This document shows, in pieces, positions 1 through 64,000 of a stretch of 64,000 bases of DNA. How positions within the stretch are numbered: position 1 is the first letter of the stretch; each line of letters begins with the position of its first letter. A model generated the notes under the pieces. It had not been told where the DNA came from. It did not search any database and saw nothing but the letters and a program-made list of their open reading frames with translations. The DNA is taken from assembly GCA_016192995.1 (NCBI GenBank), contig JACPTB010000005.1, positions 62,001 to 126,000 on the forward strand. The letters run 5' to 3'. Origin of the DNA: Candidatus Woesearchaeota archaeon. GTDB taxonomy: Archaea; Nanobdellota; Nanobdellia; Woesearchaeales; DSVV01. A program made the translations under genes and the position numbers.

Positions 1-934
1 TGATAGAACTGAGCAGCATTGAGATTTTTTCTTCTTGTTCTTTGCGGGAGATATTTGCTTGATCCAATATGAGTTTGTCAAAAATAATATTTACACCAAA
101 ACAGAAACTGGCAGCTGAATAATAATTTTGTTTTGCAAATGCATCTGAACTTTTATCAGATAAATTTAAAGCATCATTGTTGTTGGAAAGATTGGTATGT
201 TCCTCTAATTTGCTTCTTAATTCATTTGTTCGTCTGCATAAATCTTCTGCCAAGCTACGCATGGTTGCTGCATAATTTTCTTCGACGGTAATATTTTGAA
301 GAGGTTTGCTGTATTTCTTGCCGCTAAACTGATACATGGCTTCTTCCAACGTTAATACTTCAGCGACTTCAATACCATGCTCTTTTCCAAATTCAAGAAG
401 GTCAACCGTGATGTTATCTTCGGTGATATTTCTTTTTCCTTTAGGAATCAACACTTTAGATATGCCATACTGGCTAGCAGCTTGAATTTTCTCTTTCAAG
501 CCACCAACTGAGCCAATGACACCGCCAGAATTAATAGTTCCGGTCATTGCTATGTTTTCATTTAACGGTACATTATCCAATAGCGAGATAGTCAAAACAG
601 TCAATGAAGCTCCTGCGCTTGGCCCGCCAATAATTAAGCTATTGGCGTTTATTTGGTAAAAGAAATCTTTATCTGAGCAATCTATTTCAAGGAAATCACA
701 GGCAACATCTTTAGCAAAACGTGTTGAAAGCTGGGCATCAATTTTAGTTAAAGGATACGTATCAATGTAGGTTCTTCCACTTCCCTCTTTTATTTCAAGA
801 TAAAGGTCAGCAATACTTCCCGTCATATTGCCTCCTTCAGAAACAGCCAATAATTTCATATGCCCTTTCTGGGCAATAACAAAAGGGGTACCTAAGAGTA
901 TTATGATTAAGAATAGGAAGATTTTTTTTAACAT
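1..934 (-). CDS. Secreted Lon-like (S16) serine protease, C-terminus cut by window edge
   Basis: Reading leftward from the ATG at 934 gives at least 311 residues with no stop before the window edge. Residues 1-22 form a signal peptide or membrane anchor (MLKKIFLFLIIILLGTPFV). The S16 protease fold follows: GGPSAGAS around residue 104 carries the nucleophilic Ser, and GSVGGLKEKI about 40 residues later carries the Lys of the Ser-Lys dyad. There is no AAA+ ATPase domain, so this is an ATP-independent, extracytoplasmic Lon-like protein and not LonB. Archaeal proteins of this kind are annotated as S16 peptidases of unknown substrate. A helical region follows the protease domain. The family call is secure; the physiological role is unknown. 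Confidence 0.85.
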   Translation of the reverse strand, partial: MLKKIFLFLIIILLGTPFVIAQKGHMKLLAVSEGGNMTGSIADLYLEIKEGSGRTYIDTYPLTKIDAQLSTRFAKDVACDFLEIDCSDKDFFYQINANSLIIGGPSAGASLTVLTISLLDNVPLNENIAMTGTINSGGVIGSVGGLKEKIQAASQYGISKVLIPKGKRNITEDNITVDLLEFGKEHGIEVAEVLTLEEAMYQFSGKKYSKPLQNITVEENYAATMRSLAEDLCRRTNELRSKLEEHTNLSNNNDALNLSDKSSDAFAKQNYYSAASFCFGVNIIFDKLILDQANISRKEQEEKISMLLSSI

Positions 935-1431
935 ATAATGCAAGACAATCAAGTATTTTATAAGTTTTATTGTAAAATATAAAAAATCCCAAAGCAAAGC
1001 AATTGCTTGCCTTGCTAAGGGAAAGAGGTGTTAAGAGCAGGAATATAAAACCCTCGCAAGTGCATCTTTCGAGGCACTTGCGCGGGAAAAAGAGGTGATT
1101 ATAAGTGTGAGTAAGTATCCATAAAAAAGAGTCTCAACCGCCCCCAACTCTTTTCACACTAGGCTAGTAGATATAACTGATATATAAATGTTTCGGTCTA
1201 TTACTACTCACGTGTAGTTAATGATAAGTTTATTTATAATCTGCGAATAATTGAGCTATAAGCCGTAATGGGTGTGTTTTTGGCACTTTGGGGAACCTGT
1301 CAAGAACCACTGGTGATCGCTTCGCTAAACACCATTTAGTTTCAATAAAATTTCCATTTCTATAATAAGAACGAGTCGGGGGCTAAAAATAGATAGGGCT
1401 TTGGCTTAGAATTAAACAAAAAAAGAAATCA
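935..1431. other. Long intergenic stretch with nested inverted repeats; possible structured RNA
   Basis: No credible gene is seen in these 497 bases. Three inverted repeats lie close together: a palindrome AAGCAATTGCTT at 997-1008; a stem CGCAAGTGC/GCACTTGCG (1055-1063 with 1074-1082) extended by CCC/GGG to 1051-1086; and GTGTGA/TCACAC (1105-1110 with 1154-1159) enclosing AAAGAGT/ACTCTTT. The right part (1201-1431) shows no clear structure. This could be an untranslated RNA or the leader of the minus-strand protease. I could not match it to RNase P or SRP RNA. Confidence 0.4.
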
Positions 1432-1746
1432 TTATAATTGGTATTCTAATTTACGGGCAGCATCTTCAAAATCTCTTTCCGTTGCAGGAATTCCCATGCC
1501 TTCAATAATAGTTACAAGATTTGATTTTGGTATCCAATACAGTACATTATTATCTCTTGTGGATCTAATTCCTTGTGCTTCCATATCAACAAACAAGCCA
1601 TGTTTTTTTGCATAAGCTTTTATTTTACTTCCGTTATGTCCCGCGTACCAATCTAGATTCATTGCTCGTAACATTTCTGCAACTTGGTTTGATGTATATG
1701 CTACTTGTCCAATCTTAAGCATAAATTGATCTTGCATACTTGCCAT
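1432..1746 (-). CDS. Hypothetical protein, 104 aa
   Basis: A complete small soluble protein. The start ATG at 1746 follows a Shine-Dalgarno GGTGAA six bases upstream, supporting the call. No signal peptide, transmembrane segment or cysteine cluster is present. The middle contains a Trp-Tyr-Ala-Gly-His stretch and a basic helix (KIKAYAKKHGLF), and the C-terminus is acidic/helical, compatible with a small helical nucleic-acid-binding or regulatory protein, but I do not recognise the family. It sits between the Lon-like protease and the phosphohistidine-domain cluster, 96 bases downstream of the last cluster gene on the same strand, so it could be co-transcribed with it. No function assigned. 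Confidence 0.6.
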   Translation of the reverse strand: MASMQDQFMLKIGQVAYTSNQVAEMLRAMNLDWYAGHNGSKIKAYAKKHGLFVDMEAQGIRSTRDNNVLYWIPKSNLVTIIEGMGIPATERDFEDAARKLEYQL

Positions 1747-1842
1747 TTTTGATTCACCTTACATATAGTTATAACAACAAGTATTTAAATACTTCGGTTA
1801 TTTACTACTTCAAAGATACGATTAAAACCTCTAAACTTACCA

Positions 1843-3357
1843 TTAACTCTTTTTAACTATTTTTACAAAACCTTCATCAGCATTGACTTTAACCTTAAAA
1901 CCATCTTTAAGAAAATGTGTTGCAACATTTGTTCCAACCAAACAAGGAACTTGGAACTCCCGAGCAAGCACTAATGCATGACATAACAAACCACCTTCGT
2001 CAGTTACCACAGCGCCTGCTTTTCTGATCAAGGGAGTGTAATCTGCAGAGGTCATTTTAGCTACAAGAATATCACCTTTTTTGAAATGCTTGACATCATC
2101 TTTAACATAAGGATCAACAACAAGATGAACAACACCTTCAGCCATTCCTGAATAAGCAGGAGTTCCATATAATTTGTTATCTTTGAGTTTTTCAGGTTCA
2201 GGTTCAAGTTCTTTTATTTCATCCAACTTAAAGCCGGTGCAGATTTTTATTTTACCTTCATCCATCAGCCAGCCATGACCTTCTTTTCTGCTCTCTAAGA
2301 CCTGTCTGTTTAACAAGCCAAATTTCATGATGCCAACAATTTCCTTATAGGTTAATTGTAATAATTCATCATATGTTAACCCTAAATTAACTGCAACAGC
2401 TTGGAAAAGAGGATACACATAATAATGTATCATTGCATAAAGATCCACCCGGTAAGAACGTAAATAATTCCATTCTTGAACAAGCTTTATTTTTTCCAGC
2501 AGCGAAGGTGATATTTTTAAGGCTTTAACCAGCAGATTGTATTCTTGAAGCTGTTTGCTCATGTTCATTTTATGCTCTGCAAGACGCTGAGAAGGATTTT
2601 CTTTCAATGCATCTTTAATTTCCTTAACTATTTCATCAAATGAATATTCTTTAACTTGGAAAAGATAGGTGTTGATCCATGCATATTCTTCTTTATGCTG
2701 TTTGATAAGGCTCTGTAATTTCCTATATCTTTTAAGTGACGCAATAATAAGTTCATTGCGTTTGGTAAATTCTTTTTTTAATACATCATTTTCAGAAATC
2801 TGCTTTGCAATAGCAAGAATATCTAGTTCATGTTTTTTCCGCAGCGACTCTTTCATCGGAAACGTAAGCTGCTTCAAAACATGATCCACTGACAGATCTT
2901 TTCTTCGTTTTTTTAAATGTTTGCTAAGTTCTTCATTTATTTCAGATTCAAGTATCACTTCTAAAAATAAAGGAACATAAAAGAAGAATGTTGACTGATT
3001 ATATTCTTCCATAAACTCAATAAAAGCTTGGTTTACCTGATCACTAGATTTCCCTTTGGTAGTTAAGCCATGAAACGTTTTAGCTTTAGCAACTAAGTGT
3101 TTTGCAGTTTTAACATAGTTATTGCTCAATTCAGAAAGATAATGTTTATCAAGGGCAATTTTTTCTTTGAATTTAGATACTAATACATTAAATTCTTCTT
3201 CATCTAAAAATGACGCCCCACTCACCCGCTTATATCTTTTAAATCCAAACTCTAGATTAAGAAGCTTTCTTAAAGCATATTCACTCATACCAGATACAAT
3301 CGCATCCACTAATAAAACAGGATGATCGCCGCGTGTAATTGTCTTCTTCCAAGGCAT
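1843..3357 (-). CDS. Phosphohistidine (PEP-utilising mobile) domain protein, cluster member F
   Basis: 504 aa in two parts. Residues 1-385 are a helical, Lys-rich region with no recognised catalytic domain. Residues about 395-504 are the swivelling phosphohistidine domain of PEP synthase, PPDK and rifampin phosphotransferase: GTPAYSGMAEGVV, then GDILVAKMTSADYTPLIRKA, then TDEGGLLCHALVLAREF with the catalytic His near residue 460. The ATP-grasp and PEP/pyruvate TIM-barrel domains are absent. A motif shared by the paralogues, His-x3-Tyr-x-Trp near residue 225 (HKEEYAW), lies mid-protein. TATA-like TTTATATATG about 25 bases upstream of the ATG suggests its own leaderless transcript. It is the most divergent His site of the six (GLLCHAL instead of GITCHAA). 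Likely accepts phosphate from a separate ATP-grasp protein; the acceptor is unknown. Confidence 0.8.
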   Translation of the reverse strand: MPWKKTITRGDHPVLLVDAIVSGMSEYALRKLLNLEFGFKRYKRVSGASFLDEEEFNVLVSKFKEKIALDKHYLSELSNNYVKTAKHLVAKAKTFHGLTTKGKSSDQVNQAFIEFMEEYNQSTFFFYVPLFLEVILESEINEELSKHLKKRRKDLSVDHVLKQLTFPMKESLRKKHELDILAIAKQISENDVLKKEFTKRNELIIASLKRYRKLQSLIKQHKEEYAWINTYLFQVKEYSFDEIVKEIKDALKENPSQRLAEHKMNMSKQLQEYNLLVKALKISPSLLEKIKLVQEWNYLRSYRVDLYAMIHYYVYPLFQAVAVNLGLTYDELLQLTYKEIVGIMKFGLLNRQVLESRKEGHGWLMDEGKIKICTGFKLDEIKELEPEPEKLKDNKLYGTPAYSGMAEGVVHLVVDPYVKDDVKHFKKGDILVAKMTSADYTPLIRKAGAVVTDEGGLLCHALVLAREFQVPCLVGTNVATHFLKDGFKVKVNADEGFVKIVKKS

Positions 3358-3530
3358 AAAGCTAAGTAGCCCAAAACATATATAAATATTACTATGAACA
3401 AGTAGATACTAATATATGTATCAGTATATTAATCTAAGTATAAGTATAATGAAAATAGAGAAATAGTCATTATATATTACTAGGGGGCGGGCAGTATTAC
3501 TTGTAGTTCATAGGATAACTTGAAGGAGAG

Positions 3531-3619
3531 AAAAAAATAATATTGGCGCAAACGGCATGTATCATGCCGAGCTTTTACCGCAGTAAAAGCGGTTTGCCTG
3601 CCAATAATATTATTTTTTT
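3531..3619. repeat. Three-way-junction palindrome (89 bp)
   Basis: An outer AT-rich stem of 17 pairs (3531-3547 with 3600-3619, one 3-base bulge) is continued by GCAAAC/GTTTGC (3548-3553 with 3592-3597). It encloses two perfect hairpins: GGCATG-TAT-CATGCC (3554-3568) and GCTTTTAC-CGCA-GTAAAAGC (3571-3590). Transcribed on either strand it ends in a U-run, so it could act as a terminator between the ATP-grasp gene and cluster member F. No target-site duplication was found, so mobility is not shown. The rest of the 307-base gap holds no gene. Confidence 0.75.
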
Positions 3620-3664
3620 CGACAAGATAGAACAATAAATACTGCCCAAGGCATTAAGTAACTA

Positions 3665-4603
3665 TTATTTTAATGTAGTAATTGGTCTTGCCTGCAATAT
3701 ATGGACTCCGCCAGCAATAGCAAATTCAATATCAACAGGGTAACCATAGTGTTTTTCTATGTTTAAAGCAACTGTTCGTAATTCATCAAGTTCATCATCA
3801 TTAAGCTTTTGTTCAGCTCCAAAATCAATATCTTGTTTAATAGTCCCTTTACCACTATCAATATCTTTAGTGTACATCCAGGTTTGTTCTGAGATGTGTT
3901 TATCAATGATTTCTCCAGTTTTTTTAAGAATATACGTATCAGGTGTTAATTCTCCTCCAACTAATGCCTCACCCAAACCAAAACATACCTCAATAATCAT
4001 TTCATCTCTCTTGTTGTTGATAGGATTTGCCGTGAAAATAACTCCTGCCTTTTTAGCTGGAACCATTTTTTGCACAACAACAGCAATGAGAACTTTAGCA
4101 TGTTCAAATTTATTTCTCACTCGATAATAAATAGCGCGCGCTGTAAATAAGCTTGCAAAGCATTCTTTTACTGACCTTACAACATTTTCTTTGCCTTTAA
4201 TGTTCAAAAAAGTAGCTTGCTGACCGGCAAAACTCGCTTCAGGCAGATCTTCAGCAGTTGCGCTGCTTCGAACAGCAACCAACCCTTCACCAATCTTGCT
4301 ATACTCCTCGATAATTTGATGTTCAAGAAGATCAGAAAATTCAGATTCTTTGATCAATTGTTCGATTTCCTCGGATGCTTTCTGCAATGCTTCAGTATCT
4401 TCAACATCCAAAGCATCTAATTTCGCCATGATCTCTTTTTGAATTTCTGCGTGTTCAATAAAATGTTTATAAGCTGTAGCAGTTACAATAAATCCTTCAG
4501 GGATTGGAAATTTCTGAAACATCTCGCCAAGCTGGGCGCCTTTGCCGCCAACTAAAGCTATGTCATGCCTGCCAACTTCAGAAAAATGTTTAATGTTGCT
4601 CAT
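3665..4603 (-). CDS. Stand-alone ATP-grasp domain of PEP synthase/PPDK type
   Basis: 312 aa, equal to just the N-terminal nucleotide-binding domain (PF01326) of PEP synthase, PPDK or rifampin phosphotransferase. Visible are VGGKGAQLGEM at the start, PIPEGFIVTATAY, the phosphate-binding Arg in VAVRSSATAEDLPEASFAG (near residue 110), FTANPINN, EVCFGLGEALVGGELTPD, and the C-terminal DIEFA and ILQARPIT that bind metal and nucleotide. The protein ends right after the domain, so it has neither phosphohistidine nor PEP/pyruvate domains. In the family this domain transfers a phosphate from ATP to the His domain. Its start overlaps the HAD gene stop by 4 bases. The inference is that it serves in trans the six His-domain proteins encoded around it. 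Confidence 0.9.
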   Translation of the reverse strand: MSNIKHFSEVGRHDIALVGGKGAQLGEMFQKFPIPEGFIVTATAYKHFIEHAEIQKEIMAKLDALDVEDTEALQKASEEIEQLIKESEFSDLLEHQIIEEYSKIGEGLVAVRSSATAEDLPEASFAGQQATFLNIKGKENVVRSVKECFASLFTARAIYYRVRNKFEHAKVLIAVVVQKMVPAKKAGVIFTANPINNKRDEMIIEVCFGLGEALVGGELTPDTYILKKTGEIIDKHISEQTWMYTKDIDSGKGTIKQDIDFGAEQKLNDDELDELRTVALNIEKHYGYPVDIEFAIAGGVHILQARPITTLK

Positions 4604-5196
4604 ATATCAATACCTTTTGCTCGTAATTCCTGAATTAATTGGCTTTGATTTTTAAAGCATATGGTTTTCATCCCAAGAGAAGCTGGTGCAAGAAGATTTT
4701 TTTCTCCATCATCTATAAACAAAACCTCTTCTGGATGGACCTCCAGCAAGGAGATATATTTTTCAAAGAATTCTTTTTTTGTTTTTCGCAGTTTGAGGTG
4801 AAAAGAAGCTCTTCCATAATGAAACAAATTTCCTAAGTCAAACGTATAATAATTCCTTGTGAATTCTTCAGCTGCATTGTTGGTGGCAAAAACAACACGG
4901 TACTGCTTTTTTAATTTTAGAATAAGTTCAACTACATCATTTTGCAAGGTGCTGAAATGATGGCGTTTTTCCTGTACGGTTAAAGGATCCAGAGTGATGC
5001 CTAATTCTTTGAAAATTTTTTCAAAAGCAGTAAATTCTGAATAAGCATCTTCTTCAGCAGGATATAAGTATTTAACCAGTATTTTTTCTGTTTCTTCTAA
5101 TGGTTTATTTGCTTGTTTAGCTATCCATGGAAAAAATAAGGTATCGCCATTGTTAAGAACAACACCGCCAATATCAAACATAATCACTTTTATCAT
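4600..5196 (-). CDS. HAD-superfamily hydrolase (YihX-like)
   Basis: About 198 aa from the Met of MIKVIMFDIGGVV; an in-frame ATG at 5217 would add seven residues but homologues begin close to the MFD strand. HAD motifs are complete: nucleophile Asp in FDIGGVV, motif II Thr-Asn-Asn (FATNNAAEEF), motif III Lys in KLRKTKKEFF and motif IV LFIDDGEKN. The helical cap is of the subclass I type. As in YihX-type phosphatases the second motif I position is Gly, not Asp. The gene lies between the hexapeptide transferase (3' end at 5220) and the ATP-grasp gene (4-base overlap), so the three form a unit. A small-molecule phosphatase acting in the pathway of the cluster is likely; the substrate is unknown. 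Confidence 0.8.
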   Translation of the reverse strand: MIKVIMFDIGGVVLNNGDTLFFPWIAKQANKPLEETEKILVKYLYPAEEDAYSEFTAFEKIFKELGITLDPLTVQEKRHHFSTLQNDVVELILKLKKQYRVVFATNNAAEEFTRNYYTFDLGNLFHYGRASFHLKLRKTKKEFFEKYISLLEVHPEEVLFIDDGEKNLLAPASLGMKTICFKNQSQLIQELRAKGIDI

Positions 5197-5219
5197 AATA
5201 TTCGCCTGCTGAAGCATGC

Positions 5220-6359
5220 TTAATGATGAACTTCCTGCGCTTCGTATTTTAATTTAGCTATTTTCTTGACGCATTTTGCTGGATTGCCTTTCCATATTTC
5301 ATGAGCTGGAATTTCTCTCTGGATAAAAGAGTTTTCCTCAACAATAGTTCCTTCGCCAACCACCGTTCCTGCTCGGGCAAAAACACCTTTTTTTAGATGA
5401 GCGCCTTTTTTAATAATAGTTCTTCCAAAAATAGTTTGGCTGATAGTATATTCATGTTCATCTAAATACACATCATCTTCTAATTTAACACCATCTTCAA
5501 TAGTTATATAGTTAGTCATCAGATGATCTAAAACAACTCCTTTACCAATATAGACATTTTTTCCTATCTTTGCGCCCGCTAATTTCAAGAGAAATGTTTT
5601 CAATGAAGAATGATTCATTCTCCGCGCGAGTTCAACCAGAATTCCACTCCAAAATATAGCAAGCGGATTTCTTGCACGCCACCAGTCGTTACCAGCATTT
5701 AAATGCCTACCATGATATTGCATCTTAAAATACGTTTGTTGGTCATCATTTTTGAAAGCAGCTAGTTTCTGATAATACTCTTGATAATATTCTTCTGGAT
5801 TGCCTTTTGACATGTGAAAATATTTTTCTAAATCTTCTTTTGACATTTTCTGAAGAAGCTTAGCAGGATTGCCCATCCAGAGTTCGCCTTCTTTTATATT
5901 TTCAGTAAGCTCAGAGTTTGAAGTGAGAATAGCATTTTTGCCTATTTTTATTCCTGGATAAATAACTGAAACTCCCCCCACCAATGTCCGTTCACCAACA
6001 GTAACATTGCCTAATGTTAAGGTATTTCCTTTAAGGATATGGGATTTAATGGTAGTGCATCCGCCAATAATAGTCCCTTTATTAATATGGATTAATTCTG
6101 GAAAATAAGGATCAAAAGTAATATCATGAGGTATGCATGCATCATGCCCAATATCTAAGCCAGTTGTTCTAAGAAGTTTATTTTTTAATTCAAAAGGCAC
6201 AATCTTTTTTTGAATTGCAATAATCAATTTATTGTAGAATACTTGATACCATAACTTATTATGAAATTGCTGCGGATTATCCAAAGTAATAGTTATTTTT
6301 TGCTTTTTACCTTGTTGCAGTTGCTTAACAGCATTATTTATTTTTTCAAGATCCTGAAT
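5220..6359 (-). CDS. Double left-handed beta-helix (hexapeptide) acyltransferase
   Basis: About 380 aa with two hexapeptide-repeat domains. The first (residues about 75-175) runs ITFDPYFPELIHINKGTII, VTVGERTLVGGVSVI, IKIGKNAILTSNSEL and ends in GELWMGNPAKLL; the second (about 255-370) runs GAKIGKNVYIGKGVVLD to HEIWKGNPAKCVKKI. The GNPAK endings are typical of O-acetyltransferases of the NodL/maltose-acetyltransferase kind and of Pls/PosA-type proteins. A 70-residue linker separates the domains. Start choice is unusual: the GTG at 6368 lies inside the Shine-Dalgarno GGTGAT, there is no Met for a long way downstream, and an ATT at 6359 sits four bases after the Shine-Dalgarno. A TATA box at 6411-6420 gives this gene, the HAD gene and the ATP-grasp gene their own promoter. 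Confidence 0.8.
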   Translation of the reverse strand: MQDLEKINNAVKQLQQGKKQKITITLDNPQQFHNKLWYQVFYNKLIIAIQKKIVPFELKNKLLRTTGLDIGHDACIPHDITFDPYFPELIHINKGTIIGGCTTIKSHILKGNTLTLGNVTVGERTLVGGVSVIYPGIKIGKNAILTSNSELTENIKEGELWMGNPAKLLQKMSKEDLEKYFHMSKGNPEEYYQEYYQKLAAFKNDDQQTYFKMQYHGRHLNAGNDWWRARNPLAIFWSGILVELARRMNHSSLKTFLLKLAGAKIGKNVYIGKGVVLDHLMTNYITIEDGVKLEDDVYLDEHEYTISQTIFGRTIIKKGAHLKKGVFARAGTVVGEGTIVEENSFIQREIPAHEIWKGNPAKCVKKIAKLKYEAQEVHH

Positions 6360-6408
6360 AATGATCACCCCACTGCGTACACTATAGATTAGGGAAGATT
6401 ATACTATT

Positions 6409-6421
6409 AGTATTTATATAG
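6409..6421 (-). promoter_or_regulatory. TATA box for the transferase/HAD/ATP-grasp unit
   Basis: On the minus strand this reads TATATAAATA, about 50 bases before the presumed start of the hexapeptide transferase, which leaves room for a short leader with the GGTGAT ribosome-binding site. It lies in the 90-base gap after cluster member E. Confidence 0.5.
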
Positions 6422-6459
6422 TTATTGTAGGGAGGTAGACAAAAATAAAGATAAGAGAG

Positions 6460-7755
6460 TTATAATTTTTTAACTGTGCCTTTATTTGCATCCACTTCAA
6501 CCAAATCATTGTCTTTAAAGACTTTCGTTGCAGTCTTTGTACCAATGATACAGGGTTTTTTCATCTCCCGAGCAACAATTGCAGCATGACAGGTAATGCC
6601 GCCTTCATCAGTCACAAAAGCAGCAGCTCGATGCATTGCAGGCAAATAAGGTGGCATGGTCATGTGCGTAATCATAATATCTCCTTCCTTGACTTTATCA
6701 AGATCTTTCACTGATTGAACAATCTTTGCTTTGCCTTTTGCATAACCTTGATACGCAGCCATTCCTTTGATTATTGCAGTTTTGTTAATCTGATAATTAA
6801 GAATTGGTTTAGTAAAAATAACGTGATCATAATATTTTATTGCTGCATATTCTTCAGGAGCTTTAGTTAATTTTGGTTTAAATAAATCTTGGGGAAAATA
6901 GTATTTTATGCCTTCGATATTTAATTCTTTGGCAATTTCATCAAATAATGGCTGAGCTAAAAAAAATAATTCATAAACTGCATCAATACGCATTAATCTA
7001 AAATAAATTAATTCTTGAAGTTCTTTTACGAGTGGTTTTAACTCTGAAGGTATTTTTATTTTTTCTTTTTTTTGTTTTAGTTTATTAATTTTTTTAATTT
7101 TTAGTTGTTCTTGTAATTGTTTAATTTCTTCGAGAGTATATCCTTGCCTGAAAGCAAACCGTGATTTAATCCAGCTAAATCGTTTATGAATTTTGACAGG
7201 ATCAACACCTTTAACTAACCATTCTTCCATAACAGTATGGGCATTCTTTTTAGAAGGAAAACTTATGCTACTGATGAAATCATTGCTCTTTTGTTCATCC
7301 TTAAAAAATATACATGCTTTTTCTCGTATAAGTGGCTCATAATATTCCTCACAGCAATGAGTTACCCAAATATAAGCTGCTGTTCTTAGTAAAATTTCGT
7401 AAACAAAGCTATATTTTTTTTCAAGAGTTAGTTTTTCATTAATTATTTTTTTAAATTCTTTCTTTGATTTTTTATAATTAAGTTCACACTCTTTAACGAT
7501 GTTTGATATATTTTTTCGCTTCAGAAATTGTTCTGCAATTTTTCCTGCTTCTTTTCTCATTCCTTCATTGGTAAACCATATATTTTTTTCATAAATTACA
7601 GAAGGATATTCTCCCTTAATATCTATCTTAGTAAATGCTGCCCTAGTTGCAGCTTCAAGAAAAAGATATACTACATAAGGACTATCAAAACGTCGTTCTA
7701 ACCAAAAATCCCATCGCAGGGATGTTACTTTTTTGATTATTTGGTTTTTCTTCAT
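6460..7755 (-). CDS. Phosphohistidine domain protein, cluster member E
   Basis: 431 aa from the ATG at 7755; a TTG at 7770 would add five residues and overlap gene D. It is the shortest of the six paralogues. Residues 1-315 are a Lys-rich helical region with a Trp pair (LRWDFWLERRF) near the N-terminus and a long coiled stretch (about 205-235). The His domain occupies about 325-431: KGMAAYQGYAKGKAKIV, GDIMITHMTMPPYLPAMHRA, TDEGGITCHAAIVAREM with the catalytic His near residue 390. No ATP-grasp or TIM-barrel domain. The His-x3-Tyr-x-Trp motif of the other paralogues is not obvious; RKQGYTLEE-like sequence takes its place. It follows gene D by seven bases, so the two are co-transcribed and probably translationally coupled. 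The acceptor substrate is unknown. Confidence 0.8.
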   Translation of the reverse strand: MKKNQIIKKVTSLRWDFWLERRFDSPYVVYLFLEAATRAAFTKIDIKGEYPSVIYEKNIWFTNEGMRKEAGKIAEQFLKRKNISNIVKECELNYKKSKKEFKKIINEKLTLEKKYSFVYEILLRTAAYIWVTHCCEEYYEPLIREKACIFFKDEQKSNDFISSISFPSKKNAHTVMEEWLVKGVDPVKIHKRFSWIKSRFAFRQGYTLEEIKQLQEQLKIKKINKLKQKKEKIKIPSELKPLVKELQELIYFRLMRIDAVYELFFLAQPLFDEIAKELNIEGIKYYFPQDLFKPKLTKAPEEYAAIKYYDHVIFTKPILNYQINKTAIIKGMAAYQGYAKGKAKIVQSVKDLDKVKEGDIMITHMTMPPYLPAMHRAAAFVTDEGGITCHAAIVAREMKKPCIIGTKTATKVFKDNDLVEVDANKGTVKKL

Positions 7756-7762
7756 GTTTTTA

Positions 7763-9283
7763 TTATTCAATTAATTTAATAACACCATGATTAGCATTGA
7801 CTTCAACTTGCTGCCCATCTTTTAATAATTTAGTCGCAATTTTAGTGCCAATAATGCAGGGAATGCCTAATTCTCTGCTCACAATAGCAGCATGACAAGT
7901 AATCCCTCCTTCATCAGTTATAATTGCCCCTGCCTTTCGCATTGCAGGCACATAATCTGGTGAAGTCATTGGTGCAACTAAAATATCGCCTTTTTGCACT
8001 TTCTCTATTTCTTTTGCATTAAAAACAACTTTAACTATCCCGATTGCCTTTCCGCCAGAAGCAATCATTCCTTCGAAGGACGATACTTTTGCTTCTTCAT
8101 TGTCAGCGATATTATATTTTTTAAGAAGATCATAAGCTTCCTTTCCTTGATAAAGGAACATTTTATCTTTATCAGAGAACAGGATACTGCATTTTTCTCT
8201 ATCAGAAAGTACAGATTTTGAAAGTATTTTTTTATGAACAAGAGCATCTTGAAGCTCCTCAGGCATGTATAACTGAACGTAGTTCCTTGAAATCCCTAAA
8301 CGCTTACCAATTTCATCTAACAATAATCTTATATGATAATGTGATTTAGTAAAAATTTCTTTTTTGTAATCCATTAAGAAACTTGCATCACGCAATACCT
8401 GAAAAAGATCCTGATGATATTGGTCAATTGCCAATTCCATGATAATTGCATGCTGCTTTTTAGGCAACTCATTATAATAAAGTGCCATTTCATTTAGTTT
8501 AGATTGTGTATTACCTTCATGCAAAAGCGCCTGAAGTGATTTAATAAAATATTGCTCATCCCAATGAACAATGCCATAATCATAAGGAACCCAACAATAA
8601 TCATCAGTATGTTTTTTGATGAGACTATAAATCTCCTGATATGCTGGTTTTTTAAGTTCTAAATTAAGTTTCTTAATATCTTGCTTAAATAATTCAACTA
8701 CTGATTTATTTTGTTCAATTGCTAATGCAATTTTCAAAAGATCTTTTTGCTCTCGCTGTACGAATGATTGTTCAGGTGGTGAAACTAACAGATTCAAATA
8801 ATCAGTTGCTTTCTTTTTATTATTAACTTGTTTGAGAAGATAATCATAAAGAAATCTACCAAGGTTTTCTTTTAATCCAAGAGTAATCGGTTCCCCCCAG
8901 GTATAAACTTCATCGTAGATATTAAGATATTGCTGATATAATCCCCATAACTCTTCATTAGATACTTTGCTGAGATCAACATGAGCTATTTTACTGGTTG
9001 TAAAACCAAGAACTTTTGGAGATAATTTCATAAATTTTTTTCGCACTTCTGACACGTAGCGAGGATTCTCTTTTACAACCTGAAATGCTTTATCGCTCAC
9101 TCTATTGATAGTATCCTCACGAGCATACCACCACATAACACCATTTTTGATTAATGCAAGTGTATACTCAAAACATGCACCTTCAAGAACTTCGCTCATC
9201 GTATGACTATATATTTTAGCAATAGCATAAATCATAGGTGTTGGATAACATGACTTTCTTTGCACACAGATCCATTTTTCCAT
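7763..9283 (-). CDS. Phosphohistidine domain protein, cluster member D
   Basis: 506 aa. The N-terminal 395 residues are helical and share landmarks with the neighbours: PEQSFVQREQKDLLKIALAI near residue 170 (matching LSYVQEEELSLLNIA in member C) and HTDDYCWVPYDYG near residue 225. The C-terminal His domain has FEGMIASGGKAIGIVKVV, GDILVAPMTSPDYVPAMRKA and TDEGGITCHAAIVSRELGI, with the catalytic His near residue 464. PEP/pyruvate and ATP-grasp domains are missing. It begins 31 bases after member C and runs into member E. In rifampin phosphotransferase the middle domain binds the acceptor; by analogy residues 1-395 may bind this protein's acceptor, which is inference. Confidence 0.82.
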   Translation of the reverse strand: MEKWICVQRKSCYPTPMIYAIAKIYSHTMSEVLEGACFEYTLALIKNGVMWWYAREDTINRVSDKAFQVVKENPRYVSEVRKKFMKLSPKVLGFTTSKIAHVDLSKVSNEELWGLYQQYLNIYDEVYTWGEPITLGLKENLGRFLYDYLLKQVNNKKKATDYLNLLVSPPEQSFVQREQKDLLKIALAIEQNKSVVELFKQDIKKLNLELKKPAYQEIYSLIKKHTDDYCWVPYDYGIVHWDEQYFIKSLQALLHEGNTQSKLNEMALYYNELPKKQHAIIMELAIDQYHQDLFQVLRDASFLMDYKKEIFTKSHYHIRLLLDEIGKRLGISRNYVQLYMPEELQDALVHKKILSKSVLSDREKCSILFSDKDKMFLYQGKEAYDLLKKYNIADNEEAKVSSFEGMIASGGKAIGIVKVVFNAKEIEKVQKGDILVAPMTSPDYVPAMRKAGAIITDEGGITCHAAIVSRELGIPCIIGTKIATKLLKDGQQVEVNANHGVIKLIE

Positions 9284-9314
9284 TATTTCACTTCACTGAT
9301 CAGTTTTTTATAAC

Positions 9315-10799
9315 TTATTTTGATTTGATTATTTTAACCATGCCATTGGTAGCATCTACTTCAACCCGCATGCCGTCCTTTAGCAAGTCTGTTCCTCGTT
9401 TTGTTCCGATAATACAAGGAACATTTAATTCTCTGCTCACAACTGCAGCGTGGCTGGTAATGCCGCCTTCATCAGTTACGATGGCTCCTGCTTTTTTCAT
9501 GATAGGCACAAATTCTGGGCGAGTATTGTAACTAACGAGAATATTACCTTGCTCCATTTTATTGAAATCTTCAATTTTATTGATAATTTTAACAATTCCT
9601 CTAACAGTTCCCTTGCAGGCGCAGAGACCTTTTACTTCTTTAATGCCATTATCAATAATGCCTTCATAAAGAGCTTGCAACTGTTTTGCCTGCTTTCCAT
9701 ATACTGTAAAAGGTTTAAATCCATGCTGATATAACGTAAATCCTTCAGCAGGTAGTGCTTCTAATTCTTGTTGAGGAATAGTAAATGCACGTTCAATGAA
9801 ATCATGATAAGGAAGATTTTCAAAATGCTTAAAATCAATTCCTCTTCGGTCAGCGATTTCCTTAACTAACTGCTTAAGATAATAATTGCTCAAAATATTG
9901 TAAGTTTTTCTGATATCACGCCATTTTGAAAGCGTTATCATCAATCGAAGATATTTTTTAACTATTTCAGGAATAGCATGGTGCGTATAAATATCTTCTT
10001 TTTGCTTTTTTATTTTTTCTATTTTATCCAGAAAATCTTGTAATTCTTTCTTCGGATACTGAATATGATAAAGTCGTTCTTCAAAATGCTTAACATCCAT
10101 TGCTTCAATATAACTATAGTTATTTTTATACCAAAAAAAAAGCTTTTGATGTACTTCGAGAAGCTTTTTTTTCTTTTGAGAATTAGCATTTGCAATATTC
10201 AGCAAAGACAATTCTTCTTCTTGAACATATGAAAGCTGTTCGGGCATCAATAAAACACCTATTTCATCATCAGTTAATTTATTATGATAATGTTCTGCTA
10301 AAAGCTCGTCTAAAACATGTTTCCAATTTTCATCAAATCCATCTATAGGTAAATACGGTTGCCAAAGATGATCAATAATAAGAACATAATCCTGCACAAG
10401 TTGCTTTAATTCTTCTTCGGATAATGAAGAAAGATCTTCCATTCTTTTTTGAATAAAAACATTAAATTCATCAATTGCTTTTTGCATATGCGATGACATT
10501 ACTGCAATAAAATTGTTCTCAGCAGTATTTCGTTCCACCCATTCATCGCATAATGATTTCATTGCTTTTGTATCAAGCGCAAACGTACCATCATCATCCA
10601 TAGAAATACAAATGATCTTATCAAAACCATGTTTATGTAATTTGCTCATAGTATAAGCTGCAGTATATGCAGGTAAACACATATACAAGAATTTCGCTTG
10701 ACCACCTTGATCGTACCATGATGTTGTTTTGATAGCTTGAACAATGTCATTTTTACTTCTTGATTTAAGATTTTGGAAAAATGAAGATTTTGTATTCAT
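9315..10799 (-). CDS. Phosphohistidine domain protein, cluster member C
   Basis: 494 aa, same architecture: helical residues 1-385 followed by the swivelling domain. Landmarks are PEQLSYVQEEELSLLNIANA near 190, WYKNNYSYIEAMDV near 225, IKEVKGLCACKGTVRGIVKI at about 385, GNILVSYNTRPEFVPIMKKA and TDEGGITSHAAVVSRELNV with the catalytic His near residue 450 (Ser replaces the Cys seen before His in the paralogues). The N-terminal portion differs strongly from members A, B and D, whereas the last 110 residues are highly alike, as expected if one donor serves several acceptors. Its start overlaps the stop of member B by four bases (ATGA type), so B and C are coupled. Confidence 0.82.
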   Translation of the reverse strand: MNTKSSFFQNLKSRSKNDIVQAIKTTSWYDQGGQAKFLYMCLPAYTAAYTMSKLHKHGFDKIICISMDDDGTFALDTKAMKSLCDEWVERNTAENNFIAVMSSHMQKAIDEFNVFIQKRMEDLSSLSEEELKQLVQDYVLIIDHLWQPYLPIDGFDENWKHVLDELLAEHYHNKLTDDEIGVLLMPEQLSYVQEEELSLLNIANANSQKKKKLLEVHQKLFFWYKNNYSYIEAMDVKHFEERLYHIQYPKKELQDFLDKIEKIKKQKEDIYTHHAIPEIVKKYLRLMITLSKWRDIRKTYNILSNYYLKQLVKEIADRRGIDFKHFENLPYHDFIERAFTIPQQELEALPAEGFTLYQHGFKPFTVYGKQAKQLQALYEGIIDNGIKEVKGLCACKGTVRGIVKIINKIEDFNKMEQGNILVSYNTRPEFVPIMKKAGAIVTDEGGITSHAAVVSRELNVPCIIGTKRGTDLLKDGMRVEVDATNGMVKIIKSK

Positions 10800-12265
10800 T
10801 TGATCACCTGCACAGTACCTTTATTAACATCAAGATGAATAGTATTGCCTGTTTTAAGTATTTTTGTTGCATGTTTTGTCCCAATAATGCAAGGAATATT
10901 CAATTCTCTGCTGACAATAGCTGCATGGCAAGTTATTCCACCTTCATCAGTAATAATGGCACCAGCTTTCCTCATCAAAGGCACAAACTCTGGTCTTGTC
11001 ATTGAAGTGACTAAAACACTTCCTTCTTTAAAATGATCTTTAGTAACATCCTTGGCTACACAAACATCTGCAATTATACTACCATTTGCAGAACAAGCAA
11101 CTAATCCTTGCAGTTGCTTCATCTTAAATTTTCCCCAATAAGCAGCATGAATCAATTCTGAATTCTTACCATCAAACATTGCTTCTTCAAACTGTTCATT
11201 TATTGCATAAACTGCTGACTTTTTCCTTGCAATTAATAATTTTTCCGGGATTGGTTTTGCTGTTTCAAGCATGGCAATTAATTCATCAGGCATTGCATAT
11301 CTTATAAGATTTGAAGCGCATGGATACCGGTTATTCATTTCATTGAGAAATATAAATAATAAATGGAATGTTTCAAGCATCATTACTTTCCGTTCATCAA
11401 TCCACCATGACATCATTTCTAAAATGGATAAACTAAGTTCCAAGTCTTTGGTGAAATGATATTTGTTATACAATGCTGCCTTTTTTGCAGCAATCTCTTC
11501 TTCATAATTTTCAAGTTTTTTGATTTTCTGCTTGATTTCTTCAACAGTGTATTTTGCGCGTATTTCTTTAATCTGCTCAAGGAAAAAAGCATCAGTAATT
11601 ATACATTCAGTGAGATAATTATGTTTCATCCAGTAATACTGTTGAGTATGCTCCTGTAATGCCTTCTGAAATGGTTTTCCTTTTAATAAAGAGATTTTAA
11701 ACAAATTGAGGCGTTCTCGGTCAAGGAAGCTTTTTGTTTTGGCTTGTGACAACGTGATTCCAATTTCCCTTGCCTCTGCATCAGAGACCTGCAATTCTTT
11801 TTGCAATGCTGGAATTAATCCATGGGTACTGAAATCATCGCAGCCCTCACCTAATAACGAATAAGACCATATCTTAGTTGATAGATCAAAAAATTGTTTG
11901 TATTTTTTTGCTAGCTCTTTGTCAGAAATATACTGCTTAGTTATGGATTGAGAAGTGATGGTTTTTAATAATGCTTTTAAATCACCATATTCTTTCTTCC
12001 ATGTATCAACTAATTTATCAAGATATTTCATCCCTTTTTGTTTTAAAACATCGAAGATAATATTCTTTTCTTTAACAAGAGTTAATTCCCAGCCATAATC
12101 CTCTTTTAAAAAAATGCCAACAAAGTTGACAACATTTTTTCCTAAATGCTTATTCTCTTTAATAAAAGCATGACTTAATAAGATTCCTGTCTGAAGCACT
12201 GCTGGACAATCTTCCTGCCAGATTTCTTCGTTTACTAACTTGTGTTTGATATTATTAATATTCAT
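10796..12265 (-). CDS. Phosphohistidine domain protein, cluster member B
   Basis: 489 aa. Helical residues 1-380 contain KTKSFLDRERLNLFKISLL near 180 and HTQQYYWMKHNYL near 205, the equivalents of the motifs in C and D. The His domain (about 385-489) shows LQGLVACSANGSIIADVCV, GSVLVTSMTRPEFVPLMRKA, TDEGGITCHAAIVSRELNI (His near 447) and IGTKHATKILKTG. The start ATG at 12265 has GTGATAG just upstream as ribosome-binding site. The gene begins 58 bases after the DUF2283 gene, and heads the B-C-D-E run. There is no PEP-binding barrel, so the usual label PEP synthase would be wrong. Confidence 0.82.
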   Translation of the reverse strand: MNINNIKHKLVNEEIWQEDCPAVLQTGILLSHAFIKENKHLGKNVVNFVGIFLKEDYGWELTLVKEKNIIFDVLKQKGMKYLDKLVDTWKKEYGDLKALLKTITSQSITKQYISDKELAKKYKQFFDLSTKIWSYSLLGEGCDDFSTHGLIPALQKELQVSDAEAREIGITLSQAKTKSFLDRERLNLFKISLLKGKPFQKALQEHTQQYYWMKHNYLTECIITDAFFLEQIKEIRAKYTVEEIKQKIKKLENYEEEIAAKKAALYNKYHFTKDLELSLSILEMMSWWIDERKVMMLETFHLLFIFLNEMNNRYPCASNLIRYAMPDELIAMLETAKPIPEKLLIARKKSAVYAINEQFEEAMFDGKNSELIHAAYWGKFKMKQLQGLVACSANGSIIADVCVAKDVTKDHFKEGSVLVTSMTRPEFVPLMRKAGAIITDEGGITCHAAIVSRELNIPCIIGTKHATKILKTGNTIHLDVNKGTVQVIK

Positions 12266-12323
12266 ATTCTATCACAATTATTAAAATAGTAGATATATTA
12301 TTGAAACATAACTTTACTGGAAC

Positions 12324-12542
12324 CTATTTAATTGGCAATTCAACTTCAATATCTCTTACAGCTGCATTTTTCCTTTTAAGAACATTAAAAATAGCATATC
12401 CTGTAACGGTATTGGTTTTTTCATCCCTTCGTTCAAATATATCATCACCAACATCTTCATAATAAGAAGATGTTGGTTTACCAAATCTTACTTCTAAATA
12501 ATCTCCTTCCTGATCCCAGTGTATAAACATTTTTTTCTTCAT
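12324..12542 (-). CDS. DUF2283 family small protein (antitoxin-like)
   Basis: 72 aa with the DUF2283 pattern: an N-terminal strand pair FIHWDQEGDYLEVRFG, a central GDDIFERRDEKTNTVTGYAI and a C-terminal strand. Proteins of this family are small beta-rich proteins often found beside small nucleases. Here the gene overlaps the 3' end of the upstream nuclease-like gene by four bases, so the two are translationally coupled. The pair interrupts the phosphohistidine cluster between members A and B. An antitoxin role is inferred from the neighbour only. Confidence 0.7.
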   Translation of the reverse strand: MKKKMFIHWDQEGDYLEVRFGKPTSSYYEDVGDDIFERRDEKTNTVTGYAIFNVLKRKNAAVRDIEVELPIK

Positions 12543-12823
12543 TGAATATTCCCCATATAATACGCTGTAATAATAAACCCTTCACCATTTAAATACTTTA
12601 CTGCAACCATTAAATACTGCTTTTTGTTCTTATCAAATTGATAATAATACTTTACATTTTCTGGATTATATTTACTGTCAGTTATTTTTAGAGGATTAGT
12701 AATAATAGAGATTAGATTATCAATAACACAAACATTTGGATGCTCATGAATAATATGCTGCCAACGCTCTTTAGTTAAATGGATTTTTCTACCCGTTATG
12801 TCGGTGATTTCAAAGATAAACAT
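12539..12823 (-). CDS. Small PBECR/RelE-like nuclease-fold protein
   Basis: 94 aa. The sequence FEITDITGRKIHLTKERWQHI followed by EHPNV and, later, YYYQFDKNKKQYLMVAVKYL and FIITAYYMG resembles the phage/plasmid barnase-EndoU-colicin-RelE-like (PBECR) nucleases, which keep a His in the WxHI-x3-HP segment and end in a strand plus FIxTAYY. It starts 7 bases after member A and overlaps the DUF2283 gene. A toxin-antitoxin-like module is likely; catalytic activity has to be inferred since the family is diverse. Confidence 0.65.
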   Translation of the reverse strand: MFIFEITDITGRKIHLTKERWQHIIHEHPNVCVIDNLISIITNPLKITDSKYNPENVKYYYQFDKNKKQYLMVAVKYLNGEGFIITAYYMGNIQ

Positions 12824-12829
12824 AAATTT

Positions 12830-14374
12830 TCATCTCTTTTTCCAGCTATTAATAATAGTTATAATCCCATTATCAGCATCAACTTCAACTTTCATGCCAT
12901 CTTTCAATACTTCAGTTGCTATTTTTGTTGAAGTAATGCAGGGAATACCTAATTCTCTGCTCACAATAGCTGCATGACAGGTTATGCCGCCTTCATCGGT
13001 GATAATTGCAGCAGCTTTTTTCATCGCTGGAACATAATCAGGTAATGTCATACCAGTCACTAGTATATCGCCTTTAATTATTTTTTTCATTGCTTCAACT
13101 GAACCTGCGCAGACTTTCACTGCGCCTTGGATTTTTCCTGGCGAACTGCAAATGCCTTTAATTTCAATAATTTGCTTAAAATCATCAGTATTTTGTTTGA
13201 AATATTTTTTAATCAGAGTTTCTGCTTTTTTACCATACCATAATTGCATTTGATGCTTATAAGTAAATAAAAACTCTCCATTAAAACGCTGTTCTGCTTC
13301 AGTTCTATCAAATTTAGTTTTACCTTGCAGCAGATCATAAAGCTCTTCATAGGTATAAAAATCAAGTAATTTTAGGTCTTGTTTTAGGCGTTGAGCAAAC
13401 TCTTTGAGGAATTGATGAAATGAAAACGCTGTTCGCATCTGCATTTCTTTTCGCAAATCATGAATTTCTGTATATTCATCAAAAAATGCTATTCGTTGTT
13501 GAAGATAAGTTGGAATGTTGTATTTTGCATATACTTGTTTACGTTGTTTTTCTATATTTTGTTCATGATATTCAAGCTCATTCAGCTTTTCTTCAGGATC
13601 AGGAATTGCTGTTTCATATTCTTTAAGCATGGTTAAGTACGTTTGAATAGTTTTACACTCCATATTTTCCCAGCCAAGATTTGTCCACCAAAATTTGTTT
13701 TTTATTAATTCTAATTCTTGGCAATACTCACTTCCTAATAGATTACCAACCCTTAGGTTATTTTTCTTCGAGGTGATCAATAATTTTAAAAGAAACTTTT
13801 GTTCTTCACCAACATAGCTGGTGTATTTCGGAATGGTTAGTTTTCCGTAGATTTCTTCAAATAATTTGTTATCGAGATTCTTAAGAAATGTTTTGAATTC
13901 TAATTTCAGGTTTTCAACAGGAACAATGTCAAGTGCGTCAACATCAAGAGTTAATACTGCATGCGCTTCTTTAACCTGTTGAAAATATTGTTTATGTTTC
14001 CCTATTAATTCATCAGAAGAGTAATCGCCTAGATTTAACAACAGCATCATATCCGCTGCAGCAATTGCATCATTTGCTATCTTGCGCAGATAAGAAAAGT
14101 GCTGTTTTGTACCTTCTTTTGTTTGTGTTTTTTCCCAGATATTTGCGCCCAATGCACGGATCTCTTGGTCAGCCCATCCCCAATAGAGTTTTCCATATTC
14201 GTGAGAGTATGCAATCATATCACACTGCAAGCCTAATAATTGAGAAGCTTGTTCATGAATAGCTTTTAATGCCATATAACAGCGATATAAGGGAATAGTA
14301 CCTCTAGTATAGATAAAGAGGTCTTTTTTGCTTAATGATGCTGGTATTATTGGACTGGCTATTGAATGTACCAT
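12830..14374 (-). CDS. Phosphohistidine domain protein, cluster member A
   Basis: 514 aa, first gene of the cluster in the direction of transcription. Residues 1-400 are helical, with YTSYVGEEQKFLLKLLITS near 185 and IKNKFWWTNLGWENM near 220 as degenerate forms of the shared motifs. The His domain has IKGICSSPGKIQGAVKVC, GDILVTGMTLPDYVPAMKKA and TDEGGITCHAAIVSRELGI with the catalytic His near 467; the following CITSTKIAT replaces the usual CIIGT loop. The N-terminal region has aromatic-rich stretches (ITYTRGTIPLYRCYMALKA-like) but no known domain. The small nuclease-like gene follows seven bases downstream. Upstream lie three transposon relics and no other gene. Confidence 0.82.
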   Translation of the reverse strand: MVHSIASPIIPASLSKKDLFIYTRGTIPLYRCYMALKAIHEQASQLLGLQCDMIAYSHEYGKLYWGWADQEIRALGANIWEKTQTKEGTKQHFSYLRKIANDAIAAADMMLLLNLGDYSSDELIGKHKQYFQQVKEAHAVLTLDVDALDIVPVENLKLEFKTFLKNLDNKLFEEIYGKLTIPKYTSYVGEEQKFLLKLLITSKKNNLRVGNLLGSEYCQELELIKNKFWWTNLGWENMECKTIQTYLTMLKEYETAIPDPEEKLNELEYHEQNIEKQRKQVYAKYNIPTYLQQRIAFFDEYTEIHDLRKEMQMRTAFSFHQFLKEFAQRLKQDLKLLDFYTYEELYDLLQGKTKFDRTEAEQRFNGEFLFTYKHQMQLWYGKKAETLIKKYFKQNTDDFKQIIEIKGICSSPGKIQGAVKVCAGSVEAMKKIIKGDILVTGMTLPDYVPAMKKAAAIITDEGGITCHAAIVSRELGIPCITSTKIATEVLKDGMKVEVDADNGIITIINSWKKR

Positions 14375-14396
14375 AGAGATTCCTCATATTGCTTTA

Positions 14397-14455
14397 GATA
14401 ACTTTGCAAAATACTGGCAGTAACCCGAGCTTTGCGAGTATTTTGCAAAGTTCTC
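14397..14455. mobile_element. Family 2 palindromic element, short copy
   Basis: 59 bp with 16-bp perfect terminal inverted repeats AACTTTGCAAAATACT/AGTATTTTGCAAAGTT inside GATAAC...GTTCTC ends. The flanks are the 4-bp direct repeat TTTA (14393-14396 and 14456-14459), a target-site duplication. The interior GGCAGTAACCCGAGCTTTGC matches the longer copies at 25578 and 54800. Confidence 0.8.
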
Positions 14456-14504
14456 TTTAGAAATGGAATATAAACAGAAGGGTAATATAAAGGTTACTTT
14501 CTAA

Positions 14505-14659
14505 GTACGTAATAAGTCTTCTTATGGTTTTAGCGCCGGTTCAGCTTCACTTCTTATTAAACATTGGATTTTTCTCTCTGGCACTCCGAAAAATCCCCAA
14601 AGTAAAGGTAAGAAGAGCTTCACAAAAGTAGGCGCTAAAACCCCAGACTTATTACGTAC
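14505..14659 (+). mobile_element. Family 1 MITE, copy 1
   Basis: 155 bp bounded by 15-bp inverted repeats GTACGTAATAAGTCT/AGACTTATTACGTAC and flanked by the perfect 8-bp duplication CTTTCTAA (14497-14504, 14660-14667). Nested inside are GGTTTTAGCGCC/GGCGCTAAAACC and the core hairpin GGATTTTTC/GAAAAATCC. No coding capacity. A 10-base piece of the same terminus (14668-14677) follows the right duplication. Confidence 0.9.
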
Positions 14660-14677
14660 CTTTCTAAAGTACGTAAT

Positions 14678-14697
14678 GAGAACTTTGCAAAGTTCTC
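14678..14697. mobile_element. Family 2 solo 20-bp palindrome
   Basis: GAGAACTTTGCAAAGTTCTC is a perfect palindrome equal to the two termini of family 2 joined without an interior, flanked by the direct repeat TAAT. The identical 20-mer recurs at 30681-30700. It may be a minimal element or an excision footprint. Confidence 0.75.
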
Positions 14698-14706
14698 TAA
14701 TAAATC

Positions 14707-15231
14707 TTACTCTTTCACTTCAGACGCTGCAATTCCAAGGCAATCTCCATCCTGATCTAAGTTAGTGCAGAGAACAACTATCTTTTTCAGAGCATCTGCC
14801 TCTTTTTCATCAACGCTTCTTCGCACCATATAGATCGTGTGCATATTCCAGATTTTTTCGTTAGCGTTAGTTATAGGAAATGGCATGTAAATGGGCACTT
14901 TAGAGAAATACACAATATCATTTTCTCCTTGTGGTGTTCTGATTTTAAATACAATCTCTTTTGAATCTTTACCCGTAATAGAAAAACCAGTAACGCGTTC
15001 AGGCAACGTTGCTTTTATCGTACGTTTTGAATAACCGCCAGCATAATATAGTTCTTCTCCGTACTTCATAATTTTCTGGCTTAACAATTCAAGTTGCACA
15101 CGAACAGTTTCTTCTTCAACATTTTGCGATTGATTCATAAATACATAGGTAAAGGGAAGAAATACTGCAAAAACAATAGCAATCACCAAAATATACTCAA
15201 ACGAGAATTGACCTTGCTTTTTTTGAATCAT
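14707..15231 (-). CDS. Class III signal-peptide (type IV pilin-like) protein
   Basis: 174 aa. The N-terminus MIQKKQGQFSFEYILVIAIV is an archaeal class III signal peptide: a short basic leader cleaved near QG, then the QFSFEYILVIAI hydrophobic helix of PF04021-type pilins, to be processed by the prepilin peptidase EppA. The remaining 130 residues are a soluble domain with two cysteines close to the C-terminus (VVLCTNLDQDGDCLG), possibly a disulfide, which would suit the VKOR operon nearby. The protein would form a surface filament or anchor. It stands alone; the neighbours are aIF6 (46 bases upstream in transcription) and the transposon relics downstream. Confidence 0.8.
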   Translation of the reverse strand: MIQKKQGQFSFEYILVIAIVFAVFLPFTYVFMNQSQNVEEETVRVQLELLSQKIMKYGEELYYAGGYSKRTIKATLPERVTGFSITGKDSKEIVFKIRTPQGENDIVYFSKVPIYMPFPITNANEKIWNMHTIYMVRRSVDEKEADALKKIVVLCTNLDQDGDCLGIAASEVKE

Positions 15232-15276
15232 ACTTATTTTTCAGGCATAAAGATATATAAAAGTTATGTATTAATA

Positions 15277-15942
15277 TTACTTGAACCCAAGCCCTTTATA
15301 CAATTCATCTAATTCAATGCCCGTGCATAATTTGCCAGCAACAAAACCATGGCTATTCACTAAAACTGCGCTTTTCACATAAGGACTTCCAAAATTAGCT
15401 GTTCCTTTTACAGCTTTGACTTTCAAGAGTGTTTGTATGTTCCCTAGTTGTTCATCACTAACAAAAGGACTAATAATTGCATGGTTTTTTCTCACAATAC
15501 AAGCTGCTCCAGTTACTTGAACATCTCCAATCATTCCTTTAGCTGCCCGAACACCTAAAACCTTACTTATATACCTTTGTTCTTCATCGCTAAATTCAGG
15601 ATTGATATATGCACCATGATTATTGCAAAGAATATTATTGCCAAGTGCTGTTAAATCTGTTTCCAAAACAGTATAGGTTATTCCTAAATCATCAAGGACT
15701 TGAAGTTCATTATCAAAGCATATATTAGGAACAATAAGTGTTTTACTGTTTCCTGCGCAAAATACACCAATCAAATTAGTACCTGCAAGCGAGATCTGAT
15801 GTATCGGAACTTTTAACACTGCCTCCAATTCTTTGCAGAATTTATGAGAAATATCTTTGCCGACAAGACAATACGTATCAGTAACATAACCAAACAGCCC
15901 TACATTTGGGTTTTTGTTAAAATCAGTATGAAGTATCTGCAT
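15277..15942 (-). CDS. eif6: Translation initiation factor aIF6
   Basis: 221 aa, the family's usual length. The five-fold pseudosymmetric aIF6 repeats are recognisable: NPNVGLFGYVTDTYCLVG, GTNLIGVFCAGNSKTLIVP, LGNNILCNNHGAYINPEFS, AAKGMIGDVQVTGAACIV, AVKGTANFGSPYVKSAVLVN. aIF6 binds the 50S subunit and prevents premature joining with 30S. The start ATG is nine bases past the stop of ScpA, within a TGATGATTATTTATG context that includes a GTGATGA ribosome-binding site, so it is the second gene of a ScpA-aIF6 unit. Cysteines at several repeats are more frequent than usual. Identification is secure. Confidence 0.95.
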   Translation of the reverse strand: MQILHTDFNKNPNVGLFGYVTDTYCLVGKDISHKFCKELEAVLKVPIHQISLAGTNLIGVFCAGNSKTLIVPNICFDNELQVLDDLGITYTVLETDLTALGNNILCNNHGAYINPEFSDEEQRYISKVLGVRAAKGMIGDVQVTGAACIVRKNHAIISPFVSDEQLGNIQTLLKVKAVKGTANFGSPYVKSAVLVNSHGFVAGKLCTGIELDELYKGLGFK

Positions 15943-15951
15943 AAATAATCA

Positions 15952-16761
15952 TCACTCAGCTGCTGCTTTTTTTGGTGATTTATGTTCTGTTTTTCCGCTA
16001 GGAACTGCCTCTTCTGCAGGAGCAGGCCTTACATAAATTTCAGCAAGATGCGCTTCTTGTTCAAGATCAACCTTGCGCTGATTAGTGAGGTGCAATAAGG
16101 GGATGAACGTATAAATTTTTTCCTTTTTGTCTTTTGAGGAAACTAACGATGAAAACGTAATGCCTTTTATATTGTCTGCTTTTTTAAAATGCTCCATAAT
16201 CTGCGCATATACTTTGTCAATTTCTTCACTAATATCAAGAACATCTCTTGGCGCTTCAACCAGTGATTCTTGCCTTTCAAGGAATCGTTTATTGCGGCGC
16301 TGCTTGACGTCCAATGCTTTCTGCAACGCTTCAACGAGATCATAGACGCTGACTTTTCTTTTTCGCGGCTGCGGTGTTCTTGGGATTAACGTAAATTGCC
16401 GGTCTTTTCCATGAGATAAATGTCCATCGCGACCTTGCCCCTGCATTCCTTCAAGCTCTTCATAAAATTCTTCTTCCATTTTTTGCGAGCTGGCAATTAA
16501 ATCATCGAGAGCAGATAAATCATCATTCACCAGCTTATTTGACTTAATTCTTAGCAGAATAGCAGCTGCAATGATAATTTTTCCCGTAATACGGAAGTTC
16601 ATTTCTTTCATCTTTCCTAACATTTCAAGAAATCGTTTAGCAAGGTGAGTAATATTAATATCCCATGGATCCATCTTTTCAGATTTCACCAACTCATAAA
16701 TCATCGTTTTCCAGCTAACATCTTCATCTTTAAACAGCGTGTCAAATAGTTCTTCCTGCAT
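15952..16761 (-). CDS. scpA: Segregation and condensation protein ScpA
   Basis: 269 aa. The N-terminal kleisin helix bundle is evident: LFDTLFKDEDVSWKTMIYEL, KMDPWDINITHLAKRFLEML, then ITGKIIIAAAILLRIKSNKL, the signature of ScpA. A charged linker (110-130) is followed by PRKRKVSVYDLVEALQKAL and the winged-helix end ITFSSLVSS...IYTFIPLLHLTNQRKVDLEQ. ScpA is the kleisin that bridges SMC heads for chromosome organisation. The C-terminal tail is Ala/Pro/Lys-rich (KTEHKSPKKAAAE). No ribosome-binding site is seen before the ATG; an AT-rich TATA-like tract about 30 bases upstream suggests a leaderless message. No SMC gene is in the window. Confidence 0.92.
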   Translation of the reverse strand: MQEELFDTLFKDEDVSWKTMIYELVKSEKMDPWDINITHLAKRFLEMLGKMKEMNFRITGKIIIAAAILLRIKSNKLVNDDLSALDDLIASSQKMEEEFYEELEGMQGQGRDGHLSHGKDRQFTLIPRTPQPRKRKVSVYDLVEALQKALDVKQRRNKRFLERQESLVEAPRDVLDISEEIDKVYAQIMEHFKKADNIKGITFSSLVSSKDKKEKIYTFIPLLHLTNQRKVDLEQEAHLAEIYVRPAPAEEAVPSGKTEHKSPKKAAAE

Positions 16762-16813
16762 GAAGTAAAAACAATCGTGATAGTATATAAAACTTGTTTT
16801 TACCCATCAAAAC

Positions 16814-16823
16814 CTTTATAAAT
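16814..16823 (+). promoter_or_regulatory. TATA box of tRNA-Val
   Basis: CTTTATAAAT lies about 30 bases before the first tRNA nucleotide, the expected spacing for archaeal TBP/TFB-dependent transcription. Confidence 0.6.
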
Positions 16824-16848
16824 TGTCTTTAAATTCAATCGTATGTTT

Positions 16849-17032
16849 GGACTCATAGTTCAGTGGCTAGAACGTCGCCCTTACAAGGCGAAGGTCACCG
16901 GTTCAAGTCCGGGAACTGGTTACGCTCGGTTCACACGCAACGTGCGACATTCGCTTGCTCCGCAAGCTCAACTCGACAAAATCGAGTTATAGAGTTATAT
17001 ATCAATTCCTGGTGAAAGTCCGGTTGGGTCCA
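16849..17032 (+). tRNA. tRNA-Val(TAC) with a 111-nt intron in the T loop
   Basis: Exon 1 is 16849-16907, exon 2 is 17019-17032; spliced length is 73 nt. Arms: acceptor GGACTCA/TGGGTCC (one G-T), D stem GTTC/GAAC, anticodon stem TCGCC/GGCGA with loop CTTACAA (anticodon TAC), T stem ACCGG/CCGGT with loop TTCAAGT. The loop is interrupted after G59. A canonical bulge-helix-bulge is formed: outer helix the T stem, central helix TTCA/TGAA, both bulges AGT, inner helix CCGGGAA/TTCCTGG. The intron also holds hairpins GCTTGC/GCAAGC and AACTCGA/TCGAGTT. CCA is not encoded. Non-canonical intron sites such as 59/60 are known in some archaea but rare. Confidence 0.92.
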
Positions 17033-17064
17033 TATTTTTATATTCATTAAAGGACACTTAGAAC

Positions 17065-17631
17065 ATGCAGAAACAAGAAATAATAGCAACCATTGACGAT
17101 TGTTTTAATGAAGATACCTTAACAAGATTGTTAACACATAATGTTTCCCCTTTAGTTTCTGAAAGTGAACGAAAAGTATACGGGCAATTGGTATTTCAAG
17201 CGTATGTTCGTGGCATGATGGATGGCATTTATCAGCATATTAAAGGACCAGATCCTTTTGAAATCGAATTCATTTCTATTATGATGAGCCTTGGTACTCC
17301 AGAACTTCCAATTAATGAAGTTGTTCCTAACATGAGTCATGCGCATAAATTAGGATTTGATATAGGATCGTTGTTATATCATTGGGTTGCAGTAAGATAT
17401 TATGCTGAACAAAGAGTAGTCTTTGCAGAACAGCAGAAAGTACCACGAGAAAAAACAGTTTATGATCATACAGTAGAGTGTTTAAGTATTACTAAAATTG
17501 CGCATGATTTTGGAGTTCATCAATATGGATTAGTAAAAAGAGTATTTGAAACATGCTTTGGATCTATTACTGATACTTTCTTACCAGCAAAAGCAAAAAC
17601 CGTACAATCATATTTTCCTCAAACAATATAG
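17065..17631 (+). CDS. Hypothetical protein, 188 aa
   Basis: A complete soluble protein without a recognised domain, starting at an ATG 33 bases after the tRNA-Val gene. It is helical, with a Gly/Met-rich segment VYGQLVFQAYVRGMMDGIY and a second helix pair HKLGFDIGSLLYHWVAVRYY; the two are reminiscent of helical bundle proteins with a pair of Tyr/His-rich helices. No signal peptide or cysteine motif is present beyond isolated cysteines. Neighbours are tRNA genes on both sides, which give no functional hint. Codon use matches the surroundings. Function unknown. Confidence 0.6.
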   Translation: MQKQEIIATIDDCFNEDTLTRLLTHNVSPLVSESERKVYGQLVFQAYVRGMMDGIYQHIKGPDPFEIEFISIMMSLGTPELPINEVVPNMSHAHKLGFDIGSLLYHWVAVRYYAEQRVVFAEQQKVPREKTVYDHTVECLSITKIAHDFGVHQYGLVKRVFETCFGSITDTFLPAKAKTVQSYFPQTI

Positions 17632-17656
17632 AGTATAGAAAAGAAGTGAATAGATA

Positions 17657-17728
17657 TGCGGTTGCCGGGATTCGAACCCGAATCACAGCCTTGGCAAGGC
17701 CGCATAATAGCCATTATACTACAACCGC
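17657..17728 (-). tRNA. tRNA-Gly(GCC)
   Basis: 72 nt on the minus strand, no intron. Acceptor GCGGTTG/CAACCGC, D stem GTAT/ATGC, anticodon stem CGGCC/GGCTG with loop TTGCCAA (anticodon GCC), T arm with GGTTCGAATCC loop region, discriminator A. CCA is not encoded. Confidence 0.95.
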
Positions 17729-17792
17729 GTATGAATAGGATGTTAGTTTATGTAACCAAAAACAATACTTGCTTTTTAAAGTTTTTCAAATT

Positions 17793-18665
17793 CTAATGTA
17801 ACTGTTGATAGTCTTCATGAATTACTCTCTCTTGTAAGGTTTGTTCTATTTTATGCAAAGGAATAACAACAGTTTCTCGTCCAATACGTAAATAAACCCG
17901 ACCGTGATTAAACAAAATATGGTTGAGATACTGCTTTCCTTTTAATCTTGTTGTCATAGCAAATCTTCGTGGATTTCGTAGAATAGTATCTGGGTTTGTT
18001 GGTTGATCAGTGGATGGCAGCACTAAGTAGGGTTTATCTTCTTCAAGGATATCAACAGGGCCATTTCGTATTGCTTGATGATCTAATACTCCTAACACAT
18101 CTGCTCTTTGTTGATGGTACAACTCCCAACCACCCTCATTGAGTTGCGTAAGCATTCTTTGCGGTGGCAACCCTGCAAGTGTAAAATAAAGTGGCAATAG
18201 ATTTTGATCCTTAGATAAAGGGAATGTTCTTACATAAGAAACTGTGTAAAGGTGGGAAGCAAGTCCAGGAACTATATTAAATACTCTTAATGCATGTGCC
18301 GCATGCCCTGGAATTGGTGAAGAATATTGCAATAATGAAATTACTTGTTCTGCAGATCCTGCTGAAAGATGTGGCTGTGGCCGAAATCCTTCAACAATTG
18401 TTCTTTTATGTAGATCTCTTCCATAATAATGGAGATATCTTCCTCTTTGAACGTGTTGTTCAGCTTCTTCTTCAAGTGCTTCTCTGCTTTCTTGCAAGGT
18501 AACTGAAGCTAGATCAAGAATAAATGAAACAACAATATCATAATATCCAAGAAATTCTTGAGGCGAGAGATTATCAAAGTACATACTTACTACAACTGCT
18601 TGATCAGCTGCAATAACTTGACTTTCAATAGTTCTAATAAGGTCACTGAGATCTTTTCGGTTCAT
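17793..18665 (-). CDS. Hypothetical protein, paralogue of the next gene
   Basis: 290 aa. The N-terminus MNRKDLSDLIRTIESQVIAA followed by DQAVVVSMYFDNLSPQEFL lines up with MNDSELSDLITDIGERVFEP and DQGMVINIYLQGDISEAI of the gene just upstream, and both share a later GWELYH/GWVLYE segment and a C-terminal series of beta strands. The two are therefore tandem paralogues. No signal peptide, membrane segment or catalytic motif is seen. The spacing of 48 bases suggests co-transcription. I do not recognise the family, which may be restricted to this lineage. Confidence 0.6.
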   Translation of the reverse strand: MNRKDLSDLIRTIESQVIAADQAVVVSMYFDNLSPQEFLGYYDIVVSFILDLASVTLQESREALEEEAEQHVQRGRYLHYYGRDLHKRTIVEGFRPQPHLSAGSAEQVISLLQYSSPIPGHAAHALRVFNIVPGLASHLYTVSYVRTFPLSKDQNLLPLYFTLAGLPPQRMLTQLNEGGWELYHQQRADVLGVLDHQAIRNGPVDILEEDKPYLVLPSTDQPTNPDTILRNPRRFAMTTRLKGKQYLNHILFNHGRVYLRIGRETVVIPLHKIEQTLQERVIHEDYQQLH

Positions 18666-18713
18666 TGCCAGAAGAATCTTTGTTAGATTTTTAAATTTTT
18701 ATCATTAGATATA

Positions 18714-19661
18714 TTATTGTACTTCTCTTGACCTAGGTTTATACTGAGAAAATCCACGTTCTATATTTGTTGGTAATCGAAACAACGGAAAACCTAACGT
18801 CATAACATGCACTCTTTGATCAGCTCTTTCTTGGCGCATCTCTGTCGTAGATGCATAGACTAAACCTTCTTTACAATGTATACCTTGTATCATAATCTTT
18901 TGACCATCTTCGCCTTCAAGAGTTGGATATTGTCTTTCTCCTGTAAAGAACCCACGTTGTGAATCTACTTGAGCATCAAAAGGCAGAATTGCATAATATC
19001 TTCCATTTCTTATTAACGCTACAGGTTCTTCAGTATGAATGTGATTGGTAAAAGGTGATTCAGCTTCATACAAAACCCATCCTTTATTACGTAAAGCAGT
19101 AACTACATCTTCCCCAGGATGCTCGTATTCAATAAAATGTTTTACCATCCCAATCTTATTCTCTGGATCGTTTATATCAAATGGTTTTCTATCAGCACGA
19201 GGGAGAGCAAAAGCAGGTGTAACTCTATAAGTAACATGATCAATACGCTCTTTAAGTTTTTCATCACTAAGAAGCACCCCTAAATAAAAAATCCCCCACA
19301 TTCGGTCTGGCAGTGCCATTTGGTAAGTTAGATGAGTTTCTCCAGTTAGTTCATCTGGTACTATCCTTGTTCTTGTTGCAAAAAGGGTGTGGTAATGAAT
19401 TTTACAGGATTCGGTTACAGCAACAATTATACTATTAAAACTGCCATCTCTGCTAAAACTAAAACCATCTGGTTTAAGAGGAAGACGAGGACTTACTCGT
19501 TTAATTTCTTCTATAATTTTAGCAGATGAAAGGCTTAAAACTTGACGAATTGCTTCAGAAATATCTCCTTGTAGATAAATATTAATTACCATCCCTTGAT
19601 CAGGTTCAAATACTCGTTCTCCAATATCAGTAATAAGGTCACTTAATTCAGAATCGTTCAT
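18714..19661 (-). CDS. Hypothetical protein, paralogue of the preceding gene
   Basis: 315 aa, first gene of the two-gene paralogous unit. The N-terminal LSDLI-x8-V-x3-DQ-x5-Y pattern is shared with its neighbour. The centre (LTYQMALPDRMWGIFYLGVL) and the segment ALRNKGWVLYEAESPF correspond to sequences in the neighbour; the C-terminal third is beta-rich with basic residues. No membrane segment or known motif. The ATG at 19661 is 57 bases from the divergently transcribed Rpp21 gene, so the two share a short promoter region. Function unknown. Confidence 0.6.
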   Translation of the reverse strand: MNDSELSDLITDIGERVFEPDQGMVINIYLQGDISEAIRQVLSLSSAKIIEEIKRVSPRLPLKPDGFSFSRDGSFNSIIVAVTESCKIHYHTLFATRTRIVPDELTGETHLTYQMALPDRMWGIFYLGVLLSDEKLKERIDHVTYRVTPAFALPRADRKPFDINDPENKIGMVKHFIEYEHPGEDVVTALRNKGWVLYEAESPFTNHIHTEEPVALIRNGRYYAILPFDAQVDSQRGFFTGERQYPTLEGEDGQKIMIQGIHCKEGLVYASTTEMRQERADQRVHVMTLGFPLFRLPTNIERGFSQYKPRSREVQ

Positions 19662-19718
19662 TTAGCTAAGGAGTGGATAGCTACTTTTAAATATTACTAC
19701 GCGTTCATAAATATTACT

Positions 19719-20030
19719 ATGAAACGAAGATACAAACTCAAACCATCGTTACAGAGAGAAATCGCTGAAGAAAGAATTAAAGAATTATTTGAACAGGCAT
19801 TTCTGAGATTTAATGAAGATAAAAACCTTTCAACAAGGTATGTTGAATTAGCGCGTAACATCAGCCAAAAATACAAAGTAAAGATTCCTTTGCCGTACAA
19901 ACGGCAGTTCTGCAAAAATTGTTATAATTATTTAATGCCAGGCAAGAATTGCACGATCAGGTTAACTGGCAAGACTATAACTTATTCTTGCAAGGAGTGC
20001 AAGAGATTTACGAGGATGCCTTATCATTAA
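19719..20030 (+). CDS. rnp4: Ribonuclease P protein subunit Rpp21 (Rnp4)
   Basis: 103 aa, normal for the family. Two N-terminal helices (LKPSLQREIAEERIKELFEQ and the ARNISQKYKVKIP region) are followed by a zinc ribbon with Cys pairs FCKNC and SCKEC. The residues KRQFCKNCYNYLMPGKN and CTIRL are characteristic of archaeal Rpp21, which partners Rpp29 on the specificity domain of RNase P RNA during 5' maturation of tRNA. The neighbouring tRNA genes fit loosely. The start ATG is the first in frame and appears leaderless. Confidence 0.93.
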   Translation: MKRRYKLKPSLQREIAEERIKELFEQAFLRFNEDKNLSTRYVELARNISQKYKVKIPLPYKRQFCKNCYNYLMPGKNCTIRLTGKTITYSCKECKRFTRMPYH

Positions 20031-20089
20031 GAATGTATAACTTTTATATTTTTAAAATTATTAAAATCTTTATCAAGAATCTAAAAACT

Positions 20090-20326
20090 TCATCGTAAGC
20101 TTGCCTCAACAAGGGCTTTATCATAATCTTGGAAAGGATCTATTTTCATAGTGCTTGGTTTTGCCTTATCATAAAAAGAACTTAATTTAGCTGAAGCTGA
20201 AACTATTTTAATAACAGCATCTTCTTGTATCATAAGCACTTTTTTTGATTTTAAGTGAGTTCTCCATTCTCTTGGTAAGATAATTCGACCTTGATCATCT
20301 ATTTCTTTTCTAAACAATTTATACAT
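20090..20326 (-). CDS. AbrB/SpoVT-type DNA-binding protein
   Basis: 78 aa. The N-terminal 45 residues form the swapped-hairpin AbrB fold: KLFRKEIDDQGRIILPREWR with the conserved D-x-Q-G-R-I-x-L-P, then KKVLMIQEDAVIKIV. The rest is a charged helical tail (KIDPFQDYDKALVEASLR), where such proteins often contact a toxin or dimer partner. A Shine-Dalgarno GGTGAT stands five bases before the ATG. No toxin gene adjoins it; the CcdA-like gene lies 30 bases downstream on the opposite side of its stop and on the same strand. It could regulate the disulfide operon or act elsewhere. Confidence 0.8.
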   Translation of the reverse strand: MYKLFRKEIDDQGRIILPREWRTHLKSKKVLMIQEDAVIKIVSASAKLSSFYDKAKPSTMKIDPFQDYDKALVEASLR

Positions 20327-20356
20327 CCTAAATCACCATTTATCATATGTATTATA

Positions 20357-21064
20357 TTAATTTAGTGTAATCCCTATCACACCTTGATTCCATAATAATA
20401 ACAGTATTCCCAACGCAATCATAACTAAACCAATACACAGTCTCATCCATCTTTTTTGTGTATCTTTCCACTGCTGAACAGTTTTTGTAGCAACGCCAAA
20501 ATAAACAATAGATAAAATAATTAACAAAGGCAGCACAAAAATAAAATTATACAATACCAATAGCCAGAATACTGGCAGGCTAAATCCAATTTTAGCGAGC
20601 ATAGAAGTTATAGCAAGATACGGTCCTCCAGTACATGGTAATTCAACAGCTGCAACAAAAATCCCAAGAAAAATGCTTCCAGGAACTGAAACATTTTTTA
20701 CATATTTCTTAATTTGTTCAGCTCTTTTAAAGGGAATGCGGAGACTAATCCCTTTACCATACCACCAAAAATCCTTGATCTCAATGATACCGAGAATAAT
20801 AACTAAAAGAGCTACTATCATCGTTAGCATATCACTTATGCCGAGCTTCTGAATAGCAACTAATAAACCAAAACCAGCAGCTAAATAGGTTAAGAATACT
20901 GCGGCAATATATATCAGTCCAACACCAAGCATTTTATTTCTGTTTTTTGAAAGAGAAAGCAGTGTTGCAATTAATAAAATCAAAACGCCAATCGCACAGG
21001 GATTAATCGAATCAACAGCAGCAGTTGTTAAAACAACCGGTAATGTTGGTAATTCTAAAACGAT
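20357..21064 (-). CDS. CcdA/DsbD-like membrane electron-transfer protein, non-canonical start
   Basis: About 235 aa with six hydrophobic segments. The CcdA signature is VDSINPCAIGVL near residue 18-29 and a second Cys in VAAVELPCTGGPYLAI near residue 133; the Cys pair shuttles electrons across the membrane. The reading frame is open from a TAA at 21077-21079, yet before the NPC motif it contains no ATG, GTG or TTG. A ribosome-binding site GAGGTG (21070-21075) precedes ATT (21065-21067) and ATC (21062-21064). A TTG at 20983 would delete the first Cys. I therefore place the start at ATC or ATT. It lies 40 bases after the thioredoxin-like gene and completes a disulfide operon with VKOR. Confidence 0.85.
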   Translation of the reverse strand: MVLELPTLPVVLTTAAVDSINPCAIGVLILLIATLLSLSKNRNKMLGVGLIYIAAVFLTYLAAGFGLLVAIQKLGISDMLTMIVALLVIILGIIEIKDFWWYGKGISLRIPFKRAEQIKKYVKNVSVPGSIFLGIFVAAVELPCTGGPYLAITSMLAKIGFSLPVFWLLVLYNFIFVLPLLIILSIVYFGVATKTVQQWKDTQKRWMRLCIGLVMIALGILLLLWNQGVIGITLN

Positions 21065-21103
21065 AATAACACCTCTTTAATATAAGATTCTCAAATAGTA
21101 TCA

Positions 21104-21496
21104 TTAGTTACCTGGAGTTGATTCACTTAATGGACAACCAGTTTTCTCAGATAATTCTTCTAAGGTTGGCTCGCCAATTAATCTTGTGCCGTCGCTAAAT
21201 TCAAAGGTTGCATAATTTTTAATATCTTTTTTAAGACAAAGATCTGGATTGCCATTTTCTCCACGAGGATCACATTCAACGTATTTTACAAATTGAAAAG
21301 CGCTCCCAAAACGTTTCTTTACGTTTTGGCAATGCGGGCACCAAAATGCGCCATACATGACAGCGCCTTTATCAGTAAGACATTGCGCAAACCCAGCAAG
21401 TTCTTTTTGACTGTATTTTGGCGTTGTATTTTTACATCCAATAAGCAAAACTAATAAGATTATTGCTATTGTTATTAATGTAATTATTTTTTTCAT
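21104..21496 (-). CDS. Thioredoxin-fold lipoprotein (VKOR partner)
   Basis: 130 aa. Residues 1-21 are a hydrophobic leader ending in LLIGC, a lipobox-like anchor site. The mature part has the redox motif YGAFWCPHCQNVKKRFG (CPHC near residues 53-56), followed by two more cysteines (VECDPRG, PDLCLKK) and a cis-Pro region GEPTLEEL, as in the small thioredoxin domains paired with VKOR. In such pairs the thioredoxin oxidises exported proteins and is re-oxidised by VKOR. Its start overlaps the VKOR stop by four bases. The last Cys (TGCPLSE) is also conserved in some homologues. The extracytoplasmic location is inferred from the leader. Confidence 0.85.
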   Translation of the reverse strand: MKKIITLITIAIILLVLLIGCKNTTPKYSQKELAGFAQCLTDKGAVMYGAFWCPHCQNVKKRFGSAFQFVKYVECDPRGENGNPDLCLKKDIKNYATFEFSDGTRLIGEPTLEELSEKTGCPLSESTPGN

Positions 21497-22002
21497 AAAC
21501 CTTCACCCCTTACCTTTATGGTACATGCAATAATGGTTAGTGTTATTAAAATAATATCCAATATAATACAGAATATACAGTAGGTCTTTAATAAAAAGAT
21601 TTCGATTAAAAATAGATAGAGTGAGAATACTAAGGACATTATCAGTAATAGCTTTATTACTTTCAACGCACTTTGCGGTGTTAATCCTAATACTTTTTTT
21701 TGATAATGCACACCATGCATTAAATATGCTAACAAGAACAAAATAATCATCCCCATACCTGCAACAGGAATCGGTATGTTATAAATAGAAATTGGCAGTT
21801 TAAAATCAACCGCTAAAAGATAAAAAATACCATCAATAGTTGCATAAGGGCTTTTATTAACGATGCCGCAATCGAAATTATTGCCAAAATTGCAGAATTT
21901 ACTTGGCGTTGGTGTATAATGTTCATATAATAAGAAGCTTGCTGCAACAAGCCCAACTATAATTAACGTATAAAATAAAATATTCTTTGATTTTGCCTGC
22001 AT
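21493..22002 (-). CDS. Vitamin K epoxide reductase family protein (VKOR)
   Basis: 169 aa with four to five transmembrane helices. The loop Cys pair CNFGNNFDCGIVNKSPYA (about residues 37-46), the following Ser/Tyr and the membrane CXXC in TYCIFCIILD (about 141-144) are the VKOR signature. The protein takes electrons from the partner thioredoxin and passes them to quinone, so making disulfides. The first Met follows a weak upstream site. It is the first gene of the VKOR-thioredoxin-CcdA operon; having an oxidative and a reductive (CcdA) branch together is notable. A family 1 MITE sits 44 bases upstream of the start and may carry or displace the promoter. Confidence 0.9.
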   Translation of the reverse strand: MQAKSKNILFYTLIIVGLVAASFLLYEHYTPTPSKFCNFGNNFDCGIVNKSPYATIDGIFYLLAVDFKLPISIYNIPIPVAGMGMIILFLLAYLMHGVHYQKKVLGLTPQSALKVIKLLLIMSLVFSLYLFLIEIFLLKTYCIFCIILDIILITLTIIACTIKVRGEGL

Positions 22003-22045
22003 ATGGTTATAACTGAAGACAGTCCTTTTATATCTTTCTAAAACC

Positions 22046-22197
22046 GTACGTAATAAGTCTGGGGTTTTAGTGCCTATTTCGTGAAGCTCTTCTTAGTCAA
22101 CATCGGGGATTTTTCGGAGTGCCAGAGAGAAAAATCCAATTCAAGCAGACTTCAAAAGCTGAACTGGCACTAAAACCATAGAAGACTTATTACGTAC
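22046..22197 (-). mobile_element. Family 1 MITE, copy 2 (reverse orientation)
   Basis: 152 bp with the GTACGTAATAAGTCT terminal inverted repeats and a perfect 8-bp duplication CTAAAACC on both sides (22038-22045, 22198-22205). The core hairpin GGATTTTTC/GAAAAATCC is intact. It fills the space between the divergent VKOR and zinc-ribbon genes. Confidence 0.9.
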
Positions 22198-22259
22198 CTA
22201 AAACCACAAGTTTTAAATACAAAATTAAAACTGTTTTTATCAACAAATAGGTGAATAAC

Positions 22260-22589
22260 ATGCAATGTGACGAATGCAACAAAGGAACATTACAGCATAA
22301 AAAGGCAGATTATGTTTTGTTAGGAATAAATTTAGGTAAATTTGATGCCTTAGTTTGTTCTTCATGCAGTGAAGTTATATATACTGGCGATACCTTTAAG
22401 GAAGTAGAGAAGATTGCAAAACAAAAAGGATTATGGGGAATTTCAGGAAGAACAAAGATAGGGACTTCTGGAAATGCTCTTGATGTGAAACTCCCAAAAT
22501 CACTTATTGAATTTCACAATTTAAAAAGAGGTCAAGAAGTAGTTATTGAACCTATTGACAAGAGAAGATTTCAGGTAATTGTAATATAA
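22260..22589 (+). CDS. Zinc-ribbon/AbrB fusion regulator
   Basis: 109 aa. The start is the ATG at 22260, four bases after GGTGAA; an earlier in-frame codon at 22251 lies in that site. Residues 1-45 are a YgiT/MqsA-like zinc finger with two Cys pairs (CDECNKG and CSSC). Residues 63-109 are an AbrB-type hairpin: GTSGNALDVKLPKSLIEFHN then GQEVVIEPI. This arrangement is common for antitoxin-like regulators in archaea; no toxin gene adjoins. It precedes enolase by 80 bases on the same strand, but enolase has its own TATA-like tract, so co-transcription is uncertain. Confidence 0.75.
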   Translation: MQCDECNKGTLQHKKADYVLLGINLGKFDALVCSSCSEVIYTGDTFKEVEKIAKQKGLWGISGRTKIGTSGNALDVKLPKSLIEFHNLKRGQEVVIEPIDKRRFQVIVI

Positions 22590-22678
22590 TCTTTTTATTT
22601 TTCTTATTCAAAAACTATATAAATATCAAAAATCAAAAAATTAAAAACATCATACTTTATCATACAAAGGTGATTATT

Positions 22679-23929
22679 ATAGCAACAATGTACACTATCA
22701 AAAAAGTGTTTGCACGGGAAATCCTAGATAGCAGGGGCAATCCTACTGTAGAAGCAGAAGTTCATGTAGGAAATCATAAAGTGCTTGCTTCTGTACCAAG
22801 TGGAGCTAGTACCGGAAAGCACGAAGCATTAGAATTGCGTGATAAGGATGGAAAGCGATATCATGGCAAAGGTGTATTGCAGGCAGTTGAGCATATTAAT
22901 ACGCTGATTGCAAAGAAAATTCAAGGAAGAGATATAAGAAAACTAAGCCATATTGATGAAATGATGTTGCATCTTGATGGAACCCATGATAAGCATAAAC
23001 TTGGGGCAAATGCAATCCTCGCTGTAAGCATGGCATGCGCTCGTGCGTGTGCATTAGTTGAAAATAAGCCATTATATAATATTCTCGGAAAAGGAACAAC
23101 ATTGCCAGCTCCTATGATGAATGTTATTAATGGCGGCGTGCATGGAACTAACACCCTTGCTATTCAAGAATTTATGATTGTTCCTTGCTACAAAAATTTT
23201 ACTGAGAGCCTTCGTGTAGGCGCTGAAGTGTATCAGGAATTAAAAACCATTCTTAAAAAAAAAGAGTTAACAACGAATGTAGGAGATGAAGGCGGTTTTG
23301 CGCCAGGTCTAAAAAAAACAACTGATGCATTAGACCTAATGATGAAAGCAATTCAAAATCTAGGCTACGAAAAAAACGTGAAATTGGCCTTGGATTGCGC
23401 AGCATCAGAGTTCTACACGCATGATGGCAAGTACCATATAGATAGCAAAAAAGTTTCTCACAACATACTAGCTGATTTTTATGAAGATTTAGTTGATCAT
23501 TACCCTATCTATTCAATAGAAGATCCCTTTAGTCAAGATGATTTCATTGCATGGAAAGCGTTTATGGAGAGAAAGCTAAAAATACAAGTTATTGGCGATG
23601 ATTTATTAGTAACAAACATTAACAGAATAAAAATGGCGCTTGAAAGAAAGCTTTGCAATGCGTTGCTTTTAAAGGTAAATCAAATTGGCAGTGTCAGTGA
23701 AGCATTAGACGCAGCAAAAGTAGCTTTTAAAAATAACTGGAATGTCATTGTCAGCCATAGAAGCGGAGAAACAACTGACGATTTTATTGCAGATTTAGTT
23801 GTTGCATTAAATACAGGCCAGTCTAAATTTGGCGCGCCCTGTAGAGGAGAACGATTAGCAAAGTATAATAGATTATTAAGAATTGAAGAAGAATTAGGAA
23901 AGAGAGCAAAGTTTAAAGTTCCTTGGTGA
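22679..23929 (+). CDS. eno: Enolase
   Basis: About 416 aa. It converts 2-phosphoglycerate to phosphoenolpyruvate. Conserved elements: KVFAREILDSRGNPTVEAEV, SVPSGASTGKHEALELRD, HKLGANAILAVSMACARA, NVGDEGGFAPGL with the catalytic Glu, SIEDPFSQDD metal ligands, IGDDLLVTN, LLLKVNQIGSVSEA with the catalytic Lys, SHRSGETTDDFIADL. The start is ambiguous: GTG at 22670 falls in the Shine-Dalgarno GGTGAT, an ATA sits four bases later (22679), and the first ATG is at 22688, 13 bases away. The fold begins with YTIKKVF so either works. Phosphoglycerate mutase follows 84 bases downstream, giving consecutive glycolytic steps. Confidence 0.95.
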   Translation: MATMYTIKKVFAREILDSRGNPTVEAEVHVGNHKVLASVPSGASTGKHEALELRDKDGKRYHGKGVLQAVEHINTLIAKKIQGRDIRKLSHIDEMMLHLDGTHDKHKLGANAILAVSMACARACALVENKPLYNILGKGTTLPAPMMNVINGGVHGTNTLAIQEFMIVPCYKNFTESLRVGAEVYQELKTILKKKELTTNVGDEGGFAPGLKKTTDALDLMMKAIQNLGYEKNVKLALDCAASEFYTHDGKYHIDSKKVSHNILADFYEDLVDHYPIYSIEDPFSQDDFIAWKAFMERKLKIQVIGDDLLVTNINRIKMALERKLCNALLLKVNQIGSVSEALDAAKVAFKNNWNVIVSHRSGETTDDFIADLVVALNTGQSKFGAPCRGERLAKYNRLLRIEEELGKRAKFKVPW

Positions 23930-24013
23930 ATTACAATATAATAGGAGATTAATAACCTCCAATTAATTACCTCTTAAACTAGAAAATATTAACAACAATG
24001 GCAGGTTATTTTA

Positions 24014-25576
24014 ATGAAAAATTTAAATAAAAAAAATAATTCAAAAAAAGTTATTCTGATCATCAGAGATGGTTGGGGATATTCAACCCTTGAAAAAGGC
24101 AATGCAACGATTGCTGCAAAAACACCTAACACTGATTTTTATACTAAAAATTATCCTTTTACCCTGCTCAAATGCACCGGTGAAGAAGTTGGTCTGCCAG
24201 AAGATACACAAGGCGGTTCTGAAGTTGGGCATTTAACTATAGGAGCAGGAAGAACAGTTCTTCAATCATATTTGCAGATTGATAAATCTATTAAAGATAA
24301 CTCTTTTTTTAATAACAAAGTTTTGTTAGATGCGATTAATCATGTCAACAAGCATACATCGCAGTTGCATTTAATGGGATTATTCTCAGACAAAGGCGTC
24401 CATGCAACCACTGAACACTTGTATGCATTGTTGGAGCTTGCCAAAAAAAATCTTGACAAAAAGCTTTACAAAAAAGTATTTGTTCATTGTTTTCTTGACG
24501 GCAGAGATGTTGCAGAGAAATCATGCAACTTGTATCTTAATCAATTCAACCAAAAAGCTCCTCTTGGTAAATTAGCCTCATTAGTCGGTAGGTATTATGC
24601 TATGGACAGGGATAATAATTGGGATAGAACTGAACAAGCATATCATCTATTGACTGAAGCTCAAGGAATATGTTCGTCTGATCCCTGCATTGCTATCGAA
24701 GAAGCTTATGATGCAAAAGTGCAGAGTGATTATTATATTAAACCAATAGCATTATGTGATGAGAAAAACAAGCCTATTGCAGTTATACAAGATAATGATG
24801 CAGTTATTTTCTTCAATTTCAGGACAGACCGCGCCAGACAATTGACTGATGCTTTTATCAATCCAACATTCAAGCATTTTAAAACAAAGAAATTCAAAAA
24901 CTTGTTTTTCTGCAGTTTCACACATTATGATAAGACGTTCAATAACCATGTTGCTTTTCATCATAAAGATGTTACCAATAATTTAGGAAAGATTCTTGCG
25001 GTTAATAACAAAAAACAACTGCGGATAGCAGAAACTGAAAAATATGCACATGTTACGTTCTTTTTTAACAGCCAAATTGAAAAGCCAAACAAAGGCGAAG
25101 ACAGAATTATGGTTCCTTCACCTAAAGTGCCGAATTATGCGCAGCAACCAGAGATGTCTGCTTATCAAATTACTCAGAAAATTCTTCCAGAAATAAATAA
25201 AGCAAAATATGATTTTATTGCAGTTAATTTTGCCAATCCTGATCTTGTAGGGCATTCTGCAAATTACAAGGCAACCATTAAAGCTTGCGAAATAGTTGAT
25301 GCATGCATAGGTAAAATAGTTGATAATGGACTCATGAAGAATTATGTTATTATGATTACTGGCGATCATGGCAACTGCGAAGAAATGTTTTTTGCAGATG
25401 GAACTCCCAAACCAAGCCATACCTTAAATCCAGTGCAGTTTCATTTGGTGAGCAATGATGCAAAATTGAAGAAAATAAAGCTTGTTGGGAATAAAGGATT
25501 AAGCAATATTGCGCCGACTATTCTTAAGATAATGGGTATTCCTATTCCTAAAGAAATGAATGAAGAATTGATTTGA
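24014..25576 (+). CDS. gpmI: 2,3-bisphosphoglycerate-independent phosphoglycerate mutase (bacterial GpmI type)
   Basis: 520 aa, the length of the bacterial/plant GpmI and longer than the archaeal ApgM type. Metal and catalytic motifs are all present: LIIRDGWGYSTLEKGNAT (first Asp), GSEVGHLTIGAGRTVLQ with the phosphorylated Ser, HCFLDGRDVAEKS, GRYYAMDRDNNWDRTEQAY, FNFRTDRARQLT, AETEKYAHVTFFFN, NFANPDLVGHSANYKATI and ITGDHGNCEEMFFADG. It needs two Mn ions and interconverts 3- and 2-phosphoglycerate. A family 2 MITE begins two bases after the stop codon. Probable old transfer from bacteria, judged only by type. Confidence 0.95.
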   Translation: MKNLNKKNNSKKVILIIRDGWGYSTLEKGNATIAAKTPNTDFYTKNYPFTLLKCTGEEVGLPEDTQGGSEVGHLTIGAGRTVLQSYLQIDKSIKDNSFFNNKVLLDAINHVNKHTSQLHLMGLFSDKGVHATTEHLYALLELAKKNLDKKLYKKVFVHCFLDGRDVAEKSCNLYLNQFNQKAPLGKLASLVGRYYAMDRDNNWDRTEQAYHLLTEAQGICSSDPCIAIEEAYDAKVQSDYYIKPIALCDEKNKPIAVIQDNDAVIFFNFRTDRARQLTDAFINPTFKHFKTKKFKNLFFCSFTHYDKTFNNHVAFHHKDVTNNLGKILAVNNKKQLRIAETEKYAHVTFFFNSQIEKPNKGEDRIMVPSPKVPNYAQQPEMSAYQITQKILPEINKAKYDFIAVNFANPDLVGHSANYKATIKACEIVDACIGKIVDNGLMKNYVIMITGDHGNCEEMFFADGTPKPSHTLNPVQFHLVSNDAKLKKIKLVGNKGLSNIAPTILKIMGIPIPKEMNEELI

Positions 25577-25577
25577 A

Positions 25578-25790
25578 AAGAACTTTGCAAAATACTCGCA
25601 TAGCTCGGGTTACTGCCAGTTCGCATTGAGATCTCTGTTTAACAAAGTAATTTTCTCTCTATAAATATAATCTCGACTAAAGATCGGGATTATAAGACTT
25701 GCCTATCGGCAAGGAACCTCGAAAATTGCCCGATAAATATTTCGAAAATGCTCACCATATTGGCAGTAACCATAATTTTGCAAAGTTCTC
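25578..25790. mobile_element. Family 2 MITE, long copy
   Basis: 213 bp with AAGAACTTTGCAAAAT and ATTTTGCAAAGTTCTC ends, flanked by the duplication TGAA (25574-25577, 25791-25794); the left one overlaps the stop region of the mutase gene. Inside the core hairpin lies the extra module TATAATCTCGA...CGGGATTATAAG plus CTTGCC/GGCAAG that is also found in two family 1 copies. Confidence 0.85.
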
Positions 25791-25849
25791 TGAAACAAAA
25801 ATCAATTAACAAAATAAAGAAGAAAAATAAGAAGAGGAAAGTAATCTGC

Positions 25850-26386
25850 TTAACTGCTCTTTACAATCGATGTATAAATATCTCCAGCTGTTGTATGAGC
25901 AAATTCTGCACTGCCTGTTGCTGTATACCATTCGACATTTAAAGTTACTTTAACTTTATCACCAATCGGGAGGGACTTTGCATTAGCACCGCAACCAACT
26001 TTAAGCGTTGCTACTTTACCTTCGTTCCATAAAAATTCTGTTGCGCCGCCTACTTTTGTTGCGTCAAAAAAGACATCTAGGCAGTTTGCTGCTGACAATG
26101 ATGTGACATCAGAATCAACTTTAACAGATTTTATTTTAACACTTGAACCAAATTGGTTGATTAAATTAACCTTAATTGTTTCAGTATCTGAATTACTAAT
26201 TCTGTATTCTCCTTTCTTACACATGATTTCTGCGCCGAAATTACATCGGTCTGGCAGGAATTTGCTGGGGTTGAGAATACCAAAATATGCTAATGCGCCA
26301 ACCATGACAAGAATAACCAGAAATGCCCATCCATAAGTCATTAAGAACTCTAAAGCGCCTTGCGCTCTTTTATCCATAATTTTCAT
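25850..26386 (-). CDS. Archaeal type IV pilin-like protein
   Basis: 178 aa. The leader MKIMDKRAQGALEFLMTYGW is a class III signal peptide with cleavage near AQG-ALEF, followed by the hydrophobic assembly helix AFLVILVMVGALAYFGI. The mature C-terminal domain is beta-rich with four cysteines (DRCNFGAEIMCKKGEYR, ANCLDVFF, VGCGAN), likely two disulfides, which again fits the VKOR pathway. The start ATG is three bases after the ribosome-binding site GAGGTGAT. It would form adhesion filaments or cell-surface structures. A hairpin and the MetRS promoter lie upstream on the other strand. Confidence 0.85.
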   Translation of the reverse strand: MKIMDKRAQGALEFLMTYGWAFLVILVMVGALAYFGILNPSKFLPDRCNFGAEIMCKKGEYRISNSDTETIKVNLINQFGSSVKIKSVKVDSDVTSLSAANCLDVFFDATKVGGATEFLWNEGKVATLKVGCGANAKSLPIGDKVKVTLNVEWYTATGSAEFAHTTAGDIYTSIVKSS

Positions 26387-26480
26387 GAAATCACCTCAAT
26401 AATGATATTTAATGTATTATTAGTAAGTTTACTAGTAATTATTTATTTATTTTTCTAAGAGTATATAAATATTATGTTTT

Positions 26481-26527
26481 AAAATGGCAGTGGAGAAAAT
26501 CTCATAGATTTTCTCCACTGCCATTTT
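26481..26527. repeat. Perfect 21-bp stem hairpin
   Basis: AAAATGGCAGTGGAGAAAATC and its exact complement (26507-26527) enclose a 5-base loop TCATA. It lies between the divergent pilin and MetRS genes, next to the MetRS TATA box at 26538-26546. No target duplication was found. It might be a transcription insulator, a DNA-binding site or a mini-transposon relic. Confidence 0.8.
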
Positions 26528-26567
26528 ATGCAAAACCTTTTTAAATCAACTAACACGACAACAACCT

Positions 26568-28703
26568 ATGCCTAAAAAGATCTCAGGGAAAGGAAAAACA
26601 GCAAAAAAAGAAGCAACGCTGAATAAACGTTTAATTGTTACCAGCGCATTGCCCTATGCAAATGGACCGCTGCATCTTGGGCACATGGTTGAATATATAC
26701 AAACTGATATTTTTGTTAGATTTCAACGCTTAATAGGAAGGGATGTTGTCTACTGCTGTGCAGATGACACTCATGGAACGCCTATTGAGGTCAATGCTCG
26801 AAAACAGGGAATTACCCCAGAGCAATTAATTGCAAAATATTTTAAACTGCATCAAAAAGATTTTAATGATTTTCATATCAGTTTTGACAGTTATTATTCA
26901 ACCAATACTGAAGAAAATAAATATTTTAGCGAGCTTATCTTCAAGCGATTACAAGAAAAAGGCTTGATCTATAAAAAGAACATCAACCAGCTTTACTGCG
27001 ACCATTGCCAGCGTTTTTTGCCAGATCGTTTTGTTAAAGGCCATTGTCCAAAATGCAAAGCTGAAGATCAATATGGCGATGTTTGTGAGAAATGCGGCAG
27101 CACCTATAATCCCGTTGATCTTATAAACCCATTTTGTATTCTTTGCAATAATAAGCCAATGCTCAAAGAAACAGAACATTATTTCTTTAAGCTCAGTTTA
27201 TTGAAAAATGATTTTATCTTGTATTTTAAGCAGCAAAAATTTCAAAAAGAAATAATTAATTTTCTTGACCAATGGTTGCAAAAACTAGAGGATTGGTGCA
27301 TATCCCGCGATGGCCCTTATTTTGGATTTAAAATACCAGGAGAAGAAGCCAAATATTTCTATGTCTGGCTTGATGCGCCTATCGGATATATTTCAAGCTA
27401 TGCTAATTATGCCCATAAAGATGTAAGGAGAGCTGAACAAGATTGGAATAATGCTGAAATTGTTCATGTTATTGGCAAAGATATAACTTATTTTCATTTT
27501 TTATTCTGGCCGGCAATGTTGGCATCAGCAGAGTTAAAAAAGCCAGATTACATTCATGTCCATGGATTTTTAACCGTTAACAAAGAAAAAATGTCTAAAA
27601 GCAGAGGCACCTTTATTACCGCCAGGGATTATTTAAATAATCTCGGGCCAGAATATTTACGTTATTATTTTGCAAGCCATTTAGGAAGCTCTATTAGTGA
27701 TATTAATTTAGATCTCCATGATTTTAAAGAGAAAATTAATAATGAGTTAGTGGCAAATATTGCCAATCTTGCTTATCGCGCATTATCTTTTGTTAATAAA
27801 AATTTTAATTCTGAAATCAGTAACATTGGTGATCATTTTACTGAAAACGAGATCTCGGCAGAAATCTTAAAAGCTGTAGATCGCATTAAAGAACATTATA
27901 ACAAATTTGAATTTAAAGAAGCTGTCAAGGAGATATTATATATCTCCTCTCTGGGCAATAAATATTTTCAAGATGCTAAACCATGGGAATTAGTGAATAG
28001 TGACCAGAAGAAAGCACAGGAAGTTTTGACGTTTACCCTTAACCTTGTACGAAATCTATCAATTCTTATAAAACCAATATTGCCGGAATTTAGTACCTCG
28101 CTTGAAAAACAGCTTGCTTTAGATGGCTTAGTCTGGAGCGATATTGGGTTTAATTTTGAAAATAAAAAAATGGGAAAAGCAACTATTGTGCTTAAAAAAG
28201 TTGAGGATGAACTCAATGATCTTCTTGTCGTTGAAGAAGAAGATTTTCCATTATTGATTAAAGTTGGTGAAATTATTAAAGCAGAACCGCATCCTAATGC
28301 GGATAAATTGTATGTGTTGCAGGTTAATGTTGGGGACAAACAATTACCGTTAGTAGCTGGAATTAAATCACGATATCAGTTGAAAGAATTACCTGGTAAA
28401 AAAGTAGCAGTTCTGTGCAATTTACAGCCAAGCACCTTGCGAGGTGTTGAAAGTAAAGGCATGGTGTTAGTTGTTGAAAAGGAAGAAGATGATTATGTTT
28501 TAATTGAGCTTAAAAAATCGAAGATTGGCGAGGTTATTTATCCCAGCAAAAAAATGCTTGAAGTAAAAGAAATTGATTACAAACAATTCAGTAAAGTTAT
28601 GATAGTCTGCGAGAATAAAAAATTATTATTCCAAGGCAAAGCATTGAAAACTGATGTTGAAGAAATAGTTGTTGACATGCCCGATGGTAGTAAAGTGCAG
28701 TAA
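26568..28703 (+). CDS. metG: Methionyl-tRNA synthetase with C-terminal tRNA-binding domain
   Basis: 711 aa. Class I signature HLGH at residues 36-39 and KMSKS near 345 (KEKMSKSRGTF). The zinc knuckles are CDHC, CPKC, CEKC and CILC, two zinc sites as in the MetG type 1 of archaea. An anticodon-binding helical domain follows, and residues about 560-680 are an EMAP-II/Arc1p-like OB fold (VGEIIKAEPHPNADKLYVLQ, LRGVESKGMVLV) that increases tRNA affinity; here it is fused, whereas many archaea encode it separately. A 20-residue basic N-terminal extension is present. TATA TTTTTAAAT about 27 bases before the ATG indicates a leaderless message. Confidence 0.96.
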   Translation: MPKKISGKGKTAKKEATLNKRLIVTSALPYANGPLHLGHMVEYIQTDIFVRFQRLIGRDVVYCCADDTHGTPIEVNARKQGITPEQLIAKYFKLHQKDFNDFHISFDSYYSTNTEENKYFSELIFKRLQEKGLIYKKNINQLYCDHCQRFLPDRFVKGHCPKCKAEDQYGDVCEKCGSTYNPVDLINPFCILCNNKPMLKETEHYFFKLSLLKNDFILYFKQQKFQKEIINFLDQWLQKLEDWCISRDGPYFGFKIPGEEAKYFYVWLDAPIGYISSYANYAHKDVRRAEQDWNNAEIVHVIGKDITYFHFLFWPAMLASAELKKPDYIHVHGFLTVNKEKMSKSRGTFITARDYLNNLGPEYLRYYFASHLGSSISDINLDLHDFKEKINNELVANIANLAYRALSFVNKNFNSEISNIGDHFTENEISAEILKAVDRIKEHYNKFEFKEAVKEILYISSLGNKYFQDAKPWELVNSDQKKAQEVLTFTLNLVRNLSILIKPILPEFSTSLEKQLALDGLVWSDIGFNFENKKMGKATIVLKKVEDELNDLLVVEEEDFPLLIKVGEIIKAEPHPNADKLYVLQVNVGDKQLPLVAGIKSRYQLKELPGKKVAVLCNLQPSTLRGVESKGMVLVVEKEEDDYVLIELKKSKIGEVIYPSKKMLEVKEIDYKQFSKVMIVCENKKLLFQGKALKTDVEEIVVDMPDGSKVQ

Positions 28704-28707
28704 AATT

Positions 28708-28950
28708 GTACGGAATAAGTCTTTTTTAGGTTTTAGCGCCGGTTCAGCTTCGAATACAATTTAACATTGGATTTTTCTCTCTATAAATATAATCCCGACT
28801 CCCTCAATAATATAAATCAAGGATTCATAATTTGGCTTGCGTCTGGGATTATAAGACTTGCCTATCGGCAAGGAACCCCGAAAAATCCCCAATAAAGATA
28901 TCGAGGAGCTTCACAAAAGTAGGCGCTAAAACTACAGACTTATTACGTAC
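28708..28950 (+). mobile_element. Family 1 MITE, copy 3, with nested module
   Basis: 243 bp inserted four bases after the MetRS stop. The ends are GTACGGAATAAGTCT and AGACTTATTACGTAC; the flanking 8-mers GTAAAATT and GTAAAATC differ at one base. The core hairpin is split by a module with TATAATCCCGA...GGGATTATAAG and CTTGCC/GGCAAG stems. Confidence 0.88.
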
Positions 28951-29005
28951 GTAAAATCTTAATTTTTATAATCCTGATACCCAAAATATTGAATATATTA
29001 AACAT

Positions 29006-29101
29006 ATGCTTCAAGAAGACTTTGAATTGAGTGATTATGCAAAACGTACTTTAAAAGAAGCTAGGGAAACTCCAGAAGCTGAATATGTTGACTTAAAATA
29101 A
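29006..29101 (+). CDS. Small 31-aa peptide, possible antitoxin remnant
   Basis: ATG at 29006 to TAA at 29101. The product MLQEDFELSDYAKRTLKEAR plus ETPEAEYVDLK is acidic and helical and resembles the C-terminal tail of RelB-type antitoxins. It begins just after the family 1 MITE, and no Shine-Dalgarno is seen. It may be a decayed 3' fragment of a gene. Its tail runs up to the 3' end of the convergent HepT-like gene, 9 bases away. Confidence 0.3.
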   Translation: MLQEDFELSDYAKRTLKEARETPEAEYVDLK

Positions 29102-29110
29102 TTCAAACAA

Positions 29111-29533
29111 TCATTTTCCATTATTATTAACTATCTCTTCAATTTCTTTAAGTATCATTTCAAAGTCATCAAGATGTTGCAAATGATCATACATCTTCCT
29201 ATCATCTATGTTTCCATAGATATGAACTAAAATATTGCGCAACCCTTTCATTTCCTGTATTAGTTTTATGTTTTTTTTTGAGATAATTTTTCTGTTTTCA
29301 AGTGTTAACAGAATTTCTTCGATAGAACCAGGAACGCCTAAATGTTTTGCAATATAAAACATAGAAAAAATATCTATAAGATTTTGTATGCAAAATTCAA
29401 GTCGTTTATAAATGCCATCTTTTATTAGTCCTATACCTTGAAATTCCTTAAATGAATCAGGCATATTTTCTTGTATGACTAAGATGTTTGTTTTAATCTC
29501 ACTTATCTTTTGTTGAATCTTTGTATTACTCAT
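29111..29533 (-). CDS. hepT: HepT-like HEPN toxin (DUF86)
   Basis: 140 aa, all helical. The HEPN ribonuclease motif R-x4-6-H with following Tyr is visible as LRNILVHIYGNID near residues 105-116. The rest (ISEIKTNILVIQENMPDSF, FCIQNLIDIFSMFYIAKHLG) matches DUF86. HepT is the toxin of MNT-HEPN modules; the antitoxin MntA inactivates it by adding AMP to the Tyr. Here the gene overlaps its nucleotidyltransferase partner by four bases. The pairing order (MNT first, then HEPN) is typical. Confidence 0.88.
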   Translation of the reverse strand: MSNTKIQQKISEIKTNILVIQENMPDSFKEFQGIGLIKDGIYKRLEFCIQNLIDIFSMFYIAKHLGVPGSIEEILLTLENRKIISKKNIKLIQEMKGLRNILVHIYGNIDDRKMYDHLQHLDDFEMILKEIEEIVNNNGK

Positions 29534-29952
29534 ATCTTCCCCTCTTTTTTAGTACTCATTCCAATACTCCTCAAATAAATTGGCCTAAAATCTTCGTATT
29601 CTTGGATGGTTTTTAACGCAACATCTAATAACATCTTTTTACTTTTAAGATACAATATTTTTCCCTTTAAAACCTCTACTTGAATATACAACGGCAAATC
29701 CTGAAATATCTGCGCATCAACATAATCAGGAAGATTTCCACAAGCTTTAATTCTAAAATCAAATCGCTGGTTGCTTGTTCCTTCATAATAAACAGCAATA
29801 TCTATGTCTGATAAGGGATTGTTTTTTCTTGAAGCAACACTACCAAAAAGTACTATGAATTTGATCCTTCTTTTGGTGTCAAGTTCAAGGAGTTTCTTTT
29901 TGATTTGTTCTGGTTCTATCTTATTTTTTATTATTTCGCCAATTTTAATCAT
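29530..29952 (-). CDS. mntA: MntA-like minimal nucleotidyltransferase antitoxin
   Basis: 140 aa. The minimal nucleotidyltransferase signature is LFGSVASRKNNPLSDIDIAV near residues 36-55: Gly-Ser and the Asp-x-Asp metal ligands. After that come a third carboxylate strand region (DAQIFQDLPLYIQVEVLKGK) and a C-terminal helix. It is the antitoxin that AMPylates HepT. It is divergent from the HTH-nucleotidyltransferase-like gene at 30135, with several TAACAT palindromes in the space between them. Confidence 0.87.
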   Translation of the reverse strand: MIKIGEIIKNKIEPEQIKKKLLELDTKRRIKFIVLFGSVASRKNNPLSDIDIAVYYEGTSNQRFDFRIKACGNLPDYVDAQIFQDLPLYIQVEVLKGKILYLKSKKMLLDVALKTIQEYEDFRPIYLRSIGMSTKKEGKI

Positions 29953-29996
29953 ATTGTTGAAGTTGTTTATCTCCTATTTAATTATTTCTATCTCTC

Positions 29997-30157
29997 TAAA
30001 CATGTTATTATTAGCTTAGTTAGTTAGATTGTTAAAATAATTTAACATGTGTTAATTTAAATTAACACTTATCATGTCTATTATTATATATTAAAACCAA
30101 TACATTTATAAAGAATGTTAACAATAATTAACATATGTTAGAAATATTTAACATGTT
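29997..30157. promoter_or_regulatory. Cluster of TTAACATrTGTTAA operator-like palindromes
   Basis: Sites: TAAACATGTTAT (29997-30008), TTAACATGTGTTAA (30042-30055), TGTTAACA (30116-30123), TTAACATATGTTA (30128-30140, covering the start codon of the HTH gene) and TTTAACATGTT (30147-30157). A TATA element (TTTATAAA, about 30106-30113) precedes the HTH gene. Spacing across the divergent promoters suggests autoregulation by that HTH protein and perhaps control of the MNT-HEPN pair. Confidence 0.6.
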
Positions 30158-30650
30158 GGAACCTTTTTTCCAGGATAATTATAGGCGCATTAATGTACGT
30201 GAATATGCGCGTTTAACCGGCATCAGCGCTCCTACTGCTTCTAAAGTATTAAAATCGCTCCATGAGGAAGGTTTATTGCATGAAGAAGCAGACCGAAATT
30301 ATTTGTTCTATTTTACTAACAGGGATAATCCTCAATTTTTAGGGTTATTGCATCTTTATTGGCGTTTGCAGCTCCAGAAATCAGGATTATTATCTTTTCT
30401 TAATCAAGAGTTTATCCATCCTGTTATTATTTTGTCTGGATCACTCTCGCAAGCCCAAGCAACTGCTTTATCCTCCCTCGAGATTATTTTACTTAATTCT
30501 TCTGATAAAAAACTTGATCTAACACTTTATGAGGAAAAACTTAGAAGAAAAATTCAGGTAATTGTTTTAAAAAAACAGAATTTTACTAAGAGCAAGGATT
30601 TGCTGCAAAAAGTATTAAGCGGATTTAAACTCGTTGGTGATTGGCAGTGA
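30135..30650 (+). CDS. Winged-helix protein with degenerate nucleotidyltransferase domain
   Basis: 171 aa (a second ATG at 30153 would give 165). Residues 10-65 form a winged helix: INVREYARLTGISAPTASKV with the recognition helix, then LKSLHEEGLLHEEADRN. Residues 90-171 follow the nucleotidyltransferase layout FIHPVIILSGSLSQAQATAL, SSLEIILLNSSDKKL; the Gly-Ser is kept but the Asp-x-Asp has become Leu-Glu-Ile, so it is probably inactive and a ligand sensor or DNA-bound regulator. It overlaps the following gene by 10 bases. It likely binds the TAACAT palindromes at its own start. Confidence 0.75.
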   Translation: MLEIFNMLEPFFQDNYRRINVREYARLTGISAPTASKVLKSLHEEGLLHEEADRNYLFYFTNRDNPQFLGLLHLYWRLQLQKSGLLSFLNQEFIHPVIILSGSLSQAQATALSSLEIILLNSSDKKLDLTLYEEKLRRKIQVIVLKKQNFTKSKDLLQKVLSGFKLVGDWQ

Positions 30651-31069
30651 TTTCAAAGAGCTTTGTTACTAACATCTCCAGAGAACTTTGCAAAGTTCTC
30701 TCCAGTAAATCCATTGTTTTCTTGCTTATTTTTTTAACCGTAATGCTCCCTTTGGCAACAGCATTATCCATCTCTGATGTCAGTATACAAGGCCAGCATC
30801 AAGTAAATGGTTTATTGGAAGATAGTGATTTTGCTTTGTTTAGTGTTGAAGTTTCTGATCCCATCGAAGCGCCCTCTTTAACCGTTGATGTTTTTGATAA
30901 ACAGTATTTCTTTGAAGTATCTGAAACAGATTTAATCAAGGGAAAGAAAATAACCTTTTATACCATTGAATTTCCTAAACCATCGTCAACAAAAGATCTC
31001 ATGGAGATTAACAATTTGAATGTATATTCTCAAAAATATCATAATGCATTGGTGCCTGAGATAGAATAG
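30641..31069 (+). CDS. Small exported protein interrupted in frame by a family 2 palindrome
   Basis: About 142 aa. The start is uncertain: TTG 30641 or GTG 30647, overlapping the previous gene. A hydrophobic segment SIVFLLIFLTVMLPLATA, a signal peptide, is followed by about 105 residues of beta-rich exported domain (ISDVSIQGQHQVNGLLEDSD). Codons for RELCKVLS just before the signal peptide are the 20-bp palindrome GAGAACTTTGCAAAGTTCTC plus its TCCA duplication, a 24-bp, eight-codon insertion that keeps the frame. Removing it gives a normal signal-peptide n-region. Function unknown. Confidence 0.6.
   Translation: MAVISKSFVTNISRELCKVLSSKSIVFLLIFLTVMLPLATALSISDVSIQGQHQVNGLLEDSDFALFSVEVSDPIEAPSLTVDVFDKQYFFEVSETDLIKGKKITFYTIEFPKPSSTKDLMEINNLNVYSQKYHNALVPEIE
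30681..30700. mobile_element. Family 2 solo palindrome inside a gene
   Basis: GAGAACTTTGCAAAGTTCTC flanked by TCCA on both sides (30677-30680, 30701-30704), identical to the palindrome at 14678-14697. Total insertion of 24 bp is divisible by three. Confidence 0.8.
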
Positions 31070-31099
31070 TTATAAATATAAGTATATCTTAGTTATCTT

Positions 31100-31699
31100 A
31101 TGCAAAGAAAAAAAGAAGTGCATGATATTATTAAGTTCGTTGAAAAAGCTGGCAAACTTGAAACTACGTGGAGATTTAGTGAAACCTTCAAAGATCTTAG
31201 AGAGTCAGTTGCTGATCACTCCTGGCGATTATCATTAATGACGTTTCTTGTTGAGGAGGAATTTGGTTTAAAACTTGATGTTAAACATGCGATGAAAATA
31301 GCTATTGTGCATGATCTTGCAGAAGCTATTACTGGTGATATTGATGCATTCCATGTTATTACCGGCAAAATCAGCAACAAACAGAAAATAGCCAATGAAA
31401 AGAAAGCGATCAACATAATCACTCGAGGTTTTCCTTTTGGCAATAAGATCAAAAAATTATGGCAGGAATATCTTGATCAGAAAACAAAAGAAGCAAAGTT
31501 TGTCAAAGCCCTTGATAAAATTGAAGCATTTCTCTCCATATTGGAAGCAGGATACAAAGAATACAATCGTGATGTATTTTATGCTAATTACGCAGACGAT
31601 GCAGTGAAACAGTTTCCACCATTGAAATCTCTTTTAGCTGGTATTAAAACAAGGTTGAAGAGAGAGTTATCCAAAGGAAAGATTAAGTGGGTTGAATGA
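31100..31699 (+). CDS. HD-domain phosphohydrolase (YfbR/HDDC2-like 5'-nucleotidase)
   Basis: 199 aa. The HD motifs are present: ESVADHSWRLSLMTF (first His), AIVHDLAEAITGDIDAF (His-Asp, Glu and Gly-Asp), and VKALDKIEAFLSILEAG with the last Asp. The lead-in TWRFSETFKDLRESVADHSW is typical of HDDC2/YfbR enzymes, which dephosphorylate deoxyribonucleoside 5'-monophosphates with a divalent metal. A TATA-like TTATAAATA 27 bases before the ATG fits a leaderless start. It is 30 bases after the previous gene, which has no functional link visible. Confidence 0.88.
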   Translation: MQRKKEVHDIIKFVEKAGKLETTWRFSETFKDLRESVADHSWRLSLMTFLVEEEFGLKLDVKHAMKIAIVHDLAEAITGDIDAFHVITGKISNKQKIANEKKAINIITRGFPFGNKIKKLWQEYLDQKTKEAKFVKALDKIEAFLSILEAGYKEYNRDVFYANYADDAVKQFPPLKSLLAGIKTRLKRELSKGKIKWVE

Positions 31700-31789
31700 G
31701 TAGTTATTTTCATTTTATTTGATTTCTCAAATTGATTTGAGATACTAATTTATTAATAAAAATATTTTCCTGTTTTTTAGGTGATTTAC

Positions 31790-32797
31790 ATGGCAAATGT
31801 TTTGGAACTTGACGATGTTGTTATAGGCGAATGTGAAGCTACAGTTTTAGTTTTACCAAAAGACTTTTTTGGAAATACTTATTTTGAACAGGGAGATTGG
31901 AGCCAAACAAAAGATCGTCCAAGCCATATTGGAGGAACAGCTGATTGGGCAGTTTATCCTACACGCCATTTTATTCCAAGTCAGGATAATCTACGTGTTT
32001 TATTGGAGATTGCAAAAAAACATGGTGTAACATTAGGAAGAAACGCTGAACAAATTGCTTCTCTCGACAGGTTTTTAGACGGATCATTGGCTATTGCAGA
32101 TATTGGTGATTTTGATGCTTCAACCAAACCAGTCCCAATTTCGGCATTGCCTTATTGGTTGTTTGTACGATCAGAAAAAGATGATCTTGGAAAAAATATT
32201 ACGGTTAAAACACCTCGTCTGCAAGATTATCGCGATGTTGCTAAATTAAAACTTGTTTCAGGAGCATTTATGGAACAAATGCTTAAGCAAGATAATGGTA
32301 TCGTAGGTGTACTTGATAGGATTATTATAAAATATCAACTAAATATTGGCCAAGGTCTTTTAGGAGATATTTATGTTCCTGCAGATTTTCGTGTGGATAG
32401 AATATATCAAATGAGCCATACGGGGAAAGGTGTGCACTTTTCAGAACCTGCTTATATTACTTCAGTTGAATGTGAAGTAAATCCAGATGGTGTATCACCA
32501 GACTTATTGCGATCTGCAATGCTGCAAATTTATAATACCTTATATCGTCAAGGTGGAGCAAAAACAAATATACGATTTGGCAGATCTTCTTTGGCTGAAG
32601 ATCCTCTAGTATATGTACGCTCAGTCACTCCAACCCTTTCAGATGCTGAATTTGGAAATCTCTACGACCAAATGCAAGTTGTTGGTAAACAAGCATGGGA
32701 AGTATATGAACGTAATCCCGATTCCATTAACCGTGCTGTACAGCCTGCAAATAAAGAGCTCATGGCGCAATTACAGCGTGTAAGTGGTCGTTTTTAA
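31790..32797 (+). CDS. Hypothetical protein, 335 aa
   Basis: The ATG at 31790 is four bases after the Shine-Dalgarno GGTGAT; a GTG at 31781 lies inside that site and is not the start. The sequence is a soluble mixed alpha/beta protein with many Tyr/Asp residues; DRPSHIGGTADWAVYPTRHF and DLLRSAMLQIYNTLYRQGG stand out, the latter resembling an amphipathic dimerisation helix. No signal peptide, cysteines or known catalytic motif was seen. Followed by the Nudix gene 36 bases on, with its own TATA-like tract. I do not recognise the family. Confidence 0.6.
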   Translation: MANVLELDDVVIGECEATVLVLPKDFFGNTYFEQGDWSQTKDRPSHIGGTADWAVYPTRHFIPSQDNLRVLLEIAKKHGVTLGRNAEQIASLDRFLDGSLAIADIGDFDASTKPVPISALPYWLFVRSEKDDLGKNITVKTPRLQDYRDVAKLKLVSGAFMEQMLKQDNGIVGVLDRIIIKYQLNIGQGLLGDIYVPADFRVDRIYQMSHTGKGVHFSEPAYITSVECEVNPDGVSPDLLRSAMLQIYNTLYRQGGAKTNIRFGRSSLAEDPLVYVRSVTPTLSDAEFGNLYDQMQVVGKQAWEVYERNPDSINRAVQPANKELMAQLQRVSGRF

Positions 32798-32833
32798 GAA
32801 AACATTAAAAACTCAACTATATACTTTAGAAAA

Positions 32834-33601
32834 ATGAAACTTAAACAAGCACCATCATCAGCTTTATCTCCTGATCTTAAAGAGATCTCTATTCAAGATG
32901 TCCAGAAAAGAATCCTTTCTGAATTAATGTATCATTCAGTTATGACTTTTAATCAATTATGGCATAAACAAGGAGAAAGCAATAAGTTTGCTTATCATTT
33001 AAAACAATTAGAGCAGAAAGGATTGGTTGAGAAAACAGAAAAAGGTTATCAATTAACTCAAAAAGGAAAGCAGTATGTTCCTTATTTAAAATCACAAACA
33101 GGAAAGGAGTGGAAAGGTCCTCTTATCTGCATTGCATTGGTTGTTATTGACGAAAAAAGAAATCAAGTGTTAATGTTTCAGAGAGGAAAACAACCTTGGC
33201 TAGGGTATTGCGGTTTTCATGGCGGCAAAATTGATTCTTCAGAATATATTCTCGAGTCAGCAGAACGATGTCTTAAAGAAGAAACGGGTTTATCTGCTGG
33301 CACTTTTTCATTGAAAGGTATTTTCTCTTCTAAAACCTATGAACAAAAAAAGTTATCTTACAATCATCAGCTTTTTGTCATAAAAGCAACCCATTTCAAA
33401 GGAAAGCTGCTTAAAAAAACAAGAAAAGGAACAAATGTATGGGTTTCTATTGACAATATCGCACAGCAAAATATCTTTCCTAATTCTCCGTTGCTTCTTA
33501 AGATTGCCTTAAGCAAACGGTTTAAGTGGATTGAAGCAGACCGGTTTCAGGAAAATGATATTTTTACTGGTATATATATTAAAAAGGAATTATCTTTTTA
33601 A
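32834..33601 (+). CDS. Winged-helix/Nudix hydrolase fusion
   Basis: 255 aa. Residues 20-75 form a winged helix (IQDVQKRILSELMYHSVMTF, KLEQKGLVEKTEKGY-like). Residues 90-230 are a Nudix domain, ICIALVVIDEKRNQVLMFQR then the Nudix box GGKIDSSEYILESAERCLKE followed by ETGL. The box fits G-x5-E-x7-R-x-U-x-E-E-x-G-U except that the first Glu after Arg is Cys, which may reduce catalysis. Nudix-HTH fusions usually sense a nucleotide sugar, as in NrtR-type regulators. Its last four bases overlap the convergent gene. Confidence 0.8.
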   Translation: MKLKQAPSSALSPDLKEISIQDVQKRILSELMYHSVMTFNQLWHKQGESNKFAYHLKQLEQKGLVEKTEKGYQLTQKGKQYVPYLKSQTGKEWKGPLICIALVVIDEKRNQVLMFQRGKQPWLGYCGFHGGKIDSSEYILESAERCLKEETGLSAGTFSLKGIFSSKTYEQKKLSYNHQLFVIKATHFKGKLLKKTRKGTNVWVSIDNIAQQNIFPNSPLLLKIALSKRFKWIEADRFQENDIFTGIYIKKELSF

Positions 33602-35097
33602 TTAGAACAGCAAACAAAACTATAATAATCGCTTTCTTTAACCTTGTTATTCATTACACTTCTTACTTTGAAAATATACTGGGTGTTCTCATCAAGATTT
33701 GAAAGTACAACTGAATGCTCAGTAGTAACTGTGCCATCAAATGCATTAATTAATTTTGTTTCATCAATGCCATAGTAAACAATGCTGTCTCCTGGAAGAT
33801 TTGTCGTCCATGTTATATTTGCTGCTTTTTCATAAGGATGATTAAAACCTATTGCAGTAATCTCAGGAATTATTTCGACAGGTTGTGCTGGTTGTTCAAT
33901 AATCGTTACATTCAATGCTTTTAATAGTTCTTCTCCTTTTTGCTTGTCAGTTTTGTTTTCTTGCTGCTGCACTTTTTTAATTTTATCTAAATCTTCTAAA
34001 CCTTTGCACATTGCTTTAAATTGATCATCATGCAAGCCTTGACATACATCAAATTCGTGAAAATTAGTTACAAAGTACATTAAACAGCTGTCTTTATTTT
34101 GCGTATTTACAATGCCATTGCAGTAAACACTATTATTTCCTATTTTTGCTATTTCTAAAAAACAATCATTTCTCAATTCTTCATCAACAACTGTTTTGCA
34201 AACTTCAAATGACTGATTAGGATTATTGCTTGCTAATGCTTTAGCATTGTCAGATGCTTGGTAATCATCCTCCCCTTTGATTCCTAAAGTATCTGAAGTT
34301 TGAGCAGGTTCCTCGCTTGTTAGACAAGGGATTTCACAAATTCCTCCGCAATCGATACCATCTTCGTTTTGGTTTTTAATATTATCAAAACAGTTTTCAC
34401 ATACTTTGCATGGTCCGCCGCAGTCTATTCCTTGTTCAGCTTGGTTTTGTATGCCATCAGAACAACTTGCTCCAAGTGCTTGCTGTTTATTTCCAAATAT
34501 ATCTTTTTCAGATTGTTTTTGTGTGCCGCCTATTTCTTCTTTTTGCTCAGTTATTTTAAAACTCTTAAAATATTGTTTTTTTGTATCGCCGTAATTTATA
34601 TCAACTACTAGTTTGTAATCTCCAACAATCAGCTTTTTTGCATCATAGGTCTTTTGCAATGATATTTCCTCGCTTTTTTTTATTGTTTCTTTCCACACAT
34701 CAAGTTCCTTGTTTGTTTTTTTATTAATGATACTATACTTGAGGTTGATATCGTATTTCTGCTTATTTTCAAAGTCAAAACCATTAGTAAAACTCAAAGT
34801 TTCTCCGCTGATCATTTTTGGATTGTTGATAGTCAAAGTATAGGCAAAGATATCTTGTTCTGGTTCTGTTGTTGTTTGAAAATAGAAAAATATTCCTGAT
34901 ACAATAATTGCAATCATTACACCTACAAATATAATGAATCTTCCGTGCGGGGTGTGATGATTATATACATAACTAATCCCTTCATCTACTGCTTCAGGCG
35001 TATAACCATAATTAATAAGGAAATTTCTAATTCCTTCAGGTGAATAACCTTTTCTTAGTTGTATTTCAATATATTTAGCGAGTTGCTGGTCTGCCAT
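33598..35097 (-). CDS. Membrane-anchored surface protein with Cys-rich and fibronectin-type domains
   Basis: 499 aa. Residues 1-50 are a cytoplasmic helical domain (LAKYIEIQLRKGYSPEGIRN, a UBA-like helical pattern). A transmembrane helix FIIFVGVMIAIIVSGIFFYF spans about 53-72. The exterior has a beta domain, two repeats of the type GIDCGGPCKVC and GIDCGGICEIPC separated by CFDNIKNQNED, a second Cys-containing module (CNGIVNTQNKDSC) and a C-terminal fibronectin type III domain (ITWTTNLPGDSIVYYGIDE). The DGIDCGG repeat recurs in archaeal surface proteins of the DPANN group. It may hold calcium or be disulfide-bonded. It ends tail-to-tail with the Nudix gene. Confidence 0.8.
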   Translation of the reverse strand: MADQQLAKYIEIQLRKGYSPEGIRNFLINYGYTPEAVDEGISYVYNHHTPHGRFIIFVGVMIAIIVSGIFFYFQTTTEPEQDIFAYTLTINNPKMISGETLSFTNGFDFENKQKYDINLKYSIINKKTNKELDVWKETIKKSEEISLQKTYDAKKLIVGDYKLVVDINYGDTKKQYFKSFKITEQKEEIGGTQKQSEKDIFGNKQQALGASCSDGIQNQAEQGIDCGGPCKVCENCFDNIKNQNEDGIDCGGICEIPCLTSEEPAQTSDTLGIKGEDDYQASDNAKALASNNPNQSFEVCKTVVDEELRNDCFLEIAKIGNNSVYCNGIVNTQNKDSCLMYFVTNFHEFDVCQGLHDDQFKAMCKGLEDLDKIKKVQQQENKTDKQKGEELLKALNVTIIEQPAQPVEIIPEITAIGFNHPYEKAANITWTTNLPGDSIVYYGIDETKLINAFDGTVTTEHSVVLSNLDENTQYIFKVRSVMNNKVKESDYYSFVCCSN

Positions 35098-35221
35098 GCC
35101 ATCATCTGTTATTAGATATATTTACTTAAACGCATCTAGAGCTTAAGCTATCTATTGAGTTTCTTTGGAAGAAGGTATATAATCATTTGTTACTCTCTTT
35201 GAAGGGTAACGAAATTAAATT

Positions 35222-35812
35222 TTACCTTTTAAGATTATCAAATCTTTTATTTACAGCATTCCAATTCAAATTTTCCATAAATGCTTTGAGATAATCTGCT
35301 TTATTTGTCCCATAATCAATCATGAAAGCATGTTCCCAACAATCTAATGCGCAAATCACTTGAGCATCTGCACTTAGTCCAAGATGATGTTCATAAACAA
35401 CATCCATGCTTAGTCTCTGCTGATGAGAGTTCCAGACTAACAATACCCATCCTGGTGTTGAAGATGCACAACCTTTTAATAATGCGAGAAAACGATCATA
35501 ACTTCCAAATGATTTTTCGAGTTCTTTTTTTAATGCTGATGAAACAGTTGAAGGTGTTCCAGAAAGGTTTTCAAAATATAATTCATGCAAAAATGTGCCG
35601 TTAAAAGGAACTACTCTTCTTCTTGCTAATTCTGAAAATTCATTGAAAGAATAATTTGCTGCAGAAGGATCTGCCTTTTCCAGTTTTTCATCAATTTCAT
35701 TCAACTTTTTAACGTAACCATTGTACAAGCCAAAATGAGCTTGTAGTTGTTTGTCAGAAATGCCTTTTAATGTACCCAATAAATGATCAAAATTCTTTGG
35801 TTGATGCGCCAT
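35222..35812 (-). CDS. sodA: Superoxide dismutase (Fe/Mn type)
   Basis: 196 aa from ATG 35812, which follows a GGAGG ribosome-binding site; the longer TTG start at 35827 lies in that site. Metal ligands are visible: His in LQAHFGLYNGYVKKLN, His in GTFLHELYFENLSG, and Asp/His in ALDCWEHAFMIDYGTNKADY. The Tyr34 gateway residue is kept, while the second-shell His30 is replaced by Tyr. The enzyme turns superoxide into oxygen and hydrogen peroxide. Archaeal cytosolic forms are tetrameric and usually iron-bound, but metal preference cannot be read from sequence. It is divergent from the small gene at 35932. Confidence 0.93.
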   Translation of the reverse strand: MAHQPKNFDHLLGTLKGISDKQLQAHFGLYNGYVKKLNEIDEKLEKADPSAANYSFNEFSELARRRVVPFNGTFLHELYFENLSGTPSTVSSALKKELEKSFGSYDRFLALLKGCASSTPGWVLLVWNSHQQRLSMDVVYEHHLGLSADAQVICALDCWEHAFMIDYGTNKADYLKAFMENLNWNAVNKRFDNLKR

Positions 35813-35931
35813 ATTCTTAACCTCCAATAAACCTTAAATTTAAACAACTATCTTAACAATTGTGAATATGAATAGATAATATATAAAGGTTTTTAAAAAC
35901 TTTTATAAAGAACTTCAGCTTACTAATAACT

Positions 35932-36054
35932 ATGGAAGAGACTAAATTTTGGAAGATTATTGGAAACTTATTTAATAAAGAAGATTTATTTAGAGGAGAT
36001 ATTAAAAAATGCCAGAAAACCCAAGCAAAAGGGATGATAAAGAGCGTGTTGTAA
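35932..36054 (+). CDS. Small upstream ORF, 40 aa, leaderless start
   Basis: TTTATAAA at about 35902-35909 stands 27 bases before this ATG, so the transcript probably starts at or next to it. The peptide begins MEETKFWKIIGNLFNKEDLF, helical and amphipathic, then overlaps the next gene by 46 bases in another frame. The next gene has its own GAGGAGAT ribosome-binding site inside this ORF. Either a real small protein or a leader peptide. Confidence 0.4.
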   Translation: MEETKFWKIIGNLFNKEDLFRGDIKKCQKTQAKGMIKSVL

Positions 36055-36242
36055 AATTCGCTTTATTGATTCAACAGACTTTTGGTGCAGATAAAGGCAT
36101 TCAATACTATATCGAATCTCAAAATCAAGGCATTGCAGATGCTGAAATAATTCTAATTGTGGAAGCATGGCTAGAAAAAGTTAAGAAGAAATATAAAGAC
36201 AATATGATGGGTGGATTTAGTACTGGAAATACCCCTCCTTAA
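36009..36242 (+). CDS. Small hypothetical protein, 77 aa
   Basis: ATG with a GAGGAGAT site 8-15 bases upstream. A short basic N-terminus is followed by two amphipathic helices (VVKFALLIQQTFGADKGIQY and EIILIVEAWLEKVKKKYKDN) and a Gly/Pro-rich tail. No known motif. The gene continues 26 bases before the dehydrogenase, and the two may form an operon started at the leaderless ORF. Function unknown. Confidence 0.6.
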   Translation: MPENPSKRDDKERVVKFALLIQQTFGADKGIQYYIESQNQGIADAEIILIVEAWLEKVKKKYKDNMMGGFSTGNTPP

Positions 36243-36268
36243 GGATCAGAATAAAGAAGTGCTATATT

Positions 36269-37132
36269 ATGAAAACATTATTGATCGGAGAAATACACAC
36301 TGATGCAGAACAAGTGTTGCAGAAAAAAACAACCTTGCAAAAAGTAAGCCAAGTGCACTTTGAAAAAACAGCAGCATTTCCTGATATTGAAGCTGTTGTA
36401 TTAAGAACATTTACCTTGTTTAAAACAGCTCAACTTAAGAAATTCCCAAAACTCAAATATGTCATAAGCTGCAGTGTTGGCTTAGATAATCTTGATCTTG
36501 AAGCATTAAAAGCAAAAAATATCCAGCTTATTCATTGCCCTGGAAGCAATGCCAACAGCGTTGCTGAACATACGATTTATCTTTTGTGGAGTTTATTAAG
36601 AAAATCCAAGCCGCCATTTTTTGAATTAAAAGGAAAAACAATTGGCATTATTGGTTTAGGTTATATTGGAAAACTTGTTGCAAGAAAACTACTTGGTTGT
36701 GAAGCAAAGGTTATTGCTTTTGATGTAATTCCTCAAGACCAAAAAGTGCTTGATGAATTGCAGGTAACGATGAAAGATATGAACACTGTTGTTAAAGAAG
36801 CAGATATTATTACTGTTCATGTTCCTTTGAATAAACATACTCAAGGATTAATTACTGAACAATTGTTTAAACAGATGAAAAAAAACAGTTTTTTTATCAA
36901 CACTTCACGACAAGAACTTATTGATGAACATGGTTTATTATTGCATCATGCTAAATTCAGAGGCATTGGATTGGATGTATACAGTGATCGATTAAAACAG
37001 CAATTAGGAAACGATCATCGTGTTATTTTTACTGATCATGTTGCAGCTCAAGGCGAAGATTCTTTCAGAAACATGTGTTTGGAGCCGGTTAAGATGTTTG
37101 TTGAGAAAATAAGCGGATTGATAAATGAATGA
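36269..37132 (+). CDS. D-isomer-specific 2-hydroxyacid dehydrogenase
   Basis: 287 aa, shorter than SerA. The NAD-binding Rossmann motif is GKTIGIIGLGYIGKLVARKL near residues 125-145. The catalytic set is visible in part: the substrate-binding SCSVGLDNLD, Arg in INTSRQELIDEHGLL, Asp/Glu in LDVYSDRL and His in FTDHVAAQGEDSFRN. The N-terminal catalytic lobe (EAVVLRTFTLFKTAQLKKFP) is shortened. NADH-linked reduction of a 2-keto acid is expected; whether the substrate is 3-phosphohydroxypyruvate, glyoxylate or another keto acid cannot be told. A 23-residue ORF overlaps its stop. Confidence 0.88.
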   Translation: MKTLLIGEIHTDAEQVLQKKTTLQKVSQVHFEKTAAFPDIEAVVLRTFTLFKTAQLKKFPKLKYVISCSVGLDNLDLEALKAKNIQLIHCPGSNANSVAEHTIYLLWSLLRKSKPPFFELKGKTIGIIGLGYIGKLVARKLLGCEAKVIAFDVIPQDQKVLDELQVTMKDMNTVVKEADIITVHVPLNKHTQGLITEQLFKQMKKNSFFINTSRQELIDEHGLLLHHAKFRGIGLDVYSDRLKQQLGNDHRVIFTDHVAAQGEDSFRNMCLEPVKMFVEKISGLINE

Positions 37133-37196
37133 TAGAAAAGCTTTGCTAAAAGCAGAAGATGATTTTAAAGAAGGTAAAGCTAAAAGATTAAATTAA
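37125..37196 (+). CDS. Tiny 23-aa ORF overlapping dehydrogenase stop
   Basis: ATG at 37125 overlaps the previous stop (ATGAATGA). The product NDRKALLKAEDDFKEGKAKR resembles the C-terminal tail of RelB/antitoxin-like proteins. It may be a remnant. No toxin follows it on this strand. Confidence 0.25.
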   Translation: MNDRKALLKAEDDFKEGKAKRLN

Positions 37197-37210
37197 TCCT
37201 CATCAGCAAA

Positions 37211-37516
37211 TTATGTAAGACCTAGATTCCAAAACAAATGTTTATTCTTAATTCTTTCATCGACTTTAGAGGGATAATAAATCCAACCTATTTTACCTTC
37301 ATTATCAATAGAAATTTTTCTAGAATATAATAAATAATCTATAATTACACAAAATGTTTGATACATCATTTTTTTAGGTAAATGTTCCCATAACTCCTTC
37401 TTTTTGAATTCCCCATCATATTGTTGTATTGTTTTCTCTACTGTCAACACAGTATCTAATCGAGGAAATCTTAAGATCTTGTTCAAATTTTGTTCTTCTG
37501 GTTCAATGAGATTCAT
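37211..37516 (-). CDS. Hypothetical protein, winged-helix-like, 101 aa
   Basis: The middle TVLTVEKTIQQYDGEFKKKE then LWEHLPKKMMYQTFCVIIDY followed by ISIDNEGKIGWIYYP has the helix-helix-strand spacing of small archaeal winged-helix proteins. No cofactor or membrane motifs. It is divergent from the HTH gene at 37659. The ATG has a TATA-like tract about 30 bases upstream. It could be a regulator of the neighbouring toxin-like module, which is not shown by the sequence. Confidence 0.55.
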   Translation of the reverse strand: MNLIEPEEQNLNKILRFPRLDTVLTVEKTIQQYDGEFKKKELWEHLPKKMMYQTFCVIIDYLLYSRKISIDNEGKIGWIYYPSKVDERIKNKHLFWNLGLT

Positions 37517-37658
37517 TATATTAACTGATATAACTACCTACTATTTAAATTTTACTACATGCAAGTGATAATTGAAGTATTTACTCATTAAATTGAAATG
37601 ATGTAAGTAGTTTTATTGAATAGAAATATTTATATATTAATTCATTTTTCTAATACTT

Positions 37659-38507
37659 ATGGAGTTAGAAAATCTTAAAAAAAAATTTATTATTGATAAA
37701 TCTAAATACGAGGAAGAGAGATTGCCATTACTAATTCAGAAAGCGTTAACTTATTGCAAAGTTGATTCTGATGGAAATGTCTATTTGGAGAAGCAAAATA
37801 TACCACTACGTGATAAGATCATACTTTCCTTGATAGGAAGATTTTTAGCGAGCAAATTAGATCCAACAATTAAGCCAGAGCTAACGGGAGATGAAATAGC
37901 TACAATGTTATGTGAAGATAAGCCTGTAGTTTTTGCTAGATTAAAAGATATTTTAGATCTAAAGATCATATCACGCTTAGAAAAAGGAACTTATCTAGTA
38001 ATGCCATTACATATTGAAAAAATATTGAGTGAGTTGGATTCAAAATATAATTCAGATTTAGGATATTTAAATCAACACAAAAAGATGGAGGGAGTAAAAG
38101 AGCCAATAACCTCTGAAATTAAAAAAACTATGACTAGTGTTCCTAAAATAGACAATAATGACTTATTCGTGAAACAACTTTTAACAGTAGATAAATCTAA
38201 TTATACTCATATCTATGAACTACCAACTATTACATTAAAAACATTGGGTATATTAGATTTATTTAGCAAAGAATTAAAATTAGAATGGGTTTCTTCGCCC
38301 CATATCATAAACGCATTAAATGAGATATTCCGTATTAAGATTTCCTGGCCGAATGTTTCTATGTCATTAAGGCAACTTGATGAAAAAGCATTAGTTCAGT
38401 CACATCGAAAAGAAGGACATGGTACAGCTAGAGAATATAGAATAATGAAAAAAGGAGAAGATGAATTGAAAATTGCAATTCAAAGAATACAGGAGAAAAA
38501 AATATGA
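37659..38507 (+). CDS. Predicted HTH regulator linked to a RelE-like toxin
   Basis: 282 aa. Residues 55-115 form a helical domain (LIGRFLASKLDPTIKPEL, GDEIATMLCEDKPVVFARLK, with an HTH-like spacing), a Lys-rich linker follows, and residues 185-280 form a winged helix (LTLKTLGILDLFSKELKLEW ... NVSMSLRQLDEKALVQSH). The protein is soluble. It overlaps the next gene by four bases, and that gene is RelE-like. An antitoxin or transcriptional partner role is inferred. Family not named with certainty. Confidence 0.65.
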   Translation: MELENLKKKFIIDKSKYEEERLPLLIQKALTYCKVDSDGNVYLEKQNIPLRDKIILSLIGRFLASKLDPTIKPELTGDEIATMLCEDKPVVFARLKDILDLKIISRLEKGTYLVMPLHIEKILSELDSKYNSDLGYLNQHKKMEGVKEPITSEIKKTMTSVPKIDNNDLFVKQLLTVDKSNYTHIYELPTITLKTLGILDLFSKELKLEWVSSPHIINALNEIFRIKISWPNVSMSLRQLDEKALVQSHRKEGHGTAREYRIMKKGEDELKIAIQRIQEKKI

Positions 38508-38839
38508 AGCTTCCATCTAAAGTCCAATTTGCTGATGATAAGATTAAGAAAGCATTTGATGATCTTGAAAAATCTGATAATTATGATATTGAATTACGTA
38601 AATATTTAGAACGAGCATTTAATGATATAACTACAAATGCTTTTTGTGGAATACAAATTCCTAAAAAATTAATCCCAAAAGAATATATTCAAAAATATAA
38701 CGTTACTAACGCATGGAAATATAATCTTCCTGGTGCTTGGCGATTAATTTATTCTATAGAGTCAAAAGAAGTGATCGTATTAAGCATTATTCTTGAATGG
38801 ATGGATCATAAAAATTATGAAAGAAGATTTAATTATTAA
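38504..38839 (+). CDS. RelE/ParE-superfamily toxin-like protein
   Basis: 111 aa. The C-terminal strands NLPGAWRLIYSIESKEVIVL and SIILEWMDHKNYERRF match the archaeal RelE-like pattern in which the Trp-Arg-Leu-Ile-Tyr strand is followed by Glu-Trp-x-Asp-His-Lys-x-Tyr. The N-terminal helix pair is typical. In this superfamily ribosome-dependent mRNA cleavage is common, but the present residues do not prove it. Coupled by four bases with the HTH gene, as in type II modules. Confidence 0.75.
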   Translation: MKLPSKVQFADDKIKKAFDDLEKSDNYDIELRKYLERAFNDITTNAFCGIQIPKKLIPKEYIQKYNVTNAWKYNLPGAWRLIYSIESKEVIVLSIILEWMDHKNYERRFNY

Positions 38840-38881
38840 TCCTTCAGTTACTTAGACAAGGGGATTTTCAGAAACTGTTAT

Positions 38882-39247
38882 TTATTTCTCTTTGCACTTC
38901 GCGCAAACACCATTAATATTAATCTCAAAATGACAAATATCTTCTTGAGTAAGATTTTTTAAAAAGTCAACATTGGCTTGATCAATATGCTTGAATGTTT
39001 TGCACACTTCACATTGAAAATGAATATGGCTTTTAGCGCCGGTTGAATACATTCGTTTGTTATCACAGAGATAGGCATGAATTTCTCCTTTTTTTTCAAG
39101 ATCATTGAGAAAACGATAGACTGTTGCTATCCCCATACCTTTATCTTTTTGCAAAATCTTTTCATGGAGCATGTAAGCATCAAATAATTTGTGAAGTTTA
39201 TTGGTTTCATCGTACAATAATTTCTTTTGTTTGGTCATTCGTTCCAT
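38882..39247 (-). CDS. Fur-family metal-responsive repressor
   Basis: About 121 aa from the Met of MERMTKQKKLL (an upstream GTG at 39271 would add eight residues). The winged helix spans 10-70 (GMGIATVYRFLNDLEKKGEI), then HIHFQCEVCKTFKHIDQ and CAKCKEK supply the structural zinc cysteines. The metal-binding HIHFQCE and HFEIN histidines are kept. The gene is divergent from a ZIP transporter and the space between them holds the palindrome TGAGAATGATTCTCA. A zinc or iron/manganese uptake regulator is most likely. Confidence 0.88.
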   Translation of the reverse strand: MERMTKQKKLLYDETNKLHKLFDAYMLHEKILQKDKGMGIATVYRFLNDLEKKGEIHAYLCDNKRMYSTGAKSHIHFQCEVCKTFKHIDQANVDFLKNLTQEDICHFEININGVCAKCKEK

Positions 39248-39290
39248 GCAACGGAGCAGAAGTAATATCACTATTTAAAGGTTGGCTTAT

Positions 39291-39305
39291 TGAGAATGAT
39301 TCTCA
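39291..39305. promoter_or_regulatory. Fur/Zur-box palindrome
   Basis: TGAGAATGATTCTCA, a perfect 7-1-7 palindrome resembling the classical Fur box core. It sits next to the TATA TTTATAAAT of the ZIP gene (39312-39320), which is 27 bases before its ATG, and within the promoter of the Fur gene itself, so binding would block both. Confidence 0.8.
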
Positions 39306-39342
39306 GTAAAATTTATAAATATTCCAAACTATTAATCGAACT

Positions 39343-40128
39343 ATGATGACTATTTGGGCATATACCTTGCTTAGTGTTCTTATAGTAAGCTTACTGTCAT
39401 TTGTTGGTGCATTAGGATTAACGCTTAATCCCAATATATTAAGAAAAATACTTCTTTATTTTGTCAGTTTTGCTGCAGGCGCTTTATTTGGGGATGCGTT
39501 TATCCATTTATTGCCTGAAGTTGTTGAAGAAACAGGTTTTACCATTACCATTTCATTTTCAATATTGTTTGGAATTGTATTCATGTTTATTGTCGAGAAA
39601 ATGATTCATTGGCATCATTGTCATCATACTGCTAATGCTAAAAAACATCATGATTGCGAGCATGATATCGGAAAACACCATGCTCATCCGTTTGCAGTAA
39701 TGAATTTGTTGGGAGACGCTATTCATAATTTTATTGATGGTTTAATTATTGGCGCAAGTTATCTGGTAAGTGTTCCTGTTGGTATAGCAACAACGCTTGC
39801 AGTAATTCTCCATGAAATTCCTCAGGAAATGGGAGATTTTGGCGTGCTTTTACATGGCGGTTTTACCAGAAAAAAAGCCTTATTGTTTAATTTTATAACA
39901 GCGCTTACTGCTGTAGCAGGAGGGATTGTAGCGCTCATCATCCAAAATTATGTTCAGAACCTTACTCAATTTTTAATACCATTTGCTGTTGGAGGATTTG
40001 TCTACATTGCAGGTGCAGATTTAATTCCTGAATTGCATAAAGATACTTCAACTAAAAAATCAATATTGCAGGTACTTATGTTTATATTAGGAATAGTTGT
40101 GATGATATTGCTGTTAGGATTAGATTAA
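39343..40128 (+). CDS. ZIP-family metal transporter
   Basis: 261 aa with eight hydrophobic segments. ZIP signature: LLGDAIHNFIDGLIIGASYL with His and Asp in TM4, and VILHEIPQEMGDFGVLLHGG in TM5. A cytoplasmic His-rich loop HHCHHTANAKKHHDCEH lies between TM3 and TM4. The family brings in zinc, iron or manganese. Regulation by the adjacent Fur-family gene is indicated by the palindrome. A leaderless start at 39343 (ATGATG) is likely from the TATA position. Confidence 0.92.
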   Translation: MMTIWAYTLLSVLIVSLLSFVGALGLTLNPNILRKILLYFVSFAAGALFGDAFIHLLPEVVEETGFTITISFSILFGIVFMFIVEKMIHWHHCHHTANAKKHHDCEHDIGKHHAHPFAVMNLLGDAIHNFIDGLIIGASYLVSVPVGIATTLAVILHEIPQEMGDFGVLLHGGFTRKKALLFNFITALTAVAGGIVALIIQNYVQNLTQFLIPFAVGGFVYIAGADLIPELHKDTSTKKSILQVLMFILGIVVMILLLGLD

Positions 40129-40137
40129 GCAATAGCA

Positions 40138-40908
40138 TTAAATTTTCTTTAATTTCTTTGACAATTTCCAGAATTCATCAAAATAAGCTTTGAATGAATC
40201 TGCTATTTGCTGATCGACTATTTCAATGGCAATTTGTTTTTCCTGCAAGCCAATAACTGCAGTATCTTTATAACCCATAAACCACGCAGGTGTTTTCATC
40301 TTTATCGGCATGTAACGGGCATCGCAATGCTTGAATGAATTTCTATTATTCAATATCTTAATGTCAGTTTCTTGATTAAATAACAATTTGCACCCAATGC
40401 CAGCTTTAGCTCTACGCATATGATCTTTTTGCCAATACGCATGAAAATAAGATTCTTGTTCGGGAAAAACACCAAGGTAATAATATTCATCGTCTTTCCC
40501 AAGCTTATCGTAGGTATGTTCATGAGCTGTTGTTATTCCTTTGAAACCTTTGTAGACGCGCACTTGGTTTGTTTGGCTCTCTTTTGCCATCTTTTGCTTT
40601 AATTCTAATTCAGGAAGCAATGCTGCAACCTGGTTTTTATTTTCCTGCAGTTTTTTCTCACGTTCTTCAACATACTGCAATAATTTCTTTGGTTCAGCAG
40701 CCTGAAAATACTTTGTTTTTTCGCTGGTAATAAAAGAAACTAATCCTTTTTGCATTAATCGTTCAAGAATCTGATAGACAATTGATTTTGCAATGCCGGA
40801 TTTTTCAATAATCGGGCCTGTTGTTGAGGATCCTAATCCCAATAATGCGAGATATACTTTGATTTCACCATCTGTTAAACCGGATTCTTTGAGTGGTGTA
40901 ATGTCCAT
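40138..40908 (-). CDS. TrmB-family transcriptional regulator
   Basis: 256 aa. The N-terminal 70 residues are the TrmB winged helix: LKESGLTDGEIKVYLALLGL then GPIIEKSGIAKSIVYQILER. A coiled linker about 75-115 is followed by the ligand domain (VRVYKGFKGITTAHEHTYDK, YYYLGVFPEQESYFHAYW). TrmB proteins sense sugars, but shorter relatives have other ligands. It follows the 96-aa gene by five bases, making it the last gene of a three-gene unit with a nucleotidyltransferase. Its 3' end faces the ZIP gene 9 bases away. Confidence 0.85.
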   Translation of the reverse strand: MDITPLKESGLTDGEIKVYLALLGLGSSTTGPIIEKSGIAKSIVYQILERLMQKGLVSFITSEKTKYFQAAEPKKLLQYVEEREKKLQENKNQVAALLPELELKQKMAKESQTNQVRVYKGFKGITTAHEHTYDKLGKDDEYYYLGVFPEQESYFHAYWQKDHMRRAKAGIGCKLLFNQETDIKILNNRNSFKHCDARYMPIKMKTPAWFMGYKDTAVIGLQEKQIAIEIVDQQIADSFKAYFDEFWKLSKKLKKI

Positions 40909-40913
40909 ATTTA

Positions 40914-41204
40914 TTACCTAAGTGCTAAACTAATTTCATTTATGAATTCTGTTGCTCTTTTTAATGAAGTCTCTACTTTTTGTAATTCTGCTTTTTCACC
41001 CATGTCATAAGTGTAACGCTTTCGTTTAGTTTGCTCATTGTCTAAATAAGTAACAAGTTCTTTAATTTTATTTTTGCCTAAGTTCAACAGCTCTTCAGCA
41101 TCTTCAACAGAATCTTTATAATTTTCATGTGTTATTATAGTTCCTTCACTTATTAATTGTTTGATAATCCTTGCGCTTTCTTCGATCTGTTTCTTATCCA
41201 ACAT
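40914..41204 (-). CDS. Small helical partner of the nucleotidyltransferase
   Basis: 96 aa, helical, charged. The position directly after a GS-x-D-x-D nucleotidyltransferase (overlap of 11 bases) is where HEPN or related partners are found, but the R-x4-6-H motif is absent: the region reads QTKRKRYTYDMGEKAELQKV. So it may be a degraded or distinct partner. No other domain seen. Confidence 0.6.
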   Translation of the reverse strand: MLDKKQIEESARIIKQLISEGTIITHENYKDSVEDAEELLNLGKNKIKELVTYLDNEQTKRKRYTYDMGEKAELQKVETSLKRATEFINEISLALR

Positions 41205-41793
41205 AGTGTTTCCTCAATAAAGTAAGATAATGTTCTGTTCCATATAAAATGATATGTTTCTTAAGAATTTCATTACCTACATTTAATTTATTAGGATACT
41301 GCCACATTTCGAATAAACTTTGTTCAGTGCCAATATTGATATCGGGATTGTAAAGTATAATCTTATTTCTTACAATAGTATCAAACTTACCATAATCAAA
41401 TTCTTCAGGAATAACAAATAACAAATCAACATCTGACTCTTTTTTCTGAGTATTATTAGCATAACTACCAAATAAGATACAAATAACATTTTTTTGAAGT
41501 TGAGTAACATCCTCTTTAGTAATTCGAATAACTGAATTTTTACAGGCGTTTTTTGTTCTAGCTACTTCAGCAATAATATATTCAGGATGATCTTTTTCAA
41601 AATCTAAGGTGACTACTTTGCTTTTGCCAATAGTTTTTATGTTGAGCAATTGCTTTTTTTCAAGTCCTAATATAATCTTGTATGTTTGAGGATATTTTTG
41701 TTTTAAAGCTCTGGCTATATCTGAAAGAGTCATATCCTTAGTTAAATCATCAAATAATACCATTAAGACCTTTAATTCATCTTGTTTTAACAT
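41194..41793 (-). CDS. Winged-helix nucleotidyltransferase (MNT-like)
   Basis: 199 aa. Residues 1-70 form a winged helix (LMVLFDDLTKDMTLSDIARA, YKIILGLEKKQLL). Residues 95-190 are a minimal nucleotidyltransferase with CILFGSYANNTQKKESDVDL followed by LFVIPEE (Gly-Ser and Asp-x-Asp). Such fusions occur widely in archaea and may AMPylate a partner. It is the first gene of the minus-strand unit with the 96-aa protein and TrmB. Confidence 0.82.
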   Translation of the reverse strand: MLKQDELKVLMVLFDDLTKDMTLSDIARALKQKYPQTYKIILGLEKKQLLNIKTIGKSKVVTLDFEKDHPEYIIAEVARTKNACKNSVIRITKEDVTQLQKNVICILFGSYANNTQKKESDVDLLFVIPEEFDYGKFDTIVRNKIILYNPDINIGTEQSLFEMWQYPNKLNVGNEILKKHIILYGTEHYLTLLRKHYVG

Positions 41794-41994
41794 TTTTATT
41801 ATAATGATATAATAATTTTATTATAAATGTTTCGCTTTTGTTAATGATTAAGAGATAACAGAGAGTATTTTAATCTTTCTATTTACTACACCAGTAGTGG
41901 TGAGTTAAATATAATAAATAGACTGCTATTATCAGGACACGTTATATTACTTAATAAGAATTAGAGATTTTCTATGAAATAGTTGGTGATGAAC

Positions 41995-42153
41995 ATGAAA
42001 GAAATAACAATGTGTCAGCTTAAAGTAGGACAAACTTTGATAACTCAAACACCATTATTCTATCCAAAAGATAGAAAGAGAATAGGATCATTCCAAGTCA
42101 ATGAAGTAACTCCTGAAAGTATTACACTAGAAAGAATTGTAGAAGATAACTAA
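41995..42153 (+). CDS. Small protein, 52 aa
   Basis: ATG at 41995 is four bases after the Shine-Dalgarno GGTGAT. The product MKEITMCQLKVGQTLITQTP continues with FYPKDRKRIGSFQVNEVTPE and a Ile-Thr-Leu-Glu-Arg strand. A beta-barrel-like small protein is suggested by the alternating hydrophobic pattern. Family not known. Preceded by a 200-base AT-rich gap with no recognisable gene. Confidence 0.55.
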   Translation: MKEITMCQLKVGQTLITQTPLFYPKDRKRIGSFQVNEVTPESITLERIVEDN

Positions 42154-42159
42154 TATTAT

Positions 42160-43848
42160 TTATTCAGTATGCAATGCCAGCTTCATTTGATTTTTTAAAG
42201 AAAGAATATCATAATAAATCTCTTTTTTGCGCAAGTTGCTGTCATCAAGGTGGCTGTACATATTCATCAGCTGATCAATATTATTATGTGCTTCAGCATA
42301 GTTCTTATTGTCAATGAGCTTCTGTGTCTTGCCCATAAATGCTTTTATTTCTTCAGCAACATCAACTACTTTCTGCACGACATTTTTATGCTCCTCTTTG
42401 ATTAGCGGAGACTCAATGCGATTATAGATCCCTCTTGATCTTTTCTGAAGCCGGTCAACAATTCGTTCAAGCTCTTTTTTATGCTCGAGAAGTTTTTTGA
42501 AGTCTTTGATTTCTTCAGCTAATGTTTCCAGCTGTTTTTCTTTGTGCTCTAATTTTTTAGCAAGATCATTTAATTCCTTGCTCCGTTGGTTATTAAGAGA
42601 AATCTTCATATCAGCATCTTGTTCTTTCAAGGTTAAAGCCCTTGCTTTATCTTTGATCTCTTCTTTTAATCGTTCAAACTTCGTAATTTCTTTAACAATG
42701 GCATTTTCTTTCTGACTAATAAGCTCTTTATCATCTTCAATCTTTTGCACGGTTCCAGAAATAGCAGCTTCTTGTTTTTCAAGCAGTTTTTGCTGTTCAG
42801 TTAACTCCCTTCCACTATCTTGTAATTGTTTTTCTCTGAAATCAAGCTCTCCTTTGAACTGCTGAAGCTTTTTCTCTGTTGGAGCTATAGCTAATTCGCG
42901 ATCATTAAGCTCATTCTTGATTTTGGTTAATTCTCTTGCAAAAGCGATATTCTCTTCTTTTTCTTTTTCCAGCCTTTTGATGGAATTGATAACTTCTTGC
43001 TCCTTTTCATCGAGTTCAGTTTGATCTTTCTCAAGCTTGCTTATTTTTTTAATCAAGCTAAGTTCTTCCCTATCAAGCAATGCCTTATTATCTTTAAGAA
43101 CCATCTCATTTCTAATGACGCCTTCTTCTCGCATATGTACTTCTATTTCCTTTGCTTCAAACTCTGCGCGAATTTTCTTGAGCCTTTCTTCATGTTTAAG
43201 CACATCATCTTCGCGTTTAGATAATGATTTATAATGCTGCAGTAATTGAGCATAAGCGCGCTGTAATTCCTTAACATCATGTTCTAATTGTTTCTCTCTT
43301 CTCTTAATATGCTTCTTAGCATCTGCTAAAGTAGTTAATTGGTTAAGATCTATCTCTTTCTTAGTAGTATTTATTTCAAGTAATTGAATATCTTCAAGAT
43401 CAGCGTGCACTTTTTTTTCGAAATCTTTAATTTCAGGAAGCGTAGATATCGTTACTTTGTCAGGCCTTACTGAAACAAATGGTTTCTTTCCAAGAGCAAT
43501 CTTTGCCTTTTGAGGAGAAAAAGCGATTTCAGGAGCTTTTGAACTTTCTGTTGCAGGCTTTAACCCCAATAATTTATCAAAAAATCCTGGTTTTTCACTT
43601 AAATCTTCAGGTTTTATTTCATGCTCTACAACCGCAGCTGGCTCTTTTGAAGCTTTTTTTACTGCAACATCTAATCCCTGAGCTTTGCTCTGTTGCAGTG
43701 CTTTCTGCTCTAATTCATGCTTTTTCTTAGCAAATAATTTTTCAAGAAAACCTTCTTTAGGTTCTGCAACTATTTCAGTTTCAGCAAAACCTTCTGGTGG
43801 CTCAGGAGGTTCTGGCATTGTTTCAATACTTTTCGACCCCATACGCAT
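42160..43848 (-). CDS. Long coiled-coil protein
   Basis: 562 aa. The first 150 residues are low complexity, Pro/Glu-rich (ETMPEPPEPPEGFAETEIVA), with two similar EKPGFFDKLLGLK and EGFLEKLFAKKK motifs. Residues 165-470 are an almost continuous heptad coiled coil (KKHIKRREKQLEHDVKELQR, and so on). The last 80 residues form a helical domain. Amphipathic FFDKLLGL segments may bind membrane or partner. Similar proteins occur next to structural genes in DPANN archaea, with unknown role. A second Met two codons in could be the start. Confidence 0.65.
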   Translation of the reverse strand: MRMGSKSIETMPEPPEPPEGFAETEIVAEPKEGFLEKLFAKKKHELEQKALQQSKAQGLDVAVKKASKEPAAVVEHEIKPEDLSEKPGFFDKLLGLKPATESSKAPEIAFSPQKAKIALGKKPFVSVRPDKVTISTLPEIKDFEKKVHADLEDIQLLEINTTKKEIDLNQLTTLADAKKHIKRREKQLEHDVKELQRAYAQLLQHYKSLSKREDDVLKHEERLKKIRAEFEAKEIEVHMREEGVIRNEMVLKDNKALLDREELSLIKKISKLEKDQTELDEKEQEVINSIKRLEKEKEENIAFARELTKIKNELNDRELAIAPTEKKLQQFKGELDFREKQLQDSGRELTEQQKLLEKQEAAISGTVQKIEDDKELISQKENAIVKEITKFERLKEEIKDKARALTLKEQDADMKISLNNQRSKELNDLAKKLEHKEKQLETLAEEIKDFKKLLEHKKELERIVDRLQKRSRGIYNRIESPLIKEEHKNVVQKVVDVAEEIKAFMGKTQKLIDNKNYAEAHNNIDQLMNMYSHLDDSNLRKKEIYYDILSLKNQMKLALHTE

Positions 43849-43944
43849 ATCCCTTAGTTATCATTATTATTAATTATTTTCAATAATTAATATATAGACT
43901 ATATATAACTTTGTTGTACCTAATTGATAGTATCAGTACAGGGG

Positions 43945-44232
43945 GTATGTAATAAGTCTTCTTTGGTTTTATTAAAAATCACTATTTTTAATCCCTGAGA
44001 TCCTTCGGATTCAGGTAGCGCCGGTTCAGCTTTTGAAGTGTAGTTTGATTGGATTTTTCTCTCTATAAATATAATCCCGACTCCCTCAATAATATAAATC
44101 AAGGATTCATAAGTTGGCTTGCGTCTGGGATTATAAGACTTGCCTATCGGCAAGGAACCCCGAAAAATCTCCAATAAAGATATCGAGGAGCTTCACAAAA
44201 GTAGGCGCTAAAACCCCAGACTTATTACGTAC
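43945..44232 (+). mobile_element. Family 1 MITE, copy 4, with both modules
   Basis: 288 bp. The ends are GTATGTAATAAGTCT and AGACTTATTACGTAC, flanked by 8-mers TACAGGGG and TGCAGGGG (7 of 8 alike). It carries the hairpin pair ATTAAAAAT/ATTTTTAAT plus CCTGA/TCAGG near the left end and the TATAATCCCGA...GGGATTATAAG module in the core. Confidence 0.88.
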
Positions 44233-44309
44233 TGCAGGGGGAAAATTATATAAATAACCCGCTGCTTTTTTAGATTTAATAATAATAATATGATATATGG
44301 GGTGCTTTT

Positions 44310-44483
44310 ATGAAAGCAGATATAAAATGTGTTTCCACTGGTCAAAAAATAGCTAATGATATTGGCTCAGTTACTTTTAAATGTCCTCAATGTGGAGACT
44401 ATGAAATAGTGCGTTCTGAATATGCTCGTGTTATAGCAGCTCCTTACAAATGCCCAAAATGCAGCTTTGAAGGCCCAAATTAG
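44310..44483 (+). CDS. Zn-ribbon RNA-binding protein (COG2888, HVO_2753-like)
   Basis: 57 aa, too short for most gene finders. ATG 44310 is three bases after GGTGCT. Two Cys pairs are CPQCGDYEI and CPKCSFEGPN, with a first Cys (KADIKCVSTGQKIAND) as in archaeal COG2888 proteins involved in translation. Its 3' end abuts the aEF1-beta gene, an arrangement conserved in archaea, which supports both calls. Confidence 0.88.
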   Translation: MKADIKCVSTGQKIANDIGSVTFKCPQCGDYEIVRSEYARVIAAPYKCPKCSFEGPN

Positions 44484-44492
44484 GTGATTATT

Positions 44493-44768
44493 ATAGTAAG
44501 TGTTGTAGCAACTATTAAAGTGATGCCTGAATCACCAGATACCGATCTAAAAGCAATAGAAGTAAAAGCTGAAAAATGCATTACTTCGTTTGGCGCAGCA
44601 TTAGGCAAAACTGAGATTCATCCCGTAGCTTTTGGATTAAAAGCATTGCATCTTATCATCATAACTCCTGAAGAAAAAGGTTCTACTGAATCCTTAGAAA
44701 ATGACATAGCAAAGATTCAAGGAGTAAATTCTGTTGATGTTATTGATGTGAGAAGAGCAATTGGATAA
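44493..44768 (+). CDS. ef1b: Elongation factor 1-beta (aEF1B), non-canonical start likely
   Basis: About 91 aa. VVATIKVMPESPDTDLKAIE and EIHPVAFGLKALHLIIITPE, then VNSVDVIDVRRAIG, are the aEF1-beta signature. It exchanges GDP for GTP on aEF1-alpha. The GTG at 44484 falls inside the Shine-Dalgarno GGTGAT of the leader; an ATA at 44493 is four bases later, exactly where homologues have Met (M-x-x-VVATIKV). There is no other ATG/GTG/TTG close to the N-terminus. The COG2888 gene ends just before it. Confidence 0.9.
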   Translation: MVSVVATIKVMPESPDTDLKAIEVKAEKCITSFGAALGKTEIHPVAFGLKALHLIIITPEEKGSTESLENDIAKIQGVNSVDVIDVRRAIG

Positions 44769-44770
44769 AC

Positions 44771-44926
44771 TTAAGAAAAACATAGACCTTTCTTATTTTC
44801 TTCTTTTGTAGGCTGATCTCTCCGTGGGATTAGTAATCCACTTAGTTCTAATCGCTTAATATACTCTTGAAGGAATTTTCTTTGAGAGTCCTCTTTTTCT
44901 TTATTTTTATTAAATTTATTTATCAT
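44771..44926 (-). CDS. Small protein, 51 aa, beside the ClpP-fold gene
   Basis: ATG at 44926 is three bases after GAGGTGAT, a strong ribosome-binding site. The product MINKFNKNKEKEDSQRKFLQ with EYIKRLELSGLLIPRRDQPT continues to a Cys-Phe-Ser end. It follows the protease by nine bases on the same strand and ends two bases from aEF1-beta. The role could be to modulate the protease. Confidence 0.65.
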   Translation of the reverse strand: MINKFNKNKEKEDSQRKFLQEYIKRLELSGLLIPRRDQPTKEENKKGLCFS

Positions 44927-44935
44927 TCTATCACC

Positions 44936-45877
44936 TCAAATATACATAAATAGCGCAAAATATGGAGTCCTAAAATCGTTTCGTGAACCTTCTAATTTAT
45001 CTCTTGGTAAAAAAAAACATATCTCTCCATTATTCTTACTTATGTGACAAAGGTTTATAAATTTATCTAAGACAAAGAATAACTCAGGTGTTATGAAATC
45101 CACTTTTAAACCCAAGCCCTCCGCAATAGTTATGTCAATATCAAAGTCATGTGAAGGATAATCAGTATTTAATCTCTCAACGATCCTTTCTACTGTTTTT
45201 TTCCTATTTTCATCATATTTAAACATATAATCATTTAGTAATACTTTAGCATAATATTCTGTTAATTTTTTTAAATTAAATAATTGCCCTATTTGAGAAG
45301 GGGTAAATTCTTTTGTTAATTCTAAGATTAATACTTTTTCAACGTCAATTGCCTTATGATTGGGACAAGAAGGATTTTCGCAGGGTGATAATTTATCTTT
45401 TGCATCCTTTATAAATTCAATATATTTCTGAATAGATAAAAGGGGGAGTGCACCTCCGTATAATTGTAAGTCTATCGGTCCAAGAGATGCATATGGCCCC
45501 ATATAAATCTTATTTGCACCTAATGACATTAAAGTTCCACCACTATAAGCATGATGGGGAATCAAAAAATTTACTTTATAAGCAAACTTCCTGATTATTT
45601 GAATCATTTTATATGCTGTGTTTGGATGACCCCCTTTAGTATGTATTAATACATCTAATTCTTCTATTGGTTTCTCAACTTTACTTGATAAAATATCAAA
45701 TAAAAGAGGTGCATCAGGGTGAAATATTCTCCCTTCGGCATCGCAATAATATAATATCAGTAATGGTTTTTTTGTCAATTTAGTTATTTCATGCCCTAAT
45801 TGATTTAATTTATTGATAGAATCATTTTCAGAATCATTATTATTCTTTAAGTCCACATTTTTTTTATTATCGACCAT
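44936..45877 (-). CDS. SDH-type (ClpP/crotonase-fold) membrane-linked protease
   Basis: 313 aa. The ClpP-like core is seen as LDVLIHTKGGHPNTAYKMIQ, then FLIPHHAYSGGTLMSLGANK with the nucleophilic Ser-Gly-Gly, and IYMGPYASLGPIDLQLYG. This corresponds to PF01972, the serine dehydrogenase proteinase family. A Cys pair CENPSCPNHK may bind metal. A TATA TTTAAATA 27 bases before the ATG points to a leaderless transcript. It could cleave membrane-associated proteins. A 51-aa protein is encoded directly downstream. Confidence 0.82.
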   Translation of the reverse strand: MVDNKKNVDLKNNNDSENDSINKLNQLGHEITKLTKKPLLILYYCDAEGRIFHPDAPLLFDILSSKVEKPIEELDVLIHTKGGHPNTAYKMIQIIRKFAYKVNFLIPHHAYSGGTLMSLGANKIYMGPYASLGPIDLQLYGGALPLLSIQKYIEFIKDAKDKLSPCENPSCPNHKAIDVEKVLILELTKEFTPSQIGQLFNLKKLTEYYAKVLLNDYMFKYDENRKKTVERIVERLNTDYPSHDFDIDITIAEGLGLKVDFITPELFFVLDKFINLCHISKNNGEICFFLPRDKLEGSRNDFRTPYFALFMYI

Positions 45878-45931
45878 TTAATTTAAGGAGAAGGATATGC
45901 TTATTTAAAGATTTATATCCCCAAAAATATC

Positions 45932-47017
45932 TTAACACTTCTTAATACACTTAATTACTTCTTTCAACGATGCATTTGTTCTTATTCCATAAGGAGAAAT
46001 ATGAGTTCTTGCAGCTTGATAGCCTTTCGTTCTAATCTGATTCATAATCTCTTCGAATTTAGGCATTTCTAATTTATAACGTGAAACTAATTCATGAATA
46101 TCATAAAACCCAACAACATCAACTAATGATTCTTCTTTTATTTGTTCTAATGCACCTAATTCCATATTTTTTACTAAGGCGCTGTCCCATAAATTTCCAA
46201 TCCACAATGGTCCTGCAAATATCATTTTGTTTTTACAGCAAACATCTTGATTATAAGCACTAACTTTAAATCCAAAACATTGTTTGCAAAACAAAAAATA
46301 CGCGTGCTGCTGTAAGAAAGAATCAACTGTTTTTTTTCCTTTAACACAAGAGAAAAAAACACGATAATAATGTTCCTTAGTATAGCTAAAAATAGGAGCA
46401 AGTGCTTTGCCATATTGACTTCCTATAAGCTGCACTTTTCGAATTAATATCCTTAAGCCAATCTCATGCATCAGATAATTACGCAAGGGCGCAGCCCAAT
46501 ATTTTCTTTGGCACGCATCTGGATAGGTTCCAGCTAATGCGCTTGTATCAGTTGCTGTTACTGCAAGAATGCCGCTGCGTGAAAGCCGTTTAATGGCGCT
46601 ATCCAAAAAAGGATTTGGAGTTCCAAAAGGATCTATGTCAATATAATCAAAACCTGATGACGCAAGAAGAAAATCATTTGCATCTTGATGATGAATAATT
46701 ATTTTTTTTGAAGCCAATAACTTGTTTATGATCAATAATTCTTTGATTTTTTTAACGGCAGCAGCGTCGTGATCGTTAACCTGAATTTCTTTGATCATTG
46801 ATATTGGCAATTCTTTCAAAAAACGCGCGCCTCTGACACCAGTTCCTGCTAAAGGCAATGCTATTTGAAGCTGCTTCCGTGACAATGCTTTTAACAACGC
46901 AACACTTAGGTCGCGATTTAATTTCATCACAGGATTGTAAAATACTGGCAATTCCTTGGAAATTTTTTTTGGCATTGCAATGGGAATTATAATCTCATTT
47001 TCTTTAATGTACTTCAT
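45932..47017 (-). CDS. trm1: tRNA (guanine26-N2)-dimethyltransferase Trm1
   Basis: 361 aa starting at the ATG 47017, 28 bases after the TATA CTTTATATAG; a TTG at 47029 is less likely. AdoMet-binding and catalytic motifs: PLAGTGVRGARFLKELPI, FDYIDIDPFGTPNPFLDSAI, GILAVTATDTSALAGTYPDA, RNYLMHEIGLRILIRKV. The C-terminal domain has two Cys pairs (FCKQC, CCKNK). It dimethylates G26 in tRNA. The C-terminal helix RTHISPYGIRTNASLKEV is characteristic of the archaeal enzyme. Confidence 0.95.
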   Translation of the reverse strand: MKYIKENEIIIPIAMPKKISKELPVFYNPVMKLNRDLSVALLKALSRKQLQIALPLAGTGVRGARFLKELPISMIKEIQVNDHDAAAVKKIKELLIINKLLASKKIIIHHQDANDFLLASSGFDYIDIDPFGTPNPFLDSAIKRLSRSGILAVTATDTSALAGTYPDACQRKYWAAPLRNYLMHEIGLRILIRKVQLIGSQYGKALAPIFSYTKEHYYRVFFSCVKGKKTVDSFLQQHAYFLFCKQCFGFKVSAYNQDVCCKNKMIFAGPLWIGNLWDSALVKNMELGALEQIKEESLVDVVGFYDIHELVSRYKLEMPKFEEIMNQIRTKGYQAARTHISPYGIRTNASLKEVIKCIKKC

Positions 47018-47137
47018 TATCTTAAACAATCAACAAAACTATATAAAGATATCTTCTCGGAAATTTAAAAACATTTATATATGAGTAGTTCCATAAATTA
47101 AAATTAGATCAATATGATCAAAAGAGGTGAATGAATT

Positions 47138-47242
47138 ATGGCTGCTAAGAAACGAAGAGCAACAAAGCGAAGAGCTGCAAAACGCTCGACGAAGAAGAGA
47201 TCAAAGAAAAGAGCAAAGCGATCAAAAAAGAAAAAGCAGTGA
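47138..47242 (+). CDS. 34-aa highly basic protein
   Basis: ATG 47138 with a GAGGTGA site eight bases upstream, ending in TGA at 47242. The product MAAKKRRATKRRAAKRSTKK then RSKKRAKRSKKKKQ is almost all Lys, Arg, Ala and Ser, like the tail of linker histone or small protamine-like nucleoid proteins. It has its own promoter (TTTATATATG about 47070-47085). Such proteins are often missed by gene callers. DNA or RNA binding is inferred from charge alone. Confidence 0.8.
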   Translation: MAAKKRRATKRRAAKRSTKKRSKKRAKRSKKKKQ

Positions 47243-47328
47243 TTAACTGATTCTGATTATATTTTTTTTATTTTTTTATTTAACATTTAACAACCCCAGT
47301 TGTTAAATACTACTTATGATATTCTTTG

Positions 47329-48054
47329 ATGATGGTTAGGTTTTATGAACTTGATGTTTGCAGAGGAATTGCAATTAGTATGATGATACTATTCCATGTG
47401 TTGTGGGATTTACTTTATTTTCAATTTCTTTCAATTGATTTATATCATGGTTTTTGGAAATTGTTTCAAGTTGCAACTGCAACGCTGTTTTTATTGATTG
47501 TTGGAATTTCAGCAGCGCTTAGCGCCAAAAACTTGAATTTTTCACAACGTTTGAAGAAATTTTCACTACGATCAGCAAAAATCTTGTCACTTGCATCCGT
47601 TATTACCCTTATCACCTACTTTTTTATGCGAGATAATTATATTTTCTTTGGTATCTTACATTTGATAGGGGTGAGCATCTTTCTTTCAAGTTTTTTTATT
47701 AGATTCAAATATGCTAATCTTATCTTTGGAATAGTATTAATTACTTTAGGAAACATTCTTAACCAACTAACTTTTAGTTTCAAATGGCTTGTGTGGCTAG
47801 GTTTTGAATATAATGGCTTAACAACCGTTGATTATTATCCCTTAATACTTTGGTTTGGTGTAGTTCTAATCGGGATATTTCTAGGAAAAACTTTTTATGA
47901 AAACGACAAGAGAATCTTTGGATGGCAACAGATCCCAGAAAACAGGTTTTTTATTATATTCTCATATCTAGGAAGACATTCATTGGTAATTTACCTTATT
48001 CATCAGCCGATATTATTTGGTTTAACCTATTTTATTCACTATATTATTACTTGA
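47329..48054 (+). CDS. DUF1624/HGSNAT-type membrane acyltransferase-like protein
   Basis: About 241 aa with seven to eight transmembrane helices. The start RFYELDVCRGIAISMMILFH then VLWDLLYF is the DUF1624/heparan acetyltransferase catalytic (PF07786) signature: Asp, Arg and His in TM1. Later IFFGILHLIGVSIFLSSFF is the second conserved block, and GRHSLVIYLIHQPILFGLTY the last. Substrate unknown; related proteins move acetyl groups onto surface glycans. It is followed in convergent orientation by the decarboxylase. Confidence 0.85.
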   Translation: MMVRFYELDVCRGIAISMMILFHVLWDLLYFQFLSIDLYHGFWKLFQVATATLFLLIVGISAALSAKNLNFSQRLKKFSLRSAKILSLASVITLITYFFMRDNYIFFGILHLIGVSIFLSSFFIRFKYANLIFGIVLITLGNILNQLTFSFKWLVWLGFEYNGLTTVDYYPLILWFGVVLIGIFLGKTFYENDKRIFGWQQIPENRFFIIFSYLGRHSLVIYLIHQPILFGLTYFIHYIIT

Positions 48055-48070
48055 TAATTAGAACTATCCA

Positions 48071-49525
48071 TCATTTCTTTCCGTTTGGACCCCAGATTTT
48101 GCCCATGTTAATTCGCGATAAATTATAAAGTTGTTTCATCTCTTTTGGATCTGCCATTTTTAAGACATCTAACTCCGGAGCAAACATTTCAGAATAACGA
48201 TCTCTTCTTCGGATAAGCTTTACACTGCCGTTCTCCTTAATCATTACCATAGGAGGCCTTTTAAGATTATTGAAATTGGATGCCATCGCATTGCTGTAAG
48301 CACCAGTGTCCATAATCGCAAGTATGTCATTTTCTTTTAATACCGGCAGTTTTCGGTTTGAAGCAAGAATATCAATACAATCACAGGTGCATCCTGCAAT
48401 ATCATACTTTCTTACTCTCGGCAAAGACATCCGTGTTGCAGGAAGAATTTCGTAGTATGTTTGGTAGATAATAGGATCTGGTAGCATTGCATAGGTTGAT
48501 CCATCAGTTACAAGGATTTTCTTATTTTTGGTAGGTTTTTTGCTGATGACTTTTACCAAGCCAACGCCTGCATTAGCTACAATAAACTTTCCAGGCTCAA
48601 AAACTAAGTTTGGCCATTGCAAATCATAATTAACAAGAAGCTTCTTAAAATATCTTACAAACTTTTTACCCATCTCTTCTGGAGTAAAAATGGTTTCATC
48701 ATTATATTGAACAGGAAATCCTCCCCCTAGATCAATATCCTGGATAATAATATTATACTCCTCCTTGCAGAATTTAGCTAACTTAAGCAGTTTTTTCGCA
48801 GCTTGGAAGTAAACACGGTAATTAGGCATGTACCCTCCATGAAAATGCAAGCCAATAATATCAATAAATTCATAGCTTTTTGCCAAAGCTATTGCTTTTT
48901 TTGCATATGCAATAGGAATACCATATTTAGCAGCAACTAAAGGAGTTCCAAAAGAATGTATTTTTTGGACTTTATTTCCATACCGTATATTTGGATTAAT
49001 ACGAATAAACATCCTAATGGGACTCTGCATTTTTTCTGCAACCATACCCATTTTTCTAATCTCTTCTAAAGAATCTGCAGTAATAGCACGAACGCCGACT
49101 TTTGCAGCAAACATAATATCCTGTTCTGTTTTATACAAATTAGTAAACGTAATTTGATCAGGAGAGAAATCTGCAAGCAAGCCAAGAATAATCTCTCCAA
49201 CACTGCTCACATCTAATTCAAAACCTTCTTCACGAACTATTTTGAGAATTTCAAGATTTGAATTGCATTTGCAAGCATATTGCGGCCGCAGCTTTTCATA
49301 AAGAAATGCGTTTTTGAATCTTCGCAACCGGTCTCGAATCTCACTTTCAATCAATATGTAAAGCGGCGTTCCATATTTCTGAGCAAGATCAGTAACATGA
49401 ACACCTTCTAAGGTAAGAATTCCTTTTCTATCCTGACCTAGAAAACTCCACTTAGGCTTAAGATAGCGTTTTGAAAGAACTTTTCTCTTTTTTTTTACCG
49501 TTTTGACAACAGCTTCTTTATCCAT
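48071..49525 (-). CDS. lysA: Diaminopimelate/ornithine-type PLP decarboxylase
   Basis: 484 aa. Fold type III PLP decarboxylase: PLP Lys in QYACKCNSNLEILKIV, then FELDVSSVGEI, GLHFHGGYMPN, DIDLGGGFPVQY, VFEPGKFIVANAGVGLVKV, and the C-terminal AGCTCDCIDIL with active Cys and IMDTGAYSNAMASNFN. An extra 40-residue basic N-terminus precedes the usual start. LysA makes lysine from meso-diaminopimelate; no other lysine gene is in the window. Because the divergent neighbour is deoxyhypusine-synthase-like, a polyamine-type decarboxylase is also possible. Confidence 0.85.
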   Translation of the reverse strand: MDKEAVVKTVKKKRKVLSKRYLKPKWSFLGQDRKGILTLEGVHVTDLAQKYGTPLYILIESEIRDRLRRFKNAFLYEKLRPQYACKCNSNLEILKIVREEGFELDVSSVGEIILGLLADFSPDQITFTNLYKTEQDIMFAAKVGVRAITADSLEEIRKMGMVAEKMQSPIRMFIRINPNIRYGNKVQKIHSFGTPLVAAKYGIPIAYAKKAIALAKSYEFIDIIGLHFHGGYMPNYRVYFQAAKKLLKLAKFCKEEYNIIIQDIDLGGGFPVQYNDETIFTPEEMGKKFVRYFKKLLVNYDLQWPNLVFEPGKFIVANAGVGLVKVISKKPTKNKKILVTDGSTYAMLPDPIIYQTYYEILPATRMSLPRVRKYDIAGCTCDCIDILASNRKLPVLKENDILAIMDTGAYSNAMASNFNNLKRPPMVMIKENGSVKLIRRRDRYSEMFAPELDVLKMADPKEMKQLYNLSRINMGKIWGPNGKK

Positions 49526-49611
49526 TTTAAAAACAACTACGTATTTTAATACGTAGTTATTCTTAATATGAGGTTATATTTAAATATATTTTTTTGCTGA
49601 CAAAAAATAAC

Positions 49612-49774
49612 GGCTCTGTCCCAAATCTCGGCTTACGCCTCGGTTTTGGTGCCGTGATTATCTCACTTATTTATAAAAAGGAAAAAATTCCTACTGGAAC
49701 TTCCTTTTTTCTCACGTACTAATTTGGAGGATAATCACCAGCATGGCACCAAAAACTACATTCGGGACAGAGCC
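49612..49774. mobile_element. Family 4 MITE
   Basis: 163 bp with inverted repeats GGCTCTGTCCC/GGGACAGAGCC, then TTTTGGTGCC...GATTATC matched by GATAATC...GGCACCAAAA, and an inner AAAAAGGAA/TTCCTTTTT. The flanks AAAATAAC and AAAACAAC are alike in 7 of 8 bases. It fills the promoter space of the decarboxylase and the synthase-like gene. Confidence 0.8.
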
Positions 49775-49821
49775 AAAACAACAAAAAAATATAAAAACAA
49801 CACACTCATCCACATTTGGAT

Positions 49822-50808
49822 ATGAACACAAAAGAAGATTTTAGAACCATAAAAAGATTTATTAAACATAATTTTCGCCATTTTAATGGAGCGGTTGTTG
49901 TCGACGCAGCTGAAGGATGGGTTAAACATCTTAAGCAAGGCGGCAAGATGCTGGTTACCATGGCAGGCGCTATGAGCACTGCTGAATTAGGGATTTCTTT
50001 GGCTGAAATGATCAGGCAAGGCAAAGTTCATGCAATTTGCTGCACCGCCGCCAATTTAGAAGAAGATCTTTTTAATCTTGTTGCCCACAATCATTACAAG
50101 CGCGTGCCTCATTATCGATCACTGCGGCCGGAAGATGAACTTGAACTGCTTAATCAAAATATGAATCGCGTTACTGATACGTGCATTCCAGAACATGAAG
50201 CAATGCGAAGAATTGAGCAGCAATTGTTCAAAGTGTGGGAACGCGCAGACAAAGAAGGCAAACGTTATTTTCCTTATGAATTTATTTACCAGCTTATTAG
50301 GGAAAAGATGCTTGTACCTTACCATCAAATTGATCCAAAAGATTCTTGGGTTATTGCAGCTTGCGAAAAGAATATTCCTATTTTTACACCAGGTTGGGAA
50401 GATTGCACTACAGGAAATATGTTTGTTGGCCTGTTTAAGAGAGGCAACCTCTCTAATCTCCAGATAGTTAAATCAGGAATTGAATTTATGGACATGCTTA
50501 TTGACTGGTATTTGGAAACAACTAAAGACACTTCATTAGGCTTCTTCCAAATTGGAGGAGGAATTGCAGGTGATTTTCCCATTTGTGTTGTGCCTTTGAT
50601 TAGACAAGATATGGAAAAACAATGCAAATTATGGGGATATTTCTGCCAGATTTCAGACAGCACTACTTCTTATGGTTCATACAGCGGAGCAGTTCCTAAT
50701 GAGAAAATAACCTGGGAAAAATTAGGTGTTGATACGCCTAAATTTGTTATAGAATCAGATGCAACCATAGTTGCTCCGTTGATATTTGCGTATGTTTTGG
50801 CTGAGTAA
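49822..50808 (+). CDS. dys: Deoxyhypusine synthase-like enzyme
   Basis: 328 aa from ATG 49822 (a TTG at 49816 adds two residues). NAD-binding and active-site signatures: MLVTMAGAMSTAELGISLAE, AICCTAANLEEDLFNLVAHN, GWEDCTTGNMFVGLF, FFQIGGGIAGDFPICVVPLI, DSTTSYGSYSGAVPNEKIT and the catalytic Lys in TWEKLG. In archaea the enzyme transfers the aminobutyl group of spermidine to aIF5A. Members of the same fold are homospermidine synthases. No aIF5A gene is in the window. A TATA ATATAAAAA about 30 bases upstream lies directly after the MITE. Confidence 0.88.
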   Translation: MNTKEDFRTIKRFIKHNFRHFNGAVVVDAAEGWVKHLKQGGKMLVTMAGAMSTAELGISLAEMIRQGKVHAICCTAANLEEDLFNLVAHNHYKRVPHYRSLRPEDELELLNQNMNRVTDTCIPEHEAMRRIEQQLFKVWERADKEGKRYFPYEFIYQLIREKMLVPYHQIDPKDSWVIAACEKNIPIFTPGWEDCTTGNMFVGLFKRGNLSNLQIVKSGIEFMDMLIDWYLETTKDTSLGFFQIGGGIAGDFPICVVPLIRQDMEKQCKLWGYFCQISDSTTSYGSYSGAVPNEKITWEKLGVDTPKFVIESDATIVAPLIFAYVLAE

Positions 50809-50845
50809 TTTTTCTTTGCTTATTTTATAAATATTCTCTGAAAAT

Positions 50846-51045
50846 GTACGTAATAAGTCTTCTATGGTTTTATTAAAAATTACTATTTTTAATCCCTGAG
50901 ATCCTTCGGATTCAGGTAGCGCCGGTTCAGCTTCAAAGTGATTTAAATATTGGATTTTTCTCTCTGGCACTCCGAAAAATCCGCAAAGTAAAGTTAAGAA
51001 GAGCTTCACAAAAGTAGGCGCTAAAACCCCAGACTTATTACGTAC
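50846..51045 (+). mobile_element. Family 1 MITE, copy 5
   Basis: 200 bp, perfect terminal repeats, and a perfect 8-bp duplication CTGAAAAT (50838-50845, 51046-51053). Carries the hairpin pair module, not the TATAATCCCGA module. Confidence 0.9.
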
Positions 51046-51100
51046 CTGAAAATGAAGTGATAGTAAATTTTATAAACATCATCAATATCCGAAAACGCAT

Positions 51101-51595
51101 ATGATGAACCTTCCAAAGAATGAGGTAAAAGTGAAATGTCGCAAATGCAGCAGGGATGCAATTGCATCAGAATTTCGTATGGATATTGATGCGAAAATGA
51201 TGGTTTGCCCAAACTGCATCAGAGAAAAAGGTTCACCTAAAAACGCAAGAATAATGCCAAATACTTCTACCCAACAAGCAATGAATCAAGCAAGAATTTC
51301 ACTTGGTTTAAATCGTTCATCACCGCAAGCTCCTCAACAAGCATCTGTACCTGATGGAGAAGGTGAAGAAAGCAGAACTCCTAGACCAGCAGGCTGGGAT
51401 AAAGATGATGATATTTTAGAGAAATTATATTCACAAAAAAAGAAAAAAGTAGAAAGTTTCAAGCCGATGCCAGGGTCAGGAACTAAACTTAAATATGTTT
51501 GCCAGCAATGCACGTACACCTTCTCTTATGATTCTGAAAAGAAAACACCGCGTTCCTGCCCTTATTGCCAGCGTTCAGTTCCAGATATATTTTAA
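51101..51595 (+). CDS. Double zinc-ribbon protein
   Basis: 164 aa. Cys pairs: KCRKCSRDAIASEF and MVCPNCIREKG near the N-terminus, then KYVCQQCTYTFSYD and RSCPYCQRSVPDIF at the C-terminus, giving two zinc ribbons. A proline/serine-rich linker (60-110) and a basic region (SQKKKKVESFKP) separate them. TATA TTTTATAAAC 29 bases before the start implies a leaderless message. Function in RNA or protein binding is likely. It lies between two family 1 MITEs together with the metallopeptidase gene. Confidence 0.75.
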   Translation: MMNLPKNEVKVKCRKCSRDAIASEFRMDIDAKMMVCPNCIREKGSPKNARIMPNTSTQQAMNQARISLGLNRSSPQAPQQASVPDGEGEESRTPRPAGWDKDDDILEKLYSQKKKKVESFKPMPGSGTKLKYVCQQCTYTFSYDSEKKTPRSCPYCQRSVPDIF

Positions 51596-51663
51596 ACTAT
51601 TTGTTGTACGGCGATATTGAAAAAATTTAAAAAGTCCTGATTGTAATATAGTATCGTGACTTT

Positions 51664-53190
51664 ATGGTCAATGGTAAATACATAGAACGTAATACAGATT
51701 TAGGAAAATTCTCTCACGGTAATTTTGATTTTGTCTTTAATCATAATGATTCTTCAGTGACCGCAGTTGTTCGTGTCAAATATAAGTTTGAAAAAGGAAT
51801 ATCGGTTGCTGATCAGAAAAAATTCAAGGCAAAACTACAGCAGGCTGTTAATCAGTATGCACATAATAAAGCGGAACTTATTCCTGTTAATGGAAATGGG
51901 CGTCCAATACCTATTCGAGTAATTCTCCAAGAAAGCAACAGCTATCATAAAATAGTTGATGTTGAGAAACATAGAAATCGAGATTGGGTTGGGAGTAGTG
52001 ATATTAATGTCAAGATAAATGATAGAGTACGAACACTCGCCCATGAATTTTTTCATCTTCTAGGAAATTATGATGAATACAATGGAGGTAAGCTTGAAAA
52101 TCATGCTTATTGGCATGATAATAAATTTGTATATGATCAAAATCAGGCTTTAATGGGAGTAGGTTCACAGGTACGAGACAGGTATTTTGACCATTTTGCT
52201 AAAAAAGTTTCTCAGTTAATGGGCACAACATATGTACCAAGATTAACCGTTCCTCAGAGAACATACCATAATCTTGCCACTCCATCAATGATCACCGTGC
52301 CTAAAGTTCTTCCTTCTCCTAAACCTGTGATTAAATCTCCTGCTTTAGAGAAAAATAGAACTCCTGTATTTTCCAGTACTTTAAGAATGGGAATGCAGGG
52401 GAAAGATATTCGGTCTTTGCAGCAAGCACTAAATAATCGTTTTGGCACTGGATTAAAACAAGATGGCATCTTCGGTCTTAAAACAAGAAATGCAGTTATT
52501 AATATTCAGAAACTCTTCAACGTACGTGCAGACGGCATAGTCGGACACAAAACAAGTCAAATATTTAGACAGAGAACGCCTATTCTGAAATTCGGAATGA
52601 GAAGCAGTGCAGTCTCGAATTTACAAAAAAATCTCAATAATCGTTTTGGTACTGGATTAAAACAAGATGGTGTCTTTGGTCCTAAGACACAGGCAGCTTT
52701 AAAGAACGTTCAAGGCATGTACGGTCTTAAACGTGAGGGTATATTCGGTCAGAAAACCAGCTTAGCAATAAGTTCAGAACCGCGCATAATTAAAATAGGT
52801 TTGAGGGGCAATTATGTTAGAGGACTTCAGCAAAATTTAAACAATAGGCTTGGTATGGGACTGAAGGAGGATGGCATTTTCGGTCCTAAGACAAGAACTG
52901 CAGTGAGGTCTACGCAAAGCATGTATGGACTGAAACGTGACGGTATCTTCGGTCCCCATACAAGGAACGCAATTGAAAATCATACGCCACATACCGTGAT
53001 GTTTGGTTCGCATGGTGTTGGAGTGAGTACACTTCAGACCATGCTGAATAGAAGGGGAGCTGGACTCAAGGTAGATGGTATGTTTGGTCCTAAGACACAG
53101 GGAGCCGTACGCCAGTTTCAGATGAATAATGGTTTGAGGGTTGATGGTATAATAGGCAGGAACAGCTGGGCTAAACTCATGGGACGGTAA
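51664..53190 (+). CDS. Metallopeptidase with four peptidoglycan-binding-like repeats
   Basis: 508 aa. Residues 1-175 contain the zinc protease signature RTLAHEFFHLLGNYDEY (HExxH). Residues 235-508 have four tandem repeats of PG_binding_1 type, each about 60 residues, with patterns LRMGMQGKDIRSLQQALNNR and LKQDGIFGLKTRNAVINIQK, the last LKVDGMFGPKTQGAVRQFQ. No signal peptide is visible, so export would be by another route. Archaea lack peptidoglycan, so the repeats bind another polymer or a bacterial wall. Flanked by MITE copies; the second starts seven bases after its stop. Confidence 0.82.
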   Translation: MVNGKYIERNTDLGKFSHGNFDFVFNHNDSSVTAVVRVKYKFEKGISVADQKKFKAKLQQAVNQYAHNKAELIPVNGNGRPIPIRVILQESNSYHKIVDVEKHRNRDWVGSSDINVKINDRVRTLAHEFFHLLGNYDEYNGGKLENHAYWHDNKFVYDQNQALMGVGSQVRDRYFDHFAKKVSQLMGTTYVPRLTVPQRTYHNLATPSMITVPKVLPSPKPVIKSPALEKNRTPVFSSTLRMGMQGKDIRSLQQALNNRFGTGLKQDGIFGLKTRNAVINIQKLFNVRADGIVGHKTSQIFRQRTPILKFGMRSSAVSNLQKNLNNRFGTGLKQDGVFGPKTQAALKNVQGMYGLKREGIFGQKTSLAISSEPRIIKIGLRGNYVRGLQQNLNNRLGMGLKEDGIFGPKTRTAVRSTQSMYGLKRDGIFGPHTRNAIENHTPHTVMFGSHGVGVSTLQTMLNRRGAGLKVDGMFGPKTQGAVRQFQMNNGLRVDGIIGRNSWAKLMGR

Positions 53191-53197
53191 AATTATG

Positions 53198-53396
53198 GTA
53201 CGTAATAAGTCTTCTATGGTTTTATTAAAAATTACTATTTTTAATCCCTGAGATCCTTCGGATTCAGGTAGCGCCGGTTCAGCTTTTGAAGTCTAGTTTG
53301 ATTGGATTTTTCTCTCTGGAACTCCGAAGAATCCTCGATATTTGCTAAGAGGAGCTTCACAAAAGTAGGCGCTAAAACCCCAGACTTATTACGTAC
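53198..53396 (+). mobile_element. Family 1 MITE, copy 6
   Basis: 199 bp with perfect 8-bp duplication AAATTATG (53190-53197, 53397-53404), the first overlapping the stop codon of the peptidase. Carries the hairpin pair module; its core stem has one G-T wobble. Confidence 0.9.
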
Positions 53397-53454
53397 AAAT
53401 TATGCAAGAATTTAACAAGCATTAAAACAGATTAGAGAAAAATATCGATAATAT

Positions 53455-54621
53455 CTATTTCCTCAACTCCAAATATTTGCTTGCCCATAACATACCATCA
53501 TCGCAATAATAAAACCAGGTATGATATGGTGTTCCATCTTGGTTAAACACTTCTAAAAAATTATTATAACGCTGTATTGTTTCGGTATATTTATCTAAAT
53601 AACGTTGTAACAATTCTTTATCATATCTTTTAACAACATCTAAATAACATAATCCAAGATGCATCCAATTAGTTGAGCCTTCATAATTTTGCGCAAAAAT
53701 ATTGAGTAGTTTTAACTGCTGCCGATCGAATTCTTGCCGCGCATATTGGAGTGGAAATGGATTATCAAGCCCGACACGTTGTATCTCATTTAGACATTTT
53801 TTGAACATCTTTTTATCATCAACAACCTTGCACCAGAATGGAAATGTATTTGCGTCTCCAGAAATATGATTGCCAACCAATTCTTCACGAAAGTATTTTC
53901 CTGTCCAAAAATTATCTATAATAATTTTCTTAAAATCAAAATGTTTGAATGAACAGGCAAGCTTCAACTTGTTTGCTTCTTGTTGGATCATGTAGCTCAT
54001 GCAATTATTATAACATGAAGAAACAGTATGGGCATTATCTTTCATTGATGAAAAATGCTTCTTAGAATCGATTAATCCTTGATCAGTTAAAACATATGTA
54101 TAGTAAAACGTAAGTTGTTGTTCCAGAAAAGGTTTATAGACTTCTGCTAAATATTTATTTCCAGAAACACGAAGAGCATACAATAAAAATGCTAAACTGT
54201 CGGGAGCATAGGCAAAAACATCTAGTGGCTTGTGGTTTTGAGTAATTGTCGTTGTTATTTTATTATGCATTGCATAAACATGGAGGCAATATTGCAGTGT
54301 TTTTTCAATTTCTTTTTTATAACCTAATTTCAACAGCGCTTCAACACAAATCCCAAAATCACGAATATAAAAAACAGCAAAATTTCCCTTGCTTACTTGA
54401 AAATACTCCCCATTAAAACAGTTTTTGACAATAGTATTGGCTATCTGCTGAGGAGTTCCTTTATATTGCGGTAATCCTTGTTTTGCAATTTGGAGTCTTC
54501 GTTTTAAAAACCGCAATCCTTCCAGTAAATGGCCTAACTCGTACATTTTGTATAATAAGTAAATTGTGTTTATATAATTAACTGGCAGTTCGGCTTCATC
54601 CAAAAAACAGCGATGGGACAT
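53455..54621 (-). CDS. Predicted (alpha/alpha)6-barrel glycosidase-like protein
   Basis: 388 aa, helical throughout. Repeated helix pairs such as GNFAVFYIRDFGICVEALLK and LGYKKEIEKTLQYCL, then DSLAFLLYALRVSGNKYLAE, GDANTFPFWCKVVDD and EGSTNWMHLGLCYLDVVK resemble six-hairpin glycosidases (GH15/GH63/GH100-type), with Asp in YIRDFG and GDAN as possible catalytic acid residues. No known family is certain. Its first codons are part of a 71-bp duplicated block (54600-54670 and 54704-54774). Confidence 0.55.
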   Translation of the reverse strand: MSHRCFLDEAELPVNYINTIYLLYKMYELGHLLEGLRFLKRRLQIAKQGLPQYKGTPQQIANTIVKNCFNGEYFQVSKGNFAVFYIRDFGICVEALLKLGYKKEIEKTLQYCLHVYAMHNKITTTITQNHKPLDVFAYAPDSLAFLLYALRVSGNKYLAEVYKPFLEQQLTFYYTYVLTDQGLIDSKKHFSSMKDNAHTVSSCYNNCMSYMIQQEANKLKLACSFKHFDFKKIIIDNFWTGKYFREELVGNHISGDANTFPFWCKVVDDKKMFKKCLNEIQRVGLDNPFPLQYARQEFDRQQLKLLNIFAQNYEGSTNWMHLGLCYLDVVKRYDKELLQRYLDKYTETIQRYNNFLEVFNQDGTPYHTWFYYCDDGMLWASKYLELRK

Positions 54622-54774
54622 AAAGTCCCATTTTTAAAAATATAAAAATACGGACCTGGCGAGATTCGAAGTCCCGCAACCTTTTACGTTCGTAAAAGCT
54701 TGACCAAAAAACAGCGATGGGACATAAAGTCCCATTTTTAAAAATATGAAAATACGGACCTGGCGAGATTCGAA
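54600..54774. repeat. Tandem duplication joining tRNA 3' end and gene start
   Basis: Two near-identical 71-base copies (54600-54670, 54704-54774) spaced 104 bases. Each contains the start region of the glycosidase-like gene (palindrome ATGGGAC-ATAAA-GTCCCAT) and the last 19 bases of the tRNA-Arg gene. Only the right copy is joined to the tRNA; the left one has a mutated T-arm sequence (TTCGAAGTCCCGCAAC). Confidence 0.85.
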
Positions 54775-55008
54775 CTCGCGATCTACAGCTAGCTCCTTAG
54801 AGAACTTTGCAAAATTATGGTTACTGCCTATTTTGTGAGCATTTTCGAAAGACTTATCGAGCAATTTTCGAGGTTCCAGAGAGAAAATTGCTTTGTTAAA
54901 CAGAGATCTCAATGCGAACTGGCAGTAACCCGAGCTTTGCGAGTATTTTGCAAAGTTCTCCTTAAGTAATAGGAGGCTGTCGCCTTATCCAGACTGGGCC
55001 ACAGGTCC
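54755..55008 (-). tRNA. tRNA-Arg(CCT) with a 179-nt intron carrying a MITE
   Basis: Exon 1 is 55008-54970, exon 2 is 54790-54755; the intron lies after A37. Acceptor GGACCTG/CAGGTCC, anticodon stem ACAGC/GCTGT, loop CTCCTAA with anticodon CCT, T arm GCGAG-TTCGAAT-CTCGC, discriminator G. The bulge-helix-bulge has central helix CTCC/GGAG with bulges TAT and CTA. The ancestral intron was 14 nt; a family 2 MITE of 161 bp plus 4-bp duplication CTTA accounts for the rest. Confidence 0.93.
54800..54960. mobile_element. Family 2 MITE within a tRNA intron
   Basis: 161 bp with GAGAACTTTGCAAAAT and ATTTTGCAAAGTTCTC ends, flanked by the 4-bp duplication CTTA (54796-54799, 54961-54964). It leaves the splice helix and bulges intact. 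Confidence 0.92.
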
Positions 55009-55062
55009 ATTTGAACATACAAATATCATATAATTTTTAAATATGATGATATACACTATTTT

Positions 55063-55776
55063 ATGCAGCGACTTATATATATTGTAAGATCGTCTTATCC
55101 TTCTCATATTCCTGAAGATAATGTTCCACGTGAAGAACATAATGTTGTTGAAAGTCTTATAGAAGAACTTATTATCCAAGAGCATTTAAAACATCTTTTT
55201 TTCGAGGCGCGATTTCTTAATGGAAGTGGTACTAATCAGGGATCATCTTTATTTAATGATGTGATGTTATCTCTTGATGTTGTTGTAGCTAGTTTCCAAG
55301 CAATGATCAGAGATAAACAAGCAAGTATGGATGCTGATATGCCTCCAACAATACCTCCTCTGCTTTATATTGTTCCTTTTTCTGCGGTTCTAACATTAGA
55401 ACAACAAGTAAAAAAAGTAAGTAAATTAGTTGGATTTAATGGAAGCTCAGATATTCTGCTTCATCTTTATACATGGTTAACTGATAAATGTGTTTATCGC
55501 CAAGTAGTATCAATGGGCGGAGAACATAATCTATTATGGGTGGGGCATTGTCATGAACTGCATGATTTTTACAAACCAAATTCAGGCTTTAAAGTCGTAG
55601 ATATTACTCTAAAATATAATCGTGAAGACAGAATAACCTATGAACTGCGAGCATATAATGGACATGCACAAGATTGTGTTGATATTCCAAAGTATCTATC
55701 ACCATTAATCCAAAGCCATATTGATCGAGCTACAAAAGCATCTTCTTCACAAAATCCGGCACAATCCAAAAAATGA
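55063..55776 (+). CDS. Hypothetical protein with C-terminus replaced by a MITE
   Basis: 237 aa. Helical N-terminal region (EHNVVESLIEELIIQEHLKH) and a mixed C-terminal part; LLYIVPFSAVLTLEQQVKKV is the most conserved-looking. No domain recognised. The last residues AQSKK and the stop belong to a family 3 element inserted after SQNP; the ancestral end would have been SQNPKHI. TATA TTTAAATA is about 25 bases upstream of the ATG. Confidence 0.6.
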   Translation: MQRLIYIVRSSYPSHIPEDNVPREEHNVVESLIEELIIQEHLKHLFFEARFLNGSGTNQGSSLFNDVMLSLDVVVASFQAMIRDKQASMDADMPPTIPPLLYIVPFSAVLTLEQQVKKVSKLVGFNGSSDILLHLYTWLTDKCVYRQVVSMGGEHNLLWVGHCHELHDFYKPNSGFKVVDITLKYNREDRITYELRAYNGHAQDCVDIPKYLSPLIQSHIDRATKASSSQNPAQSKK

Positions 55777-55935
55777 GTGATATTGCGAAAATGCCTTCGG
55801 CAGCCACGGAAAATCACTATTTTCCTAGTTGCGTTCGTTTCACTCAGCAACCACCATCGGCTCGGCTGTAGATGTTTGTTATGGAAGATGCTATCCTGCA
55901 CTTTTCGCAATATCACTTACAAATTGGATTGTGCC
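55758..55935. mobile_element. Family 3 MITE
   Basis: 178 bp with terminal repeats GGCACAATCCAA/TTGGATTGTGCC and a second pair AGTGATATTGCGAAAA/TTTTCGCAATATCACT (55776-55791, 55902-55917). Flanks are the perfect 8-bp duplication CAAAATCC (55750-55757, 55936-55943). Confidence 0.9.
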
Positions 55936-56000
55936 CAAAATCCGAAACATATATAAACTTCATTTTCTCAAAAAAAGATTTATAGTAGAGGTGTTCATTG

Positions 56001-56648
56001 ATGAGAAAGAATACGAAAAAACATATGCATAAAGCATACGAAGAAAAACATTCTCATTATCATTTATATGCGCCCATAGTTGCCATTGTAGCAGTTACTA
56101 TTATGGGTATGTTAACCATGGCTTCTGTCGGACTAAATACTCCAACAGGTTATGCAGTTATGTCCTGCAATACTGATGTAGATTGTAGCGGCAGTGATAT
56201 GTGCTACAAAGGTATATGCTTCAATCAACAGATGTTAAAAGAGTTTAGAAGCAAAAATAATCAAGAACAAGCAGATTATATTAGCGAATTGCAGCGGCAG
56301 GCTTCTGGTCAAGGTGCAGGTCCTCAAGGTGAAACAGTATTACAGTCACCTTATTTTCAAGAAGTTTCTAATTATCAAGTATTAGAAACAGTTCCTACAG
56401 GCGGTCAGCAATGCCCTGAATTTTTGTATGAATGCCATGTTAACGGCGTACAATCTTATAAATTTAAAGCACATCCAAGTACTTGTTTAAAACAGGAAAA
56501 CCTTGGATTAGTCGATTGTCCAAACGGTTGTGATAAAGTAACAGGCCAATGTGTTGGCAGTCAACCAGCAGCTCCAAGTCCAGCAACTGATACTAGTGAG
56601 CCTGATACGGGTGAAGAAGAATCATACGATGATTTCTTTTTTGAATAG
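56001..56648 (+). CDS. Single-span exported Cys-containing protein
   Basis: 215 aa from ATG 56001 (GAGGTG upstream). A basic N-terminus (KNTKKHMHKAYEEKHSHYH) precedes the transmembrane helix LYAPIVAIVAVTIMGMLTMA. The exterior has the Cys module MSCNTDVDCSGSDMCYKGIC, a Gln-rich linker, a second Cys set (QQCPEFLYECHVNGVQSYKF, TCLKQENLGLVDCPNGCDK) and an acidic tail. Four or more disulfides are possible, fitting the VKOR system. Confidence 0.7.
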   Translation: MRKNTKKHMHKAYEEKHSHYHLYAPIVAIVAVTIMGMLTMASVGLNTPTGYAVMSCNTDVDCSGSDMCYKGICFNQQMLKEFRSKNNQEQADYISELQRQASGQGAGPQGETVLQSPYFQEVSNYQVLETVPTGGQQCPEFLYECHVNGVQSYKFKAHPSTCLKQENLGLVDCPNGCDKVTGQCVGSQPAAPSPATDTSEPDTGEEESYDDFFFE

Positions 56649-56669
56649 GCATTTTGTAAACAAAATGCC
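56648..56669. terminator. Short hairpin between surface protein and IleRS
   Basis: GGCATTTTG-TAAA-CAAAATGCC, perfect 9-bp stem starting at the stop codon of the preceding gene, with a following TAGC rather than a long T-run. May mark transcript end. Confidence 0.45.
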
Positions 56670-56677
56670 ATAGCAAT

Positions 56678-56689
56678 CTTTATATATAA
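56678..56689 (+). promoter_or_regulatory. TATA box of ileS
   Basis: CTTTATATATAA, centred 26 bases before the ATG at 56709, so the message is probably leaderless. Confidence 0.6.
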
Positions 56690-56708
56690 TTACCTAATAG
56701 CAGTCAGT

Positions 56709-59700
56709 ATGGCAATAGGGAAATATGAACCATTAGTAATTGAGCCAAAAATTCTCAGTTTTTGGGAAAAGCATAAACTCAGGGAAAAAATCAATAAGAG
56801 AAATAAAAAGGGAAAACAGTTCTATTTTCTAGATGGTCCTCCCTACACCTCAGGTCAAATACATTTGGGAACAGCTTGGAATAAGGCATTGAAAGACTGT
56901 GTTCTGAGATACAAGCGAATGCAGGGATTTGATGTTTATGATCGTGCAGGTTATGACATGCATGGATTGCCGATTGAGCATAAAGTAGAGGCAAAGTTTA
57001 ATATCAAAAACAAAGATGAAATTCCTTCATTTGGTGTTGAAAGATATATCGAAGAATGCAGAAAATTCTCTTTGGAAAATATGAACTTAATGAACAAAGA
57101 TTTCCAGCGTCTTGGTGCGTGGATGGATTTTGATCATGCATATACTCCTATTACTGAGCAAAGCATTGAAGCAATTTGGTGGCTGATTAAAAAAGCTCAT
57201 GAGCAAAAAAGATTATATGAAGGAGAACGAGCAATGTCATGGTGCAGCACCTGCGCAACAGCTTTGGCAAAACATGAGTTGGAATATAAAAACATTGATG
57301 ATCTTTCTGTTTATTTAAAATTCAAACTTAAAACTACTAAGAATAAAGAGTCGAACGAATACTTAGTTATCTGGACAACAACTCCATGGACTATTCCTTT
57401 GAACTTAGCAGCTGTAGTCCATCCAAAATTCTATTATGCTAAACTAAAAGTAGGCAATGAATATTGGATTATGGCTAAAGAATTAGTTGGAAAAGTGATG
57501 AATGAAATAGGCGCAGCAGTGTATGAAGAAGTTGAAACATTCTTAGGCGAAAAACTAGCTGGTAAAGAATATATTCCTCCATTTCCCGATGAATTTACCT
57601 ATATTACCGATGCTCAAAAAACACAAAAGAAAATTTACACGATACTTCTTTCAGAGGAATATGTTAATTTAGAAGATGGAACAGGGATTGTGCATTTTGC
57701 TCCTGGATGCGGAGAATCTGATTATGAACTTTGTATTAGAGAAGGGATAAAGCCATTTAATGTTCTTGATGAATATGGAGTATATCCAAAAGAGCATTCA
57801 ACATTTGGCGGTTTAGTTGCAAAAAAAGATGACAAAGAATTTGCGCAGCTTATCGATAAGAATAATTCTCTTATATTTAAGGCAAGATACAACCACAGTT
57901 ATGCGCATTGCTGGCGCTGCCATAATCCTATTATCTATCGAACAACCAAACAGTGGTTCTTTAAAATTGAAGACTTAAAAGAACAGATGATTCATGAGAA
58001 CAAGACTAATATTCATTGGGTGCCTGATAGTGCATTCAATGCATTTGATGCATGGTTAGTTAACTTGCGGGATAATTCTATCACTAAACAGCGATATTGG
58101 GGAACACCATTGCCTGTTTGGCAGTGCAAAGATTGCCGTTATTTTGAAGTCTTATCAACAAAAAAAGAAATTGAAGAGAAATGCAAAATAAAACTAAAAG
58201 ATCTTCATAAGCCATGGATTGATGAAGCTCAATATCCTTGCAAGCAAAAAACATCGCATGGTTTGTGCAAAGGAATCATGAATAGAATTCCAGATGTCAT
58301 GGATGTATGGATTGATCCTGGCTGCGCATCATGGATAAGTTTGGATTATCCTTCTCAACAAGAGCTTTTTACAAAATTATTTCCTGCAGATTTTATTCTT
58401 GAAGGAAAAGACCAAATCAGAGGATGGTTTAATGTCTTGATGGTTTGCTCAATGTTAGGAATGAGAAAAATATCTTTCAAAAATGTGTATATGCATGGTT
58501 TTGTCCAGGATTCTTTAGGACGAAAAATGTCAAAGTCTCTCGGCAATGTTATTTCACCCAGTGAAGTGATTGACAAATATGGCGTTGATACTTTTAGGTT
58601 TTATGCAATTGGCGGCGCAAAGCCAATGCTGGATTTAAATTATAATTTTGAAGATATGAAAATAAAAAATAAAAATTTAGATGTATTTTGGAATCTCCAT
58701 AAACTGTTAATTGACATGAAGACTGCCCATAATCTTGAACTTCTTCCTCTGGATAGAAAGGAAAAGAAAGAGCTTGATTTAGAAGATAGGTACATTCTTT
58801 CACGGCTTCATGCTACTATTAAAAAAGTCACAGAAAAATATGACCAATATCTGATTAATGAAATTCCATGGATTATTGAAGAATTATTTTTAGAATTGTC
58901 AAGAACTTACATTCAAACCATCAGGGATAGATTTGCATTAGGTGAAAAAGAAATAAAGCAAGTAGTTTTACGTGTATTCTACCACGTATATTTTGATTGT
59001 TTAAAGATGTTTGCAACAGTTTGTCCTTTTGTTAGTGAAGAGATTTATCAAAACCTTAAAGAAATATTCAAGCTCAAAGAACAAAGTATTCACGAAAGTG
59101 TTTGGCCAGCATATGATGAAAAACAAATTGATGAAAAACTCGAGCGGGAATTTGTCGTTGCTAAAGATACTATGCAGAGTATTTTATCTGCCCGAGAAAA
59201 AGCGCAATTAGGTGTGCGATGGCCATTGAAAAAAGTCGTTATCGTCACTATGGATGAAGAAATAAAGTCGATACTTACCTTTATGGAATCAATTATAGCA
59301 ACTCAGACCAATGTAAAATTTATTGAAATAGTGAAAAGCTTTGACAAGATGAGTATTAAAGTAAAGCCTAATTATAAATCACTTGGTCCAACATTTGGCA
59401 ATGATGTTCCAAAAATTATTTCAGCATTATTAACAGAAAATGAACATACTCTTATCAAACATATTGACAAAGAAGGTTCTTTTAAGTTAAAGGTTGGAGC
59501 TAAAACCTTTAACGTAACTAAAGATCATCTTGTTTTTGAAAAAACGCTTCCAGCAAATTATATTTCAGCAGAGTATAAATATGGTGATTTATTAATTGAC
59601 ATTGAAAGAACGCCAGAACTCGATGGTGAAGGCTATAGCAGGGAAATAATACGGCGTGTCCAGGAAATGAGAAAAAAACAAGGTTTGCAAAGACAGAATT

Positions 59701-59777
59701 TGATTAAACTAAGTATTTCTACTGATGAAAACCTATGTGCCTTAATGTCTTCAATGGCAAAAGAAATCAAAGAATAG
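56709..59777 (+). CDS. ileS: Isoleucyl-tRNA synthetase
   Basis: 1022 aa. Class I signature in PPYTSGQIHLGTAWNKALKD (HLGT variant of HIGH) and KMSKS in GRKMSKSLGNVISPSE. The editing domain has TTTPWTIPLNLAAVVHP and GIVHFAPGCGESDYELC. Zinc sites: CWRCHN, CKDCRY and the CPCK-like C-terminus of the eukaryal/archaeal type. The anticodon-binding domain and C-terminal helical tail (RVQEMRKKQGLQRQNLIKLS) are complete. Confidence 0.96.
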   Translation: MAIGKYEPLVIEPKILSFWEKHKLREKINKRNKKGKQFYFLDGPPYTSGQIHLGTAWNKALKDCVLRYKRMQGFDVYDRAGYDMHGLPIEHKVEAKFNIKNKDEIPSFGVERYIEECRKFSLENMNLMNKDFQRLGAWMDFDHAYTPITEQSIEAIWWLIKKAHEQKRLYEGERAMSWCSTCATALAKHELEYKNIDDLSVYLKFKLKTTKNKESNEYLVIWTTTPWTIPLNLAAVVHPKFYYAKLKVGNEYWIMAKELVGKVMNEIGAAVYEEVETFLGEKLAGKEYIPPFPDEFTYITDAQKTQKKIYTILLSEEYVNLEDGTGIVHFAPGCGESDYELCIREGIKPFNVLDEYGVYPKEHSTFGGLVAKKDDKEFAQLIDKNNSLIFKARYNHSYAHCWRCHNPIIYRTTKQWFFKIEDLKEQMIHENKTNIHWVPDSAFNAFDAWLVNLRDNSITKQRYWGTPLPVWQCKDCRYFEVLSTKKEIEEKCKIKLKDLHKPWIDEAQYPCKQKTSHGLCKGIMNRIPDVMDVWIDPGCASWISLDYPSQQELFTKLFPADFILEGKDQIRGWFNVLMVCSMLGMRKISFKNVYMHGFVQDSLGRKMSKSLGNVISPSEVIDKYGVDTFRFYAIGGAKPMLDLNYNFEDMKIKNKNLDVFWNLHKLLIDMKTAHNLELLPLDRKEKKELDLEDRYILSRLHATIKKVTEKYDQYLINEIPWIIEELFLELSRTYIQTIRDRFALGEKEIKQVVLRVFYHVYFDCLKMFATVCPFVSEEIYQNLKEIFKLKEQSIHESVWPAYDEKQIDEKLEREFVVAKDTMQSILSAREKAQLGVRWPLKKVVIVTMDEEIKSILTFMESIIATQTNVKFIEIVKSFDKMSIKVKPNYKSLGPTFGNDVPKIISALLTENEHTLIKHIDKEGSFKLKVGAKTFNVTKDHLVFEKTLPANYISAEYKYGDLLIDIERTPELDGEGYSREIIRRVQEMRKKQGLQRQNLIKLSISTDENLCALMSSMAKEIKE

Positions 59778-59905
59778 TAACATCACTACAAAAAGTTTAA
59801 ATAGAAGTTGTGGTTTCTATATGTCATGACACACGTGACTAGTAAGAAAATATTGAATGTTAATTCTGCTCGTTTTAGTTCTTTTAGTTTTTAATTGTCA
59901 ATAAT

Positions 59906-59969
59906 CCGACATAACTTTCTGTTCTTCGCTTCGGGTTGAAATCCATTTTGCTTGGAAAGGAAAAGTCGG
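59906..59969 (+). ncRNA. Structured leader upstream of small gene
   Basis: CCGAC (59906-59910) pairs with GTCGG (59965-59969), and CTTTC pairs with GGAAAG inside; CTTCGCTTCGGG lies at the apex. It stands 65 bases before the start of the 113-aa gene and may be part of its untranslated leader. No known class matched. The remaining 59778-60034 holds no gene. Confidence 0.35.
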
Positions 59970-60034
59970 TTTTCTGAGAAATTTACCGTAAAAATTAATA
60001 AGCCGATAGGCTCTAAAATGTGGAGGAAAATAAA

Positions 60035-60376
60035 ATGACATATCCAAATAGACTAGTGAAAGTTTCAGATATAGGGGCTCTAACAGAACAAATTGCTCAA
60101 CTTAGATGGTCGGGGGAATCAAATAGCCTAGAATTGCCTCGTAAGCAACAAAATGCACAACGTGTACGATTAGCAGGAGCAGTAAGTCTGCCAGAAGTAA
60201 AGGCTGCTGATAGTGGATTGGAAATCTACTGGAGGGGTGGTGATGGACGAGATTATCAAGCTACACTGGTAGGTTTAGATTCTAAAAGAGGTTATGCCGT
60301 CGTGACACAAGTTACATCTGAATGGAAGAAAGATCCATATAGAGCATGGCGTGCTGAGAATGGTCCCTGGTTCTAA
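60035..60376 (+). CDS. Hypothetical protein, 113 aa
   Basis: The ATG at 60035 follows GGAGG; the upstream GTG 60020 is in that site. Sequence MTYPNRLVKVSDIGALTEQI continues with a basic region (LPRKQQNAQRVRLAGAVSLP) and a C-terminal Trp-rich segment (GLEIYWRGGDGRDYQATLVG, WKKDPYRAWRAENGPWF). Base composition is less AT-rich than the neighbours, which may mean foreign origin. Function unknown. Confidence 0.55.
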   Translation: MTYPNRLVKVSDIGALTEQIAQLRWSGESNSLELPRKQQNAQRVRLAGAVSLPEVKAADSGLEIYWRGGDGRDYQATLVGLDSKRGYAVVTQVTSEWKKDPYRAWRAENGPWF

Positions 60377-60696
60377 AAATTACTATTTTTTCTTTTCTTT
60401 CTTTTCTGTTCATTTTATTTTTGCTGAAGTTTTCTCATTTAATTAAATCTAAAAAATTTGGCGTAGCGAAACCAAGTCATTAAATCAATGTTATGCTCTC
60501 TTACTGGAGAGAAGACAAAGTTTTAGTGCAACGATGCCGAAGGCAAAAAATCAAAGTAATTTCAGGGGTGTATTCAATCAAGCGAACACAGTGAGCCATC
60601 AAGGACATACCTCAAGGAGACAATTTTAGTTCGTCGTTCGTAGGGGGAGGGGGCATGTGTTTTTTGCTTCTTTTTTACAAAAAAGAAGAGTAAGGT
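60377..60696. other. Gene-free flank of the restriction-modification pair
   Basis: 320 bases without an ORF of note. The left part is T/C-rich, and 60628-60660 has TTCGTCGTTCGTAGGGGGAG, similar to sequence on the other side of the pair (63058-63095, TCGTTCGT and a C-run), suggesting borders of an inserted segment. No clear palindrome or integrase. Confidence 0.4.
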
Positions 60697-61620
60697 TTAT
60701 TTGTTAAAGATCTTTGCAAATATTTTATCTAGCTCTTTATTCGCGTCTCCCTTAAATTCTTTATGAGGTATTCCTAAATCTTCTAAAACTTTATTAAATC
60801 TCTTATATCCGTCCTTATCTCTCAATTCAACCCATCCCACTTTAAGACTATTCAATTGTTTTTTATTTGTATCAGATAATTTATCAGCAACAAAAACAGA
60901 ACTATCTCTTGCGATAACCGCATCTGCACTTTCTGGATTTCCTTTTCCCATTAATTTCACTTCACAAAGAAAATCTGTACCTTTATTGCTTAAATAAAAA
61001 TCAATCTCTCTTTCAAAATCTTCATCAGTTTGTATTTTGCTTTTTACTTTTATTTTGTAATTTTTTTCAGTTACACCATATAATTCACATAATGTTAACA
61101 TAAGTGGTTTTTCGACTCTTTTTCCGGCTGTACTCCAAAGCCCACCCCTAAGTGCCGCTCGTTTGACTGCTAAAGTATTTATAACTATTAAACTTTCAGC
61201 AACATTTAAGTCTACGCTTACTCCTTTAAATTTTAGAGTAAGGGTGATGTTTAATCCTTCTTCACCATCTACTAAGGATTGTATTGTTTGATAAAGTGTA
61301 TCGTAATGTTCATTTGAGGCTTCTATAACTATCTCTTTTGTTGCAGAATTGTACATATTAGAAATTGTTTTTTTGTTAAGACCCGAATTAATTGCTATAT
61401 CTTCAGCAGGAAGATTTTTATTAAGAAATTCTTTTTTATACCAATCAACAGTTATATCTTTGTTTTTCAATTTTGCATCAATAATTTTTTTAAAGAAGTC
61501 AACAGTATATTGTAAAAATTCTGCATTGATTAGTGTGACTATTTCAATTCTGTAATCTTCCCCATCCATTAGTTTCTTTATTATATTTTTGGCGACTTGT
61601 TCAGTTAATGTTATTGTCAT
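60697..61620 (-). CDS. Type II restriction endonuclease (possible CfrBI-like)
   Basis: 307 aa. The middle GGLWSTAGKRVEKPLMLTLC and REIDFYLSNKGTDFLCEVKL give a PD-(D/E)xK layout: Glu, Asp in the DFYL strand and E-V-K after 14 residues. The pattern looks like the CfrBI family of endonucleases, though the family name is a guess. The start ATG overlaps the methyltransferase stop by four bases. Cleaves the unmethylated recognition site, which is not known. Confidence 0.8.
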   Translation of the reverse strand: MTITLTEQVAKNIIKKLMDGEDYRIEIVTLINAEFLQYTVDFFKKIIDAKLKNKDITVDWYKKEFLNKNLPAEDIAINSGLNKKTISNMYNSATKEIVIEASNEHYDTLYQTIQSLVDGEEGLNITLTLKFKGVSVDLNVAESLIVINTLAVKRAALRGGLWSTAGKRVEKPLMLTLCELYGVTEKNYKIKVKSKIQTDEDFEREIDFYLSNKGTDFLCEVKLMGKGNPESADAVIARDSSVFVADKLSDTNKKQLNSLKVGWVELRDKDGYKRFNKVLEDLGIPHKEFKGDANKELDKIFAKIFNK

Positions 61621-62981
61621 TTTATTATCCTCTCAAATTCTTTTATATTTAAAAACTTAGGTCTAAATTTGCTATCCGTAAAAATTTTTGTTTGAGTAAG
61701 ATTCTCTTTTATCCTATCAACATATTTTTTTTCTTTTTCCGTCAAAAAGAAAAATCTATCAAGATTTAAAGCAGATTTGCCAAATGTTCCACTCCCTGCA
61801 AAAGGATCAAAGACTAAATCACCTTTAAAAGAATAGAATTTAATGACTTTGTTGCAGAGTTCTAATGGAAAAACTGCACTGTGAGTTTTATCAAATGTAG
61901 GGTCTATCTTCCAAACATTTGATGATTCAAAATCTCCGTTAATTTTACTTTCTTCAACTATTTTTTTATCGTATTGTTTAATATTCCAATCTATTAATTT
62001 ATCTGTCTTTTTTCTATAAACCATTACACACTCCGTGCATGCATTAGGTTTATATCCTAAGGGTTTTCGATGTTGTAAAAAACCAGCATTTCTATTTTTA
62101 GCACTTGCTTCTGGCTTTTCCCAAACAATATCATCAATAAATTCCCAACCTATTTTAATTAATAGAGGGTGTATATCATAAGGAATAGGATATCGTTTGC
62201 TAGAATATTGCCTGCCTACACGAGGGATAATAATAGGTGATGTGTTCAATAAAAAAAAACGACCTTCTTTTGTAATTCTATGAACTTCTTTAAACACTTC
62301 TTCTAAAAATTCTAAATATTCCTTATAACTAGAATAAATAGAATAATCTCTTGCATTATAATATGGGGGAGAAGTAAAAGTTAAATGAACTGACTCATTT
62401 TTTACTAATTTTAATATTTCCCTAACATCTCCACAAACTAGAGTATTTTTCATAAAATCAGGTGAAGCTGTATGATTTGGATCAAAACCATTTGAAGAAT
62501 TACTGAAAAACTCTTTTTTTATAACCTCTTGAATCATTTCATTAGGATGACTATTTAATTTTTTAAGTTTTTCTTGAATATCTTTATCTTCTTTGAAAAC
62601 CAGCAATCCTCGCATAGCTTGCATGACTACTTCAGGGTCTGAGTCATTTAAATATTTAAACAATACTTGTTTATTAGATATATTTCTTAATCTTCCAATG
62701 CCCGAAACAGCTTCACGTCTAACACTCGAACTATTATCTTGTTCAACAACATTAACGAATACGGTGGCGAGATTATCATCTCCTATTTTTGCTAAGTTTT
62801 TTATTGCTAAACTTCTAACTTTATCATTATCATGTTTGAGAAGATTCATTAAAGGTGTAATATCAAAGTTTTCGTCTAGCCTACCTAATCTATCAAGTGA
62901 TTTTACTAATGCACCTACATTATTCTGTTTAATAACATCTTGTATCATTTCAGGCTCTTTTTTTAATAATTCTGCTTCCAT
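61617..62981 (-). CDS. HEAT-repeat/DNA methyltransferase fusion (beta class)
   Basis: 454 aa from ATG 62981 (GGGGT site three bases before); ATG 63011 would add ten residues. Residues 1-155 have HEAT-like repeats: VKSLDRLGRLDENFDITPLM, SLAIKNLAKIGDDNLATVFV, REAVSGIGRLRNISNKQVLF. The methyltransferase follows with motif IV LTFTSPPYYNARDYS before motif I LVFDPFAGSGTFGKSAL, the order of the beta class (N4-cytosine or N6-adenine). The endonuclease is coupled downstream. Confidence 0.88.
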   Translation of the reverse strand: MEAELLKKEPEMIQDVIKQNNVGALVKSLDRLGRLDENFDITPLMNLLKHDNDKVRSLAIKNLAKIGDDNLATVFVNVVEQDNSSSVRREAVSGIGRLRNISNKQVLFKYLNDSDPEVVMQAMRGLLVFKEDKDIQEKLKKLNSHPNEMIQEVIKKEFFSNSSNGFDPNHTASPDFMKNTLVCGDVREILKLVKNESVHLTFTSPPYYNARDYSIYSSYKEYLEFLEEVFKEVHRITKEGRFFLLNTSPIIIPRVGRQYSSKRYPIPYDIHPLLIKIGWEFIDDIVWEKPEASAKNRNAGFLQHRKPLGYKPNACTECVMVYRKKTDKLIDWNIKQYDKKIVEESKINGDFESSNVWKIDPTFDKTHSAVFPLELCNKVIKFYSFKGDLVFDPFAGSGTFGKSALNLDRFFFLTEKEKKYVDRIKENLTQTKIFTDSKFRPKFLNIKEFERIIK

Positions 62982-63176
62982 ATTACCCCTTATGATAGTG
63001 TAATATCTCATGTTTATAATGTTTTCTTTTTAAATGCTATTCTAAATTGTCCAATGGTAGTCGTTCGTTATGGAATTCCCCCCTCGTTCGTTTTTTAGTT
63101 CGTTATCGTTAAAATTGCCACGAGCAGATGGGCGAGAGCGCAGCGTGGTCGAGGATTTTGAAGAAATCCGAAGAAG

Positions 63177-63667
63177 TCGAGAAAGGGGCGTACATAAAAT
63201 TTATAGCTTATGGGTTATTTCTGTAATACATGGATTTACATATAATGTCTTTGTCAGAAGCGGTGGAACATCAGCCAGTTAAACCTACCTATGCAATCAG
63301 AATCTTTTCAAGTTTTTCAGATTACAGAATAGAATTACAAAAATCTCATTTTTATCAAAGAATTGCGGAATATACATTTGATGATAATGATGCATTTTAT
63401 CAAGCAGGACCTGCAACAATAACAGAAGATATTGCAAATGCACTTGTAAGAGACTTTGCTGAAAGCAGAAATGGAGTTGAAGCATTATTAGTGCATTGCA
63501 GTAGAGGAAAAAATCGAAGTCCTGCTGTAGCAATAGCATTAAATGAGATTTTTGGTTTAGGATCTGATTCTGAGGAATTAAAAGATAGGTTTGATGAATC
63601 TAATTGGGCGGTTTACAAAGCTATTTTGGAAGCTGGACAAAGACATCATTCTTAGCCCCTTTCTCGA
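63177..63667. repeat. 13-bp inverted repeats flanking the phosphatase
   Basis: TCGAGAAAGGGGC (63177-63189) and GCCCCTTTCTCGA (63655-63667) enclose the tyrosine phosphatase gene. They may be a terminator pair or ends of a mobile cassette; no target duplication was found. Confidence 0.6.
63230..63655 (+). CDS. Protein tyrosine phosphatase-like
   Basis: 141 aa (alternative Met at 63245). The CX5R loop is LLVHCSRGKNRSPAVAIALN: His-Cys-Ser-Arg-Gly-Lys-Asn-Arg-Ser, with the nucleophilic Cys near residue 93. An Asp (FDDNDAF) upstream could be the general acid. The gene stands alone between the restriction-modification pair and the end of the window, flanked by inverted repeats. Confidence 0.82.
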   Translation: MDLHIMSLSEAVEHQPVKPTYAIRIFSSFSDYRIELQKSHFYQRIAEYTFDDNDAFYQAGPATITEDIANALVRDFAESRNGVEALLVHCSRGKNRSPAVAIALNEIFGLGSDSEELKDRFDESNWAVYKAILEAGQRHHS

Positions 63668-63800
63668 TTGCAACTAACGCTCATTAAGTTCATTTTTATC
63701 CTAATTTATTAGTGGTGTTTTGATGGAAAAAACAAGAAACTGATTGAAAATAAAAAGAACTTCTAACACAAACCATATAAAGATTAAAACTTTTAATCAG

Positions 63801-63875
63801 ATGTCCAGTGGGCAAAACACTCTATAACTAATATAAACTACCTTTTAACGGATTATAACCGTTATCACTGGACAT
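63801..63875. repeat. Nested inverted repeat, tRNA-like shape
   Basis: ATGTCCAGTG (63801-63810) pairs with CACTGGACAT (63866-63875), enclosing TAACGG/CCGTTA. The T-loop lacks TTC and the anticodon arm is not clear, so it is not called a tRNA. Confidence 0.45.
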
Positions 63876-63919
63876 TGTGGTGTGAAGTATATAAATAGGT
63901 ATATGCACTATTAATCATA

Positions 63920-63949
63920 GAGAACTTTGCAAAATACTTGCAAAGCGTG
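63920..63949. mobile_element. Family 2 element, degraded short copy
   Basis: GAGAACTTTGCAAAATACTT at the left, a degenerate GCAAAG at the right, and CATA on both sides (63916-63919, 63950-63953). It stands 19 bases before the last start codon. Confidence 0.5.
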
Positions 63950-63968
63950 CATAATAGAGGAATTAACC

Positions 63969-64000
63969 ATGAAAAAAATATCACGAGATACTCCATTAAT
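63969..64000 (+). CDS. 5' end of an unidentified gene
   Basis: ATG 63969 with AGAGGA upstream; codes MKKISRDTPL before the window ends. Too short to identify. Confidence 0.5.
   Translation, partial: MKKISRDTPL

Follow-up and report, generated by a model that had tools for sequence, protein, structure and literature searches.

A tRNA-Val(UAC) gene with a bulge-helix-bulge intron in the T loop and recurrent T-loop introns in an order of Woesearchaeota-related archaea

Introduction

Position 59/60 is listed among the non-canonical positions of archaeal tRNA introns (PMC4090602), and bulge-helix-bulge (BHB) motifs are described to occur in the T loop (PMC6379350). As regards the splicing endonuclease EndA, the alpha4 enzyme is stated to cut canonical BHB motifs only (PMC4033280), and efficient removal of relaxed motifs is attributed only to the (alpha-beta)2 and epsilon2 enzymes, which are given for two small archaea, Nanoarchaeum equitans and ARMAN-2, respectively (PMC6379350). 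Among the titles and abstracts listed by a literature search on Woesearchaeota tRNA introns and DPANN BHB introns, none deals with the subject treated here, which, at partial coverage, is weak evidence of novelty. Since 59/60 is already listed, the gene described below adds to a known class of non-canonical introns and, though a neat example, is ordinary within it. More unusual is its lineage, in which one short, loop-less EndA gene goes together with many T-loop introns whose 5' motifs are mostly relaxed.

Results

The gene was found in a window of 64,000 nucleotides from a Woesearchaeota-related genome of 1,617,290 bases (16 contigs, 99.6% completeness); all positions refer to this window. 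An aIF6-like protein of the genome has its three best named matches, at 40-43% identity, in Woesearchaeota records, and a fourth match of 29% identity carries the label Thaumarchaeota. Reading of the sequence identified 16849-17032 (+) as a tRNA-Val(UAC) gene that carries an intron of 111 nt in the T loop. The 5' exon (16849-16907) comprises tRNA positions 1-59, ends in ACCGG TTCAAG and is covered by ARAGORN and by a partial match to RF00005 (16856-16913). The 3' exon (17019-17032, T CCGGT TGGGTCC A), again seen in the sequence and by ARAGORN, supplies positions 60-73, that is U60, the 3' strands of the T stem and the acceptor stem, and A73 (17032). Together they form the acceptor stem GGACTCA/TGGGTCC (16849-16855 with 17025-17031) and the T stem ACCGG/CCGGT (16897-16901 with 17020-17024, 5/5 pairs), and the T-loop bases, TTCAAG and T, lie on either side of the intron. 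Spliced in silico, the exons gave a 73-nt tRNA-Val(tac) with a full cloverleaf that was recognised by ARAGORN, with the anticodon TAC (16882-16884) at position 34. A TATA-like box, TTTATAAA (16815-16823, ~26-34 nt upstream of the tRNA start), came out of a motif scan as a putative promoter element, and a T-rich run directly 3' of the gene (17033-17040) is a possible terminator. A sequence-only reading of the window had placed the interruption at 59/60, which proved exact to the base for both exons and the junction, and had warned that a tRNA finder may miss the gene; indeed, ARAGORN made no tRNA call on the unspliced gene with the intron option on or off, and Rfam RF00005 covered only model positions 8-63 at the locus (41.9 bits).

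The intron (16908-17018, +) has no second copy in the genome and is bordered by a strict 3-4-3 BHB, in which the central, outer and inner helices each pair 4/4 in the scored window. The outer helix is the 5-bp T stem itself (16897-16901/17020-17024). T-loop positions 54-57 pair with the 3' end of the intron to form the central helix TTCA/TGAA (16902-16905/17013-17016, 4/4 pairs), whose intron partner covaries in relatives, and the inner helix CCGGGAA/TTCCTGG (16909-16915/17006-17012) is complete in sequence and fold with 7/7 bp. Both bulges read AGT (16906-16908 and 17017-17019). Cut sites were placed by the established BHB rule, which predicts cleavage AG^T at 16907/16908 and at 17018/17019; the junction 59/60 follows from this cutting in the bulge, with numbering taken from the T loop TTCAAGT. 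The sequence-only reading thus proved right in full on the length of 111 nt, on the canonical BHB with two matching AGT bulges, and on the T stem acting as its outer helix.

Such an arrangement is rare by chance. When the 300 nt that follow the 5' exon were dinucleotide-shuffled, the 12-position match of T stem and acceptor stem (G-U allowed) arose in 11 of 20,000 cases, and in 1 of 20,000 when the 4-bp central helix was required as well (16/16); the 7-bp inner helix was not demanded. The 184-nt transcript folded better than 200 of 200 shuffles (z -3.7). The BHB form amounted to -42.9 kcal/mol and the minimum free energy fold, which leaves TTCA/TGAA open, to -43.2 kcal/mol; with this difference of 0.3 kcal/mol in disfavour of the BHB form, the central helix is not predicted from energy alone. 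Automatic BHB enumeration with a crude score gave 12,511 candidates over 19 loci, and among the top three per locus, which were compared, the 111-nt intron was the sole 4/4/4 motif. An alternative intron of 92 nt reached an equal crude score (34) but yields an over-long tRNA, and the 111-nt intron was preferred because it leaves a standard 73-nt cloverleaf. Because the scan performed poorly at several other loci, such as Lys (L008), Val(GAC) (L016) and Asn (L019), it was not used to call introns there.

The same site was followed in relatives. With at most one mismatch, a Val(UAC) arm pattern found 38 places in 35 of 79 genomes. Thirty loci were fetched and two (L039, L063) were left out of the counts because the pattern had matched inside non-tRNA sequence, so that 28 tRNA-Val loci remained, including the present gene and a few that are Val(CAC) by anticodon. 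An intron occupies the T-loop site in eleven of these (the present gene and 10 others), and the T loop is uninterrupted in the other 17. A phylum-wide search with zero mismatch matched 22 of 147 genomes and added 14 loci: T-loop introns occurred in two of the nine from the same order (L109, counted as intron-bearing although its 3' exon was not located, and L110) and in none of the five from other orders of the class. Overall, 13 of 37 tRNA-Val loci within the order and 0 of 5 from other orders have such an intron, fractions that differ from whole-gene intron rates since the pattern requires an unbroken stretch from anticodon to T loop and leaves 37/38 introns uncounted. A genome of the same family (G005) has an intact gene (L049), and the intron is thus not conserved within the family.

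All 11 loci of the first search keep 5/5 T-stem pairs across the intron, with stem sequences that differ and intron lengths between 22 and 111 nt. Ten of them also have a complete central helix (4/4 pairs); the exception, L042, has a G-A mismatch. Where position 57 is A, the intron partner is T (3/3), and where it is G (n = 8) the partner is C in five, T in two and an unpaired A in one. The intron base opposite position 57 therefore usually follows the exon base, a pattern of covariation that comes mainly from this one variable position. On the other side of the motif, an unbroken run of four pairs directly inside the 5' bulge is found in 3/11 (the present gene, L051 and L062), and the remaining 8/11 are relaxed there. 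For L058, the script parse (16-nt intron, T stem 3/5) was set aside and a by-eye reading of 33 nt was used; the script acceptor of L054 (5/7 pairs) is unreliable because that gene is also interrupted upstream. At L048 and L110, the T loop of a glycine-like tRNA gene next to the valine gene seems to be interrupted as well.

Genes for both splicing endonuclease and ligase are encoded in the genome. A single EndA gene, an ORF of 182 aa, is the sole match to both PF01974 and PF02778, and a single RtcB gene was found with PF01139 (5.3e-172). The EndA gene (L028) adjoins a divergent gene that resembles tRNase Z. EndA retains conserved residues of catalytic type, Y118, H128 and K159, and it is predicted from its sequence to be of the alpha4 type, a homotetramer. 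Alternatively, a heteromeric or loop-bearing EndA could excise the intron. This would fit the (alpha-beta)2 and epsilon2 enzymes given for N. equitans and ARMAN-2 (PMC6379350), and the closest solved chain by score is indeed the N. equitans alpha subunit (3iey_A, 2.7e-33), which carries six extra residues ahead of the conserved histidine. However, the alignment with Methanocaldococcus jannaschii EndA (1a79, E 2.9e-32) has no insertion in its aligned part; ARMAN-2 EndA (4fz2) has extra residues at the presumed matching place of the loop. The insertion of broad-specificity EndA, a CSL or ASL loop with a conserved lysine close to the active site, was seen neither in the 1a79 alignment nor in one of 30 EndA proteins of the order (the present one plus 29 retrieved from among 77 places), the placement of the loop being our own reading. 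Against a second subunit stands also that the one PF01974 and the one PF02778 match in the genome fall in the same ORF, and that exactly one PF01974 match was found in 73 of the 79 genomes, with two matches in two genomes and none in four. One of the two-match genomes (G047) apparently has one gene cut by contig ends; the sole match in G055 is weak and below the cut-off. Among the 11 genomes with T-loop introns in the set of 28 loci, 10 have one PF01974 match and one (G064) has none. We therefore regard a heteromeric or loop-bearing enzyme as unlikely and retain the predicted homotetramer.

RF00005 gave 27 matches in the genome at E <= 0.001, rising to 33 at E <= 10, and four of the six weaker matches were read as tRNA genes for Gly (UCC), Phe, Arg (UCU) and Arg (CCU), the last with a match that spans the T arm only; 31 tRNA genes were seen in total. 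The valine set consists of Val(GAC) (L016) and the interrupted Val(UAC), and of the 965 valine codons among the 15,846 codons of 46 ORFs in the window, 244 are GTA. A second complete tRNA-Val(UAC) gene, which the sequence-only reading had named as the finding that would speak against it, did not turn up with RF00005 at E <= 10 or with the arm pattern at up to one mismatch. These data bear on the possibility that the locus is a disrupted pseudogene and that GUA codons are read by another tRNA. ARAGORN and an ordinary cloverleaf search do reject the unspliced gene, as expected for a pseudogene, but all exon bases are intact and give a perfect tRNA when spliced, no other Val(UAC) gene was found, GUA codons are in use, and many relatives carry an intron at this site; on these grounds the pseudogene was rejected as very improbable. 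Equally improbable is that the insert, long and well structured as it is, represents an element with mobility or an RNA function (a C/D box sRNA, a group I intron or a transposed repeat) instead of a plain BHB intron, since it contains no C box (<=1 mismatch) and no D box, has no Rfam match apart from tRNA, and finds only a 20-base next best match in the genome (E 0.54); such a feature would be compatible with BHB splicing anyway.

Further tRNA genes of the genome are interrupted. By sequence reading, the 59/60 site also carries introns in Phe (L034, 31 nt) and Asp (L027, 39 nt). The Phe intron keeps the 4-bp central helix and the 3' bulge but has an extra A opposite the 5' bulge, and in Asp the central helix is absent from the fold; the hard constraints used in RNAfold for these two and for the introns of relatives did not always enforce the central helix. 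Gly(UCC) has a D-loop intron, Arg(UCU) an intron in the anticodon stem, and Asn (L019), by hand reading only, one near 53/54. The tRNA-Arg(CCU) gene (54755-55008, -) contains a structured anticodon-loop intron of ~163 nt and is mis-named tRNA-Trp by ARAGORN with introns allowed. Its 3' end and trailer are doubled in a 77-nt direct repeat (54600-54676/54704-54780, -; 96% identical, 104 apart), and stray tRNA 3' fragments also lie downstream of tRNA-Gly(UCC) (L033) and of tRNA-Val in the relatives L046 and L050; these may have been left by elements that integrate at the 3' ends of tRNA genes. A hairpin-like motif, ATTCGTAC...GTACTTG, was noticed by eye shortly 3' of tRNA genes at L001, L011, L033 and L050. 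The tRNA-Trp intron (L023) has GATGA- and CTGA-like boxes; a C/D guide RNA is expected within archaeal tRNA-Trp introns. A tRNA-Pro gene was not found with RF00005 at E <= 10 or with a D-arm pattern, and it may be more heavily disrupted.

Discussion

Taken together, the locus almost certainly encodes a functional archaeal tRNA-Val(UAC), interrupted once by a BHB intron in the non-canonical position 59/60. From the sequence we infer that the tRNA is transcribed, cleaved, ligated and charged. The pre-tRNA would be transcribed as a single unit and would build its strict BHB from the T stem, the T-loop UUCA and the intron UGAA; the single EndA, predicted to be alpha4, would cleave in both AGU bulges, and RtcB would ligate position 59 to 60 and thereby restore the T loop UUCAAGU. 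The mature tRNA would decode GUA and probably also GUG. The gene is recovered here for an uncultured archaeon, and since a common finder misses such a tRNA, the tRNA gaps apparent in genomes of this kind may in part be artefacts of the search. tRNAscan-SE 2.0 in archaeal mode, whose BHB step lengthens candidates by 60 nt (PMC8450103), would probably miss this gene or call it in part, as the 3' exon ends 119 nt beyond the end of the Rfam match.

The Val intron is strict, and the predicted alpha4 enzyme should therefore cut it under the textbook rule. That rule is strained by the relaxed introns of relatives and by Phe and Asp in the same genome. We tentatively consider, as a possible but rather doubtful reading, that introns favour the T loop in the order, because the near-universal UUCR can always supply half of the central helix, and that a single loop-less EndA removes introns with a relaxed 5' side. 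If true, this would break the reported link of non-canonical or relaxed introns with heteromeric, epsilon2 or CSL/ASL-bearing enzymes. The frequent T-loop introns together with a single predicted alpha4-type EndA offer a direct test of the enzyme requirement of relaxed introns, and this order-wide combination is the part that deserves the attention of specialists.

How does the gene compare with known systems? The tRNAs of Thermoproteales with multiple introns, as described in PMC4090602 and PMC8450103, share with this genome the many non-canonical introns per genome, but the Val intron is without sequence copies elsewhere in its genome and so gives no sign of intron transposition. The canonical BHB intron at 37/38 has the same 3-4-3 motif and the same enzymes are expected to act on it, whereas here the intron lies in the T loop, the T stem serves as outer helix and the central helix makes use of the conserved TTCR. 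Closest are the 59/60 introns of archaea listed in PMC4090602, with the same insertion point, a BHB at the junction and presumed splicing by EndA; in comparison with these, the present case stands out by its Woesearchaeota-related genome, its single short EndA gene and its long intron of 111 nt.

Follow-up and report, generated by a model that had tools for sequence, protein, structure and literature searches.

A young MITE insertion in the canonical intron of an archaeal tRNA-Arg(CCU) gene and its predicted compatibility with splicing

Can a transposable element settle in the intron of an archaeal tRNA gene and leave the tRNA able to mature? The origin and change of archaeal tRNA introns have so far been argued mostly from old, eroded introns. 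Here we describe a locus of a Candidatus Woesearchaeota archaeon at which such an event appears to be young and all of its marks are present: terminal inverted repeats (TIRs), a target-site duplication (TSD), near-identical sister copies and an empty site that can be reconstructed. The locus lies in a stretch of 64,000 nucleotides (contig JACPTB010000005.1, positions 62,001 to 126,000, referred to below as the window and numbered from its first nucleotide), and the genome is a 16-contig draft of 1.6 Mb that is 99.6% complete.

The tRNA-Arg(CCU) gene occupies window positions 54755-55008 on the minus strand. Its 5' exon of 39 nt (54970-55008, tRNA positions 1-37) has intact 5' strands of the acceptor, D and anticodon stems and carries the anticodon CCT at 54973-54971, and in its 3' exon of 36 nt (54755-54790, positions 38-73) the 3' strand of the anticodon helix, the T arm and the acceptor strand are all intact. 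The exons are separated, at the canonical position 37/38, by an intron of 179 nt (54791-54969), which contains a 161-bp element (54800-54960). The element is bounded by perfect 16-bp TIRs, GAGAACTTTGCAAAAT on the plus strand (54800-54815) and ATTTTGCAAAGTTCTC on the minus strand (54945-54960), and is flanked by two direct copies of CTTA (54961-54964 and 54796-54799, plus strand; TAAG in the sense of the tRNA). When the element and one CTTA were removed, a 14-nt intron, TTACTTAAGGAGCT, was left and ARAGORN identified the joined flanks as tRNA-Arg(cct). Neither plain ARAGORN nor Rfam detected the filled gene. The name first given by ARAGORN in intron mode, tRNA-Trp(CCA), was rejected, because a separate tRNA-Trp(CCA) gene is present (L053) and the flanks join to Arg(cct).

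About 30 near-full copies of the 161-bp element, 92-98% identical, were found in the genome (31 long matches if those of 92-100% identity are counted), along with longer (214-220 bp) and truncated variants. Alignment of 29 full-length copies revealed exact 4-bp direct repeats around 19 of them, and in several of the remaining ten the flanking repeat was mismatched at one of the four bases. The pattern TANN/NNTA accounted for 16 of the 19 exact duplications. There is no room for a transposase gene in 161 bp, and the copies add only short frames. With a size below about 600 bp, perfect TIRs, many copies, TSDs and no transposase of its own, the element has the properties by which MITEs are recognized. 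The mean pairwise difference among the 29 copies was 10.5 of 161 positions; the copy in the intron differs from the family consensus by two substitutions, which indicates that it is young. Substitutions in the element are concentrated in predicted loops, not in stems: variation shared by two or more copies was seen in 8 of 110 paired versus 17 of 51 unpaired columns (Fisher p=8e-5).

Two other explanations of the interrupted gene were considered. In a 16-contig draft, a multi-copy repeat of 161 bp, which is longer than many short reads, could in principle join two unrelated flanks, but this is very improbable here, because the flanks are the halves of one tRNA whose 7-bp acceptor and 5-bp anticodon stems pair across the insert, they share the 4-bp duplication, and once joined they make up a complete tRNA in which a 14-nt intron is left. 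Archaeal tRNA introns can be long and structured, and the 179 nt could be an ordinary intron of the bulge-helix-bulge (BHB) type with a chance inverted repeat. This can be dismissed with still greater assurance, since the same 161-bp unit stands with TSDs at about 30 unrelated sites, and the other 28 full-length sites tested interrupt no tRNA. As judged from the sequence, we are therefore dealing with a real, cleanly marked young MITE insertion into a canonical tRNA intron, for which the element, its TIRs, the TSD, the copies and the reconstructed empty site provide the demonstration. An earlier note on this DNA had proposed exactly this: its coordinates and arithmetic were exact, its derivation of a 14-nt intron agrees with the ARAGORN result on the joined flanks, and its view that transposition had turned a tiny intron into one of 179 nt was borne out.

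An autonomous partner with the same TIRs was looked for. No DDE_Tnp_1 gene, the sole transposase family searched for, was found in the genome, and no flanking transposase was seen by eye at the unpaired TIR sites examined. Unpaired TIRs, considered as traces of such a partner, belonged instead to truncated copies or to mini-elements of 31 and 59 bp, or were chance matches. A single viral match, located inside a frame that encodes a long phage-like protein, was also taken as chance. The TIR was present in 7 of 11 same-family genomes searched (the source genome included), and full-length copies occurred only in the source genome among 99 searched. Mini-elements of about 20-59 bp, consisting of little beyond two TIRs (e.g. 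GAGAACTTTGCAAGTATTTTGCAAAGTTCTC), are intergenic in several genomes of the family (G000 C9:44719, C13:22794, C7:64788 and C4:37300; window 14397-14455; L133-L136 and L139). One hairpin inside the element, GCAATTTTCGAGGTTCCAGAGAGAAAATTGC (element positions ~59-92), recurs at about 90% in MITE-like repeats from other families of this order (L092, L093, L096, L100), and the terminal repeats of at least one of these are different.

The history that we propose begins with the transposition of a non-autonomous MITE into the 14-nt intron that already existed at 37/38 in the single tRNA-Arg(CCU) gene found, whereby a CTTA target was used and the intron grew from 14 to 179 nt. In the precursor RNA the TIRs are predicted to pair and the element to fold into one long hairpin that stacks on the splicing site, while the anticodon sequence CUCCU would pair with the original intron sequence AGGAG and the 3-nt 3' bulge would be kept. 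The archaeal splicing endonuclease would most likely still cut at A37^U and CU^A38; ligation of the tRNA halves would then yield a normal tRNA. Taken as a whole, this account of insertion into an old intron, folding back and retained splicing seems to us the probable one, with appreciable doubt attached.

An intron at position 37/38 fits the BHB introns of archaeal tRNAs. For the 14-nt form, a 5-bp central helix (CUCCU/AGGAG) with a 3-nt 3' bulge (CUA) was predicted, with the 5' splice site in an 8-nt terminal loop and without a second helix. The description of this intron as a perfect bulge-helix-bulge was thus too generous: it has one proper 3-nt bulge, the strict hBHBh' motif (a central helix between two 3-nt bulges) is not formed, and the modeled structure is at best a relaxed BHB. 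In the filled form the TIRs are predicted to supply the second helix, and the 5' splice site falls in a 9x1 internal loop. That both splice bulges survived the insertion, as had been claimed, holds in the predictions for the 3-nt 3' bulge and the helices and does not hold for the 5' site with its altered loop.

The minimum-energy fold of the filled pre-tRNA (-87.5 kcal/mol) kept the acceptor, anticodon, T and central helices. At its left end the insertion gives rise to a decoy AGGAG, composed of TAAG from the TSD and GAG from the TIR; pairing with the decoy was 5.5 kcal/mol worse and occurred in none of 1000 sampled structures. For the anticodon stem and the central helix, pair probabilities averaged 0.75-0.76 in the filled versus 0.95-0.98 in the empty form, and every pair of these two helices was present in only 59% of 1000 sampled filled structures. 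As a control, the element was replaced by 200 dinucleotide shuffles of itself. The anticodon stem and the central helix survived in the minimum-energy fold for 5% of the shuffles (mean probability 0.03), whereas 26 of the 29 natural copies, when placed in the intron, gave the same helix probability as the resident copy (0.75), and the splicing helices were also kept when the resident element was inverted (0.75). The tolerance thus comes from the way in which the element folds back on itself. Such shuffles are by design without long-range self-complementarity, thus the control shows an effect of folding back and not selection for it. It is tempting to generalize that folding back pre-adapts MITEs to archaeal tRNA genes, in that their TIRs supply the intron-side helix of the BHB and the element can be spliced out near position 37/38 in either orientation, and that repeated insertion and decay have been a general route of intron growth and turnover in this lineage. 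We regard this generalization as unlikely.

Whether the filled gene still serves the cell depends on splicing, for which the genome encodes one endonuclease (PF01974, E=3e-31, contig C15, 182 aa). This protein aligns best with the Nanoarchaeum equitans subunit 3iey_A and with the Methanocaldococcus jannaschii enzyme 1a79, and it is without the short insertion present in the N. equitans subunit, therefore broad substrate tolerance cannot be assumed. A second intact tRNA-Arg(CCU) gene, which according to the earlier note would speak against a functional role of the interrupted one, was looked for and none was found in the genome; the best other match was tRNA-Arg(UCU) (L058, G000 C4, about 1814-1933). 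In the latter gene a non-canonical intron interrupts the 5' strand of the anticodon stem, and G028 (L067) has a similar intron. With tRNA-Arg(UCU) present, AGG could be read without tRNA-Arg(CCU), and survival of the cell is consequently no proof of splicing. It is conceivable, and to be taken seriously as a minority outcome, that the insertion, although real, has disabled the gene, which would then be a fresh, undecayed pseudogene while tRNA-Arg(UCU) with a modified U34 reads AGG. The presence of that tRNA, with its non-canonical intron, speaks for such a loss, and so do the youth of the copy (2 nt from the consensus), the altered 5' splice loop, the rarity of AGG (77 of 16829 codons in the ORFs of the window) and the observation that, of the CNN tRNAs, Arg-CCU is the one that archaea most often lack (40 of 167 genomes, PMC6000648). 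Against it stand the intactness of both exons, the location of the insertion site within the intron, and the persistence of the splicing helices in the minimum-energy fold, which random inserts rarely allow. On balance, the models make splicing of the filled pre-tRNA plausible, and mature tRNA-Arg(CCU) is likely still produced.

The intronic position itself contributes little to this question. Among the TA-containing 4-bp targets in the ancestral tRNA-Arg(CCU) gene, 8 of 12 spare both exons; for this reason the position is weak evidence for splicing, and it was rejected as proof of selection. Because the copy is young, selection cannot yet be read from the intactness of the exons either. The same figures bear on the suggestion that tRNA introns are a safe harbour for such elements. 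The element does sit in an intron, with almost all of its other copies intergenic, as would be expected if it were targeted to tRNA introns or used them as a protected niche, but the reconstructed empty site was an interrupted tRNA for just 1 of the 29 full copies, the one described here, no interrupted tRNA was found in 27 regions around other TIR sites, and an insertion with a preference for TA would have spared the exons at most sites of this gene anyway. Targeting or a protected niche is thus improbable, and the safe-harbour suggestion was not upheld.

The state of the intron in relatives was determined by searching for tRNA-Arg(CCU) in 10 genomes of the same family and 29 of the same order, none of them of the same genus. 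At position 37/38 there was no intron in G003 and G006, a 14-nt intron in G004 and G008, and introns of 23 nt in G002, 27 nt in G001 and 42 nt in G007; in G012, of the same order, the intron was 15 nt long. Presence of the intron differs even within one genus (pairs G001/G006 and G003/G007). The loci are likely orthologous, as a gene for a 388-aa protein adjoins tRNA-Arg(CCU) also in G001, G006 and G023 and lies slightly farther away in G003. The proposal that related genomes be checked for the 14-nt intron was thus answered in part: the length recurs in G004 and G008, the 14-nt introns of genus g5 equal the ancestral intron in length and not in sequence, and the others are absent or 15-42 nt long. 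The element was absent from all tRNA-Arg(CCU) genes of relatives that were read, and scans of genome collections for relatives did not find the empty site of the locus. In several Arg tRNA genes of related genomes (L068, L073, L078, L080, L084, L085, L087, L088, L090) the T loop, the D loop or the anticodon stem contains extra sequence, and some of these genes have two such sequences; these are probably introns. Intron turnover in this order is high.

The introners of eukaryotes (cited in PMC11782384) are MITE-like elements that bring their own splice sites and give rise to new spliceosomal introns. The present element resembles them in changing the intron content of a gene without, if splicing is retained, destroying its product, and differs in that it made no intron and carries neither splice site, both of which belong to the 14-nt intron. 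The nearest precedent is the heterogeneous tRNA-Thr(GGU) locus of Caldiarchaeum, where the integration or recombination of a 1.8-kb element with a putative recombinase was proposed to create a 24/25 intron and to scatter tRNA fragments (Sugahara et al. 2012, PMC3293823). In both cases the structure of a tRNA intron has changed in connection with a mobile element in an archaeal population in nature; unlike the Caldiarchaeum element, the 161-bp element is recombinase-free, is flanked by a TSD and only lengthens an existing canonical intron. Near-identical introns have spread among the tRNAs of Thermoproteales by a mechanism described as unknown, according to the account of Fujishima et al. (2010) given in PMC4090602. 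As far as that account goes, archaeal tRNA introns are altered by movement of DNA there as well, but the introns themselves move, whereas here a MITE moves and its TSD is visible. The Sulfolobus islandicus MITEs SM3A (164 bp) and SMN1 (PMC3718332) are likewise short, multi-copy elements with TIRs, no ORF and direct repeats at their ends, presumably moved in trans; unlike them, the present element was found within a tRNA intron and the DDE_Tnp_1 search yielded no partner. The words 'tRNA' and 'intron' appear nowhere in the text of a 2024 review of prokaryotic MITEs (PMC10969869). No direct case of a transposable element within a tRNA intron was found in the literature searched, which included few subscription papers, and earlier cases may exist. 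Thus both parts are of known kinds, and the combination of a MITE with a tRNA intron appears to be new in the literature searched. The locus offers a direct test of the tolerance of the archaeal splicing endonuclease, and of whether tRNA splicing lets self-folding transposons through without harm.

Two further features of the window were recorded. A 77-bp tandem duplication (96% identity; 54600-54676 and 54704-54780) comprises the 3' end of tRNA-Arg(CCU) and the hairpin downstream of it, and a perfect palindrome, CTTTTACGTTCGTAAAAG, lies between its copies at 54681-54698; together they look like a relic of integration at the 3' end of the tRNA. At 60697-63011 there is a restriction-modification pair, composed of a CfrBI-like endonuclease (PF09516) and an N6/N4 DNA methylase fused to HEAT repeats.
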